From a virus: a stretch of 53,802 nt of DNA. The stretch covers positions 1 through 53,802 of the IMG/VR virus record IMGVR_UViG_3300030107_003607; one strand, 5' to 3'. The position numbers were made by a program, and so were the translations under genes. This document shows, in pieces, positions 1-53,802 of this stretch. The first letter of the stretch is position 1; each line of letters starts with the position of its first letter. Under the pieces are notes generated by a model. It was not told the origin of the DNA. It made no database searches and saw only the letters and a list, made by a program, of their open reading frames with translations.

Positions 1-1
1 G

Positions 2-1285
2 AAAACTTATACTCTTATGTCAGGCGAAAAAGAGATGGGTAAACTTACTGAAACAGAACTAAAAGATTTCTTTGATAATAATAAAGTTTCAGTATCTTCT
101 AATGGTGTATTATATCGTAGTGATAAGAAAGGATTGATTCCGGCTCTGTTAGAAAAGTGGTTCGATACTCGTGTGGAGTATAGAAAGTTGATGAAGAAGT
201 TCGGTGATGCTGGTGATAATGAGAAGTATACTTACTTCAAAAGTCGTCAGTTAATTCAAAAGGTGGTTCTAAATTCATTATATGGTGTATTAGGTTTGCC
301 AGTATTTAGATTCTATGACTTAGACAATGCTGAGGCTACCACACTTACAGGTCAAGAACTAATTAAGTTTACCAAAAAGATTGGTAATCATTTCTACAAC
401 AAAGAGTTGGGAGATAATAATGACTATTGTATTTATATTGATACTGATTCAGTTTTCTATTCAGCGCTTCCATTAGTTAAGAAAAGATTTCCTACTATGG
501 ACTTCGATAGTGAGACTATGATGAGTAAGAGGATATTGGATGTGGCTGATGAGATGCAGGGATTTCTGAATAAGTCTTATGATTACTTTGCCAAAAGGTT
601 TTTGAATTTGGATAAACATAGATTTGAGATAAAGCAGGAATTGATTGCTAAGAGTGGTTTGTTTATTGTGAAGAAACGATATGGTATGAAGATTATCAAT
701 GACAATGGAGTAAAGGTAAACAAACTGCATGTCAAAGGATTGGACTTAGTTCGTAGTAATTTTCCTAAGGCTATGGGTGAGTTATTAAAAAGTGTATTAG
801 AGGATATTCTGGCAACTGTGCCAAAGGATAAGATAGATGAGAGAATTATAAATTTTAAGGAATCTATGAAGTTGGTAGACTTCGATAGGATAGCGATGCC
901 AACTGGTATAAATAACTTAAAGAAATACTCAGATGGTAAGATGGGTAAGTTTACAAAGTTTGCCAAAGGTGCACCAGCTCATATCAAAGCCGCTATAACT
1001 TATAATGATTTACTAAGACATTTCGGAGTTGGTAAAAAATATGAAAAGATAAGTAACTCTGAAAAGATAAAGTGGGTTTATCTAAGACAAAATGATTTAG
1101 GATTAGAGTCTTGTGGATATAAAGGTTATGAAGATCCACCACAAATAATAGAATTTATTAAAACTAATATTGACTACAAAAAGATGTATGCTCAAATGTT
1201 AGAGAAAAAGATAATGATGTTTTATGATTCATTGAAGTGGAATGAGCCAGTAAATAAAAAGACATCTATGGAAAGATTTTTTTGA
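2..1285 (+). CDS. 43: Family-B DNA polymerase, C-terminal part (gp43-like), cut by window edge
   Basis: This is the replicative DNA polymerase of the phage, lacking its N-terminal exonuclease part because the window begins inside the gene; the frame is open from base 2. Seen: polymerase motif B (KVVLNSLYGVLG) followed about 50 residues later by motif C, YIDTDS, which carries the two metal-binding aspartates of family-B polymerases. A long lysine-rich thumb region follows and the protein ends in KKTSMERFF. T4 gp43-type polymerases end in a short clamp-binding peptide containing aromatic residues, and the final RFF fits that role. The sliding-clamp gene follows 57 bp downstream, as expected for a T4-like replication block. 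The identity is secure; the ATG at base 17 is probably an internal methionine. Confidence 0.95.
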   Translation, partial: KTYTLMSGEKEMGKLTETELKDFFDNNKVSVSSNGVLYRSDKKGLIPALLEKWFDTRVEYRKLMKKFGDAGDNEKYTYFKSRQLIQKVVLNSLYGVLGLPVFRFYDLDNAEATTLTGQELIKFTKKIGNHFYNKELGDNNDYCIYIDTDSVFYSALPLVKKRFPTMDFDSETMMSKRILDVADEMQGFLNKSYDYFAKRFLNLDKHRFEIKQELIAKSGLFIVKKRYGMKIINDNGVKVNKLHVKGLDLVRSNFPKAMGELLKSVLEDILATVPKDKIDERIINFKESMKLVDFDRIAMPTGINNLKKYSDGKMGKFTKFAKGAPAHIKAAITYNDLLRHFGVGKKYEKISNSEKIKWVYLRQNDLGLESCGYKGYEDPPQIIEFIKTNIDYKKMYAQMLEKKIMMFYDSLKWNEPVNKKTSMERFF

Positions 1286-1302
1286 TTTTGAAAATAAAAA
1301 CT

Positions 1303-1320
1303 GATATATATTTATATATC
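1303..1320 (+). promoter_or_regulatory. 8-bp perfect inverted repeat upstream of the clamp gene
   Basis: GATATATA (1303-1310) and TATATATC (1313-1320) are perfect reverse complements separated by TT. They lie in the short gap between polymerase and clamp genes, 12 bp before the clamp Shine-Dalgarno AAGGAG. It could be a weak processing hairpin, an operator, or simply AT-rich promoter DNA; it also contains the TATATTTAT string seen before a few other genes here. Function unknown. Confidence 0.35.
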
Positions 1321-1342
1321 AAAAACTACATAAGGAGTGAAA

Positions 1343-2059
1343 ATGAACAAACATTCATTAAGCCGCTTTATTGATAAGTACTATCTTGGCGGAAATTGTT
1401 CATCGGTTGTAATTAATAGTAAAGGAGATTCTCTTTCTACTAGATTTATTACTGGTGATAAAAATTTACTTGGAGAACTAACTATGTCAGGTTGGAAGTT
1501 CGATGAGGCTGATTTAGGTGTATATAATACAGAGCAGCTTGTTAAACTACTTTCAGTTCTGTCAGAGAATATCACAATGAATCTTACTAAAGCTGGAGAT
1601 AAAGCAGTATCTCTTAAAATATCAGATAGTAAATCTGATGTTAATTATATGCTTTCAGATTTATCTGTTATTAGTTCGCCACCTAATCTTAAATCTATAC
1701 CTGATTTTGAGGTAAAGATAAAAGTCGATAAGTCTTTTATGCAGAAGTTTATTGCTGGTAAAAGTGCTTTGGCTGATACTGATAATTTTACAGTATTGAC
1801 TAACGATGATGGGGTAAAGGTTGTGATTGGTTATGCTGAGATTAACACTAATCGTGTTACTCTTCCTGTGGAAACAGAATCTTATGATAAGATTGATAAT
1901 GTATCTTTCAATGCTAATCTATTCAGAGATGTATTGGTTGCAAACAAAGAGTGTGAGGGTGCTACATTAGAAGTAAGTTCAGGCGGTTTGGCTAGAATCA
2001 ATTTTAAAGTTGATGAGTATAATGCCACATATTACTTAGTTGCTGAACAAGATGTGTAA
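1343..2059 (+). CDS. 45: Sliding clamp, DNA polymerase processivity factor (gp45-like)
   Basis: Predicted ring-forming sliding clamp that tethers the phage polymerase to DNA and, in T4, also acts in late transcription. It is 238 residues against 228 for T4 gp45. Composition is typical of clamps: many short alternating strands, a basic N-terminal start (MNKHSLSRFIDKYY), a central linker and a C-terminus ending in a strand (YYLVAEQDV). The call rests on this pattern plus position between polymerase and clamp-loader genes. ATG 1343 is chosen because AAGGAG (1332-1337) overlaps the in-frame GTG at 1337, so GTG cannot be the start. The stop codon TAATG overlaps the next ATG, indicating translational coupling to the Mom-like gene. 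Confidence 0.88.
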   Translation: MNKHSLSRFIDKYYLGGNCSSVVINSKGDSLSTRFITGDKNLLGELTMSGWKFDEADLGVYNTEQLVKLLSVLSENITMNLTKAGDKAVSLKISDSKSDVNYMLSDLSVISSPPNLKSIPDFEVKIKVDKSFMQKFIAGKSALADTDNFTVLTNDDGVKVVIGYAEINTNRVTLPVETESYDKIDNVSFNANLFRDVLVANKECEGATLEVSSGGLARINFKVDEYNATYYLVAEQDV

Positions 2060-2823
2060 TGGAAGAATATGTAGATAAGTCTAGAGTATCCGTTAGACCA
2101 ATCTATAAACCATTGGCTAAGGATATAATAGAAAAAAACCATTATAGTGGTAGGTTGTCATCTTGTCGCTATCCTCTTGGAATCTTTTATCAAACTGATA
2201 ATGAACACAAATTCTTTGCAGAAGCTGAAGAGAAACTTGTGGGAGTTGCATGTTATGGTTTTCCTGTTGGAAGAAGAGTTCTCGGTTCTATCTTCTCTGA
2301 AGAAATATTAGAGAATAAAAACATATTAGAACTTACGAGACTCTTCATCCACGATGGATATGGCAAAAATATTGAGTCTTTGGCATTGGGATTGACTTTC
2401 AAATGGTTGAAAGAGAACGCTCAAAATATAAAGGTTCTAATATCTTATGCTGACCCTGAACAATCACACGATGGTGCTATCTACCAAGCAACTAATTGGA
2501 TATATCAAGGTTGTGGTGCTTTTCAAATGGCGCCAACCTATTCTCTGAGATTAGAAGAAGATGGAGAATGGATACATAGTAGAAGTGTTTATTCTAAATT
2601 TGGTTCATCAGATCCTAAGAAAATGGTTAAGGCTATTGGACACGACTTTTGGTTGAAGAAAGAAGCTAGTAAACATAGATACATTTACTTTCTTGGTAAT
2701 AAAAAAGAGAATAGAAAATTTCATAGTGTTATGAAACATCCTGAAATGGACTATCCTAAAAACTATAAACACGATATTGAAATAACAAAAGTAGAGGTTA
2801 ATAACGAAAAATGGAAAGATTAG
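2059..2823 (+). CDS. Mom-like DNA-modification protein (copy 1)
   Basis: This 254-residue protein resembles the Mom family. Phage Mu Mom has a GNAT-like fold and converts adenine in DNA to N6-(carbamoylmethyl)adenine, blocking many restriction enzymes. Visible landmarks are NHYS at about 27-30, ELTRLF (91-96), SYADP (129-133) and YQATNWIYQG (142-151), then KHRYIYFLG near 208-216. The copy at 37613-38398 shares all of these in the same order, and the shorter one at 5206-5838 shares a subset. The gene sits inside the polymerase-clamp-loader cluster, overlapping the clamp stop by 1 bp and the loader start by 13 bp, so it is probably co-expressed with replication. The modification it makes here is inferred from family resemblance, not shown. 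Confidence 0.78.
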   Translation: MEEYVDKSRVSVRPIYKPLAKDIIEKNHYSGRLSSCRYPLGIFYQTDNEHKFFAEAEEKLVGVACYGFPVGRRVLGSIFSEEILENKNILELTRLFIHDGYGKNIESLALGLTFKWLKENAQNIKVLISYADPEQSHDGAIYQATNWIYQGCGAFQMAPTYSLRLEEDGEWIHSRSVYSKFGSSDPKKMVKAIGHDFWLKKEASKHRYIYFLGNKKENRKFHSVMKHPEMDYPKNYKHDIEITKVEVNNEKWKD

Positions 2824-3749
2824 ATAATACCTTATGGGTTGAAAAGTATCGCCCTAATTCACTTGAATCTTATATAGGAAATGAACATCTAAAAAGTAAG
2901 GTTAAGGTTTATTTAGAGAGTGGGGATTTGCCACACCTTTTATTATATGGTAGGGCAGGTACAGGTAAAACCACTCTTGCTAAATTGCTTGTCAATAATA
3001 TAGATTGTGACCACTTATATATTAACGCTTCAGATGAGAATAGTGTTGATGTAGTTCGTAATAAGGTTCGTGGTTTTGCTTCTACTATTGGATTCAAAGA
3101 TATGAAAGTTGTTATATTAGATGAGTGTGATTATATCACACCTAACGCACAAGCGGCTTTGCGTAACCTTATGGAGACTTTTTCTAAACATACTCGTTTC
3201 ATATTGACTTGTAACTATGTAGAAAGGATTATCGATCCAATACAGAGTCGTTGCCAACCATTTCAGATAGTACCACCATCAAGAAAAGAAGTTGCTATTC
3301 ACCTAAACGAAATCTTAAAAGGAGAGGGTGTTGGGTTCGAAGTTGATGATGTAGCTACATTGGTTAATGGTGGCTATCCTGATATTCGTAGAGTTATAAA
3401 CTTTGCTCAAAGGCAAGTAGTTGATGGTAAGTTGTCAATCGACCAAGATAATTTAGTTGCAGTTGATTTGAATGTAAATGTATTTTCTACTCAAGTTGTC
3501 AATGTATTGAAAACACAAAGTAAGAAAGACGCTTTTGTGACTATAAGAAAGATGTTAGGTGATAATCAAATATCAGACTTTGCTGATGTGTTCCGTTTGT
3601 TGTATGATGAAGTTGATGATTATGGTAAAGGACACGTAGCAGAATGTATATTGACTATTGCTAAATATCAATTATCAGATGCGCAGGTTGTTGATAAAGA
3701 AATAAATGTGATGGCTATGATGATAGAATTGTTGGGAATTATAAAATGA
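2811..3749 (+). CDS. 44: Clamp loader ATPase large subunit (gp44-like)
   Basis: AAA+ ATPase that, with the small subunit encoded at 4748-5203, opens the sliding clamp and loads it at primer-template junctions. Seen: WVEKYRP at 9-15, typical of RFC/gp44 N-termini; Walker A GRAGTGKTT (about 47-55); Walker B VVILDECD (about 100-107); sensor-1-like LTCNY; and the SRC arginine-finger motif (about 146-148) characteristic of clamp loaders. Length 312 residues compares with 319 for T4 gp44. It overlaps the upstream Mom-like gene by 13 bp and the downstream kinase gene by 4 bp (ATGA), so it is read as part of one coupled operon. In T4 the order is 43-62-44-45; here it is 43-45-44-62 with inserted genes. 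Confidence 0.95.
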   Translation: MERLDNTLWVEKYRPNSLESYIGNEHLKSKVKVYLESGDLPHLLLYGRAGTGKTTLAKLLVNNIDCDHLYINASDENSVDVVRNKVRGFASTIGFKDMKVVILDECDYITPNAQAALRNLMETFSKHTRFILTCNYVERIIDPIQSRCQPFQIVPPSRKEVAIHLNEILKGEGVGFEVDDVATLVNGGYPDIRRVINFAQRQVVDGKLSIDQDNLVAVDLNVNVFSTQVVNVLKTQSKKDAFVTIRKMLGDNQISDFADVFRLLYDEVDDYGKGHVAECILTIAKYQLSDAQVVDKEINVMAMMIELLGIIK

Positions 3750-4513
3750 GGGTGTTAGTAATCGGAGATAGTTGCCAAGATATATTTGTTTATGGTGATA
3801 TAGATAGGATATGTCCTGAAGGACCTGTTCCAGTGTTCAATAGAGATTGGGAAAAGGGTAATAATGGGATGGCTCTGAATGTAGTGGCTAACTTAGAATC
3901 ATTGGGTGCTGAAGTAAAATATGTCACTAATCAAGTGGGTATAGTTAAAACCAGATATGTTGATAAACGCTCCAACCAACTTGTTATGAGAGTCGATGAC
4001 AATGATAGATGTGATAGGATTGAAAAGGATTATTTATATAAGATAAGAAATAATGCTGTGGGTGATTGGAAGTTTGATGCTTTAGTGGTTGCTGATTATA
4101 ACAAAGGATTTTTAGATGAGGAAGATATAGCTTACCTTTGCCAAAACAACACTAATGTATTTATAGATACAAAGAAACCAATCGATGAATATATGACAGA
4201 GTGTTCTTATATAAAGATAAATGAATTAGAATACAAAGCTATTAAAGAGAATGCTATAACTAATTGGTATGATGATAAATTAATAGTTACTCTCGGAGAA
4301 GATGGATGCCAGTATGATGGAAAAATATACGACACAACTAAAGTTACAGGAGGAGATGTATCAGGCGCAGGAGATACTTTTATGGCGGCTTTAGTTGTGA
4401 AGTATGGTGAGACTAATAAAATACAAAGGGCTATAAAGTATGCTCTAAAAGCAGCTACCGAAGTAGTTAAAAAAAGTGGAGTTTCAACAATTACTAAAGA
4501 GGAAATAAAATGA
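3746..4513 (+). CDS. PfkB-family sugar kinase, HldE/RfaE kinase-domain-like
   Basis: A ribokinase-fold carbohydrate kinase most like the N-terminal kinase domain of HldE (RfaE), which phosphorylates D-glycero-D-manno-heptose 7-phosphate at C1 in ADP-heptose synthesis. Seen: the N-terminal block RICPEGPVPVF (21-31), parallel to ERISPEAPVPV in HldE; GMALNVVANLESLG (41-54); VVADYNKG (114-121), parallel to VSDYGKG; and the PfkB signature DVSGAGDTF (204-212) with catalytic base Asp210. At 255 residues it is a stand-alone kinase lacking the adenylyltransferase half of HldE. It sits in the clamp-loader cluster, 12 kb from the HldD-like epimerase at 15880. Another PfkB substrate is possible, but the heptose-type motifs make this the best call. 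Confidence 0.8.
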   Translation: MRVLVIGDSCQDIFVYGDIDRICPEGPVPVFNRDWEKGNNGMALNVVANLESLGAEVKYVTNQVGIVKTRYVDKRSNQLVMRVDDNDRCDRIEKDYLYKIRNNAVGDWKFDALVVADYNKGFLDEEDIAYLCQNNTNVFIDTKKPIDEYMTECSYIKINELEYKAIKENAITNWYDDKLIVTLGEDGCQYDGKIYDTTKVTGGDVSGAGDTFMAALVVKYGETNKIQRAIKYALKAATEVVKKSGVSTITKEEIK

Positions 4514-4761
4514 GTATGAAACCAATGAAACCAATAAACAAACCAACATCAAATGTAAATGTTACTATGGGAGATACAGAACCATTTGTATGTGAGGATT
4601 GTGGTAATGCTGTATTTATACCAGCAGTATTTCTAAGGAGATTGTCGCCAATCGTATCACCTACAGGTAAAGAAGCTATGATTCCAATACAGGTTTATAG
4701 TTGTGGTAATTGTGGTAAAGTTCCAAGCACATTAATGAAGGAATTTGATGGCGAAAGTTAA
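4510..4761 (+). CDS. Small zinc-ribbon protein
   Basis: An 83-residue protein with two CxxC knuckles, CEDC near residue 28 and CGNC near residue 64, the arrangement of a zinc ribbon. The N-terminus is short, basic and methionine/proline-rich (MSMKPMKPINKP). It overlaps the kinase stop by 4 bp and runs into the clamp-loader small-subunit start, so it belongs to the replication operon. Function is not recognised; DNA- or protein-binding is the usual role of such ribbons. Confidence 0.75.
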   Translation: MSMKPMKPINKPTSNVNVTMGDTEPFVCEDCGNAVFIPAVFLRRLSPIVSPTGKEAMIPIQVYSCGNCGKVPSTLMKEFDGES

Positions 4762-5203
4762 AAAGAAAAGTTTATTCGATCACGTTAATGCTGTCACGAG
4801 TCAGCAACATCCTAATTATTGGGATGAGATTTCTGATGATGACAAAAAGTCGTGGTCAAATTTTATGGTTAATAGGTTTCTTTCTATGAAGCCTGAGTGG
4901 ATAGAACTTGTGAATGAGGTTCAGAAATATCCACTAAAACCAAAAGAGCTATATAAAGTTTATATAGATTTTTTACCAAAGAAGAAACAATGGTTAAAAT
5001 ATATCAAAGGAGATAAAAAGATGAAATATCCAAAATGGGTATTAGAAATAGTTTCTAAACATTTACAATGTAGTGTTAGAGAAGCGAGTGACGCCGTAGA
5101 GATGTATGAAATATCAGCTGGCGGACAATCGGAATTAGCAGATATTTTAGGAAAGTATGGAGTTGAACAAAAGGAGATTCGTAAGCTCGGTTTAATATCA
5201 TAG
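4748..5203 (+). CDS. 62: Clamp loader small subunit (gp62-like)
   Basis: Predicted partner of the gp44-like ATPase, forming the fifth subunit of the loader. Seen: SLFDHVNAV near the N-terminus, then FMVNRFLSMKPE, matching the FMVNxxLSxxPE pattern of gp62 proteins, then a basic FLPKKKQWLKY segment equivalent to the PRGKRYGKW region of T4 gp62. Length is 151 residues against 187 for T4. The ATG at 4748 is preferred over the in-frame TTG at 4745 because AAGGA lies 5 bp upstream of it. Position two genes after the gp44-like gene supports the call. Confidence 0.82.
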   Translation: MAKVKKKSLFDHVNAVTSQQHPNYWDEISDDDKKSWSNFMVNRFLSMKPEWIELVNEVQKYPLKPKELYKVYIDFLPKKKQWLKYIKGDKKMKYPKWVLEIVSKHLQCSVREASDAVEMYEISAGGQSELADILGKYGVEQKEIRKLGLIS

Positions 5204-5205
5204 AA

Positions 5206-5838
5206 ATGAGCGTAAAGAACTTCACAGTTGAAGAAGTACCTAGAAAATCAGTAGTAAAGTTTATAGAGAAACATCACTATTCACACAATGTAAATGGTGT
5301 CCAATCTTTATATCATTATGGATTATTTACAGAGGGAAATTTCGGAATACCTAAAATGATTGGGGCTATGATGTATGCTCATCCATCAATGCCAGCTACA
5401 GCAGCTAAATACAATCCAATTAATCCCACTAAGTGTTTAGAACTTAGAAGATTAGTTTGTATTGATGCCACACCTAAAAACACAGAAAGTTTTTTTATAG
5501 GACAGACATTTAAATTACTAAAAAGAGATACAGATATGGAAGTTATAGTTTCGTTTGCTGACCAACATCACGGACATACGGGTGTGATTTACAAAGCTAC
5601 TAACTTTGATTATTTAGGTGAGACATCGAGAGGTAGGATACTAATGGTAGATGGTAAAGAAATGCATAGTAGGTCTTTGAATCAATTAGACAGGCCGTAT
5701 GGAAGAGAATTAAAACGAAGATACGAAGCTGGTGATGAAAATATATTTTGGAAGAACACAAAACCAAAGCATATTTATGTATACTATCTTAATAAAAAAA
5801 TTAAAAGACAAATAAAAAAGCTTGACTTGTATACATAA
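5206..5838 (+). CDS. Mom-like DNA-modification protein (copy 2, short form)
   Basis: A 210-residue relative of the Mom-like genes at 2059 and 37613. Shared landmarks: HHYSHN at about 23-28, LELRRLV in the middle, SFADQHHGHTGVIYKATNF (equivalent to SYADP...GAIYQATNW in copy 1), and a C-terminal KHIYVYYLNKK like KHRYIYFLGNK. It is more diverged and lacks the C-terminal tail of the other two. It follows the gp62-like gene by 2 bp. The promoter at 5822-5851 lies within its last codons, so transcription of the next gene starts inside this one. Target and chemistry are inferred from the family only; it could have a different specificity. Confidence 0.72.
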   Translation: MSVKNFTVEEVPRKSVVKFIEKHHYSHNVNGVQSLYHYGLFTEGNFGIPKMIGAMMYAHPSMPATAAKYNPINPTKCLELRRLVCIDATPKNTESFFIGQTFKLLKRDTDMEVIVSFADQHHGHTGVIYKATNFDYLGETSRGRILMVDGKEMHSRSLNQLDRPYGRELKRRYEAGDENIFWKNTKPKHIYVYYLNKKIKRQIKKLDLYT

Positions 5839-5851
5839 AAATGTGTATATT
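5822..5851 (+). promoter_or_regulatory. Sigma70-type promoter A of the repeated family
   Basis: -35 TTGACT (5822-5827), 18-bp spacer, -10 TATATT (5846-5851), preceded by an A-run and followed by TATAC in the spacer start. It matches the other family members at 36483, 42790, 44092, 48319 and 48890 in spacing and flanking bases. It begins within the end of the second Mom-like gene and would drive the Nmad1-like gene at 5875. Confidence 0.82.
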
Positions 5852-5874
5852 TAACTGTAAATTGGGGTGTTATA

Positions 5875-6276
5875 ATGAGTAATATAAAAGAATCTAAAAA
5901 CAAAAAAGAGGTAAATTCTTATTTAACAGGTGATAATGGTGACATTGTAACAATGATGGAAAAAGAATGGCCACAAATGACGGCTGAGTTTCGTAAATTA
6001 CAAAGAGAACAATATGAGTTGTTCTTACACAAACAACACGACTACGGTCCAGGTAATATTTCAGTTGGAACACAATTACAAACACCCGAAGAGATACAAT
6101 TATCTCTTACAGGTCTATGGTTCAGAATGAATGATAAGATACAGAGACTAAAGAATTTATTGATGAGTGGTCGTGAAAATGCTGTAGAAAATGAACCGAT
6201 GGAAGATGCTTTTCTTGATGTATCCAACTATGGTATTATGGCTACAATCGTAAAGAATGGTAAGTGGGGTAAGTGA
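5875..6276 (+). CDS. Nmad1-like nucleotide-modification-associated protein
   Basis: A 133-residue protein resembling the nucleotide modification associated domain 1 family, reported by comparative genomics near phage DNA base-modification genes. Seen: HDYGPGNIS near residue 56, GLWFRMNDKIQRLKNL near 81, and ENEPMEDAFLDVSNYGIMA near 105; this spacing of HDYG, a basic amphipathic helix and the E-x3-D-x3-D-x2-NY block is the family pattern. Biochemical function is unknown; related all-alpha pyrophosphohydrolase folds suggest nucleotide metabolism. It has its own promoter (5822-5851), and a run of coupled genes follows. Its place next to Mom-like genes supports a role in modified DNA synthesis. 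Confidence 0.75.
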   Translation: MSNIKESKNKKEVNSYLTGDNGDIVTMMEKEWPQMTAEFRKLQREQYELFLHKQHDYGPGNISVGTQLQTPEEIQLSLTGLWFRMNDKIQRLKNLLMSGRENAVENEPMEDAFLDVSNYGIMATIVKNGKWGK

Positions 6277-6413
6277 TGGCAAAGTATAAACCTAAATACA
6301 GACTTGAAGTGGAAGAAGGTCACTACGAAAATGATAATTTGTTTTTCTTAATATGTCAGGTGTTACTACATAGATTCTGGCATTTAATTAATTATGGCGA
6401 ATGGGCTGATTAG
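6276..6413 (+). CDS. Small hypothetical protein, 45 residues
   Basis: Short ORF coupled on both sides: its ATG overlaps the preceding TGA (TGATG) and its TAG overlaps the GTG start of the nuclease gene (TAGTG). It begins MAKYKPKYRLEV, then an acidic stretch and a hydrophobic aromatic segment (FFLICQVLLHRFWHL). The coupling suggests that it is translated. Function not recognised. Confidence 0.6.
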   Translation: MAKYKPKYRLEVEEGHYENDNLFFLICQVLLHRFWHLINYGEWAD

Positions 6414-7279
6414 TGAATAAGATAAGTTATAGTCAATATTCAATGTGGGCTCAATGTCCACATAGATGGAAAACTGCGTATGTAGATGGTAAGAGAGAGT
6501 ATACAGAAAGTATACATACTCTTTTTGGTACATCGATGCACGAAGTTATACAGACATTTCTAACTGTTATGTATGAAGATACTGCCAAAGCAGCTGAAGC
6601 TCTACCATTACCTGAAATGTTAAGAATTAGAATGAAGAGAAATTACGAAGATGCCCTAACAAAGAATGGTGGTGTTGAGTTCTGTACTCAAGCTGATATG
6701 GTAGAGTTTTACAAACACGGATTACTGATATTAGATTTCATAAAAAAGAAAAGAGCTCAATACTTTAGTAAGAAAGGTTATGAGTTAGTTGGTATAGAAG
6801 TTCCTTTGGAATATGATTTGCCAAATGGTGTTAAGTTTATTGGTTATATCGATGTAGTAATTAGAGATACAGTTAGAGATGTAATTAAGATATATGATAT
6901 AAAGACTTCCACTATGGGTTGGAACAAATATATGAAGGCTGATAAAATCAAAACAGACCAATTATTATTATATAAACAATTCTATTCAAAACAATTTAAT
7001 CATCCAATGGATAGGATAGAAGTTGAATACTTTATTGTAAAAAGAAAATTATATGAGAACTTAGACTTTCCACAAAAGAGAGTTCAGAAGTTTGCACCTG
7101 CAAATGGAACACCATCTATTAACCAAGTCACAAAAAGATTGAGTGAATTTATGGAAGAATGTTTTAAACCTGATGGAGAATACAACACCGAGCATATTTA
7201 TAGTAAAGTGGCATCTAAGAAAAATTGCAGATTTTGCGATTTTAATCAAACAGAATATTGTGACGCAGGAGTTAAGTGA
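6413..7279 (+). CDS. PD-(D/E)XK nuclease with Fe-S cysteine cluster (Cas4/AddB-like)
   Basis: A RecB/Cas4-type nuclease likely to process phage or host DNA ends during replication and recombination. Seen: an N-terminal SQYSMWAQCPHRWK with Cys15, the FGTSMHEVIQ helix, the catalytic pair GYIDVVI...IYDIKTS (D-x-K motif), and a C-terminal CRFCDFNQTEYC giving three more cysteines; together these four match the 4Fe-4S ligand set of AddB/Cas4 nucleases. The start is GTG at 6413 overlapping the preceding stop. The 288-residue length fits a single nuclease domain without a helicase. Its location next to modification and replication genes fits, but its exact substrate is not known. Confidence 0.85.
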   Translation: MNKISYSQYSMWAQCPHRWKTAYVDGKREYTESIHTLFGTSMHEVIQTFLTVMYEDTAKAAEALPLPEMLRIRMKRNYEDALTKNGGVEFCTQADMVEFYKHGLLILDFIKKKRAQYFSKKGYELVGIEVPLEYDLPNGVKFIGYIDVVIRDTVRDVIKIYDIKTSTMGWNKYMKADKIKTDQLLLYKQFYSKQFNHPMDRIEVEYFIVKRKLYENLDFPQKRVQKFAPANGTPSINQVTKRLSEFMEECFKPDGEYNTEHIYSKVASKKNCRFCDFNQTEYCDAGVK

Positions 7280-7707
7280 TGAAAGTAAATCTACGGATGA
7301 ATCTAGCTCATTTTTTATACAAACCTTTTGAAGAAGAGGTGATAAATAAATTAGAGAAAGCACATAAAGATAATGTTAAATTTTATTTGATATTATGGTA
7401 TAAAGAGGGTTCTTTGAAACCTAAAGATTTAAAAGATTTTATGCTGAAGTATGAATCTAATTTACATTTTAAAACTAATATAGTTGTAGGAGACACACTA
7501 AAACCTAATGACTTTATTTGGTACGATATAACAGATAAATATGGATTAGATGGTAATCAAGTTAGGTTTCAATATACTTATAGTAAACCGGAAAGTATTT
7601 TAAAAGGTTTGGATGAGTTTCATAAATGTGCTAAATTTTGTTCATCCGATAAACCACCCAAAAGACAAAAGAGGAATGACTATGAAAGTAGCGATAGTAG
7701 GAAGTAG
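7279..7707 (+). CDS. Hypothetical protein, 142 residues
   Basis: Not recognised. It starts at ATG 7279 with AGGAG 5-6 bp upstream (the in-frame GTG at 7276 overlaps the previous stop and is less likely). The protein is basic, with a central strand-rich part (YLILWYKEG, TNIVVGDTL, FIWYDITDKYG) and a hydrophilic C-terminal tail with a cysteine pair region CAKFCSSD. Its last 26 bp overlap the start of the SLOG-like gene in another frame. Confidence 0.6.
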   Translation: MKVNLRMNLAHFLYKPFEEEVINKLEKAHKDNVKFYLILWYKEGSLKPKDLKDFMLKYESNLHFKTNIVVGDTLKPNDFIWYDITDKYGLDGNQVRFQYTYSKPESILKGLDEFHKCAKFCSSDKPPKRQKRNDYESSDSRK

Positions 7708-8083
7708 GCAATATACAAATAAAAGAAAGATTCAAGAATTTGTATTTAAGTTGAAACAAAAATATGGTGAAAAATTAGAAATAGTAAGTGGTGGACAAAA
7801 AGAGGGTGCTGATGGGTATGCTAAAAAGTATGCTCTTGAATTTGATGTAGATTATTCAGAGTTTCCGCCAGCACATTACAGTCATAATATACATTGTGTT
7901 TTACCAAAATACAGATATGGCAAGGCTTTTTATAAGAGTAATTATCACAAAAGGAACGCACAGATAGCTGAACATTGTGATGTTATGGTGGCATTTTTAC
8001 CTAAAAATACTATGTCTAAAGGTACAGAAAGTGCTCTAAATGAAGCTAAAGAAAAACAAAAAAAATATGTAATAATAAGTTAG
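7682..8083 (+). CDS. SLOG/DUF2493-like Rossmann-fold protein
   Basis: A 133-residue protein of the YspA/DUF2493 type within the SLOG superfamily, which binds nucleotides or nucleotide-derived ligands. Seen: an N-terminal strand plus glycine motif KVAIVGSRQYTN, then VSGGQKEGADGYAKKYA, the typical GG-x-x-G-AD ligand loop, and a C-terminal MVAFLPKNTMSKGTESAL strand-helix with the KGT motif. ATG 7682 has GAGGA 7 bp upstream and begins right before the first strand; an ATG at 7676 is the alternative. The role in the phage is unknown; nucleotide sensing or salvage is plausible. Confidence 0.8.
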   Translation: MKVAIVGSRQYTNKRKIQEFVFKLKQKYGEKLEIVSGGQKEGADGYAKKYALEFDVDYSEFPPAHYSHNIHCVLPKYRYGKAFYKSNYHKRNAQIAEHCDVMVAFLPKNTMSKGTESALNEAKEKQKKYVIIS

Positions 8084-8122
8084 TTCTTATATACTTATAT
8101 ACATATATACGGAGGAAACTTT

Positions 8123-8311
8123 ATGTTGAAATTGACATCCGTAAAGTTATTGGACAATCTTTATAAAAAATTTAAGATAAGTAATTTAGATGATAGCTTT
8201 ACCTTACAAAAATTAGTTAATCGTTCTATGGATATGTATGTTCACGACAAAGAGTTTAGAACATCGATTAACGAATGGAAAAACCTTAAACCAAGTGGGA
8301 GTGCATTATGA
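8123..8311 (+). CDS. Small protein, possible ribbon-helix-helix regulator
   Basis: A 62-residue protein with an ideal ribosome site (GGAGG 8112-8116). An N-terminal strand-like stretch (LTSVKLLDNLYKKF) is followed by two helices (FTLQKLVNRSMDMYV), the size and order of ribbon-helix-helix DNA-binding proteins. No family is recognised with certainty, so this remains a structural guess. Its stop overlaps the ATG of the next micro-gene (ATGA). Confidence 0.55.
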   Translation: MLKLTSVKLLDNLYKKFKISNLDDSFTLQKLVNRSMDMYVHDKEFRTSINEWKNLKPSGSAL

Positions 8312-8418
8312 ATGAAAAATTAGAAAAAGCATTGAATCAAATAGTCAATCTTTTAAGTTCAATGAATGAAAGATTGCAAAATATAGAAAATGCAATAAAA
8401 AAACAAAAGAGTAAGTAA
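8308..8418 (+). CDS. Small coiled-coil protein, 36 residues
   Basis: Short ORF whose ATG overlaps the preceding TGA. It encodes a regular amphipathic helix with hydrophobic residues at heptad spacing (LEKALNQIVNLLSSM), ending in a lysine tail. Coupling upstream and the next ATG 2 bp downstream support translation. Function unknown; probably an oligomerising micro-protein. Confidence 0.5.
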   Translation: MNEKLEKALNQIVNLLSSMNERLQNIENAIKKQKSK

Positions 8419-8420
8419 GT

Positions 8421-8660
8421 ATGAATAAGTGGTTAAAAGCAGAGTTAGATTATTGGCAATCTCAAAAGTCTCAATCATTGGCTACGCTAGAATTATACTT
8501 TAATGATTCAGTAGGTATTGGAGAACATTCTGATATATCTAAGGAAATACACGATTGGACAGGTAAATTGTCTGAAGCTATAGAAAACTTACAAAATCTA
8601 CAAGAATACTTTGCAAAAGATGGGAAAGTAAAAACAGAAAAAATGTTATTAAAAGATTAA
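8421..8660 (+). CDS. Hypothetical helical protein, 79 residues
   Basis: Not recognised. Predominantly helical and charged (MNKWLKAELDYWQSQ; LSEAIENLQNLQEYF). It is the last gene before the glycan operon; the following ATG at 8670 has a GAGGGTT ribosome site 9 bp after this stop. Confidence 0.55.
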   Translation: MNKWLKAELDYWQSQKSQSLATLELYFNDSVGIGEHSDISKEIHDWTGKLSEAIENLQNLQEYFAKDGKVKTEKMLLKD

Positions 8661-8669
8661 GAGGGTTAT

Positions 8670-10082
8670 ATGCAAAATAAAAAGAAGATACTACTTCTTT
8701 CAGATGATATGAGAATGTCGTCTGGAGTTGGTACGATGTCTCGTGAATTTGTTTTGGGAACATTGGAACACTACCAATGGGTTCAGATAGGTGGGGCAAT
8801 CAAACATCCAGATGAAGGCAAAATCGTTGATATGAATGAGTCTGTCAGAGAGGAGACAGGTATTAAAGATGCTTATCTTAAAATATATCCTGTTAGTGGA
8901 TATGGTAATGGTGACTTATTAAAAGAAGTTCTGAGGATGGAAACTAAAGATGGTGTTGGTGTCGATGCTATACTTCACTATACAGACCCAAGGTTTTGGG
9001 GATGGTTATATCAAATGGAGCATGAGATACGACAAAATATTCCAATATTCTATTACAATATTTGGGATGATTTGCCTTATCCAAGATGGAATGAACCATT
9101 CTATGAGAGTTGTGATTTGATTATGAATATATCTAAACAGACAGTTAATATTGTTGATAATGTTTGTCAGAAAAGACCAAGAACAGATTGGGATAATACT
9201 TATGTACCTCACGGAATCAATGAAGATAATTTTTATCCTGTTGATGAACTGAATATGAAAGAGTGGGGTGATTTATTACAATTCAAAAGAACTGTAACGC
9301 AGGGTAGAGAGTATGATTTCATAGTCTTTTGGAATAATAGAAATATTAGAAGAAAATTACCTGGTGATGTTGTGATGTCATTCAAACAATTTTGTGATAC
9401 TTTACCAAAAGAACAAGCTAAGAAATGTGCATTAATAATGCACACTCAACCACGCGATGAGAATGGTACAGATTTGCCAGCATTGGTTGAAGAACTCTGT
9501 CCTGATTATGATGTTATATTTTCACACAAAAAGTTAAGTGACAAAGAGATGTGTTATATGTACAATTTAGCTGATGTTACAATGAATATGGCGTCTAATG
9601 AGGGATTTGGTTTAGGAACTTGTGAGTCGTTGATGTGTGGAACACCAATATCTGTAACTGTTACTGGTGGATTACAAGACCAAGTTGGATTTAAATATAA
9701 AGATAAATTCATAACTTATGAAGATTACGAATGGATACACTCTTTACACGATGAATTTAAATGGAAAGATAATCCTGATTTAACTTGGGGTGAGTGGTGT
9801 AAACCAGTTTGGCCGTCTAATAGGAGTTTGCAGGGTTCAGTTCCAACACCATACATTTATGATGACAGACCTCGTTCAGAGGACTTTGCTGCTGCTATAA
9901 AAGAGTGGTATGATATGGGTGCTGAAGAAAGAAAAAGATGTGGTAGGTTAGGTCACGAATTTGTTATGAGTGATGATGCTATGATGACTGCTAAAGCTAT
10001 GTCAGGTTTATTTATGGAACATATGGATAGGGCTTTTGATAAATGGACACCACGTAAACGTTACACAATTTTTGAAGGGTAG
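8670..10082 (+). CDS. GT-B fold glycosyltransferase (GT4-like)
   Basis: A 470-residue retaining-type glycosyltransferase and the first gene of the long glycan block. The N-terminal Rossmann half starts ILLLSDDMRMSSGVGTMSREF, with the GxG loop typical of GT4 enzymes; the C-terminal half has NMASNEGFGLGTCESLMCGTP, the EGFGL...E block that binds the nucleotide-sugar phosphate and ribose. An unusual tryptophan-rich segment (EWCKPVWPSNRSLQG) lies near residue 370. Donor and acceptor cannot be read from sequence. It is followed 8 bp later by a second enzyme of the same fold, suggesting sequential sugar additions. Confidence 0.85.
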   Translation: MQNKKKILLLSDDMRMSSGVGTMSREFVLGTLEHYQWVQIGGAIKHPDEGKIVDMNESVREETGIKDAYLKIYPVSGYGNGDLLKEVLRMETKDGVGVDAILHYTDPRFWGWLYQMEHEIRQNIPIFYYNIWDDLPYPRWNEPFYESCDLIMNISKQTVNIVDNVCQKRPRTDWDNTYVPHGINEDNFYPVDELNMKEWGDLLQFKRTVTQGREYDFIVFWNNRNIRRKLPGDVVMSFKQFCDTLPKEQAKKCALIMHTQPRDENGTDLPALVEELCPDYDVIFSHKKLSDKEMCYMYNLADVTMNMASNEGFGLGTCESLMCGTPISVTVTGGLQDQVGFKYKDKFITYEDYEWIHSLHDEFKWKDNPDLTWGEWCKPVWPSNRSLQGSVPTPYIYDDRPRSEDFAAAIKEWYDMGAEERKRCGRLGHEFVMSDDAMMTAKAMSGLFMEHMDRAFDKWTPRKRYTIFEG

Positions 10083-10090
10083 GAGTTAGA

Positions 10091-11434
10091 ATGAAACCAT
10101 TAATGTTAATTACAGGACCTGTTAATACTAGAAGTGGATATGGTTCGCATAGTAGAGATTTGGTTAGAAGTCTAATAGCTATGGATAAGTTTGATATAAA
10201 AATAGCTTCAATGAGATGGGGTAATTGCCCAATGAATGTATTAGATGATAAGAATCCAAATGATAAGATAATATTGGATAGAATACTTAATGCAAATGAG
10301 ATGGCAAGACAACCTGATATACATATCCACATATCAGTTCCAAATGAATTTGCACCTTTGGCAAAATACAATATTGGAATAACCGCTGGTATAGAAAATA
10401 CAGCACCAAAAGCTGAGTGGATTAAAGGTATGAATATGATGGATTTAAATATTGTTCCATCTAAGTTTACAAAAGAAGTATTTAAAAAAACCATATATGA
10501 ACAGATGGATGAAAAAACAGGTCAAAAGACTGGTGAACTAAAACTTACTAAACCTATTGAGGTTTTGTTTGAGGGTATTGATACAGATATTTATAAAAAA
10601 ACAAATGAAATATCGGATGAATTAAATGATGAGATGAAGAAAATTCCTGAGAAATTTGTATTTCTTTATACTGGTCATTGGTTACAGGGTGGTTTAGGAG
10701 AAGATAGAAAAGACACTGGTATGTTGGTAAAGACTTTTTTAGAGTCATTTAAAAATCACAAAAGACCACCAGCACTTTTAATGAAAACGAGTGGTGCTAC
10801 TTTTTCTATTATTGATAGAGATGATATAAAAGGAAAAATAGAAGAGATTAAAAAGACAGTAAAAGGTAGACTTCCAAATGTTTATTTTTTACACGGAGAC
10901 TTAACTGATAAAGAAATGAATGAAATGTATAATCACCCAAAGGTAAAAGCGCATGTTACTTTTACTCACGGTGAGGGATTCGGTAGACCTTTGTTAGAAG
11001 CCAGCGTATCAGAGAAGCCTGTTATTGCTCCTAATTGGAGTGGACAGGTAGACTTCTTAAATAAACAAAATGCTGTATTATTGCCAGGCTCTATGACAAA
11101 AGTTCCACCATCAGCATTTCCAAAAGATATGTTGGTAGAACAGGCGCAATGGTTTACAATAAACTATCAGTACGCTTCTCAAATGTTAAAGACTATATTC
11201 AAACAAAAAAAGAATTACACCTTTAAAGCTAAGAAGCTTGCTATGTTCAATAGAGGAAATTTCTCTCTGAAAAAGATGGATAAGAAGTTTGAAAATATAT
11301 TAGATGATTATCTACCTAAGTTTGTAGAACAAGCACAGCCAGTTAATTTAAAATTACCTAAATTAAAAAAGGTGGGTGAAGAAAAACCTGCTGAACCAAC
11401 TAAAATGAAACTACCGAAATTGAAAAAGGTTTAA
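10091..11434 (+). CDS. GT-B fold glycosyltransferase (GT4-like) with KLPKLKKV tail repeat
   Basis: A 447-residue glycosyltransferase paralogous in fold to the upstream gene. N-terminal LITGPVNTRSGYGSHSRDL gives the Rossmann loop; the C-terminal domain carries FTHGEGFGRPLLEASVSEKPVI, the EGFG-x-P-x-x-E block of GT4/GT1 enzymes. After the catalytic domains the protein ends with two copies of a KLPKLKKV-type motif separated by a proline-rich linker, an unusual basic tail that could bind nucleic acid, a membrane or a partner. The ribosome site is TAGGAG. The specific sugar is unknown. Confidence 0.85.
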   Translation: MKPLMLITGPVNTRSGYGSHSRDLVRSLIAMDKFDIKIASMRWGNCPMNVLDDKNPNDKIILDRILNANEMARQPDIHIHISVPNEFAPLAKYNIGITAGIENTAPKAEWIKGMNMMDLNIVPSKFTKEVFKKTIYEQMDEKTGQKTGELKLTKPIEVLFEGIDTDIYKKTNEISDELNDEMKKIPEKFVFLYTGHWLQGGLGEDRKDTGMLVKTFLESFKNHKRPPALLMKTSGATFSIIDRDDIKGKIEEIKKTVKGRLPNVYFLHGDLTDKEMNEMYNHPKVKAHVTFTHGEGFGRPLLEASVSEKPVIAPNWSGQVDFLNKQNAVLLPGSMTKVPPSAFPKDMLVEQAQWFTINYQYASQMLKTIFKQKKNYTFKAKKLAMFNRGNFSLKKMDKKFENILDDYLPKFVEQAQPVNLKLPKLKKVGEEKPAEPTKMKLPKLKKV

Positions 11435-11435
11435 T

Positions 11436-11903
11436 ATGTCAGAACACGTAGAAGTAAAAACAGATTGTCCTTTATGTGCAGAGATGCACAGTAATTGTTT
11501 CGTAGAATCAACAGAGATAGAGGGTAAACCATTTGATTCTTACATATGTTTTCAATGTGGTATGACATCAAATTCTTATTTGGCATTCGATAGTGAAAAG
11601 TTAGAAGAGTATACGAAAAGCCATACTAAACTGATGAATGATTTAAAGATTTTTGATAAAAAAAGAGGTATAGTTTGGTTTCCATCTGTAATTAATATGG
11701 GAGAAAAGGGAGTAATTTATCCAGAGGGTGATGTCAGTAATTGGCATTGGTACTACGCTTCAGTTGTAGAAATACCTGAAGAAGAAAGACATAAATACGA
11801 TGGTCACGAAAAAAGATTGGATGTTGAGAATCCACAAAAGTTTGGACAATTTGAATTTATGGAAGCCTGTAAAGCTATGGGAATAATAAAAGACAATGGC
11901 TAA
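11436..11903 (+). CDS. Zinc-binding hypothetical protein
   Basis: A 155-residue acidic protein with two cysteine pairs, CPLC near residue 11 and CFQC near residue 38, forming a likely zinc ribbon at the N-terminus, followed by a tryptophan-rich region (GIVWFPSVI, NWHWYYASVVEI). No family with known function is recognised. It starts 2 bp after the upstream gene and overlaps the next by 8 bp, so it travels with the glycan operon though it is not obviously an enzyme. Confidence 0.65.
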   Translation: MSEHVEVKTDCPLCAEMHSNCFVESTEIEGKPFDSYICFQCGMTSNSYLAFDSEKLEEYTKSHTKLMNDLKIFDKKRGIVWFPSVINMGEKGVIYPEGDVSNWHWYYASVVEIPEEERHKYDGHEKRLDVENPQKFGQFEFMEACKAMGIIKDNG

Positions 11904-12309
11904 ACTACCATATAATTGGGCAAAAGTTAGTGCTGGTGATATTATATCATTTGTTTATGAAACAAAAGAGGGTAGGAGACTTCGTAGAACTATACTTGTT
12001 TTAGAACCTAATAGAAAAAAGTTATTACACGGAATTCAGTTAGAAGTATCTAATGTTCCCACTAATAGAGAAATCAAAAAGCTATTAGAGAAAGCTGGAG
12101 AAACTCAGATAGTTGATGAAAATAAAAAGATATACAAAGTTTTATTGGATGGAACTTCAAAAGCAGTTTATAGTAGATTAAAAAGACTAATTAAAAGACA
12201 CGATATTTACAGAACTTATACCTTAGAAAAAGCTAAAAAGAGTCAAGTATTTTTAGAGGATTTAAGACTACCAACACAATTTGTAGAAGAGTTGAAGAAT
12301 GAAAATTAG
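11896..12309 (+). CDS. Hypothetical protein, 137 residues
   Basis: Basic protein with a strand-rich N-terminus (VSAGDIISFVYETKEG, RRTILVLEP) resembling a small beta-barrel or SH3-like fold, then a helical lysine/arginine-rich C-terminus. It appears to be a conserved-type phage protein but I cannot name a function. It overlaps both neighbours (8 bp upstream, 11 bp downstream), indicating coupled translation. Confidence 0.6.
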   Translation: MAKLPYNWAKVSAGDIISFVYETKEGRRLRRTILVLEPNRKKLLHGIQLEVSNVPTNREIKKLLEKAGETQIVDENKKIYKVLLDGTSKAVYSRLKRLIKRHDIYRTYTLEKAKKSQVFLEDLRLPTQFVEELKNEN

Positions 12310-12970
12310 TTATGGGATTACAGTACACAATGAGGCTGATGAATTAAATAAGTTATTAGAGGTATTAGTACATAAGACAAATTCTGAAGATGAAATAATA
12401 GTTTGTATCGATGATACAAATGGTGAAGATGACGCAGTAAGATTCGTATTAGATAGTTGGACTCAACAATATGCTCATAGTAAAATGATGAAAGTATATC
12501 AGAGGAAACTTAATAAAGACTTTTCTGCTCAAAAAAATTCAGTTATAGAAAACGCAGTAGGTGATTACATATTTCACATTGATGCTGATGAATATCCACA
12601 CAATTTTTTAGTTTTACAATTACATAGAATATTGGAGATGAATGAGGGTGTTGATTTAATTTGGGTGCCAAGAGTAAATACCATTGATGATATGGAACAA
12701 AAACATATAGATAGATGGGGATGGAAAGTCTCTGAGAATGGTTGGGTAAATTATCCTGATTATCAAGCGCGTGTATTTCGTAATGATAAAAACATAAGAT
12801 GGACAAGACCACTTCACGAATATATCACTGGTTGTAAAACTTACGCACATTTGCCACCACAAGAGGAGTTGAGCTTATATCATCCAAAAACTATAGATAA
12901 ACAAGAAAAACAAAATATCTTTTATAATCAAAACTTTAGTGCAGAGATGAATGTAAGGAGAGGAACTTGA
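12299..12970 (+). CDS. Family-2 glycosyltransferase (GT-A)
   Basis: A 223-residue inverting GT2-type enzyme. The N-terminus ISYGITVHNEADELNKLLEVL is the classic GT2 opening, VCIDDTNGEDD contains the first acidic pair, and IFHIDADEYP is the DxD metal-binding motif for the nucleotide-sugar donor. The region DYQARVFRN...WTRPLHEYITG matches the acceptor-side RPLHE segment common in GT2 enzymes. It overlaps the next gene's TTG start by 4 bp. Confidence 0.88.
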   Translation: MKISYGITVHNEADELNKLLEVLVHKTNSEDEIIVCIDDTNGEDDAVRFVLDSWTQQYAHSKMMKVYQRKLNKDFSAQKNSVIENAVGDYIFHIDADEYPHNFLVLQLHRILEMNEGVDLIWVPRVNTIDDMEQKHIDRWGWKVSENGWVNYPDYQARVFRNDKNIRWTRPLHEYITGCKTYAHLPPQEELSLYHPKTIDKQEKQNIFYNQNFSAEMNVRRGT

Positions 12971-14409
12971 TTTTCTTTAGAATTGTGGGTGACAAATTAT
13001 ATCACTCTGGCGAAGTTGAGAACTTAGGTTTTGAAGAATCTGAGGGAATTAGGATTCCTGATGAATATCTTGAAAAAGGTGAATTTACAATTATGAGAAC
13101 TTGTCACGGAATTGGTGATTGGGCAATCATATCAGCGATGCCCAAATTATTAAAAAAGAAGTATCCAAATTGTAAAGTATATGTTCCATCAGTAAAATTA
13201 TTAGAAAAAATCTGTGGAGATATTGGTGACCAATGGGGAACTTGGAAAGACCCTTTTGAAAATGCAATCAATGTATTCAAACATAATCCATATGTGGATG
13301 ATTTTGTAGATAGTGTAGGTGATGAGATATTTCACGACCACTATAGAGTTTATGATAAAAACTGTGCCGATATTCCATTGGTAGAACAAATGTTAAAGTT
13401 TTGGCAGTTTGAAAAAGATGAATTGTCAGACTCTAAGCCAGAGATATATTTTAGTGAAGAAGAAATGGAGATGGGTGATAAAATTATCAATGAATATACT
13501 GATGGGAAAGACTTCGGTTGTTTACTTATATCAGATAGATATGATTACTCTATGGATAGATTGATAGAGGGTGTTATAGACCCAACCATAAAACATTTCT
13601 ATTGGACAGAAAGACCAATTGAACAAACTTCATTTAATTTTATTGATAAGGCTTTGGATATGAGACATATGCCAGTTAGAATGCAACTCTATATCAAATC
13701 TAAAGCTAGATACAATGTCGGCAATCAATGTGGTACATCACAATTGTTAGTCAGATATTCAGATGTATTTTCTGTACAGAGACAATTTCCTTTGGCTGGT
13801 AATTTTGTCAGAGGTGAAATTTATTTAACAGATAGTAAAGTTAGGTCAATATTAAATGGGTTGCCCGATAAATCTGAATCTAAAACTACAACTAGTAAGA
13901 AATTCAAAGCCGATTTTATTAACTATTTTAGTGATGACAAATATAAATCTATGTCAATTTTAGAAGTTGGTTCTTCATTAGGACATAGTACAAAAATGTT
14001 GAGCCATTTGTTTAGAGAAGTTACAGCATTAGACAATCTATATGAAAGACACGAACAATCAAAGCAATTAAATTCTGATAGACATAACATACATTATGTT
14101 GTGATGGATGTGTACACACAATCTTGGGAACAATTTGGTAAGATGGATGCTGTATTTATAGATTGTGTTCACGACTATGCTCACATAAAAAGTGATATAG
14201 AAAATGCTCTAAAATTTGGAAAGGGAACTATAATTGCTTTTGATGATTATGGTTTGTTTCCTGATTTAAAACAATGTATAGATGAGTATGTTAATATGGG
14301 TAAGTTAAAAGTTTTGAAAAAGATAGGACAGTTAAAAGGAACTTTCTATCCCACAACACAAAACAAAGTGTTAAAAGATTATGAGGGTATAATATGTCAG
14401 AGCGTATAA
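12967..14409 (+). CDS. GT9-like glycosyltransferase fused to a SAM methyltransferase
   Basis: A 480-residue two-domain protein. The N-terminal half resembles ADP-heptose:LPS heptosyltransferases (GT9): CHGIGDWAIISAMPKLL (about 46-62) matches their GxGD...P-x-L loop, and SKARYNVGNQCGTSQLL resembles the C-terminal donor-binding segment. From about residue 335, ILEVGSSLGHSTKML is SAM motif I, followed by VTALDN and VFIDCVHDYAHIKSDIENAL, typical of a class I methyltransferase. The start is TTG 12967, with AAGGAGAGG just upstream and the previous stop overlapping. A single chain may both add and methylate a sugar (inference). Confidence 0.75.
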   Translation: MIFFRIVGDKLYHSGEVENLGFEESEGIRIPDEYLEKGEFTIMRTCHGIGDWAIISAMPKLLKKKYPNCKVYVPSVKLLEKICGDIGDQWGTWKDPFENAINVFKHNPYVDDFVDSVGDEIFHDHYRVYDKNCADIPLVEQMLKFWQFEKDELSDSKPEIYFSEEEMEMGDKIINEYTDGKDFGCLLISDRYDYSMDRLIEGVIDPTIKHFYWTERPIEQTSFNFIDKALDMRHMPVRMQLYIKSKARYNVGNQCGTSQLLVRYSDVFSVQRQFPLAGNFVRGEIYLTDSKVRSILNGLPDKSESKTTTSKKFKADFINYFSDDKYKSMSILEVGSSLGHSTKMLSHLFREVTALDNLYERHEQSKQLNSDRHNIHYVVMDVYTQSWEQFGKMDAVFIDCVHDYAHIKSDIENALKFGKGTIIAFDDYGLFPDLKQCIDEYVNMGKLKVLKKIGQLKGTFYPTTQNKVLKDYEGIICQSV

Positions 14410-15080
14410 TTTACACTTCTGTATTCGGTGGATATGACAATGTTGTAGAGCAGAGTTCTGATGGTTGGGATTGGAAATGTTTTAGTGAAGAAACACATAT
14501 TCCAATATACGAAGATAATAATAGGAACGCTAAGAAGTTCAAAGTCTTACCACATAGATATTTAAAAGATTACGAATACAGTGTGTTTATAGATGGGAAT
14601 ATGAGTGTCGTAGGAAACTTAGATGAGTTGGTGGATAAATATTTGAAGGATTCTAATGTCGCTTTCTTTAGTCACAATAACAATTATTTAGATGCTAGAA
14701 ATTGTCCTTATCAAGAAGCTCAAACCATACTTGATTTGGGAGCTAAGAATATGAAACTTACACCTGAAAGAGGTATGTTGAATTACAAAGACGATCCTTA
14801 TCTGATTCAAAAACAGATGACTAAATATTCTATGGTGGGGTTTCCAAAAGACAATGGATTAATTACTGGTATGGTTATTTTAAGGAGACACAACGAAAAA
14901 GATTGTATAGAAACAATGGAAGATTGGTGGACAGAAATTAAATATGGTAGTAAGAGAGACCAGTTAAGTTTTAATTATTGTGCTTGGAAGAACAATCTGA
15001 AATTTAATTATATGGATGGAGATTCCAGAGACAATGAATATTTTAATAGAAGTACTGGAGCACACATAGGAAAGAAATGA
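14394..15080 (+). CDS. DUF616/TOD1-like glycosyltransferase
   Basis: A 228-residue GT-A-like protein. Seen: N-terminal IIYTSVFGGYDNV, characteristic of the DUF616/TOD1 (MUCI70-like) family; KVLPHRYLKDYEYSVFIDGNM, in which the DG(N) block replaces DxD; and RDQLSFNYCAWK near the C-terminus, the RDQ-x-S motif of the same family. It probably transfers a hexose. It overlaps the upstream gene by 16 bp and the downstream one by 4 bp. Confidence 0.78.
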   Translation: MSERIIYTSVFGGYDNVVEQSSDGWDWKCFSEETHIPIYEDNNRNAKKFKVLPHRYLKDYEYSVFIDGNMSVVGNLDELVDKYLKDSNVAFFSHNNNYLDARNCPYQEAQTILDLGAKNMKLTPERGMLNYKDDPYLIQKQMTKYSMVGFPKDNGLITGMVILRRHNEKDCIETMEDWWTEIKYGSKRDQLSFNYCAWKNNLKFNYMDGDSRDNEYFNRSTGAHIGKK

Positions 15081-15883
15081 AGAATATAATTTTTATACCC
15101 TACATAAAAAGAGAAAAAGATTTGACTGGCAAATCAAGCATTGGACATTCAAACAGACATCAAGGTTATGAGTATGGTATAAACTCTTGGAAAGCGTGGG
15201 CTAAAAAAAATGGTCACGAAGTCTATATTATGTCAGACTTATTATGTGATGAATCTGAAATGTTAATAACTTGGCAAAGATGGCAAGTCTTAAATATATT
15301 AGAACATAATGAAATAGACTACGACCAAGTATTAGTTGTCGATGCTGATTCAATAGTTCATCCTGATTGTCCTAATTTCTTTGAGATGACGGATGGTAAA
15401 TTCACAAGCACATTAACTGATGGTGACTTTGAATGGATTAACAGAGCTATAAATGGTTACTCTAAAATGTTTTGGAACAAAGAGTTTTGTATACCATCTT
15501 TTGAGTTCTTTCAAACTGGCTTTGTTATTATTAATTCAGAGCATCAAAAGTTCTTCGATAAAGTATTTGATTTTTATGAAGAAAACAAACAAAAAATTAT
15601 CGATTCGTATGATATATTACTAACTGGTAGTGATATAACACTAATGAATTGTATGAGAAAAGAGTTTGGTTTAGAGATGAAACTTTTACCGAGACAATTT
15701 GGTATGATGGATATGGTTAGGAAACAATTATTTCATTGGCATCCAGATTGTTTTTGGGAAGATAGTTTAACAAACCTTTACAATTCAGGTTGGGTTTATC
15801 AGTTCAATGCTATACCACCAAGTGAAATTGGAAGAGATAGAACTTATTGGATGAAACGTGTATATGAGGAGTTATATAAATGA
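15077..15883 (+). CDS. Putative GT-A glycosyltransferase
   Basis: A 268-residue protein with a GT-A-like plan. It begins IIFIPYIKREKDLTGK, has WQRWQVLNILE followed by YDQVLVVDADSIVHPDCPNFFE, whose DAD is a DxD metal site, and FFQTGFVIINSEHQKFFDKV, the strand-helix seen in GT8/GT32-like enzymes after the DxD. No exact family is recognised. Coupled to both neighbours by 4-bp overlaps, including the HldD-like epimerase, which hints at work on the same glycan. Confidence 0.7.
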   Translation: MKNIIFIPYIKREKDLTGKSSIGHSNRHQGYEYGINSWKAWAKKNGHEVYIMSDLLCDESEMLITWQRWQVLNILEHNEIDYDQVLVVDADSIVHPDCPNFFEMTDGKFTSTLTDGDFEWINRAINGYSKMFWNKEFCIPSFEFFQTGFVIINSEHQKFFDKVFDFYEENKQKIIDSYDILLTGSDITLMNCMRKEFGLEMKLLPRQFGMMDMVRKQLFHWHPDCFWEDSLTNLYNSGWVYQFNAIPPSEIGRDRTYWMKRVYEELYK

Positions 15884-16683
15884 GAGTACTTTTAACTGGT
15901 TCAGAGGGATTTGTTGGTAAGAGTGTATATAAAAAACTAAAAACAATAGAAGATGTCAGTAGCATAACTTGTATTGAAAAAGATTATATGAATCACATTG
16001 GTTGGGAAACCACTTTATCTAAGGCTGTGGAACAATCAGATGTTATATTACATATCGGTGCTATTTCTGATACTATGTTGAAAGACCCAAATGAAATGTT
16101 AAAATACAATTATGTTTTTAGTAAAGAGTTGTTTGATTTGGCATTTATATATGAGAAAACAGTTGTCTATTCATCATCTGCTGCTAATACTGGCGACAAA
16201 GGATTACCATCAAATATTTATGGGTGGTCTAAATACATAGCTGAAGAGTATGGAATTGCTGCACTTGATGACTTCTACGCTCTTAGATATTTCAACGTGT
16301 ATGGACCTGGAGAAGAACATAAAGGTAAGATGGCTTCCGTAGCACACCAAGCCCATTCAGTTGGTAGGTTTATGTTATTTCCCAAAAAACCTCTGAGAGA
16401 TTTTGTTTATATAGATGATGTTGTTGATGCCACTTTGTATCCTTTGTTTAATGATATTCCTTGCGGTGTATATGAAGTTGGTAGTGGTGAAGCTCGATCG
16501 TTTGAGGATGTATTAGAACTAATGGAAATACCATATGAATATAAAGGTGAGTATGAAATACCAAAAGGCTATCAGTTCTATACAAAATCAGATGAGAAGA
16601 AATTTATGGATGGGTGGAAACCAAAATACAATTTGGAAAAGGGGATAAAAAAATACAAAGAATATCTCAATGAAAGCATGTAG
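15880..16683 (+). CDS. NAD(P)-dependent epimerase, HldD (ADP-heptose 6-epimerase)-like
   Basis: Extended short-chain dehydrogenase most like ADP-L-glycero-D-manno-heptose 6-epimerase. Seen: GSEGFVG Rossmann loop (7-13), HIGAISDT (58-65), catalytic Tyr114 and Lys118 in IYGWSK, and [20 protein letters not shown] (137-156), which is close to the HldD signature [31 protein letters not shown] and a C-terminal GYQFYTKSD also fit. In bacteria HldD converts ADP-D,D-heptose to ADP-L,D-heptose for LPS core. Here it sits directly before a GT9 heptosyltransferase gene, and an HldE-type kinase is at 3746. No GmhA or GmhB was seen, so precursors may come from the host. Confidence 0.85.
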   Translation: [267 protein letters not shown]

Positions 16684-17812
16684 ACATTTCAAAGGAGACA
16701 GACCTTGCAAATATTATTGGATAGATAGGTCTTGGGATTGTTTTGAATGTGAACACCATAATCCATATAACGAAAGAATACTATTAATAAAATTAGATGC
16801 TTTAGGTGATGTGGTTAGAGCAACTGCTCTAGCAGAGGGAATTAAAAAGAAGTATCCTAATTGCCAGTTAAGTTGGATTACTGTAAAAGATGCTATGTTT
16901 TTTGTAGAATCAAATCCATTTGTAGATAGAGTTTTAGAATACAATACTGAAATAGTAAGACAATTACAATTTGAAAAATTTGATACAATTATAAATTTAG
17001 ATAAAGACCCAAAAGCCACATCAATGATGATGTCTTTTAATTCGGAAGATAAGAGAGGTTATGGTTTAAGTTCTGAGGGGCACGCCACACCTTTGAACGA
17101 TGGGGCTAAATATCACTACAATATTTGTTTGGATAATTGGGGTGGAAAAACTAAAAATACAAAGAGCTATCAAGAGTTGATATTTGAAATGGCTGAGTTA
17201 GATTATGATATGGAGAAACCATTTTTTGAATTAGATTCTGTTAAGTTCAAAAACTTTGAATCAAAATTTCTATATGACGATGATAATGAACAGCCTTTGT
17301 ATGTAAAAGATTTAGTAATACTAAACACTGGTTGTGGACCTGTCTACCCACATAAGAAATGGACTTATGATGGATACAATGAACTTATAAAACTTTTATC
17401 AAAAAATAGTGAGTGTGTTGTTTTACTGTGTGGTTCAAAATCTGAAGTTGAGTTAAATAAAAAATTGTATGAGGAAAATAAATCAGACAGTTTAATAAAC
17501 CTAACAGATAATTATACATTAGAAGAGTTTAGTTATTTAATTAAAATGGCAAGTGTTATTGTCACAGGAGATACAGTTGCTTTACATATGGCTATTTCAT
17601 TAGGAACAAAGATAGTTAGTTTTTTTGGTCCGACACCACATCAAGAAGTAAACCTTTTTGGTTTAGGAATTAAGTTGGTTAGAGAGGAGTTGGATTGTTT
17701 AAATTGTTACGACCAATTTCCGTGTCCTTATGATGGTAAATGTATGAGTTTAATATCAGCTAAAGATGTACATAAATCTATAAGAAGAGTTTTATTAGGA
17801 GGAACGTATTGA
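16670..17812 (+). CDS. GT9 heptosyltransferase-like protein
   Basis: A 380-residue family-9 glycosyltransferase. Seen: ILLIKLDALGDVVRATALAEGIKKK near residue 40, the GDV-x-x-TP-type acceptor loop of heptosyltransferases; LNTGCGPVYPHKKWTYDGYNELI in the middle, corresponding to the donor-side GA...KRWP block; and VTGDTVALHMAISLGTKIVSFFGPT near residue 300, the (S/T)GDT...H-x-A...GTP motif. The N-terminus (CRHFKGDRPCKYYW...CFECEHH) and C-terminus (CLNCYDQFPCPYDGKC) are cysteine-rich, as in several bacterial GT9 proteins encoded in glycan clusters. Together with the HldD-like gene just upstream, transfer of a heptose is likely. Confidence 0.88.
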   Translation: MKACRHFKGDRPCKYYWIDRSWDCFECEHHNPYNERILLIKLDALGDVVRATALAEGIKKKYPNCQLSWITVKDAMFFVESNPFVDRVLEYNTEIVRQLQFEKFDTIINLDKDPKATSMMMSFNSEDKRGYGLSSEGHATPLNDGAKYHYNICLDNWGGKTKNTKSYQELIFEMAELDYDMEKPFFELDSVKFKNFESKFLYDDDNEQPLYVKDLVILNTGCGPVYPHKKWTYDGYNELIKLLSKNSECVVLLCGSKSEVELNKKLYEENKSDSLINLTDNYTLEEFSYLIKMASVIVTGDTVALHMAISLGTKIVSFFGPTPHQEVNLFGLGIKLVREELDCLNCYDQFPCPYDGKCMSLISAKDVHKSIRRVLLGGTY

Positions 17813-18570
17813 GTTTAGATATAATTTTTGCAGAATTTGGCAGTAGAGACAAAGCAAATCAGAAGTGGTCAAATCCTATAGGTAGATTAGACCCAACTTA
17901 TCAGAGTGTAAAATCTTTCTTTCCCGAAGCTAATATAATTTGTTATAGTGATGATGAATCTATTGGAGATGGATACGATGTGGAAGTTAGACATATAGAT
18001 TCTGAATCAACACCTTTCGATAAAGATTACAGAGAGGGTAGTGGTAAGTTAAAATGGGGCTACCATTGTTGTGATTACTATCAGATAAAAGGTTTACTTG
18101 AATCTACAGCAGATGTAGCTATAGCGATGGATTCTGATTTGATGTTTGTTTCAGATGAAGTTAAAACTTTAGTGCCAATAATAAAAAAGTTTGGAATTTG
18201 TTGTCCACAAAACGAAAGACAAATGGTTAAAGTCGATGGATTATATACTCGTGGAAATGATGGAGATTATCATATCGGAGAAGATGAAAGTCGTGGCAAT
18301 ATATTGACTTATGATTTGTGGTGGACAGGCTTTCTCACAGAAGATAATAGAGGCAGGGCTTATCTAAGTGAGTTTCTTAGATTGATGAAAGAGAATCCAA
18401 AGAGGGGTCCTTTACAATTAACCAGAGCAGCTTGGAATACAGGAGTATATCCGTATCCAATGCCAAAACAATGGGGAGTTGGTGTTGGGCACGTAGGTTG
18501 TGGAAATGAAATAATATTACACGTTGGTCACGATGCTGTACAAGACCACTATTTAGAACGGAGAATATAA
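17809..18570 (+). CDS. Putative GT-A glycosyltransferase
   Basis: A 253-residue protein. It starts at TTG 17809 with AGGAGG 7 bp upstream; the TTG overlaps the previous stop. LDIIFAEFGSRDKANQKW opens a Rossmann-like fold; VAIAMDSDLMFVSDEV holds a DSD (DxD-like) metal site, and LTYDLWWTGFLT plus WNTGVYPYPMP lie where acceptor-binding loops usually fall. No precise family is recognised. It ends exactly at the start of the AP-superfamily gene. Confidence 0.62.
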   Translation: MSLDIIFAEFGSRDKANQKWSNPIGRLDPTYQSVKSFFPEANIICYSDDESIGDGYDVEVRHIDSESTPFDKDYREGSGKLKWGYHCCDYYQIKGLLESTADVAIAMDSDLMFVSDEVKTLVPIIKKFGICCPQNERQMVKVDGLYTRGNDGDYHIGEDESRGNILTYDLWWTGFLTEDNRGRAYLSEFLRLMKENPKRGPLQLTRAAWNTGVYPYPMPKQWGVGVGHVGCGNEIILHVGHDAVQDHYLERRI

Positions 18571-19757
18571 TGAAAATATATTGTATACTAATGGATACAG
18601 TTCCGAGAGATGGAAGAATAGTAAATGCTTTTCGCAGTAAAGGAGTGGAATTTTCAGACCACATAACTTGTAGCTCTACTGTACCAACTCTTATAACTAT
18701 GTTTAGTGGTAAGACACCAACGGAGATGTACGGAATAGGTGGAGTTGGTCACTCACATACATACGATAGATTAGTATCAGATAAAAAAGTGTGGGATGAA
18801 CAGATGTTATTTCATATGATTCCTGATGATTGGGCGATACATATTCATTCAATGCCATTGACTAGAGGAGACCACGGAACAGGTGATGTTTCTAATCCTA
18901 GTTTCAAACTTTTACCTGATGATATATGTGGTAGAACAAATAATATGCGATATTATAATTACGATGATTCGCACGATGAAGATAATTTTATGAAGAAGAT
19001 GCAAAATATACCAAAAGTTAGAGTAGGTCCTGATTTGAAAATAGATGAAAAATTTGATAAAGATACAAATCATCTTATAGTTTTGAAGTGGAATCATTAC
19101 CACGATGCTTCTAGAGGTAAATTTATTAAATATGGTGGAACTGATATTCCATCTACTTCAGATGCTATAATAGATATGTACGCTGATATGATAAAACAAA
19201 TGGATTTTGAAGAACCAGATTCTTTGTTTTGGGTATTTGCAGACCACGGAGAACCACATAATATTAGTGAGATGATGCCACCACCAGATTCTTGGTTGGC
19301 TTGGTGTGGTGTTAAAGATAATATATCTAATCAAAAAGTAACTAAAAAAATAATAGGATGTGATGATTTTAAGAACACAGTTCTAAATAGAGTATACGAT
19401 ACAAGTAAGGAAGATGAAGAATATATCCCTTTACCAAATGATGTTTTGTCAGATTTGGATATGAATAGAATTTATGTTCGTGAAGATGGAAGAAGTGCTG
19501 TTAGCCCTAACTTTGCTTCAACAGTATCTGCTATAAAGGCTTTGGATGAACATCGGTATATACAATATGTAAATCATTCACCAAACGCACATAAAAGACA
19601 ATTTCATAATCAAGAAGAAAGAATTATTATCTATAACAAAACAGAAAATACTATCGATACACCAAATGTACCACAATATCACATTGGTGCAGAATTAAAA
19701 CAACATCTTTTGGATGGGCCTTGGGAATGGTATTTTAGGAAAACAGCTGATGAGTGA
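18570..19757 (+). CDS. Alkaline-phosphatase-superfamily (sulfatase-like) protein, candidate glycan-modifying transferase
   Basis: A 395-residue soluble member of the superfamily containing sulfatases, phosphoglycerol and phosphoethanolamine transferases. Seen: an N-terminal metal-site strand (YCILMDTVPRDGR), SSTVPTLITMFSGKTPTEMYG with the Thr/Ser nucleophile region equivalent to sulfatase/LtaS-type xxPSRAxLLTG, and FADHGEPHN near residue 228, the DHGE metal-binding motif. There are no transmembrane segments, unlike LtaS or EptA. It overlaps by 8 bp the start of the PEP mutase fusion, so transfer of an activated phosphonate to a sugar, or hydrolysis of such an ester, is an attractive but unproven job. 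A sulfatase role is the alternative. Confidence 0.72.
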   Translation: MKIYCILMDTVPRDGRIVNAFRSKGVEFSDHITCSSTVPTLITMFSGKTPTEMYGIGGVGHSHTYDRLVSDKKVWDEQMLFHMIPDDWAIHIHSMPLTRGDHGTGDVSNPSFKLLPDDICGRTNNMRYYNYDDSHDEDNFMKKMQNIPKVRVGPDLKIDEKFDKDTNHLIVLKWNHYHDASRGKFIKYGGTDIPSTSDAIIDMYADMIKQMDFEEPDSLFWVFADHGEPHNISEMMPPPDSWLAWCGVKDNISNQKVTKKIIGCDDFKNTVLNRVYDTSKEDEEYIPLPNDVLSDLDMNRIYVREDGRSAVSPNFASTVSAIKALDEHRYIQYVNHSPNAHKRQFHNQEERIIIYNKTENTIDTPNVPQYHIGAELKQHLLDGPWEWYFRKTADE

Positions 19758-21033
19758 TGTTTATGTTGGAATGTGTGCTGATTTAATTCATCACGGACAT
19801 CTTAATATAATAAAGGAAGCTAAAAAATACGGAGATGTTACAGTTGGTTTACTTACTGATTCTGCTATAGCTAGTTACAAAAGACTACCTGCTTTAAGTT
19901 ACGAAGAAAGAAAAATAGTTGTAGAGAATATAGTCGGTGTCAGTAAAGTTATACCACAAAAGACATTGGATTATATACCTAATATAGAAGAACTAAAACC
20001 AAAATATGTGGTGCACGGAGATGATTGGAAAGAGGGAGTTCAAAAGCAAGTTAGGCAAGGAGTGATTGATAAATTAGAAGAGTGGGGTGGTGTAGTTATT
20101 GATGTTCCATACACAAAAGGAGTATCATCTACTAAATTACATAATCACTTAAAAGAAATTGGAACTACTCCTGATGTAAGAAGAAAGATGTTGAAAAGAT
20201 TGATAGAGTCGAAACCGATAGTGAGAGTTTTAGAAGCTCACAATGGATTGACTGGTTTGATTGTAGAAAAGACAAAGGTTGGTAATGATGAGTTTGATGC
20301 TATGTGGTTGAGTAGCCTAACTCACTCAGCATCTAAAGGTAAGCCAGATAATCAGTATGTAGATATAACCACAGTTAGTCAAACTTTGAGTGAGATATTT
20401 GATGTGACAACAAAACCAATGATTGTCGATTTGGATAATGGTGGGATGATTGAACATTTTAAGTTTACGATAAGAACTTTAGAACGAATGGGTGTATCTT
20501 CAGTAATAATTGAAGATAAGATTGGTTCAAAAAGAAACTCTCTATTTGATGATACTTCCAATCAAACGCAAGATAAACCAAGTGAATTTGCCAATAAAAT
20601 ATTAGAGGGTAAGAAAACATTAGTTACAAAAGACTTTATGATTATAGCTCGTATAGAAAGTTTTATTTTAGGAAAGGGAGTTGTTGATGCTATTGATAGA
20701 GCTTATCTTTATATAGATAGTGGAGCTGATGGTATTATGATTCATAGTAAGAGTGAAGATGTTTCTGAAATACTATCTTTTTGTGAACACTATAAAAAGT
20801 TTAAGAAAAAAGTTCCTTTGGTAGTTGTACCATCTACTTATAATAAAGTGGTAGAAAAACAATTAATTGATATTGGAGTTGATGTGGTTATTTATGCTAA
20901 TCATTTATTGAGAAGTTCTTATCCAGCGATGATTGATACTGCTAAATCAATTTTAGAAAATAAAAGGTCTTATGAGGCTAGTAAAAATTGTCTACCAATA
21001 AAAGAAGTATTGGAGTTAATACCAAATGATTAA
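19750..21033 (+). CDS. pepM: Bifunctional nucleotidyltransferase - phosphoenolpyruvate mutase
   Basis: The entry enzyme of phosphonate biosynthesis: PEP mutase isomerises phosphoenolpyruvate to phosphonopyruvate, forming the C-P bond. The 427-residue chain has an N-terminal cytidylyltransferase-type domain (HxGH as HHGH, 14-17; VHGDDW 88-93; ISSTK-like VSSTK 125-129) and a C-terminal PepM domain with WLSSLTHSASKGKPD (186-200), the Mg-site DLDNGG (227-232) and the diagnostic EDKxxxxxNS as EDKIGSKRNS (255-264). Such fusions are known in bacterial surface-phosphonate clusters, where the nucleotidyltransferase is thought to activate the phosphonate with CTP. ATG 19750 is used because the conserved DVYVGMCADL begins there; the in-frame ATG at 19714 lies in the upstream gene. 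Confidence 0.95.
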   Translation: MSDVYVGMCADLIHHGHLNIIKEAKKYGDVTVGLLTDSAIASYKRLPALSYEERKIVVENIVGVSKVIPQKTLDYIPNIEELKPKYVVHGDDWKEGVQKQVRQGVIDKLEEWGGVVIDVPYTKGVSSTKLHNHLKEIGTTPDVRRKMLKRLIESKPIVRVLEAHNGLTGLIVEKTKVGNDEFDAMWLSSLTHSASKGKPDNQYVDITTVSQTLSEIFDVTTKPMIVDLDNGGMIEHFKFTIRTLERMGVSSVIIEDKIGSKRNSLFDDTSNQTQDKPSEFANKILEGKKTLVTKDFMIIARIESFILGKGVVDAIDRAYLYIDSGADGIMIHSKSEDVSEILSFCEHYKKFKKKVPLVVVPSTYNKVVEKQLIDIGVDVVIYANHLLRSSYPAMIDTAKSILENKRSYEASKNCLPIKEVLELIPND

Positions 21034-21415
21034 ACTCAAATCAGTTATAGATGATGGTTATAATTTCTTCACAGGCGTACCCGATAGTGGATTGAAACCT
21101 TTTATCAAAGAGATACAAAAATCAGAATTTGAACACATACCTGCAACTAATGAGGGGCAAGCGATTGGAATTGCAGTCGGTGCAGAATTAGCTGGTATGA
21201 AAAGTTGTGTCTACCTACAAAACTCAGGTCTTGGTAATTGTATAAATCCATTGACAAGTCTATGTATGCCACACAATATACTTCCATTGTTGGTAATAGG
21301 ACACAGACATACTTTGCCACAACACGCAGTAATGGGTAGGGTGGATAAACAAATGTTAGACCTAATCGGTTATTGGAATTATATAATAGTGGATGGAGAC
21401 AATAATGTCAAGTAG
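21026..21415 (+). CDS. ppdA: Phosphonopyruvate decarboxylase, PYR-domain subunit
   Basis: First half of a thiamine-diphosphate enzyme that decarboxylates phosphonopyruvate to phosphonoacetaldehyde, pulling the unfavourable PEP mutase reaction forward. Seen: FFTGVPDSGLKPF near residue 14, PATNEGQAIGIAVGAELAG near 39 with the catalytic glutamate that activates the cofactor, and LQNSGLGNCINPLTSL near 64; all are hallmarks of the N-terminal PYR domain of Ppd. At 129 residues it is only the PYR half; the PP half is the next ORF. A two-subunit arrangement is known for the related sulfopyruvate decarboxylase ComDE, but the PepM neighbour argues for phosphonopyruvate. Confidence 0.9.
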   Translation: MIKLKSVIDDGYNFFTGVPDSGLKPFIKEIQKSEFEHIPATNEGQAIGIAVGAELAGMKSCVYLQNSGLGNCINPLTSLCMPHNILPLLVIGHRHTLPQHAVMGRVDKQMLDLIGYWNYIIVDGDNNVK

Positions 21416-21860
21416 AAAAGGAGCAATAAAATTTATCTTTGAGAGACATCCCGATGCTATATTCGTAACCAACACAGGTTATATATCTAGAGCAGTTTAT
21501 GATATGTATCCAAAGAATAAGAATATATTTTATATGCAAGGTAGTATGGGATTGGCTCCGTGTATCGGATTGGGAATGGCTCTTAATACAGATAAAGAGA
21601 TTGTAGTTTTAAGTGGTGATGCTGCTCTGTTAATGCACTTAGGAATAACTCACACTATAGCTGACAGAGAGTTGGGTAATCTTTTTGTATATGTTTTAGA
21701 TAATGGATGCCACGAATCAGTTGGTGGATTCTTCAGTTCTCAATTGGAAGATTCTTATTTAGGTATTGATGATATAATTCCAATTAGCAAAGATGGTAAA
21801 AAGGGAAGAGTAGAATTAGATTGTGAAAAGAATACAAAACAAATAAAGGAGTTATTTTGA
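21405..21860 (+). CDS. ppdB: Phosphonopyruvate decarboxylase, PP-domain subunit
   Basis: Second half of the decarboxylase, binding the diphosphate end of thiamine diphosphate. Seen: FVTNTGYISRAVYDM near residue 20, FYMQGSMGLAPCIGLGMAL near 42, and the ThDP-binding motif GDAALLMHLG...DNGCHESVGG near 73-106 (GD-x(n)-N). The start at ATG 21405 has GGAG 6 bp upstream; the gene overlaps the PYR subunit by 11 bp in another frame. In most bacteria both domains form one chain of about 380 residues, so the split is either native or came from a frameshift. Overlapping reading frames with good motifs in both favour a working heteromer. Confidence 0.9.
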   Translation: MSSRKGAIKFIFERHPDAIFVTNTGYISRAVYDMYPKNKNIFYMQGSMGLAPCIGLGMALNTDKEIVVLSGDAALLMHLGITHTIADRELGNLFVYVLDNGCHESVGGFFSSQLEDSYLGIDDIIPISKDGKKGRVELDCEKNTKQIKELF

Positions 21861-22642
21861 GAGGATATAATGGTACACTATTAGTATGCTCGGAGTCTAC
21901 TAAAAAATTTATAAATGGTTTTGATAAAGTTAGAGTTGTAAAAGGAGCTCCTGATGCCACTATTTTAGATGAGGTTGGTGCTTATGAAAAGGTTACTGCG
22001 ATAGGTGGTGGTGCTGTGATAGATACAGCGAAGATATTGGCTAAGAATCCTATAGTTTGCTATCCAACCACAGCAGCTGGTTCTACAGAAACTTCTTGGT
22101 CTGTTTATTGGGATGGTAGTAAGAAATGTAGTATAAAAAGACACAAGCCAAGAGATGTTATTATAAATTCAGAGTTTTTAGATTTACCATATAGTGTTGT
22201 GGCTGAGACTACATTTGATGTCGTAAGTCATTGTTTGGATAGTTTAAATTCAAAGAAATCTACAGAAGAAAGTATTGGTTATTGTAACAGAGCTCTAAAA
22301 ATATTAAGAAATAGAGGTAGAGGTAATGTTGATTTAATAAGAGCTGGTCGTGAAGCAGGAAAAGCTATAGAAATTGCTGGCACTAATTTGTTACATTCCC
22401 TTTCTTATCCTTTAACAGGATACTATAATGTATCTCACGGATTAGCTTTAGGCTATTTCTTACCAAAGATTTCAAAACTTATGAATAATGATGTAAGTGA
22501 TATAATAGATGAATATGAAAACTTTACATTTGATTTTAATATTGATATGGAAATGGTAATAGATGAAGCTCTAAAATATGACAAGATTAATGAGAGTAAG
22601 ATATTTATAGATAAGAAAGTTTTACAGGAGGTTTTAGTATGA
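21857..22642 (+). CDS. Iron-containing alcohol dehydrogenase, probable phosphonoacetaldehyde reductase
   Basis: A group III (Fe-dependent) alcohol dehydrogenase, predicted to reduce phosphonoacetaldehyde to 2-hydroxyethylphosphonate. Seen: the nucleotide-binding loop IGGGAVIDTAK (49-59), PTTAAGSTE (70-78), and the complete metal set in family spacing: Asp121-x3-His125 and His180-x13-His194. At 261 residues it is shorter than the usual 380, trimmed at both ends, but the active-site core is intact. The start is TTG 21857 behind AAGGAG, overlapping the upstream stop. Reductases of this family (PhpC type) act after PepM and Ppd in hydroxyethylphosphonate pathways, so substrate is inferred from gene order. 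Confidence 0.85.
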   Translation: MRGYNGTLLVCSESTKKFINGFDKVRVVKGAPDATILDEVGAYEKVTAIGGGAVIDTAKILAKNPIVCYPTTAAGSTETSWSVYWDGSKKCSIKRHKPRDVIINSEFLDLPYSVVAETTFDVVSHCLDSLNSKKSTEESIGYCNRALKILRNRGRGNVDLIRAGREAGKAIEIAGTNLLHSLSYPLTGYYNVSHGLALGYFLPKISKLMNNDVSDIIDEYENFTFDFNIDMEMVIDEALKYDKINESKIFIDKKVLQEVLV

Positions 22643-23364
22643 GTGAATTATCAATAACAGAAATAGCTTTAAAATACAATTGTGACAAATATGATTTAGG
22701 TTATTTAAAACATTACGAAAAGAAATTTGAATCCATTAGAAATGATGTTACTAAGATATTAGAGATAGGTTTAAATACGGGCGGTTCACATTTAATGTGG
22801 TTAGAGTATTTTCCAAATGCTATGGTTTATGCCATTGACAACAGAATACTTTATGAAGAGTATGTTACTAATAAACGTACTGGTGGAAGATTGACAATGG
22901 TTGATGGATGGGATGACAGAGATGAAAATAGATTGATTGTGTTTAATGGAGACCAATCAAATATTGAAGATTTAAATAACTTTCGTGGTGAGTGTGGTTC
23001 AGAATTTGATATTATTATAGATGACGGCGGACACACAATGAGACAGCAACAAACATCTTTTGGATTTCTCTACAATGATTTAAAATCAAATGGAATTTAT
23101 GTAATAGAAGATTTACATACTGGCAGTAACCAATGGGTAAGTTTATATGGATATGTTGTTATTGAGCAGGGTGATACTTTAACATTAGATTTAATGAAGG
23201 ACTTTGAAAATAATGATGGTTCAATATTAGAGACTAAACATATAACGAAAGAACGGCTGCTTGATATTAGAGAAAGAATGAATAGTTGTACAGTACAGGT
23301 TGGGATGGACTCATATAAAGATTATAAATGGCCAACAACATTAGCTTTTATGGATTTTGAATGA
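22639..23364 (+). CDS. Class I SAM-dependent methyltransferase
   Basis: A 241-residue methyltransferase resembling those of sugar/macrolide tailoring. Seen: ILEIGLNTGGSHLMWLEYFP (motif I near 40), VYAIDN (acidic ribose-binding end of strand 2), FDIIIDDGGHTMRQQQ near 123 and GIYVIEDLHT near 150. The DDGGH and ED pairs suggest a metal-dependent O-methyltransferase like MycE-type enzymes. It is coupled by ATGA to the dehydrogenase gene, so methylation of the phosphonate or of the sugar carrying it is possible; that is only inference. Confidence 0.85.
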   Translation: MSELSITEIALKYNCDKYDLGYLKHYEKKFESIRNDVTKILEIGLNTGGSHLMWLEYFPNAMVYAIDNRILYEEYVTNKRTGGRLTMVDGWDDRDENRLIVFNGDQSNIEDLNNFRGECGSEFDIIIDDGGHTMRQQQTSFGFLYNDLKSNGIYVIEDLHTGSNQWVSLYGYVVIEQGDTLTLDLMKDFENNDGSILETKHITKERLLDIRERMNSCTVQVGMDSYKDYKWPTTLAFMDFE

Positions 23365-24095
23365 GTAAAGTAGCAGTTATAGTAGAAACGAGAAAACATA
23401 AAGCCTTACCTTTTGTTCTCAATAATGTTATGTCAGTTTTGCCAGAAGATTGGGATTTACAGATATTTCACGGCTCTAATAATTTAGATTATATAGATGA
23501 AGTAATTTCAGAAAATCCATATTTAGGTGGCAGAGATTTTTTCTGTAATGATTTAGAAATAGACACTATAACTGCTGATGATTCGAGCTTAGAAATTATG
23601 CTAACGGAAGATTTTTGGAATAAGGTAGTCGGTGAAACTGTATTGTATTTTGAATGTGATACGATGCTATGTCCTAATTCAGAACATAAAGTTGAGGACT
23701 TTGAACACTTTGATTACATAGGTGGTTATTGGGGAAATCAATTAGATATGTTAGACAATGATTACTCAAAGGTTATGAATGGTGGACTATCAATTAGAAA
23801 GAAAAGTTTTATGTTGGATATAATTAAAAACGAATTACAACCATATTTAGATAGGGGTGGAAATCCTTGTGAGGATTATTTTGTAACAGATAGGATAAGG
23901 ACTAAACCAAAGGTAAGAGATGTGTTGAACTTTTCAATAGACAATGGTTATATGTATCCATTAGATGACAAAGCACCATTTGGATTACACAAACCGTGGG
24001 GTGCTAATCCAGCAAAAGGTCACGGAAAGTATTATAATGAAATCAAAAAAGTGTGTGAAGATGTAGAGAAATTGGAGATTTATAATGGCGTATAG
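23361..24095 (+). CDS. DUF5672-like putative glycosyltransferase
   Basis: A 244-residue protein with the DUF5672 pattern: N-terminal VAVIVETRKHKALPFVLNNVM, LQIFHGSNN near 35, LYFECDTMLCP near 93 (the acidic pair is likely the metal site), FDYIGGYWG near 113, and NGGLSIRKKSF with CEDYFVTD. DUF5672 proteins are found in glycan clusters and look like GT-A glycosyltransferases, but their reactions are mostly unproven. Coupled by 4 bp to the upstream methyltransferase and 11 bp to the downstream one. Confidence 0.75.
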   Translation: MSKVAVIVETRKHKALPFVLNNVMSVLPEDWDLQIFHGSNNLDYIDEVISENPYLGGRDFFCNDLEIDTITADDSSLEIMLTEDFWNKVVGETVLYFECDTMLCPNSEHKVEDFEHFDYIGGYWGNQLDMLDNDYSKVMNGGLSIRKKSFMLDIIKNELQPYLDRGGNPCEDYFVTDRIRTKPKVRDVLNFSIDNGYMYPLDDKAPFGLHKPWGANPAKGHGKYYNEIKKVCEDVEKLEIYNGV

Positions 24096-24738
24096 AGCTG
24101 GCGAAACAATGAGATTAGAGGATGTTGATAAATTAGGAATACATCCCACTTTTATTTTAGACATAGGTGCACATTCAGGTCAGTTTCGTGGTTGGGCTAA
24201 AAGAGTTTGGCCAGATGTACCGATTTGGATGATAGAAGCTAATCCACTACACGAAAGAACTTTAGAAAATCTTATCAGATTTAGTAATGACCAATATCTA
24301 ATAGCATCGATGGGAGATGAAGAAAGAGAAGTTACTTTTTACACCCGAAGTGACAAACCACATACAGAGGGTAATTCTTACTACAAAGAACATAACTATT
24401 GGGATATACCACAATTGGTACAAGAAACTAAAGTAACATTACAAAAGCTAGATAATTTATTTGAAAATGATGCAGTATTTGATATTATAAAAGTAGATAC
24501 GCAAGGTTCTGAAATAGATATATTAAAAGGTGGTAAAGATTTAGTTAGTAAAGCTCAAGCGATTATATTGGAAGTGTCTTTTATAGAATACAATGAGGGC
24601 GCACCAACAGCTGAAGAGACTATTGATTATATGAATGAAATTGGTTTTGAAGAAAGAATGAGTCTTGGCGAACACTATGATGGAGAAACAATAGTTCAGA
24701 AAGATTTATTATTTACAAATAAGGAGTTAGTTAAATGA
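24085..24738 (+). CDS. FkbM-family methyltransferase
   Basis: A 217-residue SAM methyltransferase of the FkbM type, common as O-methyltransferases of glycans and macrolides. Seen: FILDIGAHSGQFRGW (about 23-37), IWMIEANP near 51, and DIIKVDTQGSEIDILKGG near 133, the KxDxQG(S)E motif diagnostic of FkbM enzymes. The C-terminus LLFTNKELVK is typical. Part of the coupled glycan run; the acceptor is unknown. Confidence 0.9.
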   Translation: MAYRAGETMRLEDVDKLGIHPTFILDIGAHSGQFRGWAKRVWPDVPIWMIEANPLHERTLENLIRFSNDQYLIASMGDEEREVTFYTRSDKPHTEGNSYYKEHNYWDIPQLVQETKVTLQKLDNLFENDAVFDIIKVDTQGSEIDILKGGKDLVSKAQAIILEVSFIEYNEGAPTAEETIDYMNEIGFEERMSLGEHYDGETIVQKDLLFTNKELVK

Positions 24739-25922
24739 AGAAAGAGTTTTTAGATTTAGGTAGACAACCTATAGCAAATAAGTTTTTAAAAGAAGATGAA
24801 ATTAATGATGAGTTCTTCTTTGATTTAAAAGTAGTTTTTGATGAGGAAACTAAGTTGGTTTCTATGAAAGATTTTGTTAAGCCAGAGTTGATGTTCAATG
24901 AAGATTATAAATACAATACATCATTGTCTACGCCAATGGTAAATCATTTCAGGCAGACTGCACAAATGTTAGAGAATAGGTTTCAACCAAAGAAAGTTTT
25001 AGAGATAGGTTCTAATGATGGGCCTTTCATAAGTAACTTTCCAGTAGAGGATTCTCTGTGTGTAGAACCTTGTGATAATTTTGCAAGAGTGACTGCTGAT
25101 ATGGGATATATGACTAGGACAGAGTTTTGGACAACAGAACTTTCTGATAAGATTAAAGATTCTGATGGGGAAATGGATTTGATTTACTCTGCTAATTGTA
25201 TATGCCACATACAAGATTTAGATGATTGTTTTTCAGCAGTCGCTAACTTACTTAGTGACAAAGGTGTGTTCGTATTTGAAGATCCTTCATTACTTAGAAT
25301 GTTAGAGAGAGGTTCATACGACCAAATATATGATGAACACGCACACGTATTTTCTGTAACCGCTTTGGATAATATTCTAAGAAAGAATGGTTTAATTATG
25401 TTTGATGTAGACAATCTCTCAGTTCACGGTGGTTCAAATAGAATCTATGCCAAAAAGCCAAACATACCATCGAACAACACTATATCACCTAATGTTTATA
25501 ACAACCTAAAAGAAGAAGATGAGTTTGGTGTTGGTAATTTTCAGACTTATGAAATATTTGCTAATAGAGTTAAAGAATCTAAAGATAGATTACATAGACA
25601 ATTAACTAACCTAAGACACAATGGTAAAAAGATAGTCAGTATAGGTGCTACATCTAAATCTACAACAGTGTTTAATTATTGTGGTATTGATAGTTCTGTA
25701 ATCGATTGTATCACAGATACTACACCAGATAAGCAGGGATTACTAGCGCCAGGTAGTCACATACCTGTAGTTGATAGAGAATCTGTAGACTTAAACGATT
25801 ATGATTACGCTTTCTTAGGTGCTTGGAATTTCAAAGATGTTATAGCGAACAAAGAAAGAGATTTTGTAAGAAATGGTGGTAAGTTTATTACACACGTGCC
25901 AGAAATAATGGTATTTTCGTAA
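24735..25922 (+). CDS. Sugar C-methyltransferase (NDP-hexose C3-methyltransferase-like)
   Basis: A 395-residue, three-part C-methyltransferase. The N-terminal LDLGRQPIANKFL corresponds to the opening of the Methyltransf_13 region, although the zinc-binding cysteine pairs usual there are not seen. A central SAM domain has VLEIGSNDGPFISNF (about 88-102) and IYDEHAHVFSVTALDNILR near 197. The C-terminal Methyltransf_14-like part has KIVSIGATSKSTTVFNYCGI and AWNFKDVI. Relatives (TylCIII type) add a branch methyl to a keto-deoxysugar nucleotide. The two cupin genes just downstream supply or process such keto sugars. Confidence 0.85.
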   Translation: MKKEFLDLGRQPIANKFLKEDEINDEFFFDLKVVFDEETKLVSMKDFVKPELMFNEDYKYNTSLSTPMVNHFRQTAQMLENRFQPKKVLEIGSNDGPFISNFPVEDSLCVEPCDNFARVTADMGYMTRTEFWTTELSDKIKDSDGEMDLIYSANCICHIQDLDDCFSAVANLLSDKGVFVFEDPSLLRMLERGSYDQIYDEHAHVFSVTALDNILRKNGLIMFDVDNLSVHGGSNRIYAKKPNIPSNNTISPNVYNNLKEEDEFGVGNFQTYEIFANRVKESKDRLHRQLTNLRHNGKKIVSIGATSKSTTVFNYCGIDSSVIDCITDTTPDKQGLLAPGSHIPVVDRESVDLNDYDYAFLGAWNFKDVIANKERDFVRNGGKFITHVPEIMVFS

Positions 25923-25932
25923 GGAGAATGAT

Positions 25933-26316
25933 ATGTATTATAATGAGGATGACAGAGCTCAAAGGTTATTGGATGTTTTTGAAGTTATAGATGGACAAAT
26001 AAATGTTTCATATGTGAATAGTACAGAACACATTGTTGCTTGGCATAAACACGATATACAATCTGATTATTGGACTTGTCTAAAAGGTTCTTTCAAAGTG
26101 GGAATGGCTACGGAAGAAGATGGTTGTGATTTTGTATATCTATCAGATAAAGACCCGAGAGTTATTGAAATGAAACCAGGAGTATATCACGGATATAAAG
26201 CATTAGAGCCAGGTTCTATATTACTTTATTATCTAACAGAGAAATATAATCCAGATGATGAGTTTAGAGTTCCAGTAGGACATTTTGGTGAGGAGTGGAC
26301 AACGGAGAATAAATGA
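25933..26316 (+). CDS. Sugar cupin, RmlC-like
   Basis: A 127-residue small cupin. Seen: IVAWHKHDIQSDYWTCLKGSFKVG near residue 35-58 and EMKPGVYHGYKALEPGSILLYYLT near 92, the placement of histidine, lysine and PGVxHGF-like turn found in dTDP-4-dehydrorhamnose 3,5-epimerase-type proteins. It is shorter than classic RmlC (about 180), so it is better called RmlC-like. AAGGAG lies just upstream. Likely works on a 4-keto-6-deoxy sugar nucleotide together with the next cupin. Confidence 0.78.
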   Translation: MYYNEDDRAQRLLDVFEVIDGQINVSYVNSTEHIVAWHKHDIQSDYWTCLKGSFKVGMATEEDGCDFVYLSDKDPRVIEMKPGVYHGYKALEPGSILLYYLTEKYNPDDEFRVPVGHFGEEWTTENK

Positions 26317-26726
26317 CAACAATAGATGATGTTAAACGATTTAATTTAAAATTCATTGATGATCCAGATGGTAGATTAGCGCCCATTGAATTTGATAAGG
26401 ATGTACCATTTGAAGTCAAAAGAATGTTTTATGTATTTGATGTACACAATCAAAATGATAGAGGCAAGCATAGTCATTACAAAACTAAACAATTATTGAT
26501 TTCTATAAAAGGTTCTATCAATGTTAAATGTGATGATGGTATGGGCGGAGTTAGAGAATGGGAACTTAGAACACCTTGGAATGCTCTGTACATACCTGAA
26601 ATGATTTGGGATGAACAAATATACAATTCTAAAGATTCTATATTATTAGTGTTGTCAAATACAAACTACGATCCTTCTGATTATATAGAGGATTATGAAA
26701 TGTTTAGGAGAGTTAAGAATGGCTGA
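26313..26726 (+). CDS. WxcM/FdtA-like sugar 3,4-ketoisomerase
   Basis: A 137-residue cupin of the FdtA/QdtA (WxcM C-terminal) type, which moves the keto group of dTDP-4-keto-6-deoxyglucose to C3 ahead of amination. Seen: FKFI-like LKFIDDPDGRLAPIEF at the start, VKRMFYVFDVHNQNDRGKHSHYKT near 32-55 with the RGKHSH catalytic histidines, LISIKGSINVKCDDG, and LYIPEMIWDEQ near 94. These are the family landmarks in order. It would normally feed a DegT aminotransferase; one is encoded at 28918. Confidence 0.87.
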   Translation: MTTIDDVKRFNLKFIDDPDGRLAPIEFDKDVPFEVKRMFYVFDVHNQNDRGKHSHYKTKQLLISIKGSINVKCDDGMGGVREWELRTPWNALYIPEMIWDEQIYNSKDSILLVLSNTNYDPSDYIEDYEMFRRVKNG

Positions 26727-27405
26727 AACACCAGTTAAAAAAGAAGATGATTGGAGAATGAGAGGAACTATAACTCATAGTCATACACCATATCCGTGGA
26801 TGACTATAGAAAACTTTCATCCATCAGAACCAATGGTAAGAGCTGCAGCTGAAAGTTTTGATGAGGTAGAAGATTGGGTTAAGTATGGTGGAGATGACGC
26901 TGGACAGATTCAGTATTGTTCTAAGTTAGGTCGTGAGAATGTGCCACCACCTGCATTACTTATGTTAGACTACATAGCAACACATTGTAATCCCGATATG
27001 ATGATGGGATTCGATACTAAATGTTTTCCTGATATGTCTCACTATGGTGGCGGTATGATGATTACACCTAATAGAAATGGAGAGGGTGGTTATTTAGGAA
27101 TGCACGTTGATGCCAGTCATCACGGAATACATAAAGATTGGAAAAGAGAATTTAGTGCTATCTTATGTTTATCAGAGGATTACGATTCATCTTTCGATTT
27201 GGTGGTAAATGATGGAAAGAGAAGAGGAACTGTACCTTACAAATTTAATCAGTTAAATGTATTTAAATGTTCAGAAAACTCTTGGCACGGATTGCCTGAA
27301 ATAGCGATGGGTAAGGACAGAAAAACATTAGGTGTTATGTTTTGGTCTAAAGATGAAGAGGGTAAACAAATCAGAGCTAAATTCAATAAAGATTTGGAGT
27401 GGTAA
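26719..27405 (+). CDS. Fe(II)/2-oxoglutarate-dependent oxygenase
   Basis: A 228-residue oxygenase of the 2OG-Fe(II) superfamily. The metal triad is visible as His129-x-Asp131 in GGYLGMHVDASHH and His190 in NSWHGLP, with Arg201 in RKTLGVMFWS as the 2-oxoglutarate ligand. It starts MAETPVKKEDDW at ATG 26719, with AGGAG 8 bp upstream. It lies between sugar cupins and a methyltransferase, so sugar hydroxylation is likely, but such enzymes in T4-like phages can also act on proteins or DNA. A link to phosphonate oxidation is not supported by motif. Confidence 0.85.
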   Translation: MAETPVKKEDDWRMRGTITHSHTPYPWMTIENFHPSEPMVRAAAESFDEVEDWVKYGGDDAGQIQYCSKLGRENVPPPALLMLDYIATHCNPDMMMGFDTKCFPDMSHYGGGMMITPNRNGEGGYLGMHVDASHHGIHKDWKREFSAILCLSEDYDSSFDLVVNDGKRRGTVPYKFNQLNVFKCSENSWHGLPEIAMGKDRKTLGVMFWSKDEEGKQIRAKFNKDLEW

Positions 27406-27406
27406 T

Positions 27407-28216
27407 ATGGCAAAGGTATTAGATTTAGAAACATATAAAGCTGGTGTAGGAACTTCTACTAAACCTTGGTGGAAAGATACTGATGAGTCACCTAAAGAAC
27501 TTTGGGATAAAGTCTATGGTGAAAATTATTTGAACTGGTGGCATCCTGATTCTAAAAGTGGAGAGGGTACTGTAAAAGAAGCCGATAGAAGAATCAAAGT
27601 GATAAATAGTATTTTAAAAGATTATGAAATAGAGAACATTTTAGATATAGGTTGTGGTGATTTACATTGGGCAGAGAAACTGAACTTAGATAAAATAAAA
27701 AGATACGCTGCAGTGGATGTTTCAGAAGTTTGTGTAGCAGAAAATCTTTATAAAGAAACAGATACTTTAGAAATTTACCAATGTGATATGTCAGACCCAA
27801 ATGAGAATTACAGATTTTACAGTCCAAGAACTATGAAGTATCCAAAAAATGAATGGGATTTGGTTATGATGTTTGATGTATTGAACCATTGTATTCAAGA
27901 AGAGATAGATGAGATAGTAAAATTTTTACTGAATGCTAATGTAAAATATGTTCTTACTAATAACTTCTCTTTAAAAAGAATGGAGTTTGAAAATAAAGAA
28001 TTTGAAAACACTCCCGAAGAGACTGGCGTATGGTGGCCTGGACATTGGGATGGTAAAACAAAAGAAGTTAGGAATATGCCTATCAATTTAGAACTACACC
28101 CAAAGTGGAAATGGAAAACTATACAATCCGATGAAGAGTTCCATTTTACAGATACATCGGGCGGACAATTGCCACAAGGAAATGAGTGTTTAGATTTATA
28201 TAAAATAAATGAGTAA
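27407..28216 (+). CDS. Class I SAM-dependent methyltransferase
   Basis: A 269-residue methyltransferase. Motif I is ILDIGCGDLHWAEKL (about 76), followed by YAAVDVSEVCV, then DLVMMFDVLNHCIQEEI near 153, the post-motif II strand with the DVLNH variant of the usual DVLEH. The ATG at 27407 has GGAG 7 bp upstream and lies 1 bp after the upstream stop; upstream in-frame methionines fall within the oxygenase gene. An N-terminal tryptophan-rich stretch (KPWWKD, NWWHPDS) is unusual. Sugar O- or N-methylation is probable. Confidence 0.82.
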   Translation: MAKVLDLETYKAGVGTSTKPWWKDTDESPKELWDKVYGENYLNWWHPDSKSGEGTVKEADRRIKVINSILKDYEIENILDIGCGDLHWAEKLNLDKIKRYAAVDVSEVCVAENLYKETDTLEIYQCDMSDPNENYRFYSPRTMKYPKNEWDLVMMFDVLNHCIQEEIDEIVKFLLNANVKYVLTNNFSLKRMEFENKEFENTPEETGVWWPGHWDGKTKEVRNMPINLELHPKWKWKTIQSDEEFHFTDTSGGQLPQGNECLDLYKINE

Positions 28217-28943
28217 GATATTAATCACAGGTGGTGATGGAGAATTTTGTAAACATTTAGTTAAGCAAGGAAAAGATTTTTCTTTTCTAACACCATCAAA
28301 AAAAGAAGCTGATATAAGTGACTATTGGAAATTAGATAGATATTTTTATACACATCAATTTGAATTTGATATTGTTATTCACGCAGCGGCTATAACAAGA
28401 CCTATGGTTATACACGAAGATAATCCAAAGTTGAGTATAAAAACAAATATAATTGGTACTTCCAATGTGGTTTTGATGTGTGAAAGATATAACAAAAAAA
28501 TAGTCTACATTTCTACTGATTATGTTTATGATGGGATAGATGGAAACTATAAAGAAACTGATGCTATGAAACCATTCACAAAATATGGTTGGTCTAAATT
28601 GGGTGGAGAATGTGCAGTACAAATGTGGGATAATCATTTAATACTTAGGATGGCTATGAATAAAAAACCATTTCCACATCCAAAGGCTTTGAAAGATATG
28701 AGAAAGAGTCTTATGTACATTGAAGATGCTGCTAAGGTTACTCTAAAGTTGTTAGGAGAAAATGGTATAATAAATGTAGGTGGTAAATCACAATCTGTTT
28801 ATGATTTTGTAAAAGAAGAAAATCCTAATATTGAACCTATTTATTTAAAAGATATATCTGATGTCAATATGGCTACAGATTGTTCTATGGATACAACAAA
28901 AATGACAAAGGTTATTGATGATTCAACTGTTCAACATAAATAA
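28209..28943 (+). CDS. RmlD-like NAD(P)-dependent sugar reductase/epimerase
   Basis: A 244-residue extended SDR resembling dTDP-4-dehydrorhamnose reductase. Seen: ILITGGDGEFCKHL at the start, DIVIHAAAITRPM near 55-67, YISTDYVYDGIDG near 97 and TKYGWSKLGGE near 118 with the Tyr-x3-Lys pair. The C-terminal substrate part is shorter than in RmlD (about 300). It probably reduces a 4-keto sugar produced by the upstream enzymes. It overlaps the aminotransferase start by 26 bp. Confidence 0.85.
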   Translation: MSKILITGGDGEFCKHLVKQGKDFSFLTPSKKEADISDYWKLDRYFYTHQFEFDIVIHAAAITRPMVIHEDNPKLSIKTNIIGTSNVVLMCERYNKKIVYISTDYVYDGIDGNYKETDAMKPFTKYGWSKLGGECAVQMWDNHLILRMAMNKKPFPHPKALKDMRKSLMYIEDAAKVTLKLLGENGIINVGGKSQSVYDFVKEENPNIEPIYLKDISDVNMATDCSMDTTKMTKVIDDSTVQHK

Positions 28944-29850
28944 TCACATAATAGATACATCTGAATTTTCTAATATGTTGCACGATGACATAGTAATTCA
29001 GTATGAAAAGAGGATTGCTGACTATGTGGGTGCTAAGTATGCTTGCGCTGTAAATAGTGCTACAAATGCCATATTCTTAATAATGAAGATGGAAGAATAT
29101 ATGAATCCTCGTACAATCAAAATACCAAGTATAATTCCACCTGTCGTTGCTAATGCTATAATAACAAGTGGTAATAAAGTGGAGTTTACTGATAATGTAA
29201 AATGGGTTGGTGACTCTTATATCTTACATAAATTTAGAAAGTTTAAAGTGGTTGATTCTGCACAAAAATTAGAACCACAGCAATTTAGAAAAGAGTGTAA
29301 ACCAAATGATTTAATGATATTTAGTCACTATCCAACCAAACCTTTAGGTGGTGCTGATGGTGGTGTTATTGTAACAGATGATTACGATAAATACAAATGG
29401 ATGAAAGAGGCTGTTCTAAATGGAACTACATTTGCTGACAATAATTGGGAAAGAGGTATATCTTTTCCTGGTTATAAATTTTATATGAGTTCTATACAAG
29501 CAAAAATAGTTATGAATAACTTTGAAAACTATGATAAAAAAATGAGAAGTTTAGGTAGTTTAGTTGATACTTATAATAGAGAATTAGGTTATGAAAACAC
29601 TAGTAAACATCTGTATAGGATAGAGGTTGTGGATCAAAAGAAGTTCATTAATAATATGAAAAGAGCTGGAATAGTTTGTGGTATACATTACCCAGCATTA
29701 CATCTTAATGCCACTTACAATGAGGGTAAGACATTTGATTTACCAAAATCTGAAAAGGTGGCTAAACACACTGTTTCAATACCAATGAATGAGAAATTAT
29801 CTTTCAATGATATGGAATATCTTTTAGAAAAAGTAAAGGAGAATATATAA
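28918..29850 (+). CDS. DegT/DnrJ/EryC1-family aminotransferase
   Basis: A 310-residue PLP enzyme that transfers an amino group to a keto sugar nucleotide. Seen: YACAVNSATNAI near 41-52 (phosphate-binding), VVDSAQKL with Asp113 contacting the PLP ring nitrogen, and IFSHYPTKPLGGADGGV with Lys141 as the Schiff-base lysine in family position. GYKFYMSSIQAKI and CGIHYPALHLNATY follow as in DegT enzymes. Length is slightly short (usual 360-390). The start is ATG 28918; an in-frame TTG precedes it. Together with the FdtA-like cupin this points to a 3-amino-3,6-dideoxy sugar. Confidence 0.88.
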   Translation: MIQLFNINNHIIDTSEFSNMLHDDIVIQYEKRIADYVGAKYACAVNSATNAIFLIMKMEEYMNPRTIKIPSIIPPVVANAIITSGNKVEFTDNVKWVGDSYILHKFRKFKVVDSAQKLEPQQFRKECKPNDLMIFSHYPTKPLGGADGGVIVTDDYDKYKWMKEAVLNGTTFADNNWERGISFPGYKFYMSSIQAKIVMNNFENYDKKMRSLGSLVDTYNRELGYENTSKHLYRIEVVDQKKFINNMKRAGIVCGIHYPALHLNATYNEGKTFDLPKSEKVAKHTVSIPMNEKLSFNDMEYLLEKVKENI

Positions 29851-30407
29851 TGAATTATCCAGAGCACGGTAAATATGAATGGCTTCCAATATTATATGAT
29901 TTTATTGCCACATTGAAACCAAAAAAGATAATAGAATTTGGTCCTGGTTCAGGTTATACTACAATATGTATGGCTAAGTCTTTAGAAGAAAATAAAATAG
30001 ATGGACACATATATTCTTATGATATATGGGATGATGATTATTGGGGAAAAAGGTCTATAACTCAAACAGAGTATAATGCTTGGGGTGTATCTGAATACAT
30101 AACATTGAATCACTTAGATTTCTTCGAATGGATACAGAAGCCAGAGAAATTTGATTTTATGTTTTTTGACATCAACAATACATCTGAAAAGTTATTAAAA
30201 CTTTATAATGGAGTTAAAGAACAAATAGATAATGGTTCGGTTGTATTTTTCGAAGGTGGTTCTAAAGTAAGAGATTCACACGGACACGATGGTGGAAGTA
30301 TGTATGATATAAAAGATTACTTAAACTACAAAGTATTAACTGGTAATGTTAAATATTCGGCATCAGCTATCTATAATACAGACAAATACGATTTAGATTT
30401 CTCGTGA
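29850..30407 (+). CDS. Class I SAM-dependent methyltransferase (O-methyltransferase-like)
   Basis: A 185-residue methyltransferase. KIIEFGPGSGYTTICMAKSL (about 26-45) is motif I, IYSYDIWDDDYWG the acidic strand 2, and FDFMFFDINNTSEKLLKLYNGV near 100 the DxxHxYE-like region of caffeoyl-CoA O-methyltransferase relatives. The final NTDKYDLDFS is short. Single-base overlap with the aminotransferase stop (TAATG) and GTGA coupling downstream place it in the same transcript. Substrate unknown. Confidence 0.8.
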   Translation: MNYPEHGKYEWLPILYDFIATLKPKKIIEFGPGSGYTTICMAKSLEENKIDGHIYSYDIWDDDYWGKRSITQTEYNAWGVSEYITLNHLDFFEWIQKPEKFDFMFFDINNTSEKLLKLYNGVKEQIDNGSVVFFEGGSKVRDSHGHDGGSMYDIKDYLNYKVLTGNVKYSASAIYNTDKYDLDFS

Positions 30408-31285
30408 ATAAGATATTAGTAATAGCAACTGGTTGGCATTTTAGTTCACATTTCTATGAGAAAATGGCACAACAGATTGTACCCGATGGTTGGGAGATAG
30501 ATTACTATTGTGTAGCTCACAGAACACCTGAAGATGAAAATACAATCAAAGAAAAAGATGATGTCAGACATTTAGATGATGGTCATTTCTTAGATGAGTT
30601 AGACCAAATGATGTACATACATCCTATCACTACGAAACAGATAGAAGATTTTGGTTGGAAATTTATGTTGGAAGAAAATACTGTGGGTGATATGGAGTGT
30701 TTTAATCAATGGTCTGAACACTATGACTACAGAGATTATGATTTTGTTTTAGTTACGCACGATGATAATTTCATACTATCAGATGAGTTGTTTACTGATA
30801 TTGTCGGTGGTGTCGAAGTTTATAAACCAATAGAAGAGAGTAGGTATGGCGCTCATCAATTTAACATAGAGAAAGTTAAGTTAGACAACGATTGGATGTT
30901 TTTAGATAATGGATATACTGAAAGTTTACCTAAAGCATTTACACCGAGAGGTTCTTTTAGTTTCTATAAGAGAGAACTAATAGATATGTTGCCTGATAAT
31001 AAATTTAATATGTATGAGAATGGTGGTTATGGAACTGTTTATCGTCACGGTGAAACTTCTAGCGCTGGTTATGATGGTATAAAGGCTTGGAATACGCACG
31101 CTGGCACTTTTAGAGACTTTTTGTATGAGGGTAATTTAGTTGATAGCACAAGATGGCTCTCTGATATGAAAAGGGTTAGTAAATATTGTATTGAGGGTGA
31201 GAGAGGATTTGTAAGTAATCACAGAGCTGGTGAGAATTATTTGTCAAATGTTCAAAAACATTTAAAGGAGTTGGAATGGATATAA
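30404..31285 (+). CDS. Hypothetical protein in glycan operon, possible glycosyltransferase
   Basis: A 293-residue protein starting at GTG 30404, overlapping the preceding TGA. It begins ILVIATGWHFSSHFYEKMAQQIVPDGW, a Rossmann-like opening, and has YDFVLVTHDDNFILSDELF near 116 where HDDN could be a DxD-like metal site. PRGSFSFYKRELIDMLP and NTHAGTFRDFLYEG resemble acceptor-side loops of GT-A enzymes. I do not recognise the family; location among glycosyltransferases is the main hint. Ordinary length and codon use. Confidence 0.5.
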   Translation: MNKILVIATGWHFSSHFYEKMAQQIVPDGWEIDYYCVAHRTPEDENTIKEKDDVRHLDDGHFLDELDQMMYIHPITTKQIEDFGWKFMLEENTVGDMECFNQWSEHYDYRDYDFVLVTHDDNFILSDELFTDIVGGVEVYKPIEESRYGAHQFNIEKVKLDNDWMFLDNGYTESLPKAFTPRGSFSFYKRELIDMLPDNKFNMYENGGYGTVYRHGETSSAGYDGIKAWNTHAGTFRDFLYEGNLVDSTRWLSDMKRVSKYCIEGERGFVSNHRAGENYLSNVQKHLKELEWI

Positions 31286-32013
31286 AACAACCAATTATTC
31301 ACGATAGACATTTAGTTAAGAAAGCATTTGAACTTTTTAAAAGTCAGACAAAGCCGAATATATTTACACACCCAAAAGACTTAACAATAGTTACTTGTAG
31401 AAATGAAGGTTCTTTAGAGGATAGAATCATACCACATTTATCAGGTTATGAAGAGAAATCTATATTAGAGAGTAATATGGAGTATTTAGGTTTAGATTTA
31501 GTTGTACTAAAGGATGCTAGATTACCTTGGAGAAACACATTTAAATTTGAAATGATAAATAACTATCTTCAATCGGGCAAATGTACCACCAAATATTTTA
31601 TGTGTTTAGATGCTATTGATATAATATTTGTAGACGATCCACAGAGAGTGATAGATATATTTACATCATTTCAATGTCAAGCTTTATTTATGTCTACATC
31701 ATCATTAGATGGATACAATTGTATGCCAGAAGTATTAGATTGGGTACATAGTATCAATGGGGGCATACCTCGTTATTTAAATAGTGGAGTTTATATTGGA
31801 AAGACATCTTTCATAAAAGAATTATATGAGGAAGCTATAAATTATGCCATACCACACGGAGTGACTATGGATGATTACAGAGATTACTTAGCGAGAGAAC
31901 CTAAAGACTATCCAAAGGGTTCACAAGACCAAGATATTATCAGATATTTAGAACCAAAATTTTATCCACAATTAAGAGTGGATTACCAAAACCAAATGGC
32001 ATTTAGGAGTTGA
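31276..32013 (+). CDS. Putative glycosyltransferase, procollagen-type GT-like
   Basis: A 245-residue protein resembling the glycosyltransferase region of procollagen lysyl hydroxylase/galactosyltransferase enzymes. Seen: LTIVTCRNEG, then KTFK-like TFKFEMINNYLQSG, YFMCLDAIDIIFVDDPQRVI near 113 (acidic pair as metal site), YLNSGVYIGKTSFIKELYEEA near 172 and SQDQDIIRYLEPKFYPQLRVD near 216, where the DQD block matches the conserved QD-x-x-D of that family. It overlaps the upstream gene by 10 bp. Confidence 0.68.
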   Translation: MDIKQPIIHDRHLVKKAFELFKSQTKPNIFTHPKDLTIVTCRNEGSLEDRIIPHLSGYEEKSILESNMEYLGLDLVVLKDARLPWRNTFKFEMINNYLQSGKCTTKYFMCLDAIDIIFVDDPQRVIDIFTSFQCQALFMSTSSLDGYNCMPEVLDWVHSINGGIPRYLNSGVYIGKTSFIKELYEEAINYAIPHGVTMDDYRDYLAREPKDYPKGSQDQDIIRYLEPKFYPQLRVDYQNQMAFRS

Positions 32014-32014
32014 T

Positions 32015-32917
32015 ATGAAAGTATTAATAACAGGTGGAACTGGAACTGTAGGTAGAGCTTTAATCGCACAAAACGATAATGATTATATCAGTATCAGTAG
32101 AAATGAAGAGAACATAGCCAATCTAAAAAGGGAGTATCCAAGTGTCAAATGTTATGTTGGTAATATAGAAGATAAGTCTTTACTACTCAGAGTATTTAAA
32201 GAGGTAAAACCTGATGTAGTGGTTCACGCAGCGGCTATGAAACATATTGATTTGATGGAACAGAATCCAATCGCTGGCTGTAATGTAAATGTGATGGGTA
32301 GTTTGAATGTGGTAGAGGCTAGTGTTATAAATGATGTTCCAATCACAATTGGTGTCAGTACAGATAAAGCTTGTTTATCAGAAAGTGTATATGGCGCATC
32401 TAAATACCTAATGGAGAGAGTCTTTATGAATACTAATACAGATGAGAATAGATTTTCATTGACTAGATTTGCTAATGTGGCTCATAGTGCTGGTTCAGTA
32501 TTACCATTTTGGTTGAAGTTAAAGAAAGAAGGAAATCCACTTAAACTTACAGACCCTAATATGAACAGATTAATATTCACCAAAGAAGATGCTGCTAGTC
32601 TAATCAATAGAACAATTGATTTTACTAAAGAAAATGGTGGTGGTTTTGTAAAGTCGTATAAGATGAAATGTGTGAATATGCTTGATTTAGCTAAAGTTAT
32701 TTCTGATGATATAGAGGTAGTTGGTAAAAGGCCTGGTGAGAAAACAGATGAGGATTTAATATCAGAAAGAGAAATATCTCGCACCTTTATCTATGGGGAT
32801 GATATTCATATTAGGATGGAAAAAAATAAAGACAATAATAAATTATCAGAACCTTACAATTCTGCTAGTGCAGAACATATGACAAAAGAAGAGATTGAGA
32901 AGTTAGTATGGGGATAA
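32015..32917 (+). CDS. PseB/CapD-like NDP-sugar 4,6-dehydratase
   Basis: A 300-residue SDR of the Polysacc_synt_2 type (UDP-GlcNAc 4,6-dehydratase, inverting or retaining). Seen: VLITGGTGTVGRAL (3-16), VVHAAAMKHIDLMEQNP near 70-86, GVSTDKACLSESVYGASKYLMERVF near 113-137 with catalytic Tyr-x3-Lys, RFANVAHSAGSVLPFW, NRLIFTKEDAASLI, and GKRPGEKTDEDLISE, which is strongly diagnostic of PseB/CapD proteins. It would make a 4-keto-6-deoxy-HexNAc nucleotide, feeding aminotransferase-type enzymes. The ribosome site is TAGGAG. Confidence 0.9.
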   Translation: MKVLITGGTGTVGRALIAQNDNDYISISRNEENIANLKREYPSVKCYVGNIEDKSLLLRVFKEVKPDVVVHAAAMKHIDLMEQNPIAGCNVNVMGSLNVVEASVINDVPITIGVSTDKACLSESVYGASKYLMERVFMNTNTDENRFSLTRFANVAHSAGSVLPFWLKLKKEGNPLKLTDPNMNRLIFTKEDAASLINRTIDFTKENGGGFVKSYKMKCVNMLDLAKVISDDIEVVGKRPGEKTDEDLISEREISRTFIYGDDIHIRMEKNKDNNKLSEPYNSASAEHMTKEEIEKLVWG

Positions 32918-33885
32918 AAGATTACAAAATAGCTTGGTTTACAGAGGGTGGATGGCAAGGTAAAGTATCATTAGATAATCCTAATATGAGGAATGATGTA
33001 TCTACTAAATATATTTTAGGAGCTGAACATTATCCTATCTTTCAACTACCACAAGTCCTACAACAAGTTGGTGAGAACTATTTTGATTTTGGTATTGTAA
33101 CTTTGCCAAAGACAAATACAGAACATCTTTTGAAGTTTGATATGGTGGGTGACTTAAAAAAATTATGTAAGAAAACCATTTCAATGCAAGAAGGCCCACA
33201 TTGGTATTTTCAAGACTATACAATGGAACAACAGATTTGGTGGTTCAATGCCCTTACAGAGTTTGATATGTTATTTGCTCATAATCATAAGGATGTAAAT
33301 TATTATAAGGGTATAACTAATAAACCTGTACATAAAATGCCAACACTAATGTTAGCTGAAAGATTGGGTATTGTACCACGAAATGAGTGGGGTGATGCTG
33401 TAGTAATTGGTGGTAATATGGTTAGGTGGTATGGTGGTTTTGATTCTTATGTGGTTGCTCAAGAGTTTGATATGCCAATAGTCGCCCCATCAATGGGTAG
33501 AAAAATTGATAGAGAGGATGAGATGGATATACAACATCTACCATATATGACTTGGATTGATTGGATGAATAATTTAAGTCAGTATCACTCAGCTGTTCAT
33601 CTGATGCCAACTCACGCTGCTGGTACATTTGCATTGAATTGTGCATTTCACGGAATACCTTGTATTGGTTATGAGGGATTAGATACGCAAGAAGAACTTC
33701 ACACACAATTGACAGTAAAAGATGGTGATTTACATTCAGCTAAATTATTAGCCAATAAACTGAAAGATGATGATTTTTATGAAGAATGTAGTAAGAGTTG
33801 TAGAAAGAATTATGAAAACTCACTTTACACAGAGAAAAACTTCGTACCTTATATAACACAAATATTGGAGTCTTTAAATGGATAA
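32908..33885 (+). CDS. Putative GT-B fold glycosyltransferase
   Basis: A 325-residue protein. It opens YKIAWFTEGGWQGKV (Rossmann-like), and the C-terminal half shows VVIGGNMVRWYGGFDSYVVAQEF followed by SAVHLMPTHAAGTFALNCAFHGIPCIGYEGLDTQ near 228-262, which resembles the donor-binding loop of GT-B enzymes in which acidic residues are replaced by THAAGT. It lacks an obvious EGFGL motif, so the family is unclear. Overlaps both neighbours by 8-10 bp. Confidence 0.6.
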   Translation: MGIKDYKIAWFTEGGWQGKVSLDNPNMRNDVSTKYILGAEHYPIFQLPQVLQQVGENYFDFGIVTLPKTNTEHLLKFDMVGDLKKLCKKTISMQEGPHWYFQDYTMEQQIWWFNALTEFDMLFAHNHKDVNYYKGITNKPVHKMPTLMLAERLGIVPRNEWGDAVVIGGNMVRWYGGFDSYVVAQEFDMPIVAPSMGRKIDREDEMDIQHLPYMTWIDWMNNLSQYHSAVHLMPTHAAGTFALNCAFHGIPCIGYEGLDTQEELHTQLTVKDGDLHSAKLLANKLKDDDFYEECSKSCRKNYENSLYTEKNFVPYITQILESLNG

Positions 33886-34123
33886 ATTGCAAGAACTAAT
33901 GACTATTACTATGGAAGAGTGTGGTGAACTAATACAACAATGTAGTAAAGCAATTCGATGTGATAAGTATTACGATAATACTGAATTATTAGAAGAAGTC
34001 GCTGATGTATATACTATGTTAGAATTGATGCACGAATATGATTTGATTAGTTTTAATGATGTCGATATATTAATGGAAAGGAAGAAAGAGAAATTAAAAA
34101 AATGGAGTAAGTTATATGATTGA
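33878..34123 (+). CDS. MazG-like nucleotide pyrophosphohydrolase
   Basis: An 81-residue all-alpha protein of the MazG-like superfamily, which hydrolyses NTPs or dNTPs to monophosphates. Seen: TMEECGELIQQCSKAIR (about 11-27) with the ExxE metal-binding helix, and LLEEVADVYTMLELM (about 38-52) with ExxD, the second half of the site. Its place inside a glycan operon is odd; it may clean up nucleotide pools or act on nucleotide-sugars. Overlaps the upstream gene and the following GT2 gene by 8 bp each. Confidence 0.85.
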   Translation: MDKLQELMTITMEECGELIQQCSKAIRCDKYYDNTELLEEVADVYTMLELMHEYDLISFNDVDILMERKKEKLKKWSKLYD

Positions 34124-35348
34124 TGAGAGAACAATAAGTTTTATACAGCCAAGTAGAAACAATCTAAAATACTTAAAATGGTCTTACAATAGTATCCGTA
34201 AGAATTTAGGATACAGACACGAAATATGTTGGGGTGATGATGCGTCTACTGATGGAACTTGGGAGTGGATGCAAGAGATTGCTGAGAAAGATAAAAATGT
34301 AAAGATACACAGAAACGAAGGACCTGAAAGATTAGGGCATACCATATTATATGATACATTAGTAAAAATGGCAACAACTGATATTGTAATGATTTATCAC
34401 GCCGATATGTACGCCTGTCCTGAGATGGATGAAGCAGTTCTAAAACACTTAAAACGTGGAAAGGTAGTTAGTGCTACTAGGATAGAACCACCACTACATC
34501 CCGATGGTCCTGAAAAAATATTAGTAGACTTTGGCATAGAACCTGAAGAATTTGAAGAACAAAAACTGATGGAATGGTTAGAGGGTGATATGGAAGTATC
34601 TAAAGGTATTGGTAAAACTACAGAGGGTATATTTGCTCCGTGGGCTATATACAAAGATGACTTCTTAGCAATTGGTGGACACGATCCTTTATACGCTCCA
34701 CAATCAAAAGAGGACTCTGATATATTCAATAGGTTTGTATTGGCTGGGTATGAAACAATACAGACTTGGCAAGGGTTTGTATATCATATGACTTGTAGAG
34801 GTAGTAGATTCAAAGATGGTGCTATGAGAAATCCAGCAGGTCAAGTCTTTATGAAAGGTAGAGAATCATCAGAGTGGTTGGCTCAGAATCTAAGGAGTAC
34901 TCGTAACTTTATTCGTAAATGGGGGCATATGGTAAATCACGACCAATTTCTAAAGCCAGTAATACCACCTAAATATGATATAGGATTTGTGGTTGAAAAT
35001 TGTGATAATAATATGCTAAAAGAATTAGAGCCTTGGTGTTCTGATATGTATGGAGATTGGGTTGGTCACAAAGGATTTGGTGTTAATAAATACATTGAAG
35101 AAGAACAACCAAATACAAAGTTTAATTTGAGTAATAAATTACATTCACATCACACAAAACCAATTAATGATGTGGTAGTCAGATTTGACGCACAAAAACT
35201 AACACCACAGAATTTTCAAATTATTATCAAAATGTCCGAACTTTTAACAGATAGTGGTGAGGTTGGTAATATGGAATATGATATATTTAAATTTGAAATT
35301 AAATCACTTAACACATACGAAAAGGAGTTGATAGTATGCGAGTCTTAG
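34116..35348 (+). CDS. Family-2 glycosyltransferase
   Basis: A 410-residue GT2 enzyme. Seen: ISFIQPSRNNLKYLKWSYNSI at the start, EICWGDDASTDGTWEWMQEI near 36 (GDD(A)STDGT is the nucleotide-binding signature), IVMIYHADMYACP near 90 with HAD as the DxD-equivalent, and FLAIGGHDPLYAPQSKEDSDIFNRF near 186 with the ED acceptor-base pair. A further 180 residues after the catalytic domain are not recognised. It overlaps the GalE-like gene by 13 bp. Confidence 0.88.
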   Translation: MIDERTISFIQPSRNNLKYLKWSYNSIRKNLGYRHEICWGDDASTDGTWEWMQEIAEKDKNVKIHRNEGPERLGHTILYDTLVKMATTDIVMIYHADMYACPEMDEAVLKHLKRGKVVSATRIEPPLHPDGPEKILVDFGIEPEEFEEQKLMEWLEGDMEVSKGIGKTTEGIFAPWAIYKDDFLAIGGHDPLYAPQSKEDSDIFNRFVLAGYETIQTWQGFVYHMTCRGSRFKDGAMRNPAGQVFMKGRESSEWLAQNLRSTRNFIRKWGHMVNHDQFLKPVIPPKYDIGFVVENCDNNMLKELEPWCSDMYGDWVGHKGFGVNKYIEEEQPNTKFNLSNKLHSHHTKPINDVVVRFDAQKLTPQNFQIIIKMSELLTDSGEVGNMEYDIFKFEIKSLNTYEKELIVCES

Positions 35349-36253
35349 TAACAGGCGGTGCAGGATTTGTAGGAACTAATTTAGTAAAGAGACTATTGAA
35401 AGATGGTCACGAAGTAATATCAGTAGATAATTATTCCACTGGTAAAAAAGAGAATGAACAAAAAGGTTGTAAATATTACTACAAAGACTTAGCTAATACT
35501 CAATGGTGGGCTTTGTGGGATGAGGATTATTGTGAGTGGTCTTGCGATTGTCAGATAGAGCCAGTTGATGTTATATATCATTTAGCAGCATTACCTAGAA
35601 TTACACCATCATTCAAAAAGCCAGTTGATACATTTAAATCAGGTCCTATGGCGACAATCAATGTATTAGAGTGGGCTAGACATCACGAAACACCTGTAAT
35701 ATATGCTGGTTCTTCATCTGTAACTGGTGATGTATATGCCAATCCTTACACTTTTACTAAGTGGCAGAATGAACATTTATTAGAGTTGTACAATAAGATA
35801 TTTGAATTACCCACATCGATATGTAGATTTTATAATGTGTATGGAGAACACCAAGCAAATGAGGGTAGTTATTGTAATGTGTTAGGAATATTTGAAAGAT
35901 TATATAGTGAGAAAAAGCCACTAACTATTACAGGCGATGGAGAACAAAGAAGAGACTTTACTTATGTTGGTGATATTGTTGATGGATTAGTTAGATGTGG
36001 GGAAGCTCACTTAGATGTGTGGGGTAATAAAGATGTAAATGGGCAATCATTTGAATTGGGTAATGGTAATAATCGTTCTATTAATGAATTGGCTGAAGCC
36101 TTTGGTGATTATCCTACAGAGTATATTGATGCTAGACCAGGTGAAATGAGAGAAACATTGAATACAGATACAAAGGCTCAAGATGTATTGGGTTGGAGAC
36201 CAAACGGAGACATCATAAAATTTATTAAAGAAAATTATGTTTTAGACGAATGA
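35336..36253 (+). CDS. NAD-dependent sugar epimerase/dehydratase (GalE-like)
   Basis: A 305-residue extended SDR like UDP-glucose/GlcNAc 4-epimerases. Seen: VLVTGGAGFVGTNLVKRL (3-20), VDNYSTGKKEN, VIYHLAALPRI near 80, YAGSSSV, the catalytic YTFTK (Tyr-x3-Lys), RFYNVYGE, RRDFTYVGDIVDGLVR and a C-terminal RPGEMRETLNTDTKAQDVLGW block. A CEWSCDC insertion near residue 63 is unusual. It is the last enzyme of the coupled glycan run; only a small ORF follows before a promoter. Confidence 0.9.
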   Translation: MRVLVTGGAGFVGTNLVKRLLKDGHEVISVDNYSTGKKENEQKGCKYYYKDLANTQWWALWDEDYCEWSCDCQIEPVDVIYHLAALPRITPSFKKPVDTFKSGPMATINVLEWARHHETPVIYAGSSSVTGDVYANPYTFTKWQNEHLLELYNKIFELPTSICRFYNVYGEHQANEGSYCNVLGIFERLYSEKKPLTITGDGEQRRDFTYVGDIVDGLVRCGEAHLDVWGNKDVNGQSFELGNGNNRSINELAEAFGDYPTEYIDARPGEMRETLNTDTKAQDVLGWRPNGDIIKFIKENYVLDE

Positions 36254-36486
36254 CATACTATATATTATTAGATATGGATTCCGTAGAAGATATATGGGAT
36301 GATAATATTTTAGGGGAAGAATCCTTTGGAACGTTTTACACAGGTAATGGTTTTGTAGCATTAAATAATATAGTTATGGAAAAGCCAGAGTTATTAGAAA
36401 GTGTTGCCATCATCGATGAACAAAAAACCTCATACTCAGTAGAAGAGTTCTTAGATTTACTAAAAAAGTGGAAAATAAAGTCTTGA
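36250..36486 (+). CDS. Hypothetical acidic protein, 78 residues
   Basis: Not recognised. Strand-like N-terminus (YYILLDMDSVEDIW) followed by alternating segments (FYTGNGFVALNNIVM; ESVAIIDEQKTSYSVEEFLDLLKKW). Its ATG overlaps the GalE-like stop (ATGA), closing the operon. Its TGA stop lies inside the -35 box of the promoter at 36483. Confidence 0.6.
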   Translation: MTYYILLDMDSVEDIWDDNILGEESFGTFYTGNGFVALNNIVMEKPELLESVAIIDEQKTSYSVEEFLDLLKKWKIKS

Positions 36487-36512
36487 CTTATATAGTGTAA
36501 GTTGAGTATATT
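36483..36512 (+). promoter_or_regulatory. Sigma70-type promoter B of the repeated family
   Basis: -35 TTGACT (36483-36488), 18-bp spacer, -10 TATATT (36507-36512), with the family's AAAGTC prefix. The stop of the preceding ORF is embedded in the -35. It would start transcription of the small gene at 36527 and the lipoprotein gene, separating the accessory region from the glycan operon. Confidence 0.82.
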
Positions 36513-36526
36513 TAGGAGAAGTTGAG

Positions 36527-36706
36527 ATGGCATTAGATTATAGAGATTACGAAGAGCTAGAAGATGAAGCTATGGAAGAGTCTCTCAGAACTAAGAAAAA
36601 ACCAAAAAAGAAAAAGAAAAGTTGGAAGGAATTAAATGCAAATGAGCAAACTAAAAGGAATAAAAAGACTGGTAAGTTATGGACTAATCACCCTAATAGG
36701 ATTTAA
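36527..36706 (+). CDS. Small charged protein, 59 residues
   Basis: First ORF after promoter B, with AGGAG (36514-36518) 8 bp before ATG 36527. The N-terminal half is acidic (DYRDYEELEDEAMEESL), then a lysine-rich run (KKKPKKKKKS) and a C-terminus GKLWTNHPNRI. It overlaps the next gene by 71 bp in another frame. No family recognised; strong charge segregation suggests nucleic-acid or protein binding. Confidence 0.6.
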   Translation: MALDYRDYEELEDEAMEESLRTKKKPKKKKKSWKELNANEQTKRNKKTGKLWTNHPNRI

Positions 36707-37190
36707 TTTATTTGTTGGTTGTGAGGACAACAATCAACTTGAACCAATAGAATTTATATTAGAATCTAATTTAACTAAAGATTCTAACGGCTTTTACCAC
36801 TTAGACTTAGACACTACAAAGTGGCAAACTTTGCATAGGATAAGTGGAAATGTTTACAGAAACGGAGAATCTGTAGATGTATTGAAATTTGGATGGTACA
36901 GTTCACACCATTGGATAATCGGAGATGATTATGGTTATGTTATAGCCAATCACGGTTTGAACGATGACTTAGTTTATGTCGCTTATGATACTACATATAT
37001 AACTTGGTTTAGTGGATTCGAAGTTCCTATTGTTAATGGAGCTTCTTATAGTAATGCTGACGGGGAAGTAAATACAATGATGGCGCCCGTAAGAACTATG
37101 TTAGGAGATACTGCTACCATACAATACTCTTTCTACGATGATTGGAGAGGGGAACAAACCGATGGGGTATTTTATGTAATATTTGATTAA
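36636..37190 (+). CDS. Putative phage lipoprotein
   Basis: A 184-residue exported protein. After a basic N-terminus (MQMSKLKGIKRLVSYG), LITLIGFNLFVGC forms a hydrophobic core ending in a lipobox-like FVGC, so the cysteine near residue 29 is a likely lipid anchor; residues EDN follow. The mature part is beta-rich with repeated aromatic strands (GFYHLDLDTTKWQTLHRISGNVY, SSHHWIIGDDYGYVIA). Phage-encoded lipoproteins commonly block superinfecting phages or alter the envelope, but no specific family is recognised. AAGGA lies 6-7 bp upstream of ATG 36636. Confidence 0.75.
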   Translation: MQMSKLKGIKRLVSYGLITLIGFNLFVGCEDNNQLEPIEFILESNLTKDSNGFYHLDLDTTKWQTLHRISGNVYRNGESVDVLKFGWYSSHHWIIGDDYGYVIANHGLNDDLVYVAYDTTYITWFSGFEVPIVNGASYSNADGEVNTMMAPVRTMLGDTATIQYSFYDDWRGEQTDGVFYVIFD

Positions 37191-37201
37191 GGAGTTTTCT
37201 T

Positions 37202-37447
37202 ATGAGGTATGTGTTGGTGGAGCAGGGAACGGATAATATCTGCGACAAAAGTGAATTTAACAGTTTAAAAGAAGCTGAAGAATATTTTAAAGGGATTAAA
37301 AGAATGCCAGAGGAAAAGGACTTCCATAAATTATGGAAAGTTCTCTCTGAAAAGGATTGGAACACCCAAATACATTTGGCATCACGACAAAACAAACAAT
37401 ATGAGTGGTGGAAAGATGATGAGGGTTGGTTAGATATAGACAAATAA
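37202..37447 (+). CDS. Hypothetical protein, 81 residues
   Basis: Not recognised. Good AAGGAG site at 37189-37194. YVLVEQGTDNICDKSEFNSLKEAEEYF looks like a beta-hairpin followed by a helix, and the C-terminus is tryptophan-rich (KLWKVL, YEWWKDDEGWLDID). One base separates its stop from the next ATG. Confidence 0.6.
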   Translation: MRYVLVEQGTDNICDKSEFNSLKEAEEYFKGIKRMPEEKDFHKLWKVLSEKDWNTQIHLASRQNKQYEWWKDDEGWLDIDK

Positions 37448-37448
37448 A

Positions 37449-37616
37449 ATGAGTAAATTAACTAAAGAACAACAAAAAGAATTAGAAATACTAGCAGCCG
37501 AAATAGAGGCTGAGGCTATTCAAATGAAAGTGGACTATGAGAATCATCCATCAGATATGAGTGGAAGTATAGTAGTCGTACACGAAGAATCGGAATACTT
37601 AGACGAGGAAGAGTGA
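37449..37616 (+). CDS. Small acidic protein, 55 residues
   Basis: ORF coupled to the following Mom-like gene (GAGTGA: its TGA overlaps the GTG start). It has a helical, acidic N-terminal half (KEQQKELEILAAEIEAEA) and an acidic end (EESEYLDEEE). It could be a regulator or partner of the Mom-like protein, but this is only a positional guess. Confidence 0.55.
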   Translation: MSKLTKEQQKELEILAAEIEAEAIQMKVDYENHPSDMSGSIVVVHEESEYLDEEE

Positions 37617-38398
37617 AACAATATGTAGACACATCTAAACTATCTGTCAGAGAAATAGATAGGAAGATTGCTAAAAAATTAATAGTTGAGAATCATTACT
37701 CACACCAATGGACAAAGTGCACTCACGCATTAGGTTTATATACCACAACAGGTAGAGAACACTCATTCTTCGATGAACCTGAAGAGAAACTTATTGGTGC
37801 TATATGTTATGGAGACCCAATAGGTAGAAACTCTGGCGCTTCAATATCATTAGCAGTACCGAGAACAGCAGTATTTGAGTTGGTAAGGTTATTTGTATTC
37901 GATGGTTACGGAAGTAATATAGAATCCTATTTGATAGGAGAAAGTTTTAGATGGTTGAAGAAGAATAGGCCAGACATAAAAGCTCTTATATCATATTCAG
38001 ATCCAATGCAAGGTCACGTTGGAACTGTATATCAGGCAACTAATTGGTTATATCAAGGTAATAATATAAGGTGGACAGATAGTTGGTTATTTAAGTTTGA
38101 AGAGGATGGTAAGTGGCAGCACGGAAGAACCATATTTCCTTATTATGGAACTAATGACATAAAGAAAATGAAAGGGTTGGTTGAGAAAGATTTTTGGATA
38201 AAGAAAGAAGTGAAGAAACACAGATATGTTTATCTATTAGGAACAAAAGGTGAAAGGAAGAAAGCGTTAAAGAAAGTAAAACATCCAATACTACCATATC
38301 CTAAAACATCGGATATGATAGAGTCGGAAGTAATAAAAGTAAAAGTTCATAACTTTGGTAAGATTAAAGGAGAACAACAATGGAATGGTCAACAATAG
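37613..38398 (+). CDS. Mom-like DNA-modification protein (copy 3)
   Basis: A 261-residue protein colinear with copy 1 at 2059-2823: NHYS at 27-30, FELVRLF, DGYGSNIES, SYSDP, GTVYQATNWLYQG, KKEVKKHRYVYLLGTK and a PYPK tail all align in order. It starts at GTG 37613, overlapping the upstream stop. A C-terminal extension (VKVHNFGKIKGEQQ) goes beyond copy 1. Family knowledge: phage Mu Mom makes N6-(carbamoylmethyl)adenine, masking DNA from restriction. A third copy 32 kb away from the other two suggests either different target sequences or different timing; whether it is active is not shown. Confidence 0.76.
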   Translation: MKQYVDTSKLSVREIDRKIAKKLIVENHYSHQWTKCTHALGLYTTTGREHSFFDEPEEKLIGAICYGDPIGRNSGASISLAVPRTAVFELVRLFVFDGYGSNIESYLIGESFRWLKKNRPDIKALISYSDPMQGHVGTVYQATNWLYQGNNIRWTDSWLFKFEEDGKWQHGRTIFPYYGTNDIKKMKGLVEKDFWIKKEVKKHRYVYLLGTKGERKKALKKVKHPILPYPKTSDMIESEVIKVKVHNFGKIKGEQQWNGQQ

Positions 38399-38595
38399 CT
38401 TGGGTATGGTTAGGTATAATGATTGGCACTATATTTGGTGTAGTCGTTAGTGGTTTATTAGGTGCTAGTAAATTTGGAGAGTTAGAGGCTGAGAATTTAC
38501 ATCTGAAATTTGTAAGAGACTCACTAAAAGAGGAAATATTCAGATTAGATAATAGAGTCAAACCAAAGCCAAGAAAGCGAAGAAAAAAGGCTTGA
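38380..38595 (+). CDS. Single-pass membrane protein with coiled coil
   Basis: A 71-residue protein with one N-terminal membrane span (IAWVWLGIMIGTIFGVVVSGLLG), then a coiled-coil-like helix (FGELEAENLHLKFVRDSLKEEI) and a very basic tail (KPKPRKRRKKA). This is the plan of spanin- or holin-like accessory proteins, yet no family is recognised. AAAGGAG lies 6 bp upstream and it overlaps the Mom-like gene by 19 bp. Its stop lies in the -35 of the promoter at 38592. Confidence 0.62.
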   Translation: MEWSTIAWVWLGIMIGTIFGVVVSGLLGASKFGELEAENLHLKFVRDSLKEEIFRLDNRVKPKPRKRRKKA

Positions 38596-38621
38596 TAAAA
38601 ATATTTCTATATATTTATTTA
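38592..38621 (+). promoter_or_regulatory. Weaker promoter C of the repeated family
   Basis: TTGATA (38592-38597), 18-bp spacer, TATTTA (38616-38621), preceded by AAAAAAGGC as at 42780-42789. Boxes deviate from consensus but spacing and flank match. The gene at 38666 would be its first target. An overlapping TATATTTAT string makes the exact -10 uncertain. Confidence 0.5.
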
Positions 38622-38665
38622 TAAGTTAAAAAACTGCAGAATATAACTTAAATGGAGATCGAATA

Positions 38666-38947
38666 GTGAATCAACAAGACCGGAAGGAATTTGAGATAGT
38701 ACATTTAAAGATAGATGAACTCAAAAGTGACATTTTAAAATTACAAGCAGATATGGAAAAGGCTCATCTTAAAACCGATGACTCTCTCAGTTTCATTAAA
38801 GAAAATCTATTCAATCCCAATGAAGGCCTTTGGGCTGAAACAAAACAAAATAGTCAATTCAGAGAATCTGCTGGTAAGTGGAGAAGTATGATTGGCGCTG
38901 GTTTTATTGGGCTGTTCTTTAAACAGCTATATGACGTTTTCGGATAA
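38666..38947 (+). CDS. Small coiled-coil/membrane protein
   Basis: A 93-residue protein starting at GTG 38666, with GGAG 8 bp upstream. An N-terminal coiled coil (FEIVHLKIDELKSDILKLQADMEK) is followed by a polar linker and a short hydrophobic C-terminal span (SMIGAGFIGLFFKQLYDVF). The layout resembles XhlA/holin-associated membrane proteins, but identity is not certain. It overlaps the next gene by 17 bp. Confidence 0.62.
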   Translation: MNQQDRKEFEIVHLKIDELKSDILKLQADMEKAHLKTDDSLSFIKENLFNPNEGLWAETKQNSQFRESAGKWRSMIGAGFIGLFFKQLYDVFG

Positions 38948-39422
38948 AATATCACCAATAAACTTAGAATCTTTTCTCAATATGACTGTTGTCACGGGTC
39001 ATGGTGGGAAAGAAGTCGTTAATTTAGATGGCAAGTTAAAGACTGTCAGAGAATTAGTTGATTATTGGAATCCTCAAAGAATACAACAAACTATAGATAA
39101 ACTATCAATGGGTAAAAATAAAGAGACAATGGAGAAAGCTGGTTCATTTGATTTTTGCCGTAATCCACAATATTTAAATTGTATGGTGGCTGGCTTCAGA
39201 CATAATGTAGCAAACCACCACGAAGTTGGTTGGGATAAGATGACTAAAGAATATTATGATTCATTAGAACCAATGAGTGATGAAGAGATAGAGATATACC
39301 TAAGAGAGAATCCAGTGGAGTTTGACAAAGGACATATACATAGCTCGTATCACAGAGCTTGTGCTATGGTTGGTAGATTAATAAAAGGTCAAAAATATAT
39401 ACCATTTTATGTACGAGAATAA
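38931..39422 (+). CDS. Hypothetical protein, ParB/Srx-like end
   Basis: A 163-residue protein; ATG 38931 is chosen because upstream in-frame methionines lie deep in the previous gene. The C-terminus GHIHSSYHRACAMVGRLIKGQKYIPFYV recalls the DGHHR...YIPF segment of ParB/sulfiredoxin-fold proteins, while the middle (FCRNPQYLNCMVAGFRHNVANHHEVGW) is not recognised. It overlaps the next ORF by 14 bp. The possible fold assignment is weak. Confidence 0.5.
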   Translation: MTFSDKISPINLESFLNMTVVTGHGGKEVVNLDGKLKTVRELVDYWNPQRIQQTIDKLSMGKNKETMEKAGSFDFCRNPQYLNCMVAGFRHNVANHHEVGWDKMTKEYYDSLEPMSDEEIEIYLRENPVEFDKGHIHSSYHRACAMVGRLIKGQKYIPFYVRE

Positions 39423-39930
39423 GGATTGGATTTGGATGATGCCCCACGGAGACATAACACGAGTAAAGTATTTAGATGAGGTAAATATGCCAAAGGATGA
39501 GTTTGCTATATGCCAGTCTAGCATATTAGCTCTGATGGGTATAAGGGATAATGAAGATTTAGATATAATAACACCCAATGAACCAACTAAACGAACTGAA
39601 CCACACACCGAACATTCTTTATCTGCTTGGGGGCGTGGTAGTACAAATGGTCACGTTGAGTCGGTTCATCCATATGAATATGGTATAGATAATATAGAAG
39701 ATAGTAGTTTCAAATTCAAAGGTTATAATTTCCTATATCCTAAGTACTATTTCAGATATAAGAAAGTGCCACCAATGGGTGACCAAAACGATTGGGAAAG
39801 GGATATATCAGATTGGAAAGGTATAGTAGAATTCTTTGATATTAGTAGTCACTTAGACTATCCATTTAATCAGCTAACAGAAGAACAATTAGGAGTCGAA
39901 TATCTCAAAAGATATACAGAAACTCTTTGA
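39409..39930 (+). CDS. Nucleotidyltransferase-like protein
   Basis: A 173-residue protein. DEFAICQSSILALMGIRDNEDLDIITPNEP (about 30-59) looks like the core of a minimal nucleotidyltransferase: the pattern G-SS-x-LA-x-x-GIR-DN-x-DLDI with the DxD pair, as in LicD-like and aminoglycoside-type transferases. The rest has tryptophan-rich segments and a C-terminal FDISSHLDYPFNQLTEEQLGVEYL. The following kinase-like frame is open from 39893, inside this gene, and enters only 20 bp after its stop. Family not certain; nucleotidyl transfer to a sugar or protein is inferred. Confidence 0.55.
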   Translation: MYENKDWIWMMPHGDITRVKYLDEVNMPKDEFAICQSSILALMGIRDNEDLDIITPNEPTKRTEPHTEHSLSAWGRGSTNGHVESVHPYEYGIDNIEDSSFKFKGYNFLYPKYYFRYKKVPPMGDQNDWERDISDWKGIVEFFDISSHLDYPFNQLTEEQLGVEYLKRYTETL

Positions 39931-39949
39931 ATGGGTAGATGAGAGAGAA

Positions 39950-40423
39950 GTGGTAGATTTGGGTATGCACGGTGGGTTTGCTCATCGTGGTATGTATAAG
40001 ATAGATAATCAATGGATAATGAAAATAACTGATTTGAGAGAGTATGAAATCACTAAGAATCTGCAAGGACATAATAATATAGTATCTATGATGCCAATGT
40101 CTCGTAGGAGTGGTAAATACGCTTCGGTGGTTATGGAGTATTGTTCTAAAGGTAGTCTATCTAAATGTGATATTGTAGAGCTCGGTAAAGAGAGTGTAAT
40201 AGATAATATAACGAGAGGTGTGGGATATATGCTGAGTAAGGGATATATACAGAACGACTTGTGGAGAGAAAGAGGAGAACACCTTAGTAATTTTTTTGTG
40301 AGAAAGAACGGAACTGTTGTATTGGGTGACTTTGGTAATATCAGTAAGGTTACTAACAAAAATCTAATAGAATTAATGAAACAACTGGATAATATAATTA
40401 AACATATCAATATATATTATTGA
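39950..40423 (+). CDS. Miniature protein-kinase-like phosphotransferase
   Basis: A 157-residue protein with compressed kinase motifs: a glycine-rich start (GMHGGFAHRGMYKI), Lys25 in WIMKIT, VVMEYCSKGSL as hinge, QNDL with catalytic-type Asp103, HLSNFFV with Asn114, and GDFGN (126-130) as the metal-binding DFG. A normal kinase domain is about 250 residues, so the C-lobe is cut short. The GTG start at 39950 is weakly supported (GAGAGAGAA precedes it); the frame is open upstream to 39893, overlapping the nucleotidyltransferase-like gene. It may phosphorylate a sugar, antibiotic-like molecule or host protein. Confidence 0.58.
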   Translation: MVDLGMHGGFAHRGMYKIDNQWIMKITDLREYEITKNLQGHNNIVSMMPMSRRSGKYASVVMEYCSKGSLSKCDIVELGKESVIDNITRGVGYMLSKGYIQNDLWRERGEHLSNFFVRKNGTVVLGDFGNISKVTNKNLIELMKQLDNIIKHINIYY

Positions 40424-40590
40424 GGGGTGTCAATGGCGGGAGACACCGAAAACGCGTGTGAATACGTGTGTCGCTTAATTTCTTTGACACCATAGGTAAA
40501 ATCTCTAACGAGATTTCACCGAATAGTATTACTTAATGGTATATCATAGAGCTTTCCAATTAGAGGAAATGCTCGGTTTGGAGATTAGTT
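40424..40590 (+). ncRNA. Structured intergenic region, putative RNA
   Basis: A 167-bp gap with strong secondary structure. GGTGTC (40426-40431) pairs with GACACC (40442-40447), or GGTGTCAA (40426-40433) with TTGACACC (40484-40491), so two mutually exclusive helices exist. A hairpin 40495-40505/40510-40520 has loop TAAC and ten pairs with one mismatch. A third, GAGC-TTTCC (40549-40557) with GGAAA-T-GCTC (40565-40574), closes on a 7-base loop. ACCGA (40518-40522) can also pair with TCGGT (40573-40577). No tRNA fold fits. It may be a leader for the gene at 40591 or an independent RNA. Confidence 0.5.
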
Positions 40591-40779
40591 ATGACAAAAC
40601 GATTCAAAGAGTTATTAGATAAATTAATAAAAAACAATAACGGTGAGCGTGAAGAGTCTAAGATTAGAGCGGAAATCATATCGCTACAATTTGAGGATGA
40701 CTACTTTATGAATAGAGAAAAGAGGAGAGTGAGGGAGACAAATGCCGAAGTGGGTACATCATATGATAAGAGGGCTTAA
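40591..40779 (+). CDS. Small charged hypothetical protein, 62 residues
   Basis: Helical and charged (MTKRFKELLDKLIKNNNGEREESKIRAEI), with a basic centre (NREKRRVRE). GGAG (40578-40581) is 9 bp upstream of ATG, within the tail of the structured region, so its translation could depend on RNA folding. Overlaps the next gene by 38 bp. Confidence 0.5.
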   Translation: MTKRFKELLDKLIKNNNGEREESKIRAEIISLQFEDDYFMNREKRRVRETNAEVGTSYDKRA

Positions 40780-41173
40780 ACAAATGAGAAGTAATATCGA
40801 TGGTACTTGGATTACTTGGGGAGACTTATTTATCTTACCTAAGTGGTGGAGCATATCTATTTGGTGTGTTGTGATACTCATCTTTCTAATGTTGAGCGGT
40901 TGTAAGGAAGATACTTATATAATGGGGTATAATAAGGATGGTAAGAAATCAACGGAATACTTCCCATTAGTCGATAAAAACAATAGGCTACACAAATTTC
41001 GTAAGGAATATAACATCGGTATATACGATGAGGACATTCTATATTGTGTAACTCATCATAAATGGGTAAGCGTTAAGGGTGTATATAAAGGCCCAATAGT
41101 AGACGAGAATAGCGATAGTTTAAGTTGGACAAAGACATATGAAGTAAGGGAGTTAAAGAATAATCAATGGTAA
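40742..41173 (+). CDS. Putative membrane-anchored or lipoprotein
   Basis: A 143-residue protein with one hydrophobic segment, ISIWCVVILIFLMLSGC, ending in a good lipobox (LSGC) at about residue 54; KEDTYIMGY follows. The unusually long basic/aromatic N-terminus before the signal (MPKWVHHMIRGLKQM...LPKWW) is odd for a lipoprotein, so a later start (ATG 40784) or a simple membrane anchor are alternatives. The exported domain is small and aromatic, comparable in kind, not in sequence, to the lipoprotein at 36636. Superinfection exclusion is possible. Confidence 0.6.
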   Translation: MPKWVHHMIRGLKQMRSNIDGTWITWGDLFILPKWWSISIWCVVILIFLMLSGCKEDTYIMGYNKDGKKSTEYFPLVDKNNRLHKFRKEYNIGIYDEDILYCVTHHKWVSVKGVYKGPIVDENSDSLSWTKTYEVRELKNNQW

Positions 41174-41256
41174 TAGAAATAACATTTTGGCTAGTAGCCG
41201 TTTTGGTTGTATATAGGTTTATAAACGAATTAGAGAGAGATGTATTCAATGGATAA
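41167..41256 (+). CDS. Membrane micro-protein, 29 residues
   Basis: ORF overlapping the upstream stop (ATGGTAA) and the downstream cupin start. It is mostly a single membrane span (ITFWLVAVLVVYRFI) ending in an acidic/basic tail. Coupled position makes translation plausible; function unknown. Confidence 0.42.
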   Translation: MVIEITFWLVAVLVVYRFINELERDVFNG

Positions 41257-41653
41257 GCCAAAGATATGTGAGGGTGAGTGCGTACCTAAAGGTTGGGGAG
41301 AAGAAATAATAATAGCGAATAACAAAGATTATTGCGGTAAGGTATTAGTATTTAATGATAGCGGTAAGTTTAGTATGCACTACCATATGATAAAGGATGA
41401 GACTTGGTATGTAGAGAAAGGAAGATTTGTGTATAGATGGATAGATACAGATACAGCGGAAGTAATGGAAAACTTATTAAAGCCAGGTGATGTAGTAAGA
41501 CAAAGGCCTGGACAACCTCATCAATTAGAGTGTCTCAATGGTGGTGGTAGAATATTTGAAGTGAGTACAGAACATAAGGATTCAGACTCATATAGGGTAA
41601 TGCCAGGTGACTCACAGAAGAGTAAAGTAACTACAAAGAATCCATTTAAGTAA
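41249..41653 (+). CDS. Cupin, mannose-6-phosphate isomerase-like
   Basis: A 134-residue small cupin like the C-terminal domain of GDP-mannose pyrophosphorylase/phosphomannose isomerase. Seen: VPKGWGEEIIIANN at the start (KxWG-E), FSMHYHMIKDETWYVEKGRFVYRW (metal-ligand HYH...E), LKPGDVVRQRPGQPHQLE (PG...PH-x-h) and GRIFEVSTEHKDSDSYRV. This EVST-x-H-x-D-D-x-R ending is typical of ManC/PMI cupins. Start at ATG 41249; ATG 41240 is an alternative. It lies away from the glycan operon but may contribute to sugar supply. Confidence 0.8.
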   Translation: MDKPKICEGECVPKGWGEEIIIANNKDYCGKVLVFNDSGKFSMHYHMIKDETWYVEKGRFVYRWIDTDTAEVMENLLKPGDVVRQRPGQPHQLECLNGGGRIFEVSTEHKDSDSYRVMPGDSQKSKVTTKNPFK

Positions 41654-41683
41654 AATAATTTATAGCGCCATATATTTATATGT

Positions 41684-42013
41684 ATGGGCGACAATTGGGA
41701 TAAACTAAACAAAGCTATTATAGCTGATTCAGCTTTACAGAAGTATATAGATACTAAATTTAAGAAGCTGAATAATGTATTAAAGGATCCTGATGGTTAT
41801 AATAGTGGAATAGCCTCCGATAGTAGAGTGTCGAAAGTCGAAGAGAAAGTAGACGAATTAGCCGCTTGGAGCCACCCACCTGTTGATTTCACAAACCGAT
41901 TAGATTCACTACACGACAAAATAGATAGAGTATTAGAGTTGCTCGAGCGGATTACATCCGAGCCATCCACCAATGTATATGGTGATGACGATTGGGCGAC
42001 ACCTTCCGAATAA
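41684..42013 (+). CDS. Coiled-coil hypothetical protein, 109 residues
   Basis: Not recognised. The central and C-terminal parts form heptad helices (SRVSKVEEKVDELAAW; RLDSLHDKIDRVLELLERI). There is no clear ribosome site before ATG 41684; a TATATTTAT string lies immediately upstream, so a leaderless or weakly translated message is possible. It may be a structural or tail-fibre accessory piece. Confidence 0.55.
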   Translation: MGDNWDKLNKAIIADSALQKYIDTKFKKLNNVLKDPDGYNSGIASDSRVSKVEEKVDELAAWSHPPVDFTNRLDSLHDKIDRVLELLERITSEPSTNVYGDDDWATPSE

Positions 42014-42067
42014 CCCATCTTAACCCACTTTTTGACACTACTACCTACTTATTGACATATAACACTA

Positions 42068-42122
42068 TGTCAGGGAGCGCAGAATATATAGCGCGTGTGT
42101 CACCCTGACAGAGTTTTTTTTA
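42068..42122 (+). terminator. Probable intrinsic terminator
   Basis: TGTCAGGG (42068-42075) pairs perfectly with CCCTGACA (42103-42110); inside, GCGC (42077-42080) pairs with GCGC (42091-42094). A short gap and then a run of eight T's (from 42114) follow. It closes the small-gene block ending at 42013 and precedes the HNH/HTH gene. The 27-base interior is long for a classic terminator. Confidence 0.6.
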
Positions 42123-42172
42123 TAGTAGCTTTGATATATTTGGTATGTCAAAGTGTCAGAATTGGGGTAATT

Positions 42173-42685
42173 ATGGCTAAAGTAAGCAAAAGTAAGATAG
42201 TTTGGGCGATTAATGAGACTCAGAGTATGCGTCAAGCCTCTAAATTGTTGGGCTTGGCATATAATACTTTTAAGAAGTACGCTAAGTTATATGAAGTTTG
42301 GGCACCATTGGAATCCAATAAAGGTATATCACAGAGTAAAAGCGGTGGTCTTAAACCTGTAGAGTTATTAGATATATTCGCTGGAAAGAATCCAGCGTAC
42401 TCTTCTACTAAGTTATTACACCGCTGTTTCAGAGAGGGATACTTAGCGGAAGAGTGTAGTAACTGTGGTCACGATGAATACCGCCCCTCTGATATGACTA
42501 AACCGCTAATGTTGGACTATTTGGATGATGACCAAACCAACAAAGACCTAGCCAATCTCAGGGTATTGTGTTATAACTGTTATTATCTACTCAAAATGGA
42601 CAGATTAGAGGTGGATGTACCAGCGAATGTCAAATCGTTCCAAAAGGCGATATATACCGCTTTTAATCAGAGTAGCAAATCCTAG
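42173..42685 (+). CDS. HTH plus degenerate HNH protein
   Basis: A 170-residue two-part protein. The N-terminus has a helix-turn-helix pattern (MRQASKLLGLAYNTFKKYAKLY, split at the turn LGL). The C-terminus has a zinc-binding HNH frame: CSNC (95-98), then PLMLDYLDDDQTNKDLANLRVLC and CYNCYY (133-138). In active HNH enzymes the D-x segment reads DH and the last knuckle CH; here both histidines are tyrosine (116 and 137) while the zinc cysteines and NLRVLC remain. So nuclease activity is probably lost and DNA binding kept, suggesting a regulator. ATG 42173 follows GGGG weakly; a 6-bp inverted repeat CTTTGA/TCAAAG (42129-42153) lies upstream. Confidence 0.68.
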   Translation: MAKVSKSKIVWAINETQSMRQASKLLGLAYNTFKKYAKLYEVWAPLESNKGISQSKSGGLKPVELLDIFAGKNPAYSSTKLLHRCFREGYLAEECSNCGHDEYRPSDMTKPLMLDYLDDDQTNKDLANLRVLCYNCYYLLKMDRLEVDVPANVKSFQKAIYTAFNQSSKS

Positions 42686-42789
42686 CATATTTTATCTTCG
42701 CTCAGGCCAACCTGAAATTTACACATATTTGGTGGTAATGTCAAGCCATAATATAACAAAAAATAAATTAAAAAAAGTGAAAAAAAGGC

Positions 42790-42819
42790 TTGACTCGTAT
42801 TGCATTTTATGAGTACATT
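42790..42819 (+). promoter_or_regulatory. Sigma70-type promoter D, reading into structured non-coding DNA
   Basis: -35 TTGACT (42790-42795), 18-bp spacer, -10 TACATT (42814-42819), with AAAAAAGGC prefix. The leader (TTAGGTGTTATTGAGAGAGAAAA) resembles that of the promoter at 44092, but the first ATG downstream (42848) reads ATG GTG TAA. Thus no protein gene follows for over 500 bp and the promoter likely makes the RNA at 42826-43340. Confidence 0.8.
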
Positions 42820-42825
42820 TAGGTG

Positions 42826-43340
42826 TTATTGAGAGAGAAAAAATTTAATGGTGTAATAGACGAAAAGACATCGTAGTGAAAGGGGCTGAAAAGTGCTGGG
42901 TTTCGAAACCGCAACTGAGTAAACTACGGCTTTGAAAGGCCAAAGATAGAGAGCTAATCACTCTCTTAGGTAAGAGGTTGTCTGAGACTGAAACGGAGTG
43001 ATTACCAGAGTAGGTCGTTAGTAGGGCTGGGGGGTTCGAATCCCCCCTCATCGATTCAGAAGTCGGAACTGATACAAATACCGACAAAGATTTAGGTGGT
43101 GTTGAAACGAGGATGAACCGGCGGGCGATAGTCTCAAACAATGTGGATTCCGGCTCCTCACCACCAAAAGCATTTGTTGTCCATAGGTTCGAAAGAGGAG
43201 TAGGCTTATGGTGGGGTGAGTTCCCTTAAAGTGTATATGCTCGTTTCAGACTAATATCGATTAATGTCAGAAACAGACCAACTCAAAGAATTTCAGCGGT
43301 ACGCTTAAAAATAAAAGAGCGCTAACTATTTATTACTATA
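42826..43340 (+). ncRNA. Long structured non-coding RNA candidate
   Basis: About 500 bp without a convincing ORF, GC-richer than its surroundings, directly downstream of promoter D. Perfect helices include CGTAGT (42872-42877)/ACTACG (42923-42928), palindrome 42899-42910, a TGAA-loop hairpin 42928-42941, TAATCACTC (42955-42963)/GAGTGATTA (42996-43004) competing with AGAGAG/CTCTCT (42948-42966), GGGGGG-TTCGAAT-CCCCCC (43029-43047), GTCGG/CCGAC (43062-43085), a long bulged arm 43095-43165 (GGTGG/CCACC, GAGGA/TCCTC, CCGG/CCGG) and GTTTC-A-GAC/GTC-A-GAAAC (43243-43274). The T-loop-like TTCGAAT fits the tRNA consensus, but no full tRNA or tmRNA can be built. Identity unknown. Confidence 0.6.
43029..43047 (+). 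other. T-arm-like hairpin within the structured RNA
   Basis: Six G-C pairs close a 7-base TTCGAAT loop, which fits the TTCRANY consensus of tRNA T-loops exactly. The bases after it (CTCATCG) would be the 3' acceptor strand, but a matching 5' strand is not found 60-90 bp upstream, so this is not annotated as a tRNA. Confidence 0.55.
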
Positions 43341-43353
43341 TAGGAGTAATACA

Positions 43354-43542
43354 ATGCCAAAAGATAAGCTAACAGATTTCGATGTAATAGAGATAATAGA
43401 ACAGGAGATGATCAGTATGTGGGCTACAGGCGAAATACCACATCTGCTCAAAAACGATCCAGAATTTGTCAAAGTGATTACAGAGGGTATATATATGGAA
43501 AAGAGCTTTTGGAAACGACATATGGTTATTGGAGAAGCTTAG
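43354..43542 (+). CDS. Small acidic hypothetical protein, 62 residues
   Basis: Good ribosome site (AGGAG 43342-43346) before ATG. Helical protein (FDVIEIIEQEMISMWATGEIPHLL...SFWKRHMVIGEA). Not recognised. It is the first ORF after the structured RNA, so may share its transcript. Confidence 0.62.
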   Translation: MPKDKLTDFDVIEIIEQEMISMWATGEIPHLLKNDPEFVKVITEGIYMEKSFWKRHMVIGEA

Positions 43543-43707
43543 TGACATAATGACATACCTGGTGGCATTAAGTCGTTAATCGCAAAACTATGACATTGTG
43601 ACAGGCGCTCCATACTCATTCTCGTATCGGACCAGGTTTTGAGTTCCTATAGAAATTGACATATTTGTCGTATCATAATGATAAAAAATAAACAGCTAGG
43701 AGTTATA
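43543..43707 (+). other. 165-bp intergenic stretch with inverted repeat
   Basis: No ORF. ACCTGGT (43557-43563) and ACCAGGT (43631-43637) are perfect complements 67 bp apart, and GACAT is repeated (AGTGACATAATGACAT; TATGACATTGTGACA). A TTGACA box at 43656-43661 could be a -35, but no good -10 lies at the 18-bp spacing used elsewhere (GATAAA). Holds the AGGAG site of the next gene at its end. Confidence 0.4.
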
Positions 43708-44070
43708 ATGAAAAGAATATTAGGAAGTGTAATACACATACTTTTGGTAATAGGTACTTTACTATTGTGTACATCTAAATTAAATGGGAGTGACGAATGG
43801 GGAAGTTTTATGAAACCATTGGAAAAGGTAGAGATGATTCCATATAGATTAGTACCATCAGGAGATGTTCATTGTGCTATATCCATAGAGATAATAGAAC
43901 CTATATCTATGGTTAGTATACCACACAGATACGAAGAAGAAATCGAAGAAGTTATATTAGATAGAATCACATTTGAGGTTACTAATCCATTTGCCGAAAA
44001 TGAGATTTTTTATATAGATGGTAAACCATACTTTCTATTGAGAGTACCATATACAGGTGTAAAGTGGTAG
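43708..44070 (+). CDS. Exported hypothetical protein, 120 residues
   Basis: The N-terminus MKRILGSVIHILLVIGTLLLCTSKLNGS is a signal peptide or single membrane anchor. The mature part is beta-rich (SGDVHCAISIEIIEP, ITFEVTNPF, EIFYIDGKPYFLLRVPY). ATG 43708 has AGGAG 6 bp upstream; an in-frame ATG at 43678 lacks one. Function not recognised; an envelope protein. Confidence 0.65.
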   Translation: MKRILGSVIHILLVIGTLLLCTSKLNGSDEWGSFMKPLEKVEMIPYRLVPSGDVHCAISIEIIEPISMVSIPHRYEEEIEEVILDRITFEVTNPFAENEIFYIDGKPYFLLRVPYTGVKW

Positions 44071-44091
44071 TAAAATAATTAAAGAAAAGGC

Positions 44092-44121
44092 TTGACTCGT
44101 ATACATATTCTTTATTATCTT
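44092..44121 (+). promoter_or_regulatory. Sigma70-type promoter E of the repeated family
   Basis: TTGACT (44092-44097), 18-bp spacer, TATCTT (44116-44121), prefix AAAAGGC and spacer start CGTATAC. Leader TTAGGGGTATTGAGAAAGGA supplies the ribosome site for the gene at 44148. Confidence 0.8.
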
Positions 44122-44147
44122 TAGGGGTATTGAGAAAGGAAAAATTA

Positions 44148-44270
44148 ATGAAGTCAATGAGTTTTAAAAATAGAGATGAGATGGTTAAAAAACTTCAATC
44201 TCTACAATCAGAAATGAACGATTGGTTTAAACAGATGGATAAAACCATCGCTAGTCAAAAGGAACAATAA
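44148..44270 (+). CDS. Small coiled-coil protein, 40 residues
   Basis: First ORF after promoter E, with AAAGGA 8-9 bp upstream. Amphipathic helix (MVKKLQSLQSEMNDWFKQMDK). Its TAA overlaps the next ATG (TAATG). Function unknown, but promoter, ribosome site and coupling make expression likely. Confidence 0.58.
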   Translation: MKSMSFKNRDEMVKKLQSLQSEMNDWFKQMDKTIASQKEQ

Positions 44271-44602
44271 TGAATTTCAAAGAAACGATATATGGTAATA
44301 GTTACTTACTTGGTAAGGATGTTTATGTGAATGGTAAGCATAAAATCCTAAACGTTCAGTTTGCCGATTATCTTAGGGATTTGGGTTTAATAGGACATAC
44401 AGGTCCTGTTCATAATATAGCAGTAGTATGGTCTGAGAAAAATGATGGTGAGCAATATGTTCATCAGATTTACGATCACGATACTGGTGAGATTTACTTT
44501 GATGAACCTACAGATGAGTATACTAATGAGGTAGATGAAATAGTAAGTGCGTTACTTATGTATGGTAATTTAGAACAAACGATTGACTCTGGCATATGTT
44601 AA
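44270..44602 (+). CDS. Hypothetical protein, 110 residues
   Basis: Not recognised. An acidic, strand-rich protein (GNSYLLGKDVYVNGKHKILNV; NIAVVWSEKNDG; IYDHDTGEIYFDEPTDEY). Coupled to the micro-gene upstream; the next promoter begins 9 bp after its stop. Confidence 0.6.
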   Translation: MNFKETIYGNSYLLGKDVYVNGKHKILNVQFADYLRDLGLIGHTGPVHNIAVVWSEKNDGEQYVHQIYDHDTGEIYFDEPTDEYTNEVDEIVSALLMYGNLEQTIDSGIC

Positions 44603-44610
44603 GTTAAGGC

Positions 44611-44640
44611 TTGACACATATATGTTTTTATGAGTAAGTT
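44611..44640 (+). promoter_or_regulatory. Promoter F of the repeated family (weak -10)
   Basis: TTGACA (44611-44616), 18-bp spacer, TAAGTT (44635-44640), prefix TTAAGGC. The -10 lies inside the ORF starting at 44630, so either that ORF begins later or it is read from promoter E only. Confidence 0.5.
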
Positions 44641-44833
44641 CTTTGACTATGGAGATGACGAACCGGCCTATTATCATATAAAGGCTAGGGATATGAGTAT
44701 CTATAAACCTAAAGGTAAAGTTATGACTTTTTGGTTATGGGGTAATTCAGAGTCTCACATTAGAGAAATATTAAGTAAGAAAGATATAAAGGATATTGAA
44801 TGGATAAAGAAAGAGATTCCGCCGTTTGTATAG
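44630..44833 (+). CDS. Small hypothetical protein, up to 67 residues
   Basis: Not recognised. ATG 44630 has no ribosome site and overlaps the -10 of promoter F; the next in-frame methionine is at residue 22 (DMSIYKPKGK). Contains KVMTFWLWGNSESHIREIL, a strand-helix unit. Its end overlaps the next gene by 34 bp. Confidence 0.45.
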   Translation: MSKFFDYGDDEPAYYHIKARDMSIYKPKGKVMTFWLWGNSESHIREILSKKDIKDIEWIKKEIPPFV

Positions 44834-45342
44834 AGTGTAGTAATACTATATCAGACGAGCGTATTCACTTAGGTTATACAGAATGTTTAGAGTGTAGTAA
44901 AGTAGATAAATATTCTTCTCATACAGTGTACCCACATAAAACAGGTGGATATATACAACCTATCTCTGCAGAACAATCTGATAATATGAAAAGGTTAGAC
45001 CGCCGAAGTGTAGGTAGTGGGCGTAGGGCTAAAGGAATAGTAGCGGATAATAGTTGGGATAGGTGGTTAAAGGATTACTTATCTAAGAAAGACTCACCCA
45101 AAACTAAGCGTAAGACTTATCCGTTACGCACACCATTACCAATATATATCCCTTATAAAGAAGCAATCGATGAGGCGTTAAAAAAGTTTGAGTCACGAGG
45201 TTACGAAGCAGCAGCGGAACTCACACAATCTATGTATTCGAGCGACAAGATTTCGTTAGCACACAAAGCGAAAATTATGAACGAGCTTTCCTCACTAGCC
45301 GTACTCACGACCAAACAGCGTAAGTGGATGAAAAAATTATGA
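44800..45342 (+). CDS. Zinc-binding hypothetical protein
   Basis: A 180-residue basic protein whose N-terminus has two cysteine pairs, CIEC (about 10-13) and CLEC (about 29-32), similar in spacing to DksA/TraR-type zinc fingers. The centre is arginine/lysine-rich and the C-terminus helical (ALKKFESRGYEAAAEL, LAHKAKIMNELSSLAVL). DNA or RNA polymerase binding is conceivable, but no family is certain. Confidence 0.58.
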   Translation: MDKERDSAVCIECSNTISDERIHLGYTECLECSKVDKYSSHTVYPHKTGGYIQPISAEQSDNMKRLDRRSVGSGRRAKGIVADNSWDRWLKDYLSKKDSPKTKRKTYPLRTPLPIYIPYKEAIDEALKKFESRGYEAAAELTQSMYSSDKISLAHKAKIMNELSSLAVLTTKQRKWMKKL

Positions 45343-45599
45343 TGTTTAACAAACTTGGGCACTATATATATAAGAGGATGTGTAAAGACCAAAACAGACT
45401 ATCCAAAAAGAGACCACTAAATATGTATGGTTTATATGTACAACCAAAAGATGTCCAAAGATATATCAATGATTATTATAATTATGGAATAGATTATATG
45501 GGTGACGATAATATGTCATCAGAAGATTTTGTAGAATCAGAAATAAACAAACCAGGCACAGAACGATATTGGGATGAGCCTGATGGAAAGGAGTTATGA
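45339..45599 (+). CDS. Hypothetical protein, 86 residues
   Basis: Not recognised. Basic N-terminus with many tyrosines (MMFNKLGHYIYKRM; YINDYYNYGIDYMG) and an acidic end (RYWDEPDGKEL). ATG 45339 overlaps the upstream stop (ATGATG); an ORF extension to 45324 is unlikely. Confidence 0.55.
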   Translation: MMFNKLGHYIYKRMCKDQNRLSKKRPLNMYGLYVQPKDVQRYINDYYNYGIDYMGDDNMSSEDFVESEINKPGTERYWDEPDGKEL

Positions 45600-45712
45600 G
45601 ACCCAAAATGTTAGATGAAGTTATTAAACGTAGAAATGAGAATATCAAAGTTCTCTTAATAGCCGTAGTGAGCTTTTTAATAGGATTAGTAATGGGAGTT
45701 ATGTCAGTATGA
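45596..45712 (+). CDS. Membrane micro-protein, 38 residues
   Basis: AAGGAG (45588-45593) sits 2-3 bp before ATG 45596. After a charged helix (LDEVIKRRNENI), one membrane span follows (VLLIAVVSFLIGLVMGVM). It is coupled to the UVDE gene by a 4-bp overlap. Function unknown. Confidence 0.55.
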   Translation: MRPKMLDEVIKRRNENIKVLLIAVVSFLIGLVMGVMSV

Positions 45713-46665
45713 ATATAGGATACGCTTGTATTAATATGCAATTGTCTTACCCACAAAAGTATGGTGGTGCTGAGAAAGGAGTTAAACCAATCACTACAGG
45801 CCGTAGTATGATTAAACGAACCTTTCAATCTAAAGGTTTGGATTATGCTAGTGAACTAACACTAGCCAATTGTATGGACTTAGATAAGATTGTAGATTGG
45901 AATATACTAAATAACTATAAGTTCTTTCGTATCACATCAGGCCTTGCACCGTGGAAGTCTGAATATGAGTGGGATGATTTGAAAGATATATTTAGGATTA
46001 AAACACATTTACGTTCCGCTGGCATAAAAGCTAAGACTCACAATCTTCGTATCACATCTCATCCAGGTCCATTCAATGTTCTTACCTCACCACACCCACA
46101 CGTTGTAGATAATTGTATTAGTGATTTAACCGACCACGGTAGTGTGTTTGATATGATGGGGTTGAGTAGAACACCTTACAACAAAATTAATATTCATATC
46201 GGTGGTGCTTATGGAGATAAACCAGCTGCTATGGAAAGATTTTGTAAAAACTTTGAAAGACTACCTGAATCAGTTCAGAGTAGATTAACAGTAGAAAATG
46301 ATGATAAAGCATCAATGTATTCAGTAAAGGAGTTATATTATGGAGTGTACAAGCGTATTGGCGTGCCCGTCGTGTTTGACTACCATCACCACAGGTTTTG
46401 TGATGGTGGGCTTAGTGAACAAGAGGCTTTGGAAATGGCTATATCAACTTGGCCGAAAGACATTGTACCAGTTGTCCACTACAGCGAAAGTCGCAGTAAG
46501 GAACGACTTGACGAGTCAATTAGACCTCAAGCCCATTCTGATTATGTCTACGATTATATTGACACTTATGGTAATGATGTTGATATTATGATTGAGGCAA
46601 AACATAAGGAGTTAGCGGTTCTAAAGTATTTAGAACTACACGGCCACTTAGATGGACTATCCTAA
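45709..46665 (+). CDS. uvsE: UV-damage endonuclease (UVDE/UvsE-like)
   Basis: A TIM-barrel, metal-dependent endonuclease that nicks DNA 5' to UV photoproducts and some other lesions. Seen: NIGYACINMQL at the start, FFRITSGLAPW near 72 (family RxSSxLxPW), NIHIGGAYGDKPAAMERFCKNFERL near 163, RLTVENDDK near 194 with metal-binding Glu, VVFDYHHHRFC near 223 (catalytic HHH cluster) and VVHYSES near 257. Length 318 fits the family. Common in phages of sunlit waters. It overlaps the sulfotransferase gene by 14 bp. Confidence 0.93.
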   Translation: MNIGYACINMQLSYPQKYGGAEKGVKPITTGRSMIKRTFQSKGLDYASELTLANCMDLDKIVDWNILNNYKFFRITSGLAPWKSEYEWDDLKDIFRIKTHLRSAGIKAKTHNLRITSHPGPFNVLTSPHPHVVDNCISDLTDHGSVFDMMGLSRTPYNKINIHIGGAYGDKPAAMERFCKNFERLPESVQSRLTVENDDKASMYSVKELYYGVYKRIGVPVVFDYHHHRFCDGGLSEQEALEMAISTWPKDIVPVVHYSESRSKERLDESIRPQAHSDYVYDYIDTYGNDVDIMIEAKHKELAVLKYLELHGHLDGLS

Positions 46666-47506
46666 TCTTAATATGAACGTAGTGCACATCCCAAGATGTG
46701 CTGGAAATTCGTTTAAGATTTATCTTATGAGTTTGTATGGATTGACTCTAACAGAAACCATACACAAAGGTAGTGATGTTGATGAGGGTGTATGGGAAGA
46801 TTTAAAAGACAACCCACATTTAGTAGATGCTAAAATAATAATAGAGGGAGAATTGGGTAAGTTTGCTTATTCGCATAGTTGGGATTCTCAGAAATATGCC
46901 GATAAAATATTATTTGATAATGAAAGTGTTGCTAATACAGATTATAAAGAAAACATATATAGATGGCCTGGTGTAGATTTCGATCTTATATTTGGTCACT
47001 TTGGAATTGACAAATGGAAACATTTAAATAAACGTAATATAGTTTGGTTGAGAGATCCTTTAGAACGGGCTTTATCGGAATGGAGATTTCACATATTGGC
47101 TCAAAGATATTTTTACTTTAGTGATACAGACTACGATTCGCCTGATGAGATAGATGGTATTGGTAGAATGATATTTAAAGAAAAGATGGATGTTAATGAT
47201 GTTATAAATTCTGATGTGATGGTGGATGTATTATCACAATATGCTGGAGATGATTTATCTGTTTTTGATTTTGTTGGCAAAGTAGAAAACTTTGACAATG
47301 ACTTAATAAGATTTCAAGATATGTTTGGTTTGGATAGAACTCATATAGACAAAACAAATAAGTTTAATAGTTTATCAGGTCTAATAGATTCACACTGTAA
47401 CCTTTGTGATGAAAGAACAAATATATTAAAACAATCTGTAGATAAAGAAAGATTTTACAAAACACATAAAAGGGATTATGAATTATATAACTCACTTAAT
47501 AGATAA
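46652..47506 (+). CDS. Sulfotransferase-like protein
   Basis: A 284-residue protein with PAPS-dependent sulfotransferase motifs. HIPRCAGNSFKIYL (about 12-25) corresponds to HIPKTAGTS of the Sulfotransfer_2 family, binding the 5'-phosphosulfate; NIVWLRDPLERALSEWRFH near 128 is the 3'-phosphate loop (LRDP-x-x-R-x-x-S). FVGKVENFDNDLIRFQDM further down matches the VG-x-x-E segment. It would sulfate a sugar or lipid. It is outside the glycan operon, next to UVDE. Confidence 0.85.
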   Translation: MDYPNLNMNVVHIPRCAGNSFKIYLMSLYGLTLTETIHKGSDVDEGVWEDLKDNPHLVDAKIIIEGELGKFAYSHSWDSQKYADKILFDNESVANTDYKENIYRWPGVDFDLIFGHFGIDKWKHLNKRNIVWLRDPLERALSEWRFHILAQRYFYFSDTDYDSPDEIDGIGRMIFKEKMDVNDVINSDVMVDVLSQYAGDDLSVFDFVGKVENFDNDLIRFQDMFGLDRTHIDKTNKFNSLSGLIDSHCNLCDERTNILKQSVDKERFYKTHKRDYELYNSLNR

Positions 47507-47513
47507 GATAAAA

Positions 47514-47597
47514 ATGTTCTTATTTCTAATATGGTATAAGCGCCATCTAAAAAAGAGAATAGAGAAAAATAATTTTGGTAGAAGAGAAGAATGGTAA
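47514..47597 (+). CDS. Possible basic micro-protein, 27 residues
   Basis: Short ORF (MFLFLIWYKRHLKKRIEK...) with a hydrophobic start and basic tail in a 116-bp gap; no strong ribosome site (AGATAAGATAAAA). May be real or chance. Confidence 0.3.
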   Translation: MFLFLIWYKRHLKKRIEKNNFGRREEW

Positions 47598-47622
47598 TAC
47601 TTATATATAAACGGAGAATGTT

Positions 47623-47928
47623 ATGTGGTTAGATAATAATAAATCTTATTTAGTTTTTGGTAAACAATTAAATAATATAATAATTGTATTACAGATGATG
47701 AGTGATAAGTATCCAGATATTGAGAACCTTAATACATTTATACAATCATTGAAAGATATGAGGTCTTATGAAGATATGTTAGATGAGTTTATATATGGTG
47801 ACCAAAGAACATATCCAGATGAGAAAAGGAAAGTTGGTAAAAGAGATGTTATGACATTAGATGAGATAATGAATGATTTACAATTAAGATTTATGGATGA
47901 GAGAGATAAGAACAATGGAAAAAATTGA
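47623..47928 (+). CDS. Hypothetical helical protein, 101 residues
   Basis: Not recognised. GGAG site 7-8 bp upstream. Hydrophobic helix KQLNNIIIVLQMM followed by acidic helices (NLNTFIQSLKDM, YEDMLDEFIYG, TLDEIMNDLQLRFMDE). Overlaps the VOC gene by 14 bp. Confidence 0.6.
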   Translation: MWLDNNKSYLVFGKQLNNIIIVLQMMSDKYPDIENLNTFIQSLKDMRSYEDMLDEFIYGDQRTYPDEKRKVGKRDVMTLDEIMNDLQLRFMDERDKNNGKN

Positions 47929-48208
47929 CCACATAGGTATTGTAGTAACTAATATCAATCACGCAGTTAAATGGTATACTGATAAGTTTGATTGTAAAGT
48001 AAACTATCAGGATAATAGTTGGGCTGAATTACAATTCGATAATATTAAACTGGCTTTGGTATTACCACAAGACCATCCAGCACACATAGCATTTGAATCG
48101 GATGACTTAACCAATCCAACCAAACACAGAGATGGTTCTGAATCAGTTTACGACCACGATACATTTGGTAATATAATAGAATATATAAGGTATGAGAAAA
48201 GTAGTTAG
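47915..48208 (+). CDS. Glyoxalase/VOC-fold protein
   Basis: A 97-residue VOC (glyoxalase/bleomycin-resistance) protein: IDHIGIVVTNINHAVKWYTDKFDC at the start is the classic beta-alpha-beta opening with metal-ligand His, WAELQFDNIKLALVLP the second strand pair, HIAFESDD the second metal His region, and the end DTFGNIIEYIRY carries the Glu ligand of D-PDGN-x-hEl. ATG 47915 is preferred. Substrate unknown; such proteins can detoxify aldehydes or resist antibiotics. Confidence 0.88.
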   Translation: MEKIDHIGIVVTNINHAVKWYTDKFDCKVNYQDNSWAELQFDNIKLALVLPQDHPAHIAFESDDLTNPTKHRDGSESVYDHDTFGNIIEYIRYEKSS

Positions 48209-48311
48209 AAACGAAGAACAAATAGAATATATCGTAATTGGAATGTTTATTGGCATAACAATTGGATTTGTAGTAGGATTAATATTTAAAGAATATATAT
48301 TTTATTTATAA
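48192..48311 (+). CDS. Membrane micro-protein, 39 residues
   Basis: ORF overlapping the VOC gene end. Charged start (MRKVVRNEEQ), then one membrane span (YIVIGMFIGITIGFVVGLIF) and a short aromatic tail. AAGG lies close before ATG 48192. Plausible but small. Confidence 0.48.
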   Translation: MRKVVRNEEQIEYIVIGMFIGITIGFVVGLIFKEYIFYL

Positions 48312-48318
48312 AAAAGTC

Positions 48319-48348
48319 TTGACTCATATACGATTTACCTGTTATATT
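48319..48348 (+). promoter_or_regulatory. Sigma70-type promoter G of the repeated family
   Basis: TTGACT (48319-48324), 18-bp spacer, TATATT (48343-48348), prefix AAAAAGTC. It drives the HAD phosphatase gene at 48369; its predicted start site near 48355 lies just before GAGGTT, the ribosome site. Confidence 0.83.
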
Positions 48349-48368
48349 TGGTTGTTATGAGGTTAAAA

Positions 48369-48881
48369 ATGAAAAATAAAAAAACAGTTATATTTGATTT
48401 AGATGGTACACTTGCTAATATTGATGTTAGGAGAGATAAGTCTCTTAAACCTAATGGTAGGTTAAATTGGGATATATTTGCCGCACCATCTTCTATTATG
48501 GATTGGGATAAACCAAATCCACCAGTAATTAAAATGGCTCAGATGTTTAAGGCCGATGGATTTAAGATTGTCATCTTTTCTGGCAGAAACGATAGAGGTT
48601 TCCACGCTACTAAAGATTGGTTAAAGATACACAGAGTACCATTTGACTTATTGATTCTTAGACCCGATAAGTTCAAAGCTGACTCGTGGCCGATTGCTGA
48701 TGGTAATCCAGCTACACCTGATATGAGATTTATGCCAGATGAAATCCTAAAGAAAAAGATGTTAGATGCTTTCGTAGATATTGATGATGTCTTTTTAGTT
48801 GTGGATGACAGAGATAAGGTTGTAAAGATGTGGAGAGACTTAGGACTTAATACGTTTCAGGTGGCACCAGGAGATTTTTAA
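48369..48881 (+). CDS. HAD phosphatase, polynucleotide-kinase 3'-phosphatase-like
   Basis: A 170-residue HAD-superfamily phosphatase resembling the C-terminal domain of T4 polynucleotide kinase (PseT), which removes 3'-phosphates from nucleic acid ends. Seen: motif I VIFDLDGTLANID (8-20), motif II IVIFSGRNDRGF (about 73-84), and motif IV VFLVVDDRDKVVKMWRDLGL near 143-162. The kinase half of PseT is missing. The start is ATG 48369, as promoter G makes an earlier start improbable. Another HAD substrate is possible. Confidence 0.82.
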   Translation: MKNKKTVIFDLDGTLANIDVRRDKSLKPNGRLNWDIFAAPSSIMDWDKPNPPVIKMAQMFKADGFKIVIFSGRNDRGFHATKDWLKIHRVPFDLLILRPDKFKADSWPIADGNPATPDMRFMPDEILKKKMLDAFVDIDDVFLVVDDRDKVVKMWRDLGLNTFQVAPGDF

Positions 48882-48889
48882 AAAAAGTC

Positions 48890-48919
48890 TTGACTTGTAT
48901 TACAATTATGTGTTATATT
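48890..48919 (+). promoter_or_regulatory. Sigma70-type promoter H of the repeated family
   Basis: TTGACT (48890-48895), 18-bp spacer, TATATT (48914-48919), prefix AAAAAAGTC and spacer start TGTAT. Leads to AAAGGG and ATG 48947. Confidence 0.83.
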
Positions 48920-48946
48920 TACATATCAAATAAAGGGAAAAAATAA

Positions 48947-49291
48947 ATGACTTATGTTTATGAAAAACAATTGGGAAAATATGATTCTTCCACAAACTTC
49001 TATGGGGATAAACTCATAGTGGAGTATGTGTTTTCTTCAGTTGATAATTGCATCAAAGTTGTCGAGATGACAAGGGTTGGTGAGAATGAGTTTGGTGAAG
49101 TTGTTAATAACTTTCATAGGATGAATTGGATGAGTAAAGAAGGACAGGCTTCTTTGATGGAAGAGTTGGAAAGGGATATGACAGATAGGATGTGTGGTAC
49201 TGGTAATCATAGTATAGAGAATGATTTAGAGATTGCCAATGTGGAAGCAGATTGGTTGTTACAAAAAGCAGAATTACATTATGGAATATAG
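48947..49291 (+). CDS. Hypothetical protein, 114 residues
   Basis: Not recognised. First gene after promoter H, so probably early. Strand-rich N-terminus (LIVEYVFSSVDNCIKVVEMTRVG) and helical C-terminus (ASLMEELERDMTDRM; NVEADWLLQKAELHYG). It overlaps the next gene by 11 bp. Confidence 0.6.
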   Translation: MTYVYEKQLGKYDSSTNFYGDKLIVEYVFSSVDNCIKVVEMTRVGENEFGEVVNNFHRMNWMSKEGQASLMEELERDMTDRMCGTGNHSIENDLEIANVEADWLLQKAELHYGI

Positions 49292-49508
49292 GTTAGGTAG
49301 TATAAATGCCACATTGGTTGGCGAAGAGTTAGAATATGACAATGGTCAGAGTGAATGGCTAATAAGTTATTTGGCTAAGTATGATTGGGAAAATCAAGCC
49401 CCACATAGTACAGAAGATGCTTTCAAAATTGGTAAAGTAATAAAGTACTTTGGATATGATTGGCAAGACATTGAAAATGAAGCAAGAGAAATAGAGGCAA
49501 ATAAATGA
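49281..49508 (+). CDS. Hypothetical protein, 75 residues
   Basis: Not recognised. Starts MEYRLGSINATLVGEELEYDN at ATG 49281 (a longer frame from 49233 lies within the previous gene). Contains an aromatic stretch (WLISYLAKYDWENQ) and an acidic helix (DWQDIENEAREIEANK). Coupled by 4 bp to the next gene. Confidence 0.55.
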   Translation: MEYRLGSINATLVGEELEYDNGQSEWLISYLAKYDWENQAPHSTEDAFKIGKVIKYFGYDWQDIENEAREIEANK

Positions 49509-49741
49509 GTAAATTAAAAGAACTATATGATTTGGTAATTGATATTGAGTGTGAATTAGATGACGCCTATTATGCAATACCTGAGTATGATTGTAATAGT
49601 GATGGTAAGAGTAACATTGACGGCGCTCGTTGTTCCGTATACAATCTTAAAGATGTGATTGAAAAAGCTATCGTAGAAGAAACCAACAGAAAAGATATAC
49701 CTGGCTTTGAAGGAACTATGGGAGCATTAGAGAATTTATGA
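49505..49741 (+). CDS. Acidic hypothetical protein, 78 residues
   Basis: Not recognised. An acidic helical protein (LKELYDLVIDIECELDDAYYAIPEYDC; CSVYNLKDVIEKAIVEE) ending GFEGTMGALENL. ATGA overlaps on both sides show it is part of a coupled run. Confidence 0.55.
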   Translation: MSKLKELYDLVIDIECELDDAYYAIPEYDCNSDGKSNIDGARCSVYNLKDVIEKAIVEETNRKDIPGFEGTMGALENL

Positions 49742-49953
49742 ATCTCTTAGAAAAAATAATTGATACATTTGATGGTGAGATTATGCAAGATAATAAATGG
49801 AGAGTTGATGGTTCTAAAGGGAATCATTACACAGTAGAGTGGCATCCATTTCATCATCATTATAGTTGTAATTGTAAAGGTTATATGTTCAGAAAAAAGT
49901 GTAGACATATTAATGAATTAAGCGAATCATTTAGAAATAGAATAAAAAACTAG
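49738..49953 (+). CDS. SWIM zinc-finger protein
   Basis: A 71-residue protein whose C-terminal half has the SWIM pattern CxC-x(n)-CxH: YSCNCKGYMFRKKCRHINEL (about 43-62), preceded by HYTVEWHPFHHH, where additional strands usually sit. SWIM domains bind DNA or proteins. Its small size means the domain stands alone. Starts at ATG overlapping the upstream TGA. Confidence 0.85.
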   Translation: MNLLEKIIDTFDGEIMQDNKWRVDGSKGNHYTVEWHPFHHHYSCNCKGYMFRKKCRHINELSESFRNRIKN

Positions 49954-49961
49954 GAGAGGTT

Positions 49962-50180
49962 ATGATAGAGATACAAAAAAATAGCCGAGAGGTTATTCGT
50001 ATATCTGAATCTGAATATGAGGGTCACAAGTTTGTAGACTTACGTGTTTGGTATAATGATAATGGAGAAATGAAACCAACAAAAAAAGGTATATCATTTA
50101 ATCCATCAAAAGCTAAAGAGGTAGTTGAGGGAATACTGAGTGTTGTAGAAAAAGCTAATTGGGATAGTTTCAATGACTAA
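49962..50180 (+). CDS. PC4/YdbC-like ssDNA-binding protein
   Basis: A 72-residue protein with the PC4 transcriptional-coactivator pattern: EVIRISESEYEGHKFVDLRVWYNDNGEMKPTKKGISF (in pieces: strand with ISESEYEG, strand VDLRVWY, turn, then PTKKGISF) followed by a C-terminal helix (KAKEVVEGILSVVEKANW). Family members bind single-stranded DNA as dimers and influence transcription or replication. AGGAGAGG is 4 bp upstream of ATG 49962. Overlaps the next gene by 8 bp. Confidence 0.85.
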   Translation: MIEIQKNSREVIRISESEYEGHKFVDLRVWYNDNGEMKPTKKGISFNPSKAKEVVEGILSVVEKANWDSFND

Positions 50181-50517
50181 GTTATGGTTAGCAATTATCG
50201 CACAGGTTCTTGGTTCGTTGATAGCGTTCTATCAGTTGCAAGGACATTATGTATATCCACAATATAAGTTTTTAAAAAGTATGTGGTGGGTGTATCTAAC
50301 AAGTATCCCTATAGCACCATTATTCTTTTATAGTACCAAATGGTCGTTTGAACATTTCGGTGCTTTTTGGAATATGAGATTAGCTGGATTCGGTATTGGT
50401 ACGATCGTATTTGGTTTTATGGCTTGGGGATTAATAGGAGAAATGCCAACATTAAAAACTATTGTTTGTTTACTATTGGCATTGGCTATAATATTAATAC
50501 AGGTTACAAATTTATGA
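50173..50517 (+). CDS. Multi-pass membrane protein, SMR/EamA-like
   Basis: A 114-residue protein with about four membrane spans: LWLAIIAQVLGSLIAFY, WWVYLTSIPIAPLFFY, LAGFGIGTIVFGFMAWGLIGE and TIVCLLLALAIILIQVT. The size and the GE in the third/fourth region recall small multidrug-resistance/EamA half-proteins. Its stop overlaps the ATG of another membrane protein, so the two could form a pair. Function inferred only from topology. Confidence 0.65.
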   Translation: MTKLWLAIIAQVLGSLIAFYQLQGHYVYPQYKFLKSMWWVYLTSIPIAPLFFYSTKWSFEHFGAFWNMRLAGFGIGTIVFGFMAWGLIGEMPTLKTIVCLLLALAIILIQVTNL

Positions 50518-50834
50518 TAGCAGAATATTTCTTAATGGGAGTTATTGCTCCCTCATTTCTAAACTTATTACACTTAGTTCTGAATGTTTATATAGTAGTT
50601 GCAAGAGGTAATGTATTGAGTTTAGGATTTACAGGTATAAGTTTCTTAACTAAAACAATGGGAATGATTTTCTTTACTTGGTTGGGTGTATCTATATTGG
50701 GATTAGACTATAGAATATATGTACCGATACTTTGTTTCTTTTGGTTCTTCTCTCATATAGCAGAAGCATTTGTGATACAACATTATATGGAAAAGAATGT
50801 TCCTAAGTGGATACAGGACATGCAATTAAAATGA
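50514..50834 (+). CDS. Multi-pass membrane protein, 106 residues
   Basis: About three membrane spans (FLMGVIAPSFLNLLHLVLNVYIVVA; TMGMIFFTWLGVSILGL; IYVPILCFFWFFSHIAEAFVI) and a basic C-terminal tail (MEKNVPKWIQDMQLK). ATG 50514 overlaps the preceding TGA. Not recognised; topology suggests a partner of the upstream membrane protein. Confidence 0.6.
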   Translation: MIAEYFLMGVIAPSFLNLLHLVLNVYIVVARGNVLSLGFTGISFLTKTMGMIFFTWLGVSILGLDYRIYVPILCFFWFFSHIAEAFVIQHYMEKNVPKWIQDMQLK

Positions 50835-51274
50835 GCAAACCAAACGATTGGATATTGAAAAGATTAGAAAGACTAATCAAACTACTTAAGCATAATAATT
50901 CTGATGTTAAACCTACCGATGATGAATTGTTTTCACACGAATTAATAGAAGCACAAGAGATGTATAATAAAGTAAATGGAGATGATCTTAGAAGTGTTTG
51001 GGAAATGAGTGGTTTGATGAAAGATGCCAATAGGATATGGAGAACACAAAGAAAAATATATAATGGTGAATTGGATAATAATTGGGAAGCTGTTTTATTA
51101 GGTGAAGTTGAAGATTTTTTAGAAAAGAACCAAAAAATAAATGCTATAAAACATTATAGAAATGAAATGGCTAACCGAGTGTTCGGAAAAGAACCACCTG
51201 GTTTAAAGGAATCAAAAGAATTTGTAGATGGTGTACAAAAAGATATGATTAATAGAGGAATATTAAAAACTTAG
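50831..51274 (+). CDS. Hypothetical helical protein, 147 residues
   Basis: Not recognised. All-helical and charged (ILKRLERLIKLLKHNN; DLRSVWEMSGLMKDANRIWRTQRKIY; KHYRNEMANRVFGKEPPG). ATG 50831 overlaps the upstream TGA (ATGA). The regular helix pattern could mean a structural or chaperone role. Confidence 0.58.
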   Translation: MSKPNDWILKRLERLIKLLKHNNSDVKPTDDELFSHELIEAQEMYNKVNGDDLRSVWEMSGLMKDANRIWRTQRKIYNGELDNNWEAVLLGEVEDFLEKNQKINAIKHYRNEMANRVFGKEPPGLKESKEFVDGVQKDMINRGILKT

Positions 51275-51325
51275 TTTCTTTATATTTATTCATAGAACAA
51301 TAACGCGTAAATTGGAGATAGTATT

Positions 51326-51553
51326 ATGAAATCAATACTAACAGGTATACTTTCTTTAGTAATCTTCTTCGGTGCTGTTCCAACAGTTCAAGCAGTACCA
51401 GCTAAGTGTGCATATACGAGTGAAATGACTTGTGAGATGGCATGCGCAGATGAAGATGTAAAAAAGAAGAAAAAGAAAAAAGGTAAGAAATTATCTGAAA
51501 AGGGCAAAAAGAAGAAGAAAGGTTTCTTCTCTAAAGTCTTTGGAAGTAAGTAG
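51326..51553 (+). CDS. Secreted lysine-rich small protein
   Basis: A 75-residue protein with a clean signal peptide: MKSILTGILSLVIFFGAVPTVQA, AQA-type cleavage before VPAKC. The mature part has four cysteine-containing positions (CAYTSEMTCEMACADE) followed by long lysine runs (KKKKKKKGKK; GKKKKKG) and FFSKVFGSK. GGAG lies 9 bp upstream. A periplasmic, highly basic peptide could bind LPS or nucleic acid; function unknown. Confidence 0.62.
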   Translation: MKSILTGILSLVIFFGAVPTVQAVPAKCAYTSEMTCEMACADEDVKKKKKKKGKKLSEKGKKKKKGFFSKVFGSK

Positions 51554-51559
51554 TATGAA

Positions 51560-51601
51560 ATTATCAGAGGTAATTATGAGTATTATCTCTGATAATATTT
51601 T
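51560..51601 (+). terminator. 10-bp perfect inverted repeat, probable terminator
   Basis: ATTATCAGAG (51560-51569) and CTCTGATAAT (51587-51596) are perfect complements around a 17-base interior that can pair further (TAAT/ATTA). ATTTT follows. It separates the secreted-protein gene from the virion-type gene at 51612. A 17-codon ORF (51555 on) overlaps it and is not believed. Confidence 0.6.
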
Positions 51602-51611
51602 AGGATAAAAA

Positions 51612-52082
51612 ATGAGAGAGTCAGTAAAAAGATTTATAGAAGCTTGTCAAAAAGGATATATGACACATCCAACACGTAAGACTAAAGTTATGTTTGGTAA
51701 GAGATATAGAAACTGCGTGAAAAAAGAAGGTGTGAATAGTAAAGTTACTACAGAACAGGCTATGAAAATTATAGGAGATGTTTGTGTAAATTGTGGTGAC
51801 TTTGCAAATGAAAATTTAAGAAAGTGGTTTAGTGACAGATGGGTAAACATTGGTAAGAAGAAAAAAGGTGGCGGACATCCTCCTTGTGGAACAAGTGGTA
51901 AGAAGAGAGGGTATGCTAAATGTGTACCAGCATCTAAAGCTGCTAGTATGACAAAGAAACAAAAAGCTAGTGCTACTCGTAGAAAAAGAGCTGCCCAAAA
52001 TAAAGCTGGTAGAGGTGGTACATCAAATATAAAAGGTGGTGGTAAGAAACCAATAAGAGTTTCTACCAAACCAAAGAAGTAG
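51612..52082 (+). CDS. DUF5872-like basic protein, probably virion-associated
   Basis: A 156-residue, very basic protein. The centre RKWFSDRWVNIGKKKKGGGHPPCGTSGKKRGYAKCVPASKAASM (in pieces: WFSDRWVNI, HPPCGTSGKKRGYAKCVP) follows the DUF5872 pattern of W-x-x-I...PPCGRS...YPKC-x-P found in marine phage and virus proteins. A cysteine pair CVNC lies near 57 and the C-terminus is a lysine/glycine-rich tail (GGGKKPIRVSTKPKK). The basic charge fits a packaged DNA-associated protein. Its exact role is not known. Confidence 0.75.
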   Translation: MRESVKRFIEACQKGYMTHPTRKTKVMFGKRYRNCVKKEGVNSKVTTEQAMKIIGDVCVNCGDFANENLRKWFSDRWVNIGKKKKGGGHPPCGTSGKKRGYAKCVPASKAASMTKKQKASATRRKRAAQNKAGRGGTSNIKGGGKKPIRVSTKPKK

Positions 52083-52091
52083 GAGAGTAAA

Positions 52092-52715
52092 ATGAAATTA
52101 GAAGAGTTGGTAGGGAAACCGATTACAGAGGCTCAGTTTGATGAAGCCGCAGGAAAGAAAGATGCTTGCTACCACAAAGTAAAAGCTCGTTATGATGTAT
52201 GGCCATCTGCATATGCTAGTGGTGCTCTCGTAAAGTGTCGTAAGGTTGGCGCTGCTAATTGGGGAAATAAATCTAAGAAAGAATCCGTAGAAGAAGCCAG
52301 AGGAACTTGTTGGGTAGGCTACCAACAGGTAGGTATGAAGAAAAAAGGTGGTAAGATGGTGCCCAATTGTGTTAAAGAAATCTATGAAATATTTTATGAA
52401 GAAGATGGTAAAGCCCACGGATATACATTTGAACATATCAGAGAAAATGATTTGAACGAAGCAGAATATCAAGGCCGTAAAGTTAAGTTGGGTAAACCAA
52501 TGAGAGGTGATGTAAAGAAGTTTAAAGTATATGTAAAGAATCCAGCTGGTAATGTTGTAAAAGTAAACTTTGGGCAAGGTAAGAAAAATCCAGGCGGAAC
52601 TATGAGAATCCGTAAATCTAATCCTAAAGCTAGAGCTAACTTTAGAGCCAGACACAATTGTGATAGTCCAGGTCCAAGACATAAAGCTCGTTACTGGAGT
52701 TGTAGAAAATGGTAA
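52092..52715 (+). CDS. Virion-type basic protein with repeated Cys-containing modules
   Basis: A 207-residue protein built of small modules: ACYHKVKARYDVWPSAYASGALVKCRKVGAANW near the start (a C-YHKVK...YPSAYASGALVKCRKVG unit common in marine phage structural proteins), a short TCWVGYQQVGMKKKGGKMVPNC unit, and a C-terminal RIRKSNPKARANFRARHNC...ARYWSCRKW unit, also recurrent in phage head-related proteins. Sequences ITE-A, IRE-N and LNE-A fit the (I/L)-x-E cleavage rule of T4-type prohead proteases, so it may be processed in the head. GGAG lies 7-8 bp upstream. Confidence 0.68.
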   Translation: MKLEELVGKPITEAQFDEAAGKKDACYHKVKARYDVWPSAYASGALVKCRKVGAANWGNKSKKESVEEARGTCWVGYQQVGMKKKGGKMVPNCVKEIYEIFYEEDGKAHGYTFEHIRENDLNEAEYQGRKVKLGKPMRGDVKKFKVYVKNPAGNVVKVNFGQGKKNPGGTMRIRKSNPKARANFRARHNCDSPGPRHKARYWSCRKW

Positions 52716-53802
52716 AACTAAAAGATATTGTTGAAAATGTACAAATAGGTAAAGTATACACAGATAAAGATAGACCACCATTCAAAGCAGAGGGTACTTG
52801 TGGTTATGGTATTGGTGGCAAATTAGGAGAAGAACCAGCAGGTCCACATTTGTTAAAGAAAAAGAAAAAAGATGTAAATGAAAAAGTAGATACTGAAATG
52901 AAAAAGATATATCAGCTTCTTATAAAGTATGGTAATAATGCAAAAGATGCAGCGGCTATGATTAAAAAGAATTTAAAGTATGTAAATAAAACATACAGAA
53001 ATTCAACACCAAGAGGTAAGGCTATAGCACTTGTAGGACTTTCTAGTATAGGTGAATCCGTTGATTTCAAAAAAGCACACAAAAAATTTAAAGAGACAGG
53101 TGAACTTCCACCACATCTAAAAAAGTTAGTAAAAGATTTAGATAAAGTAAAGGTAAAACATAAAGTTAAAAACATTGTTGTTCCTGGTTTAGAGTGGATG
53201 TCGAAGATTAAAGAAGCTGTGAATGAACAACAAAAAAGACAAGCAAGTGATATACGAAATAAGTTTGACCAAGCTTATTTAAAATTCTCAAGAGAAGTTA
53301 GAGATGTAATTAAAATGATTGATAGGTATTCAGGTGATAAAACAGACGGAAAGATTATAGATAAAGCATATTCAAAAGGTCTTATTCCACTTGATAAATT
53401 AATGCAGTCGTGGGCAGCTGGTCAATATAAAAATCCAAATCTAAGTGAATCAGTAAATGAAGATGTATACATTGGATATTATAAAAATAAAAAAGTAAAA
53501 GTCAATGCTAAATCAGATAAAGATGCTAAAAAACAAATAATCTCTAAATTGAATATTCCTAAAGGAGATTTAGATAGAGCTTCAATGATAAATCATACTA
53601 AAAATAGTCCTGTAGCTGAAGCTGGTATGGAATTGAATAAACTCAAAGATGCTATCAAAATGTTTCAAAAGAAAATAGAGAAGCAAGGTAGAGTAACTAA
53701 TGCGAGAGATGAAGAACACCTAAAGAATCTAATAAAGGTTTACAAACAAATGGGTGGTAAAGGTGTTAAAGAATCCGTAAATGAAAATGTAGCACCTAAT
53801 CA
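52709..53802 (+). CDS. Large lysine-rich protein, partial, possible internal head protein
   Basis: Open reading frame from ATG 52709 (overlapping the upstream stop, ATGGTAA) to the window end without a stop: at least 364 residues. It is helical and lysine-rich, with a short glycine segment near the start (CGYGIGGKLGEEPAG). Recurrent ESVNE/EAVNE strings occur in spaced positions (IKEAVNEQ, LSESVNED, VKESVNEN), each preceded by an (I/L/V)-x-E tripeptide like the target of T4 prohead protease. This hints at a scaffold or internal protein cut into peptides. No family is recognised and the C-terminus is missing. Confidence 0.7.
   Translation, partial: MVKLKDIVENVQIGKVYTDKDRPPFKAEGTCGYGIGGKLGEEPAGPHLLKKKKKDVNEKVDTEMKKIYQLLIKYGNNAKDAAAMIKKNLKYVNKTYRNSTPRGKAIALVGLSSIGESVDFKKAHKKFKETGELPPHLKKLVKDLDKVKVKHKVKNIVVPGLEWMSKIKEAVNEQQKRQASDIRNKFDQAYLKFSREVRDVIKMIDRYSGDKTDGKIIDKAYSKGLIPLDKLMQSWAAGQYKNPNLSESVNEDVYIGYYKNKKVKVNAKSDKDAKKQIISKLNIPKGDLDRASMINHTKNSPVAEAGMELNKLKDAIKMFQKKIEKQGRVTNARDEEHLKNLIKVYKQMGGKGVKESVNENVAPN

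Follow-up and report, generated by a model that had tools for sequence, protein, structure and literature searches.

The window, by which we mean the whole 53.8-kb stretch of DNA analysed (53,802 nucleotides), is the record of a marine phage. Its replication genes, among them those for a DNA polymerase and a clamp loader, are T4-like, and it also encodes UvdE, a sulfotransferase and a Mom-like protein. The nearest cultured counterpart of its polymerase is found in Microcystis phage Mel-JY01 (47% identity), and the form of the -10 elements (TAnnTTTA) suggests that the host may not belong to the Proteobacteria. On the + strand, 3' of a phage promoter, lies a conserved, structured, non-coding RNA region of about 480 nt, set among the following features.

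42173-42685, +: HNH-like zinc protein, conserved 5' neighbour (PHROG HNH matches; alignment)
42790-42819, +: sigma-70-like phage promoter, TTGACT-18-TACATT, member of a family repeated in the phage
42864-43050, +: RNA cassette A, about 187 nt, conserved structured RNA (homologues in more than 12 virus contigs; covariation)
42871-42929, +: 5' domain of A, P1 (42871-42877/42923-42929) and two inner hairpins; compensatory changes at 4 of 7 P1 pairs
42948-43003, +: pseudoknot of A, hairpin 42948-42953/42961-42966, loop AATCA (42956-42960) with TGATT (42999-43003)
42980-43027, +: helix of A, GTCT (42980-42983)/GGGC (43024-43027), with inner GACT (42986-42989)/GGTC (43013-43016)
43029-43047, +: T-arm of A, 6-bp stem and 7-nt T-loop (GGGGGG TTCGAAT CCCCCC)
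43055-43085, +: cassette B, H-type pseudoknot, TCAG (43056-43059)/CTGA (43069-43072) and GTCGG (43062-43066)/CCGAC (43081-43085) (nhmmer)
43095-43165, +: cassette G, 70-nt arm with closing stem GGTGGTG/CACCACC (L115 and L104 have homologues, at different sites)
43176-43282, +: cassette F, closing stem GTTG/CAAC, with a hairpin CCATA../..TATGG (one homologue, L115)
43294-43314, +: element E (AGCGGTACGCTtAAAAATA), directly 5' of the small ORF in relatives
43354-43542, +: acidic 62-codon ORF ending ..GEA, 3' neighbour in many relatives, though not at all A loci
43558-43659, +: tail element T, conserved, non-coding, behind the small ORF (nhmmer E 6e-29; many relatives)

A preliminary description of this DNA had proposed a promoter-driven, 500-nt structured RNA. 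The promoter is where it was said to be; an exact second copy of its core, GGCTTGACTCGTAT, is found at 44089, and its family counts 10 matches in the window at up to three mismatches, against 2.1 expected. The absence of an ORF is likewise confirmed: the first ATG behind the promoter (42848) reads ATG GTG TAA. A 98-aa minus-strand ORF is not kept open in homologues, whose longest stop-free frames are short and lie in different frames. The assertion that the region is GC-richer than its flanks holds (0.45-0.49 inside versus about 0.33-0.37 nearby), though the stretch 41800-42000 also reaches 0.445. As for the single 500-nt molecule, its being promoter-driven, non-coding, structured and unclassed stands, whereas the unity does not: the region is a chain of separate cassettes whose order varies among homologues. 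The many helices are present, and the 70-nt bulged arm that had been noticed corresponds to cassette G. Minimum free energy folding of 516 nt as a single sequence (z = -0.39) does not distinguish the region from chance, so that support for structure comes from the comparison of relatives.

The HNH-like gene adjoins the RNA array in many relatives. In the alignment its product retains the zinc cysteines, while the usual HNH histidines are replaced (LDYLDDD ... CYNCYY); the AlphaFold model (pLDDT 40) is uninformative. The product of the 62-codon ORF is predicted to be a three-helix protein (pLDDT 81) whose model finds no confident fold match. Tail element T has a wider phage distribution than cassette A.

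Cassette A and its relatives

A DNA search of a collection of named phages yielded no homologue. Among 50 virus records sharing a glycosyltransferase gene, four contained matching non-coding DNA; more relatives came from patterns based on the conserved parts, on the small ORF that follows the array and on the HNH-like gene that precedes it. With R1, a covariance model built from the A core, and homologous contigs from IMG/VR, A members scored 96-141 bits and everything else less than 20 bits. Three of the weak R1 matches, when checked by ARAGORN, overlap tRNA or tmRNA genes; those in Mel-JY01, a tRNA-Leu and a weak intergenic T-arm, were rejected. So far A has been found in phage contigs only; it was not detected in 396 Bacteroidota genomes, under stricter filters that could miss weak members. 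There are about 11 distinct A sequences, some homologous contigs being near-duplicates and most being fragments.

The fold of A is strongly supported by covariation. In the seven full-length sequences, 95.9% of the 39 pairs are standard, 13 pairs have changed on both sides, and the covariation score of 0.339 (0.150 when shuffled) is reached by none of 500 shuffles; sliding the partner by one to three columns makes pairing fall to 36-53%. The core, compared in 10 sequences, is 94.7% paired (38-57% when slid), with a covariation of 0.305 versus 0.174 shuffled. The compensatory changes in related phages that had been named as a check on the RNA proposal are thus found for A, and they can be followed helix by helix: P1 changes from CGTAGT/ACTACG to CGCACC/GGTGCG or TGACC/GGTCA, two of the four GTCT/GGGC pairs and three of the four GACT/GGTC pairs show them, and the pseudoknot hairpin AGAGAG/CTCTCT covaries. 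The AATCA/TGATT loop helix, although paired in all 10 sequences, does not vary, and for this reason counts as conserved and compatible, unproven by covariation. Two mutually exclusive pairings of 42955-42966 had been pointed out earlier. They exist on paper, but the 10 homologues favour a compatible arrangement, and the competing pairings are better read as this conserved pseudoknot. All 10 sequences share a U-G pair that on the opposite strand would read C-A, which identifies + as the RNA strand.

Conserved A ends, at its 3' side, in the T-arm. The loop fits TTCRANY, as had been claimed, and the stem, fully paired in 10/10 sequences, covaries at two of its six pairs; the arm thus joins a 7-nt TTCRANY loop to a stem kept with compensatory changes. 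The sequence GGGNTTCRANYCCC occurs at one site in the window, the T-arm, where shuffling expects 0 in 53.8 kb; a search of virus contigs for the exact T-arm context returned no match. TTCGAA is palindromic and matches on both strands, but homologues with TTCGAGT or TTCGATT resolve the strand as +.

In Rfam 15 (4227 families), searched with the window and 14 related loci, no cassette found a match, at the cut-offs applied, beyond fragments of tmRNA restricted to the T-arm, nor did the covariance models of GOLLD, ROOL, manA and wcaG match over the cassettes of these loci. The earlier statement that no known RNA class could be named agrees with this outcome, there being neither an Rfam family nor an ARAGORN match. 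What is new is an RNA family and an array layout that match no catalogue entry; we claim no new biochemical activity.

Other cassettes and their arrangement

Cassettes B and G also appear to fold, with weaker support than A. In L081, B reads TCGG/CCGA and GTTGG/CCAAC, one compensatory change per helix; the closing stem of G shows two such changes, as does the hairpin of F relative to L115. These counts come from two sequences for F, three for G and two distinct sequence types for B. Most cassettes have their own closing helix, AGTTG/CAACT in C and GGGACT/AGTCCC in X, in addition to those given above for G and F. Linkers reading CAAAGA lie behind B, F and X; with an enrichment of only about 2.7-fold, they are a lead to processing sites, not evidence for them.

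Cassette X, the commonest partner of A, was not found in the window (G000) in a search with the R2 model. Virus stretches that contain it number 51, against only two GTDB genome contigs; the copies are tandem in L122 and L127 and circularly permuted in L142, L146 and others. Its three helices are 96% paired, with a covariation of 0.448 versus 0.164. In one phage group (L144, L145, L149, L151, L161, L175, L185) X lies in the recA 5' UTR; the gene behind it is shown to be recA in L149, and a similar N-terminus follows in the other six contigs. X placed before recA is possibly a new cis-regulatory element.

The orders below were obtained from profile searches, with promoters (P) read from sequence.

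Window: P-A-B-G-F-E-orf-T
G003: P-X-A-B-C-D-E-orf-T
L124: P-X-A-B-C-D-orf-T
L118: P-A-C-D-E-orf-T
G028: P-A-C-D, then P-X-E-orf-T
G015: P-A, then P-X-E-orf-T
L159, L165: P-X-A-B, then P and a gene judged by eye to be AAA-ATPase-like
L172: X-A, then the AAA-ATPase-like kind of gene, with a new promoter right behind the A T-arm
L152, L198, L199: P-A, then P and another gene
L115: P-F-C-D-G, at another genomic site
L104: G, at another genomic site

Since the array order is not fixed and A also occurs without the 62-codon ORF (L159, L165, L172, L152, L198, L199), the cassettes are probably units in their own right; as judged from these loci, they are shuffled between phages, and A is untied from the downstream gene.

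Interpretation of the array

Comparison of the relatives establishes that the cassettes exist, are conserved, fold and are shuffled, and that promoter-bounded copies occur in several phages. Such units suggest a trans-acting small RNA, and trans action is favoured by the occurrence of A away from the small ORF in the L159/L165, L172 and L152/L198/L199 loci. The reading that we prefer, with a probability of roughly 0.6 when taken as a whole, is that the region is a tandem array of autonomously folding, stand-alone phage ncRNA cassettes that act in trans. The array (A, B, G, F) would be transcribed from the early/middle-type phage promoter, and the cassettes would work as independent RNAs, either after processing or without it. 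In cassette A a pseudoknotted core leads into a T-arm resembling the tRNA elbow, which most likely would let the RNA engage, titrate or be stabilised by the tRNA-handling machinery of the host during infection. Candidate partners might be tRNA modification or processing enzymes, EF-Tu and tRNA-cutting defence nucleases; placed within an elbow-like fold, the T-arm could give access to tRNA-handling proteins or shield the 3' end. The step that involves the tRNA machinery is the least certain part of this explanation.

The main rival explanation makes the array a long 5' leader that acts in cis on the 62-codon ORF at 43354, under the control of a riboswitch or a protein. No terminator was found in the window between the array and this ORF, and because nothing there separates the two, a long leader is conceivable. 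It fits the window's own layout, and in G003, L124 and L118, as in the window, the cassettes run into the ORF with no terminator or second promoter detected; element E precedes the ORF in relatives, and the related cassette X occupies the recA 5' UTR mentioned above. The A copies elsewhere do not fit: rather than lying always 5' of the same gene, A stands at six loci without the ORF, bounded by its own promoter and that of the next gene; in G015 and G028 a new promoter intervenes between A and the ORF, and L115 has F, C, D and G at a different place. On balance we regard the leader as unlikely.

Much less probable still is that A is what is left of a degenerate or permuted tmRNA or tRNA gene. 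The tmRNA model (Rfam RF00023) does match A at the T-arm (model positions 347-363, E 4e-4), but at 15.4 bits against a cut-off of 47, and the resemblance is confined to these 17 nt. ARAGORN finds neither a tRNA nor a tmRNA at the A cassettes of the window and its relatives, and the Rfam scan at gathering threshold finds neither in the window, in line with the earlier remark that a tRNA or tmRNA could not be completed here. In G028 and L152 the sequence behind the T-arm can pair downstream like an acceptor stem, but the pairing is not kept in the window, G003 or L159 and was rejected as a general feature of A. Behind the T-arm, the A homologues have neither an acceptor stem nor a CCA in common, which makes aminoacylation unlikely; a search by eye of A revealed no tmRNA tag ORF, and the remainder of A has a conserved fold of its own, unlike a decaying relic. 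At the lowest end of our estimates comes a DNA-level or intron-like element (group I or II intron, packaging site or origin) that does not function as RNA. The upstream HNH-family gene recalls homing elements, but its protein is without the usual catalytic histidines; no group I or group II intron family of Rfam matches at either threshold, A sits between genes in the relatives inspected, and the U-G pair together with the compensatory changes implies selection on RNA.

If the tRNA-like arms are directed at the host tRNA machinery or at tRNA-cutting defences, they would represent a new host-takeover route. It is tempting to speculate, although we hold this as a tentative idea with the odds somewhat against it, that marine T4-like phages share a pool of autonomous structured-RNA cassettes, tRNA-elbow mimics included, that recombine into differing tandem arrays and act in trans on the tRNA biology or defence of the host; such arrays would be for RNA what accessory-gene islands are for genes, in modular form. 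Independently of this, a covariation-supported, uncatalogued and so far phage-only RNA family offers a concrete target for work on how large lytic phages use structured RNA, and its shuffling indicates that RNA cassettes can behave as exchangeable genes.

Likeness to known RNAs and side observations

The tRNA cluster of phage T4 includes the stable RNAs C and D, phage-encoded small RNAs of unknown function. Unlike T4, the window has no tRNA cluster; homology to these RNAs was compared through Rfam and the phage collection only. GOLLD is often found near tRNAs. Like tmRNA and tRNA (RF00023, RF00005), the phage RNA of cassette A bears a T-arm of 6 bp whose loop is of the TTCRANY type, and its segment GGTAAG resembles a D-loop by eye, but it differs from both in its own pseudoknotted core and in lacking acceptor stem, anticodon, CCA and tag ORF. 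GOLLD and ROOL are large, ornate, multi-domain structured RNAs, the former phage-associated (PMC12286853); each has one fixed large fold, whereas the domains in the window are separable and reordered. The manA and wcaG RNAs, structured and almost exclusively from marine metagenomes, have been detected in T4-like cyanophages, in potential 5' UTRs of defined genes (PMC2864571). Both are Rfam families, whereas the window cassettes match none and A appears stand-alone. The setting is alike in one case: contig L144, which bears X, also has a manA RNA as a separate element (1539-1732, - strand; Rfam RF01745, 63 bits).

Several further tRNA-related sequences were observed. In L110 a 195-codon ORF (5168-5755) contains, in frame, a complete tRNA-Cys(GCA) gene (5482-5556); the related ORF of the window (44800-45342) is without the tRNA insert. 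Short non-coding sequences resembling T-arm minihelices occur in L126 (about 4900-4960) and in Mel-JY01 (PP395634.1, about 128790-128888). On the reverse strand of L104, 5' of G, there is a tRNA-like RNA (GGGTTAG ... TGAGG TTCGAGA CCTCA T CTAATCCC) with a 7-bp acceptor and a T-arm. It lacks a normal anticodon arm, and a GGTGG..CTACCAATTTG hairpin comes after it in three copies.
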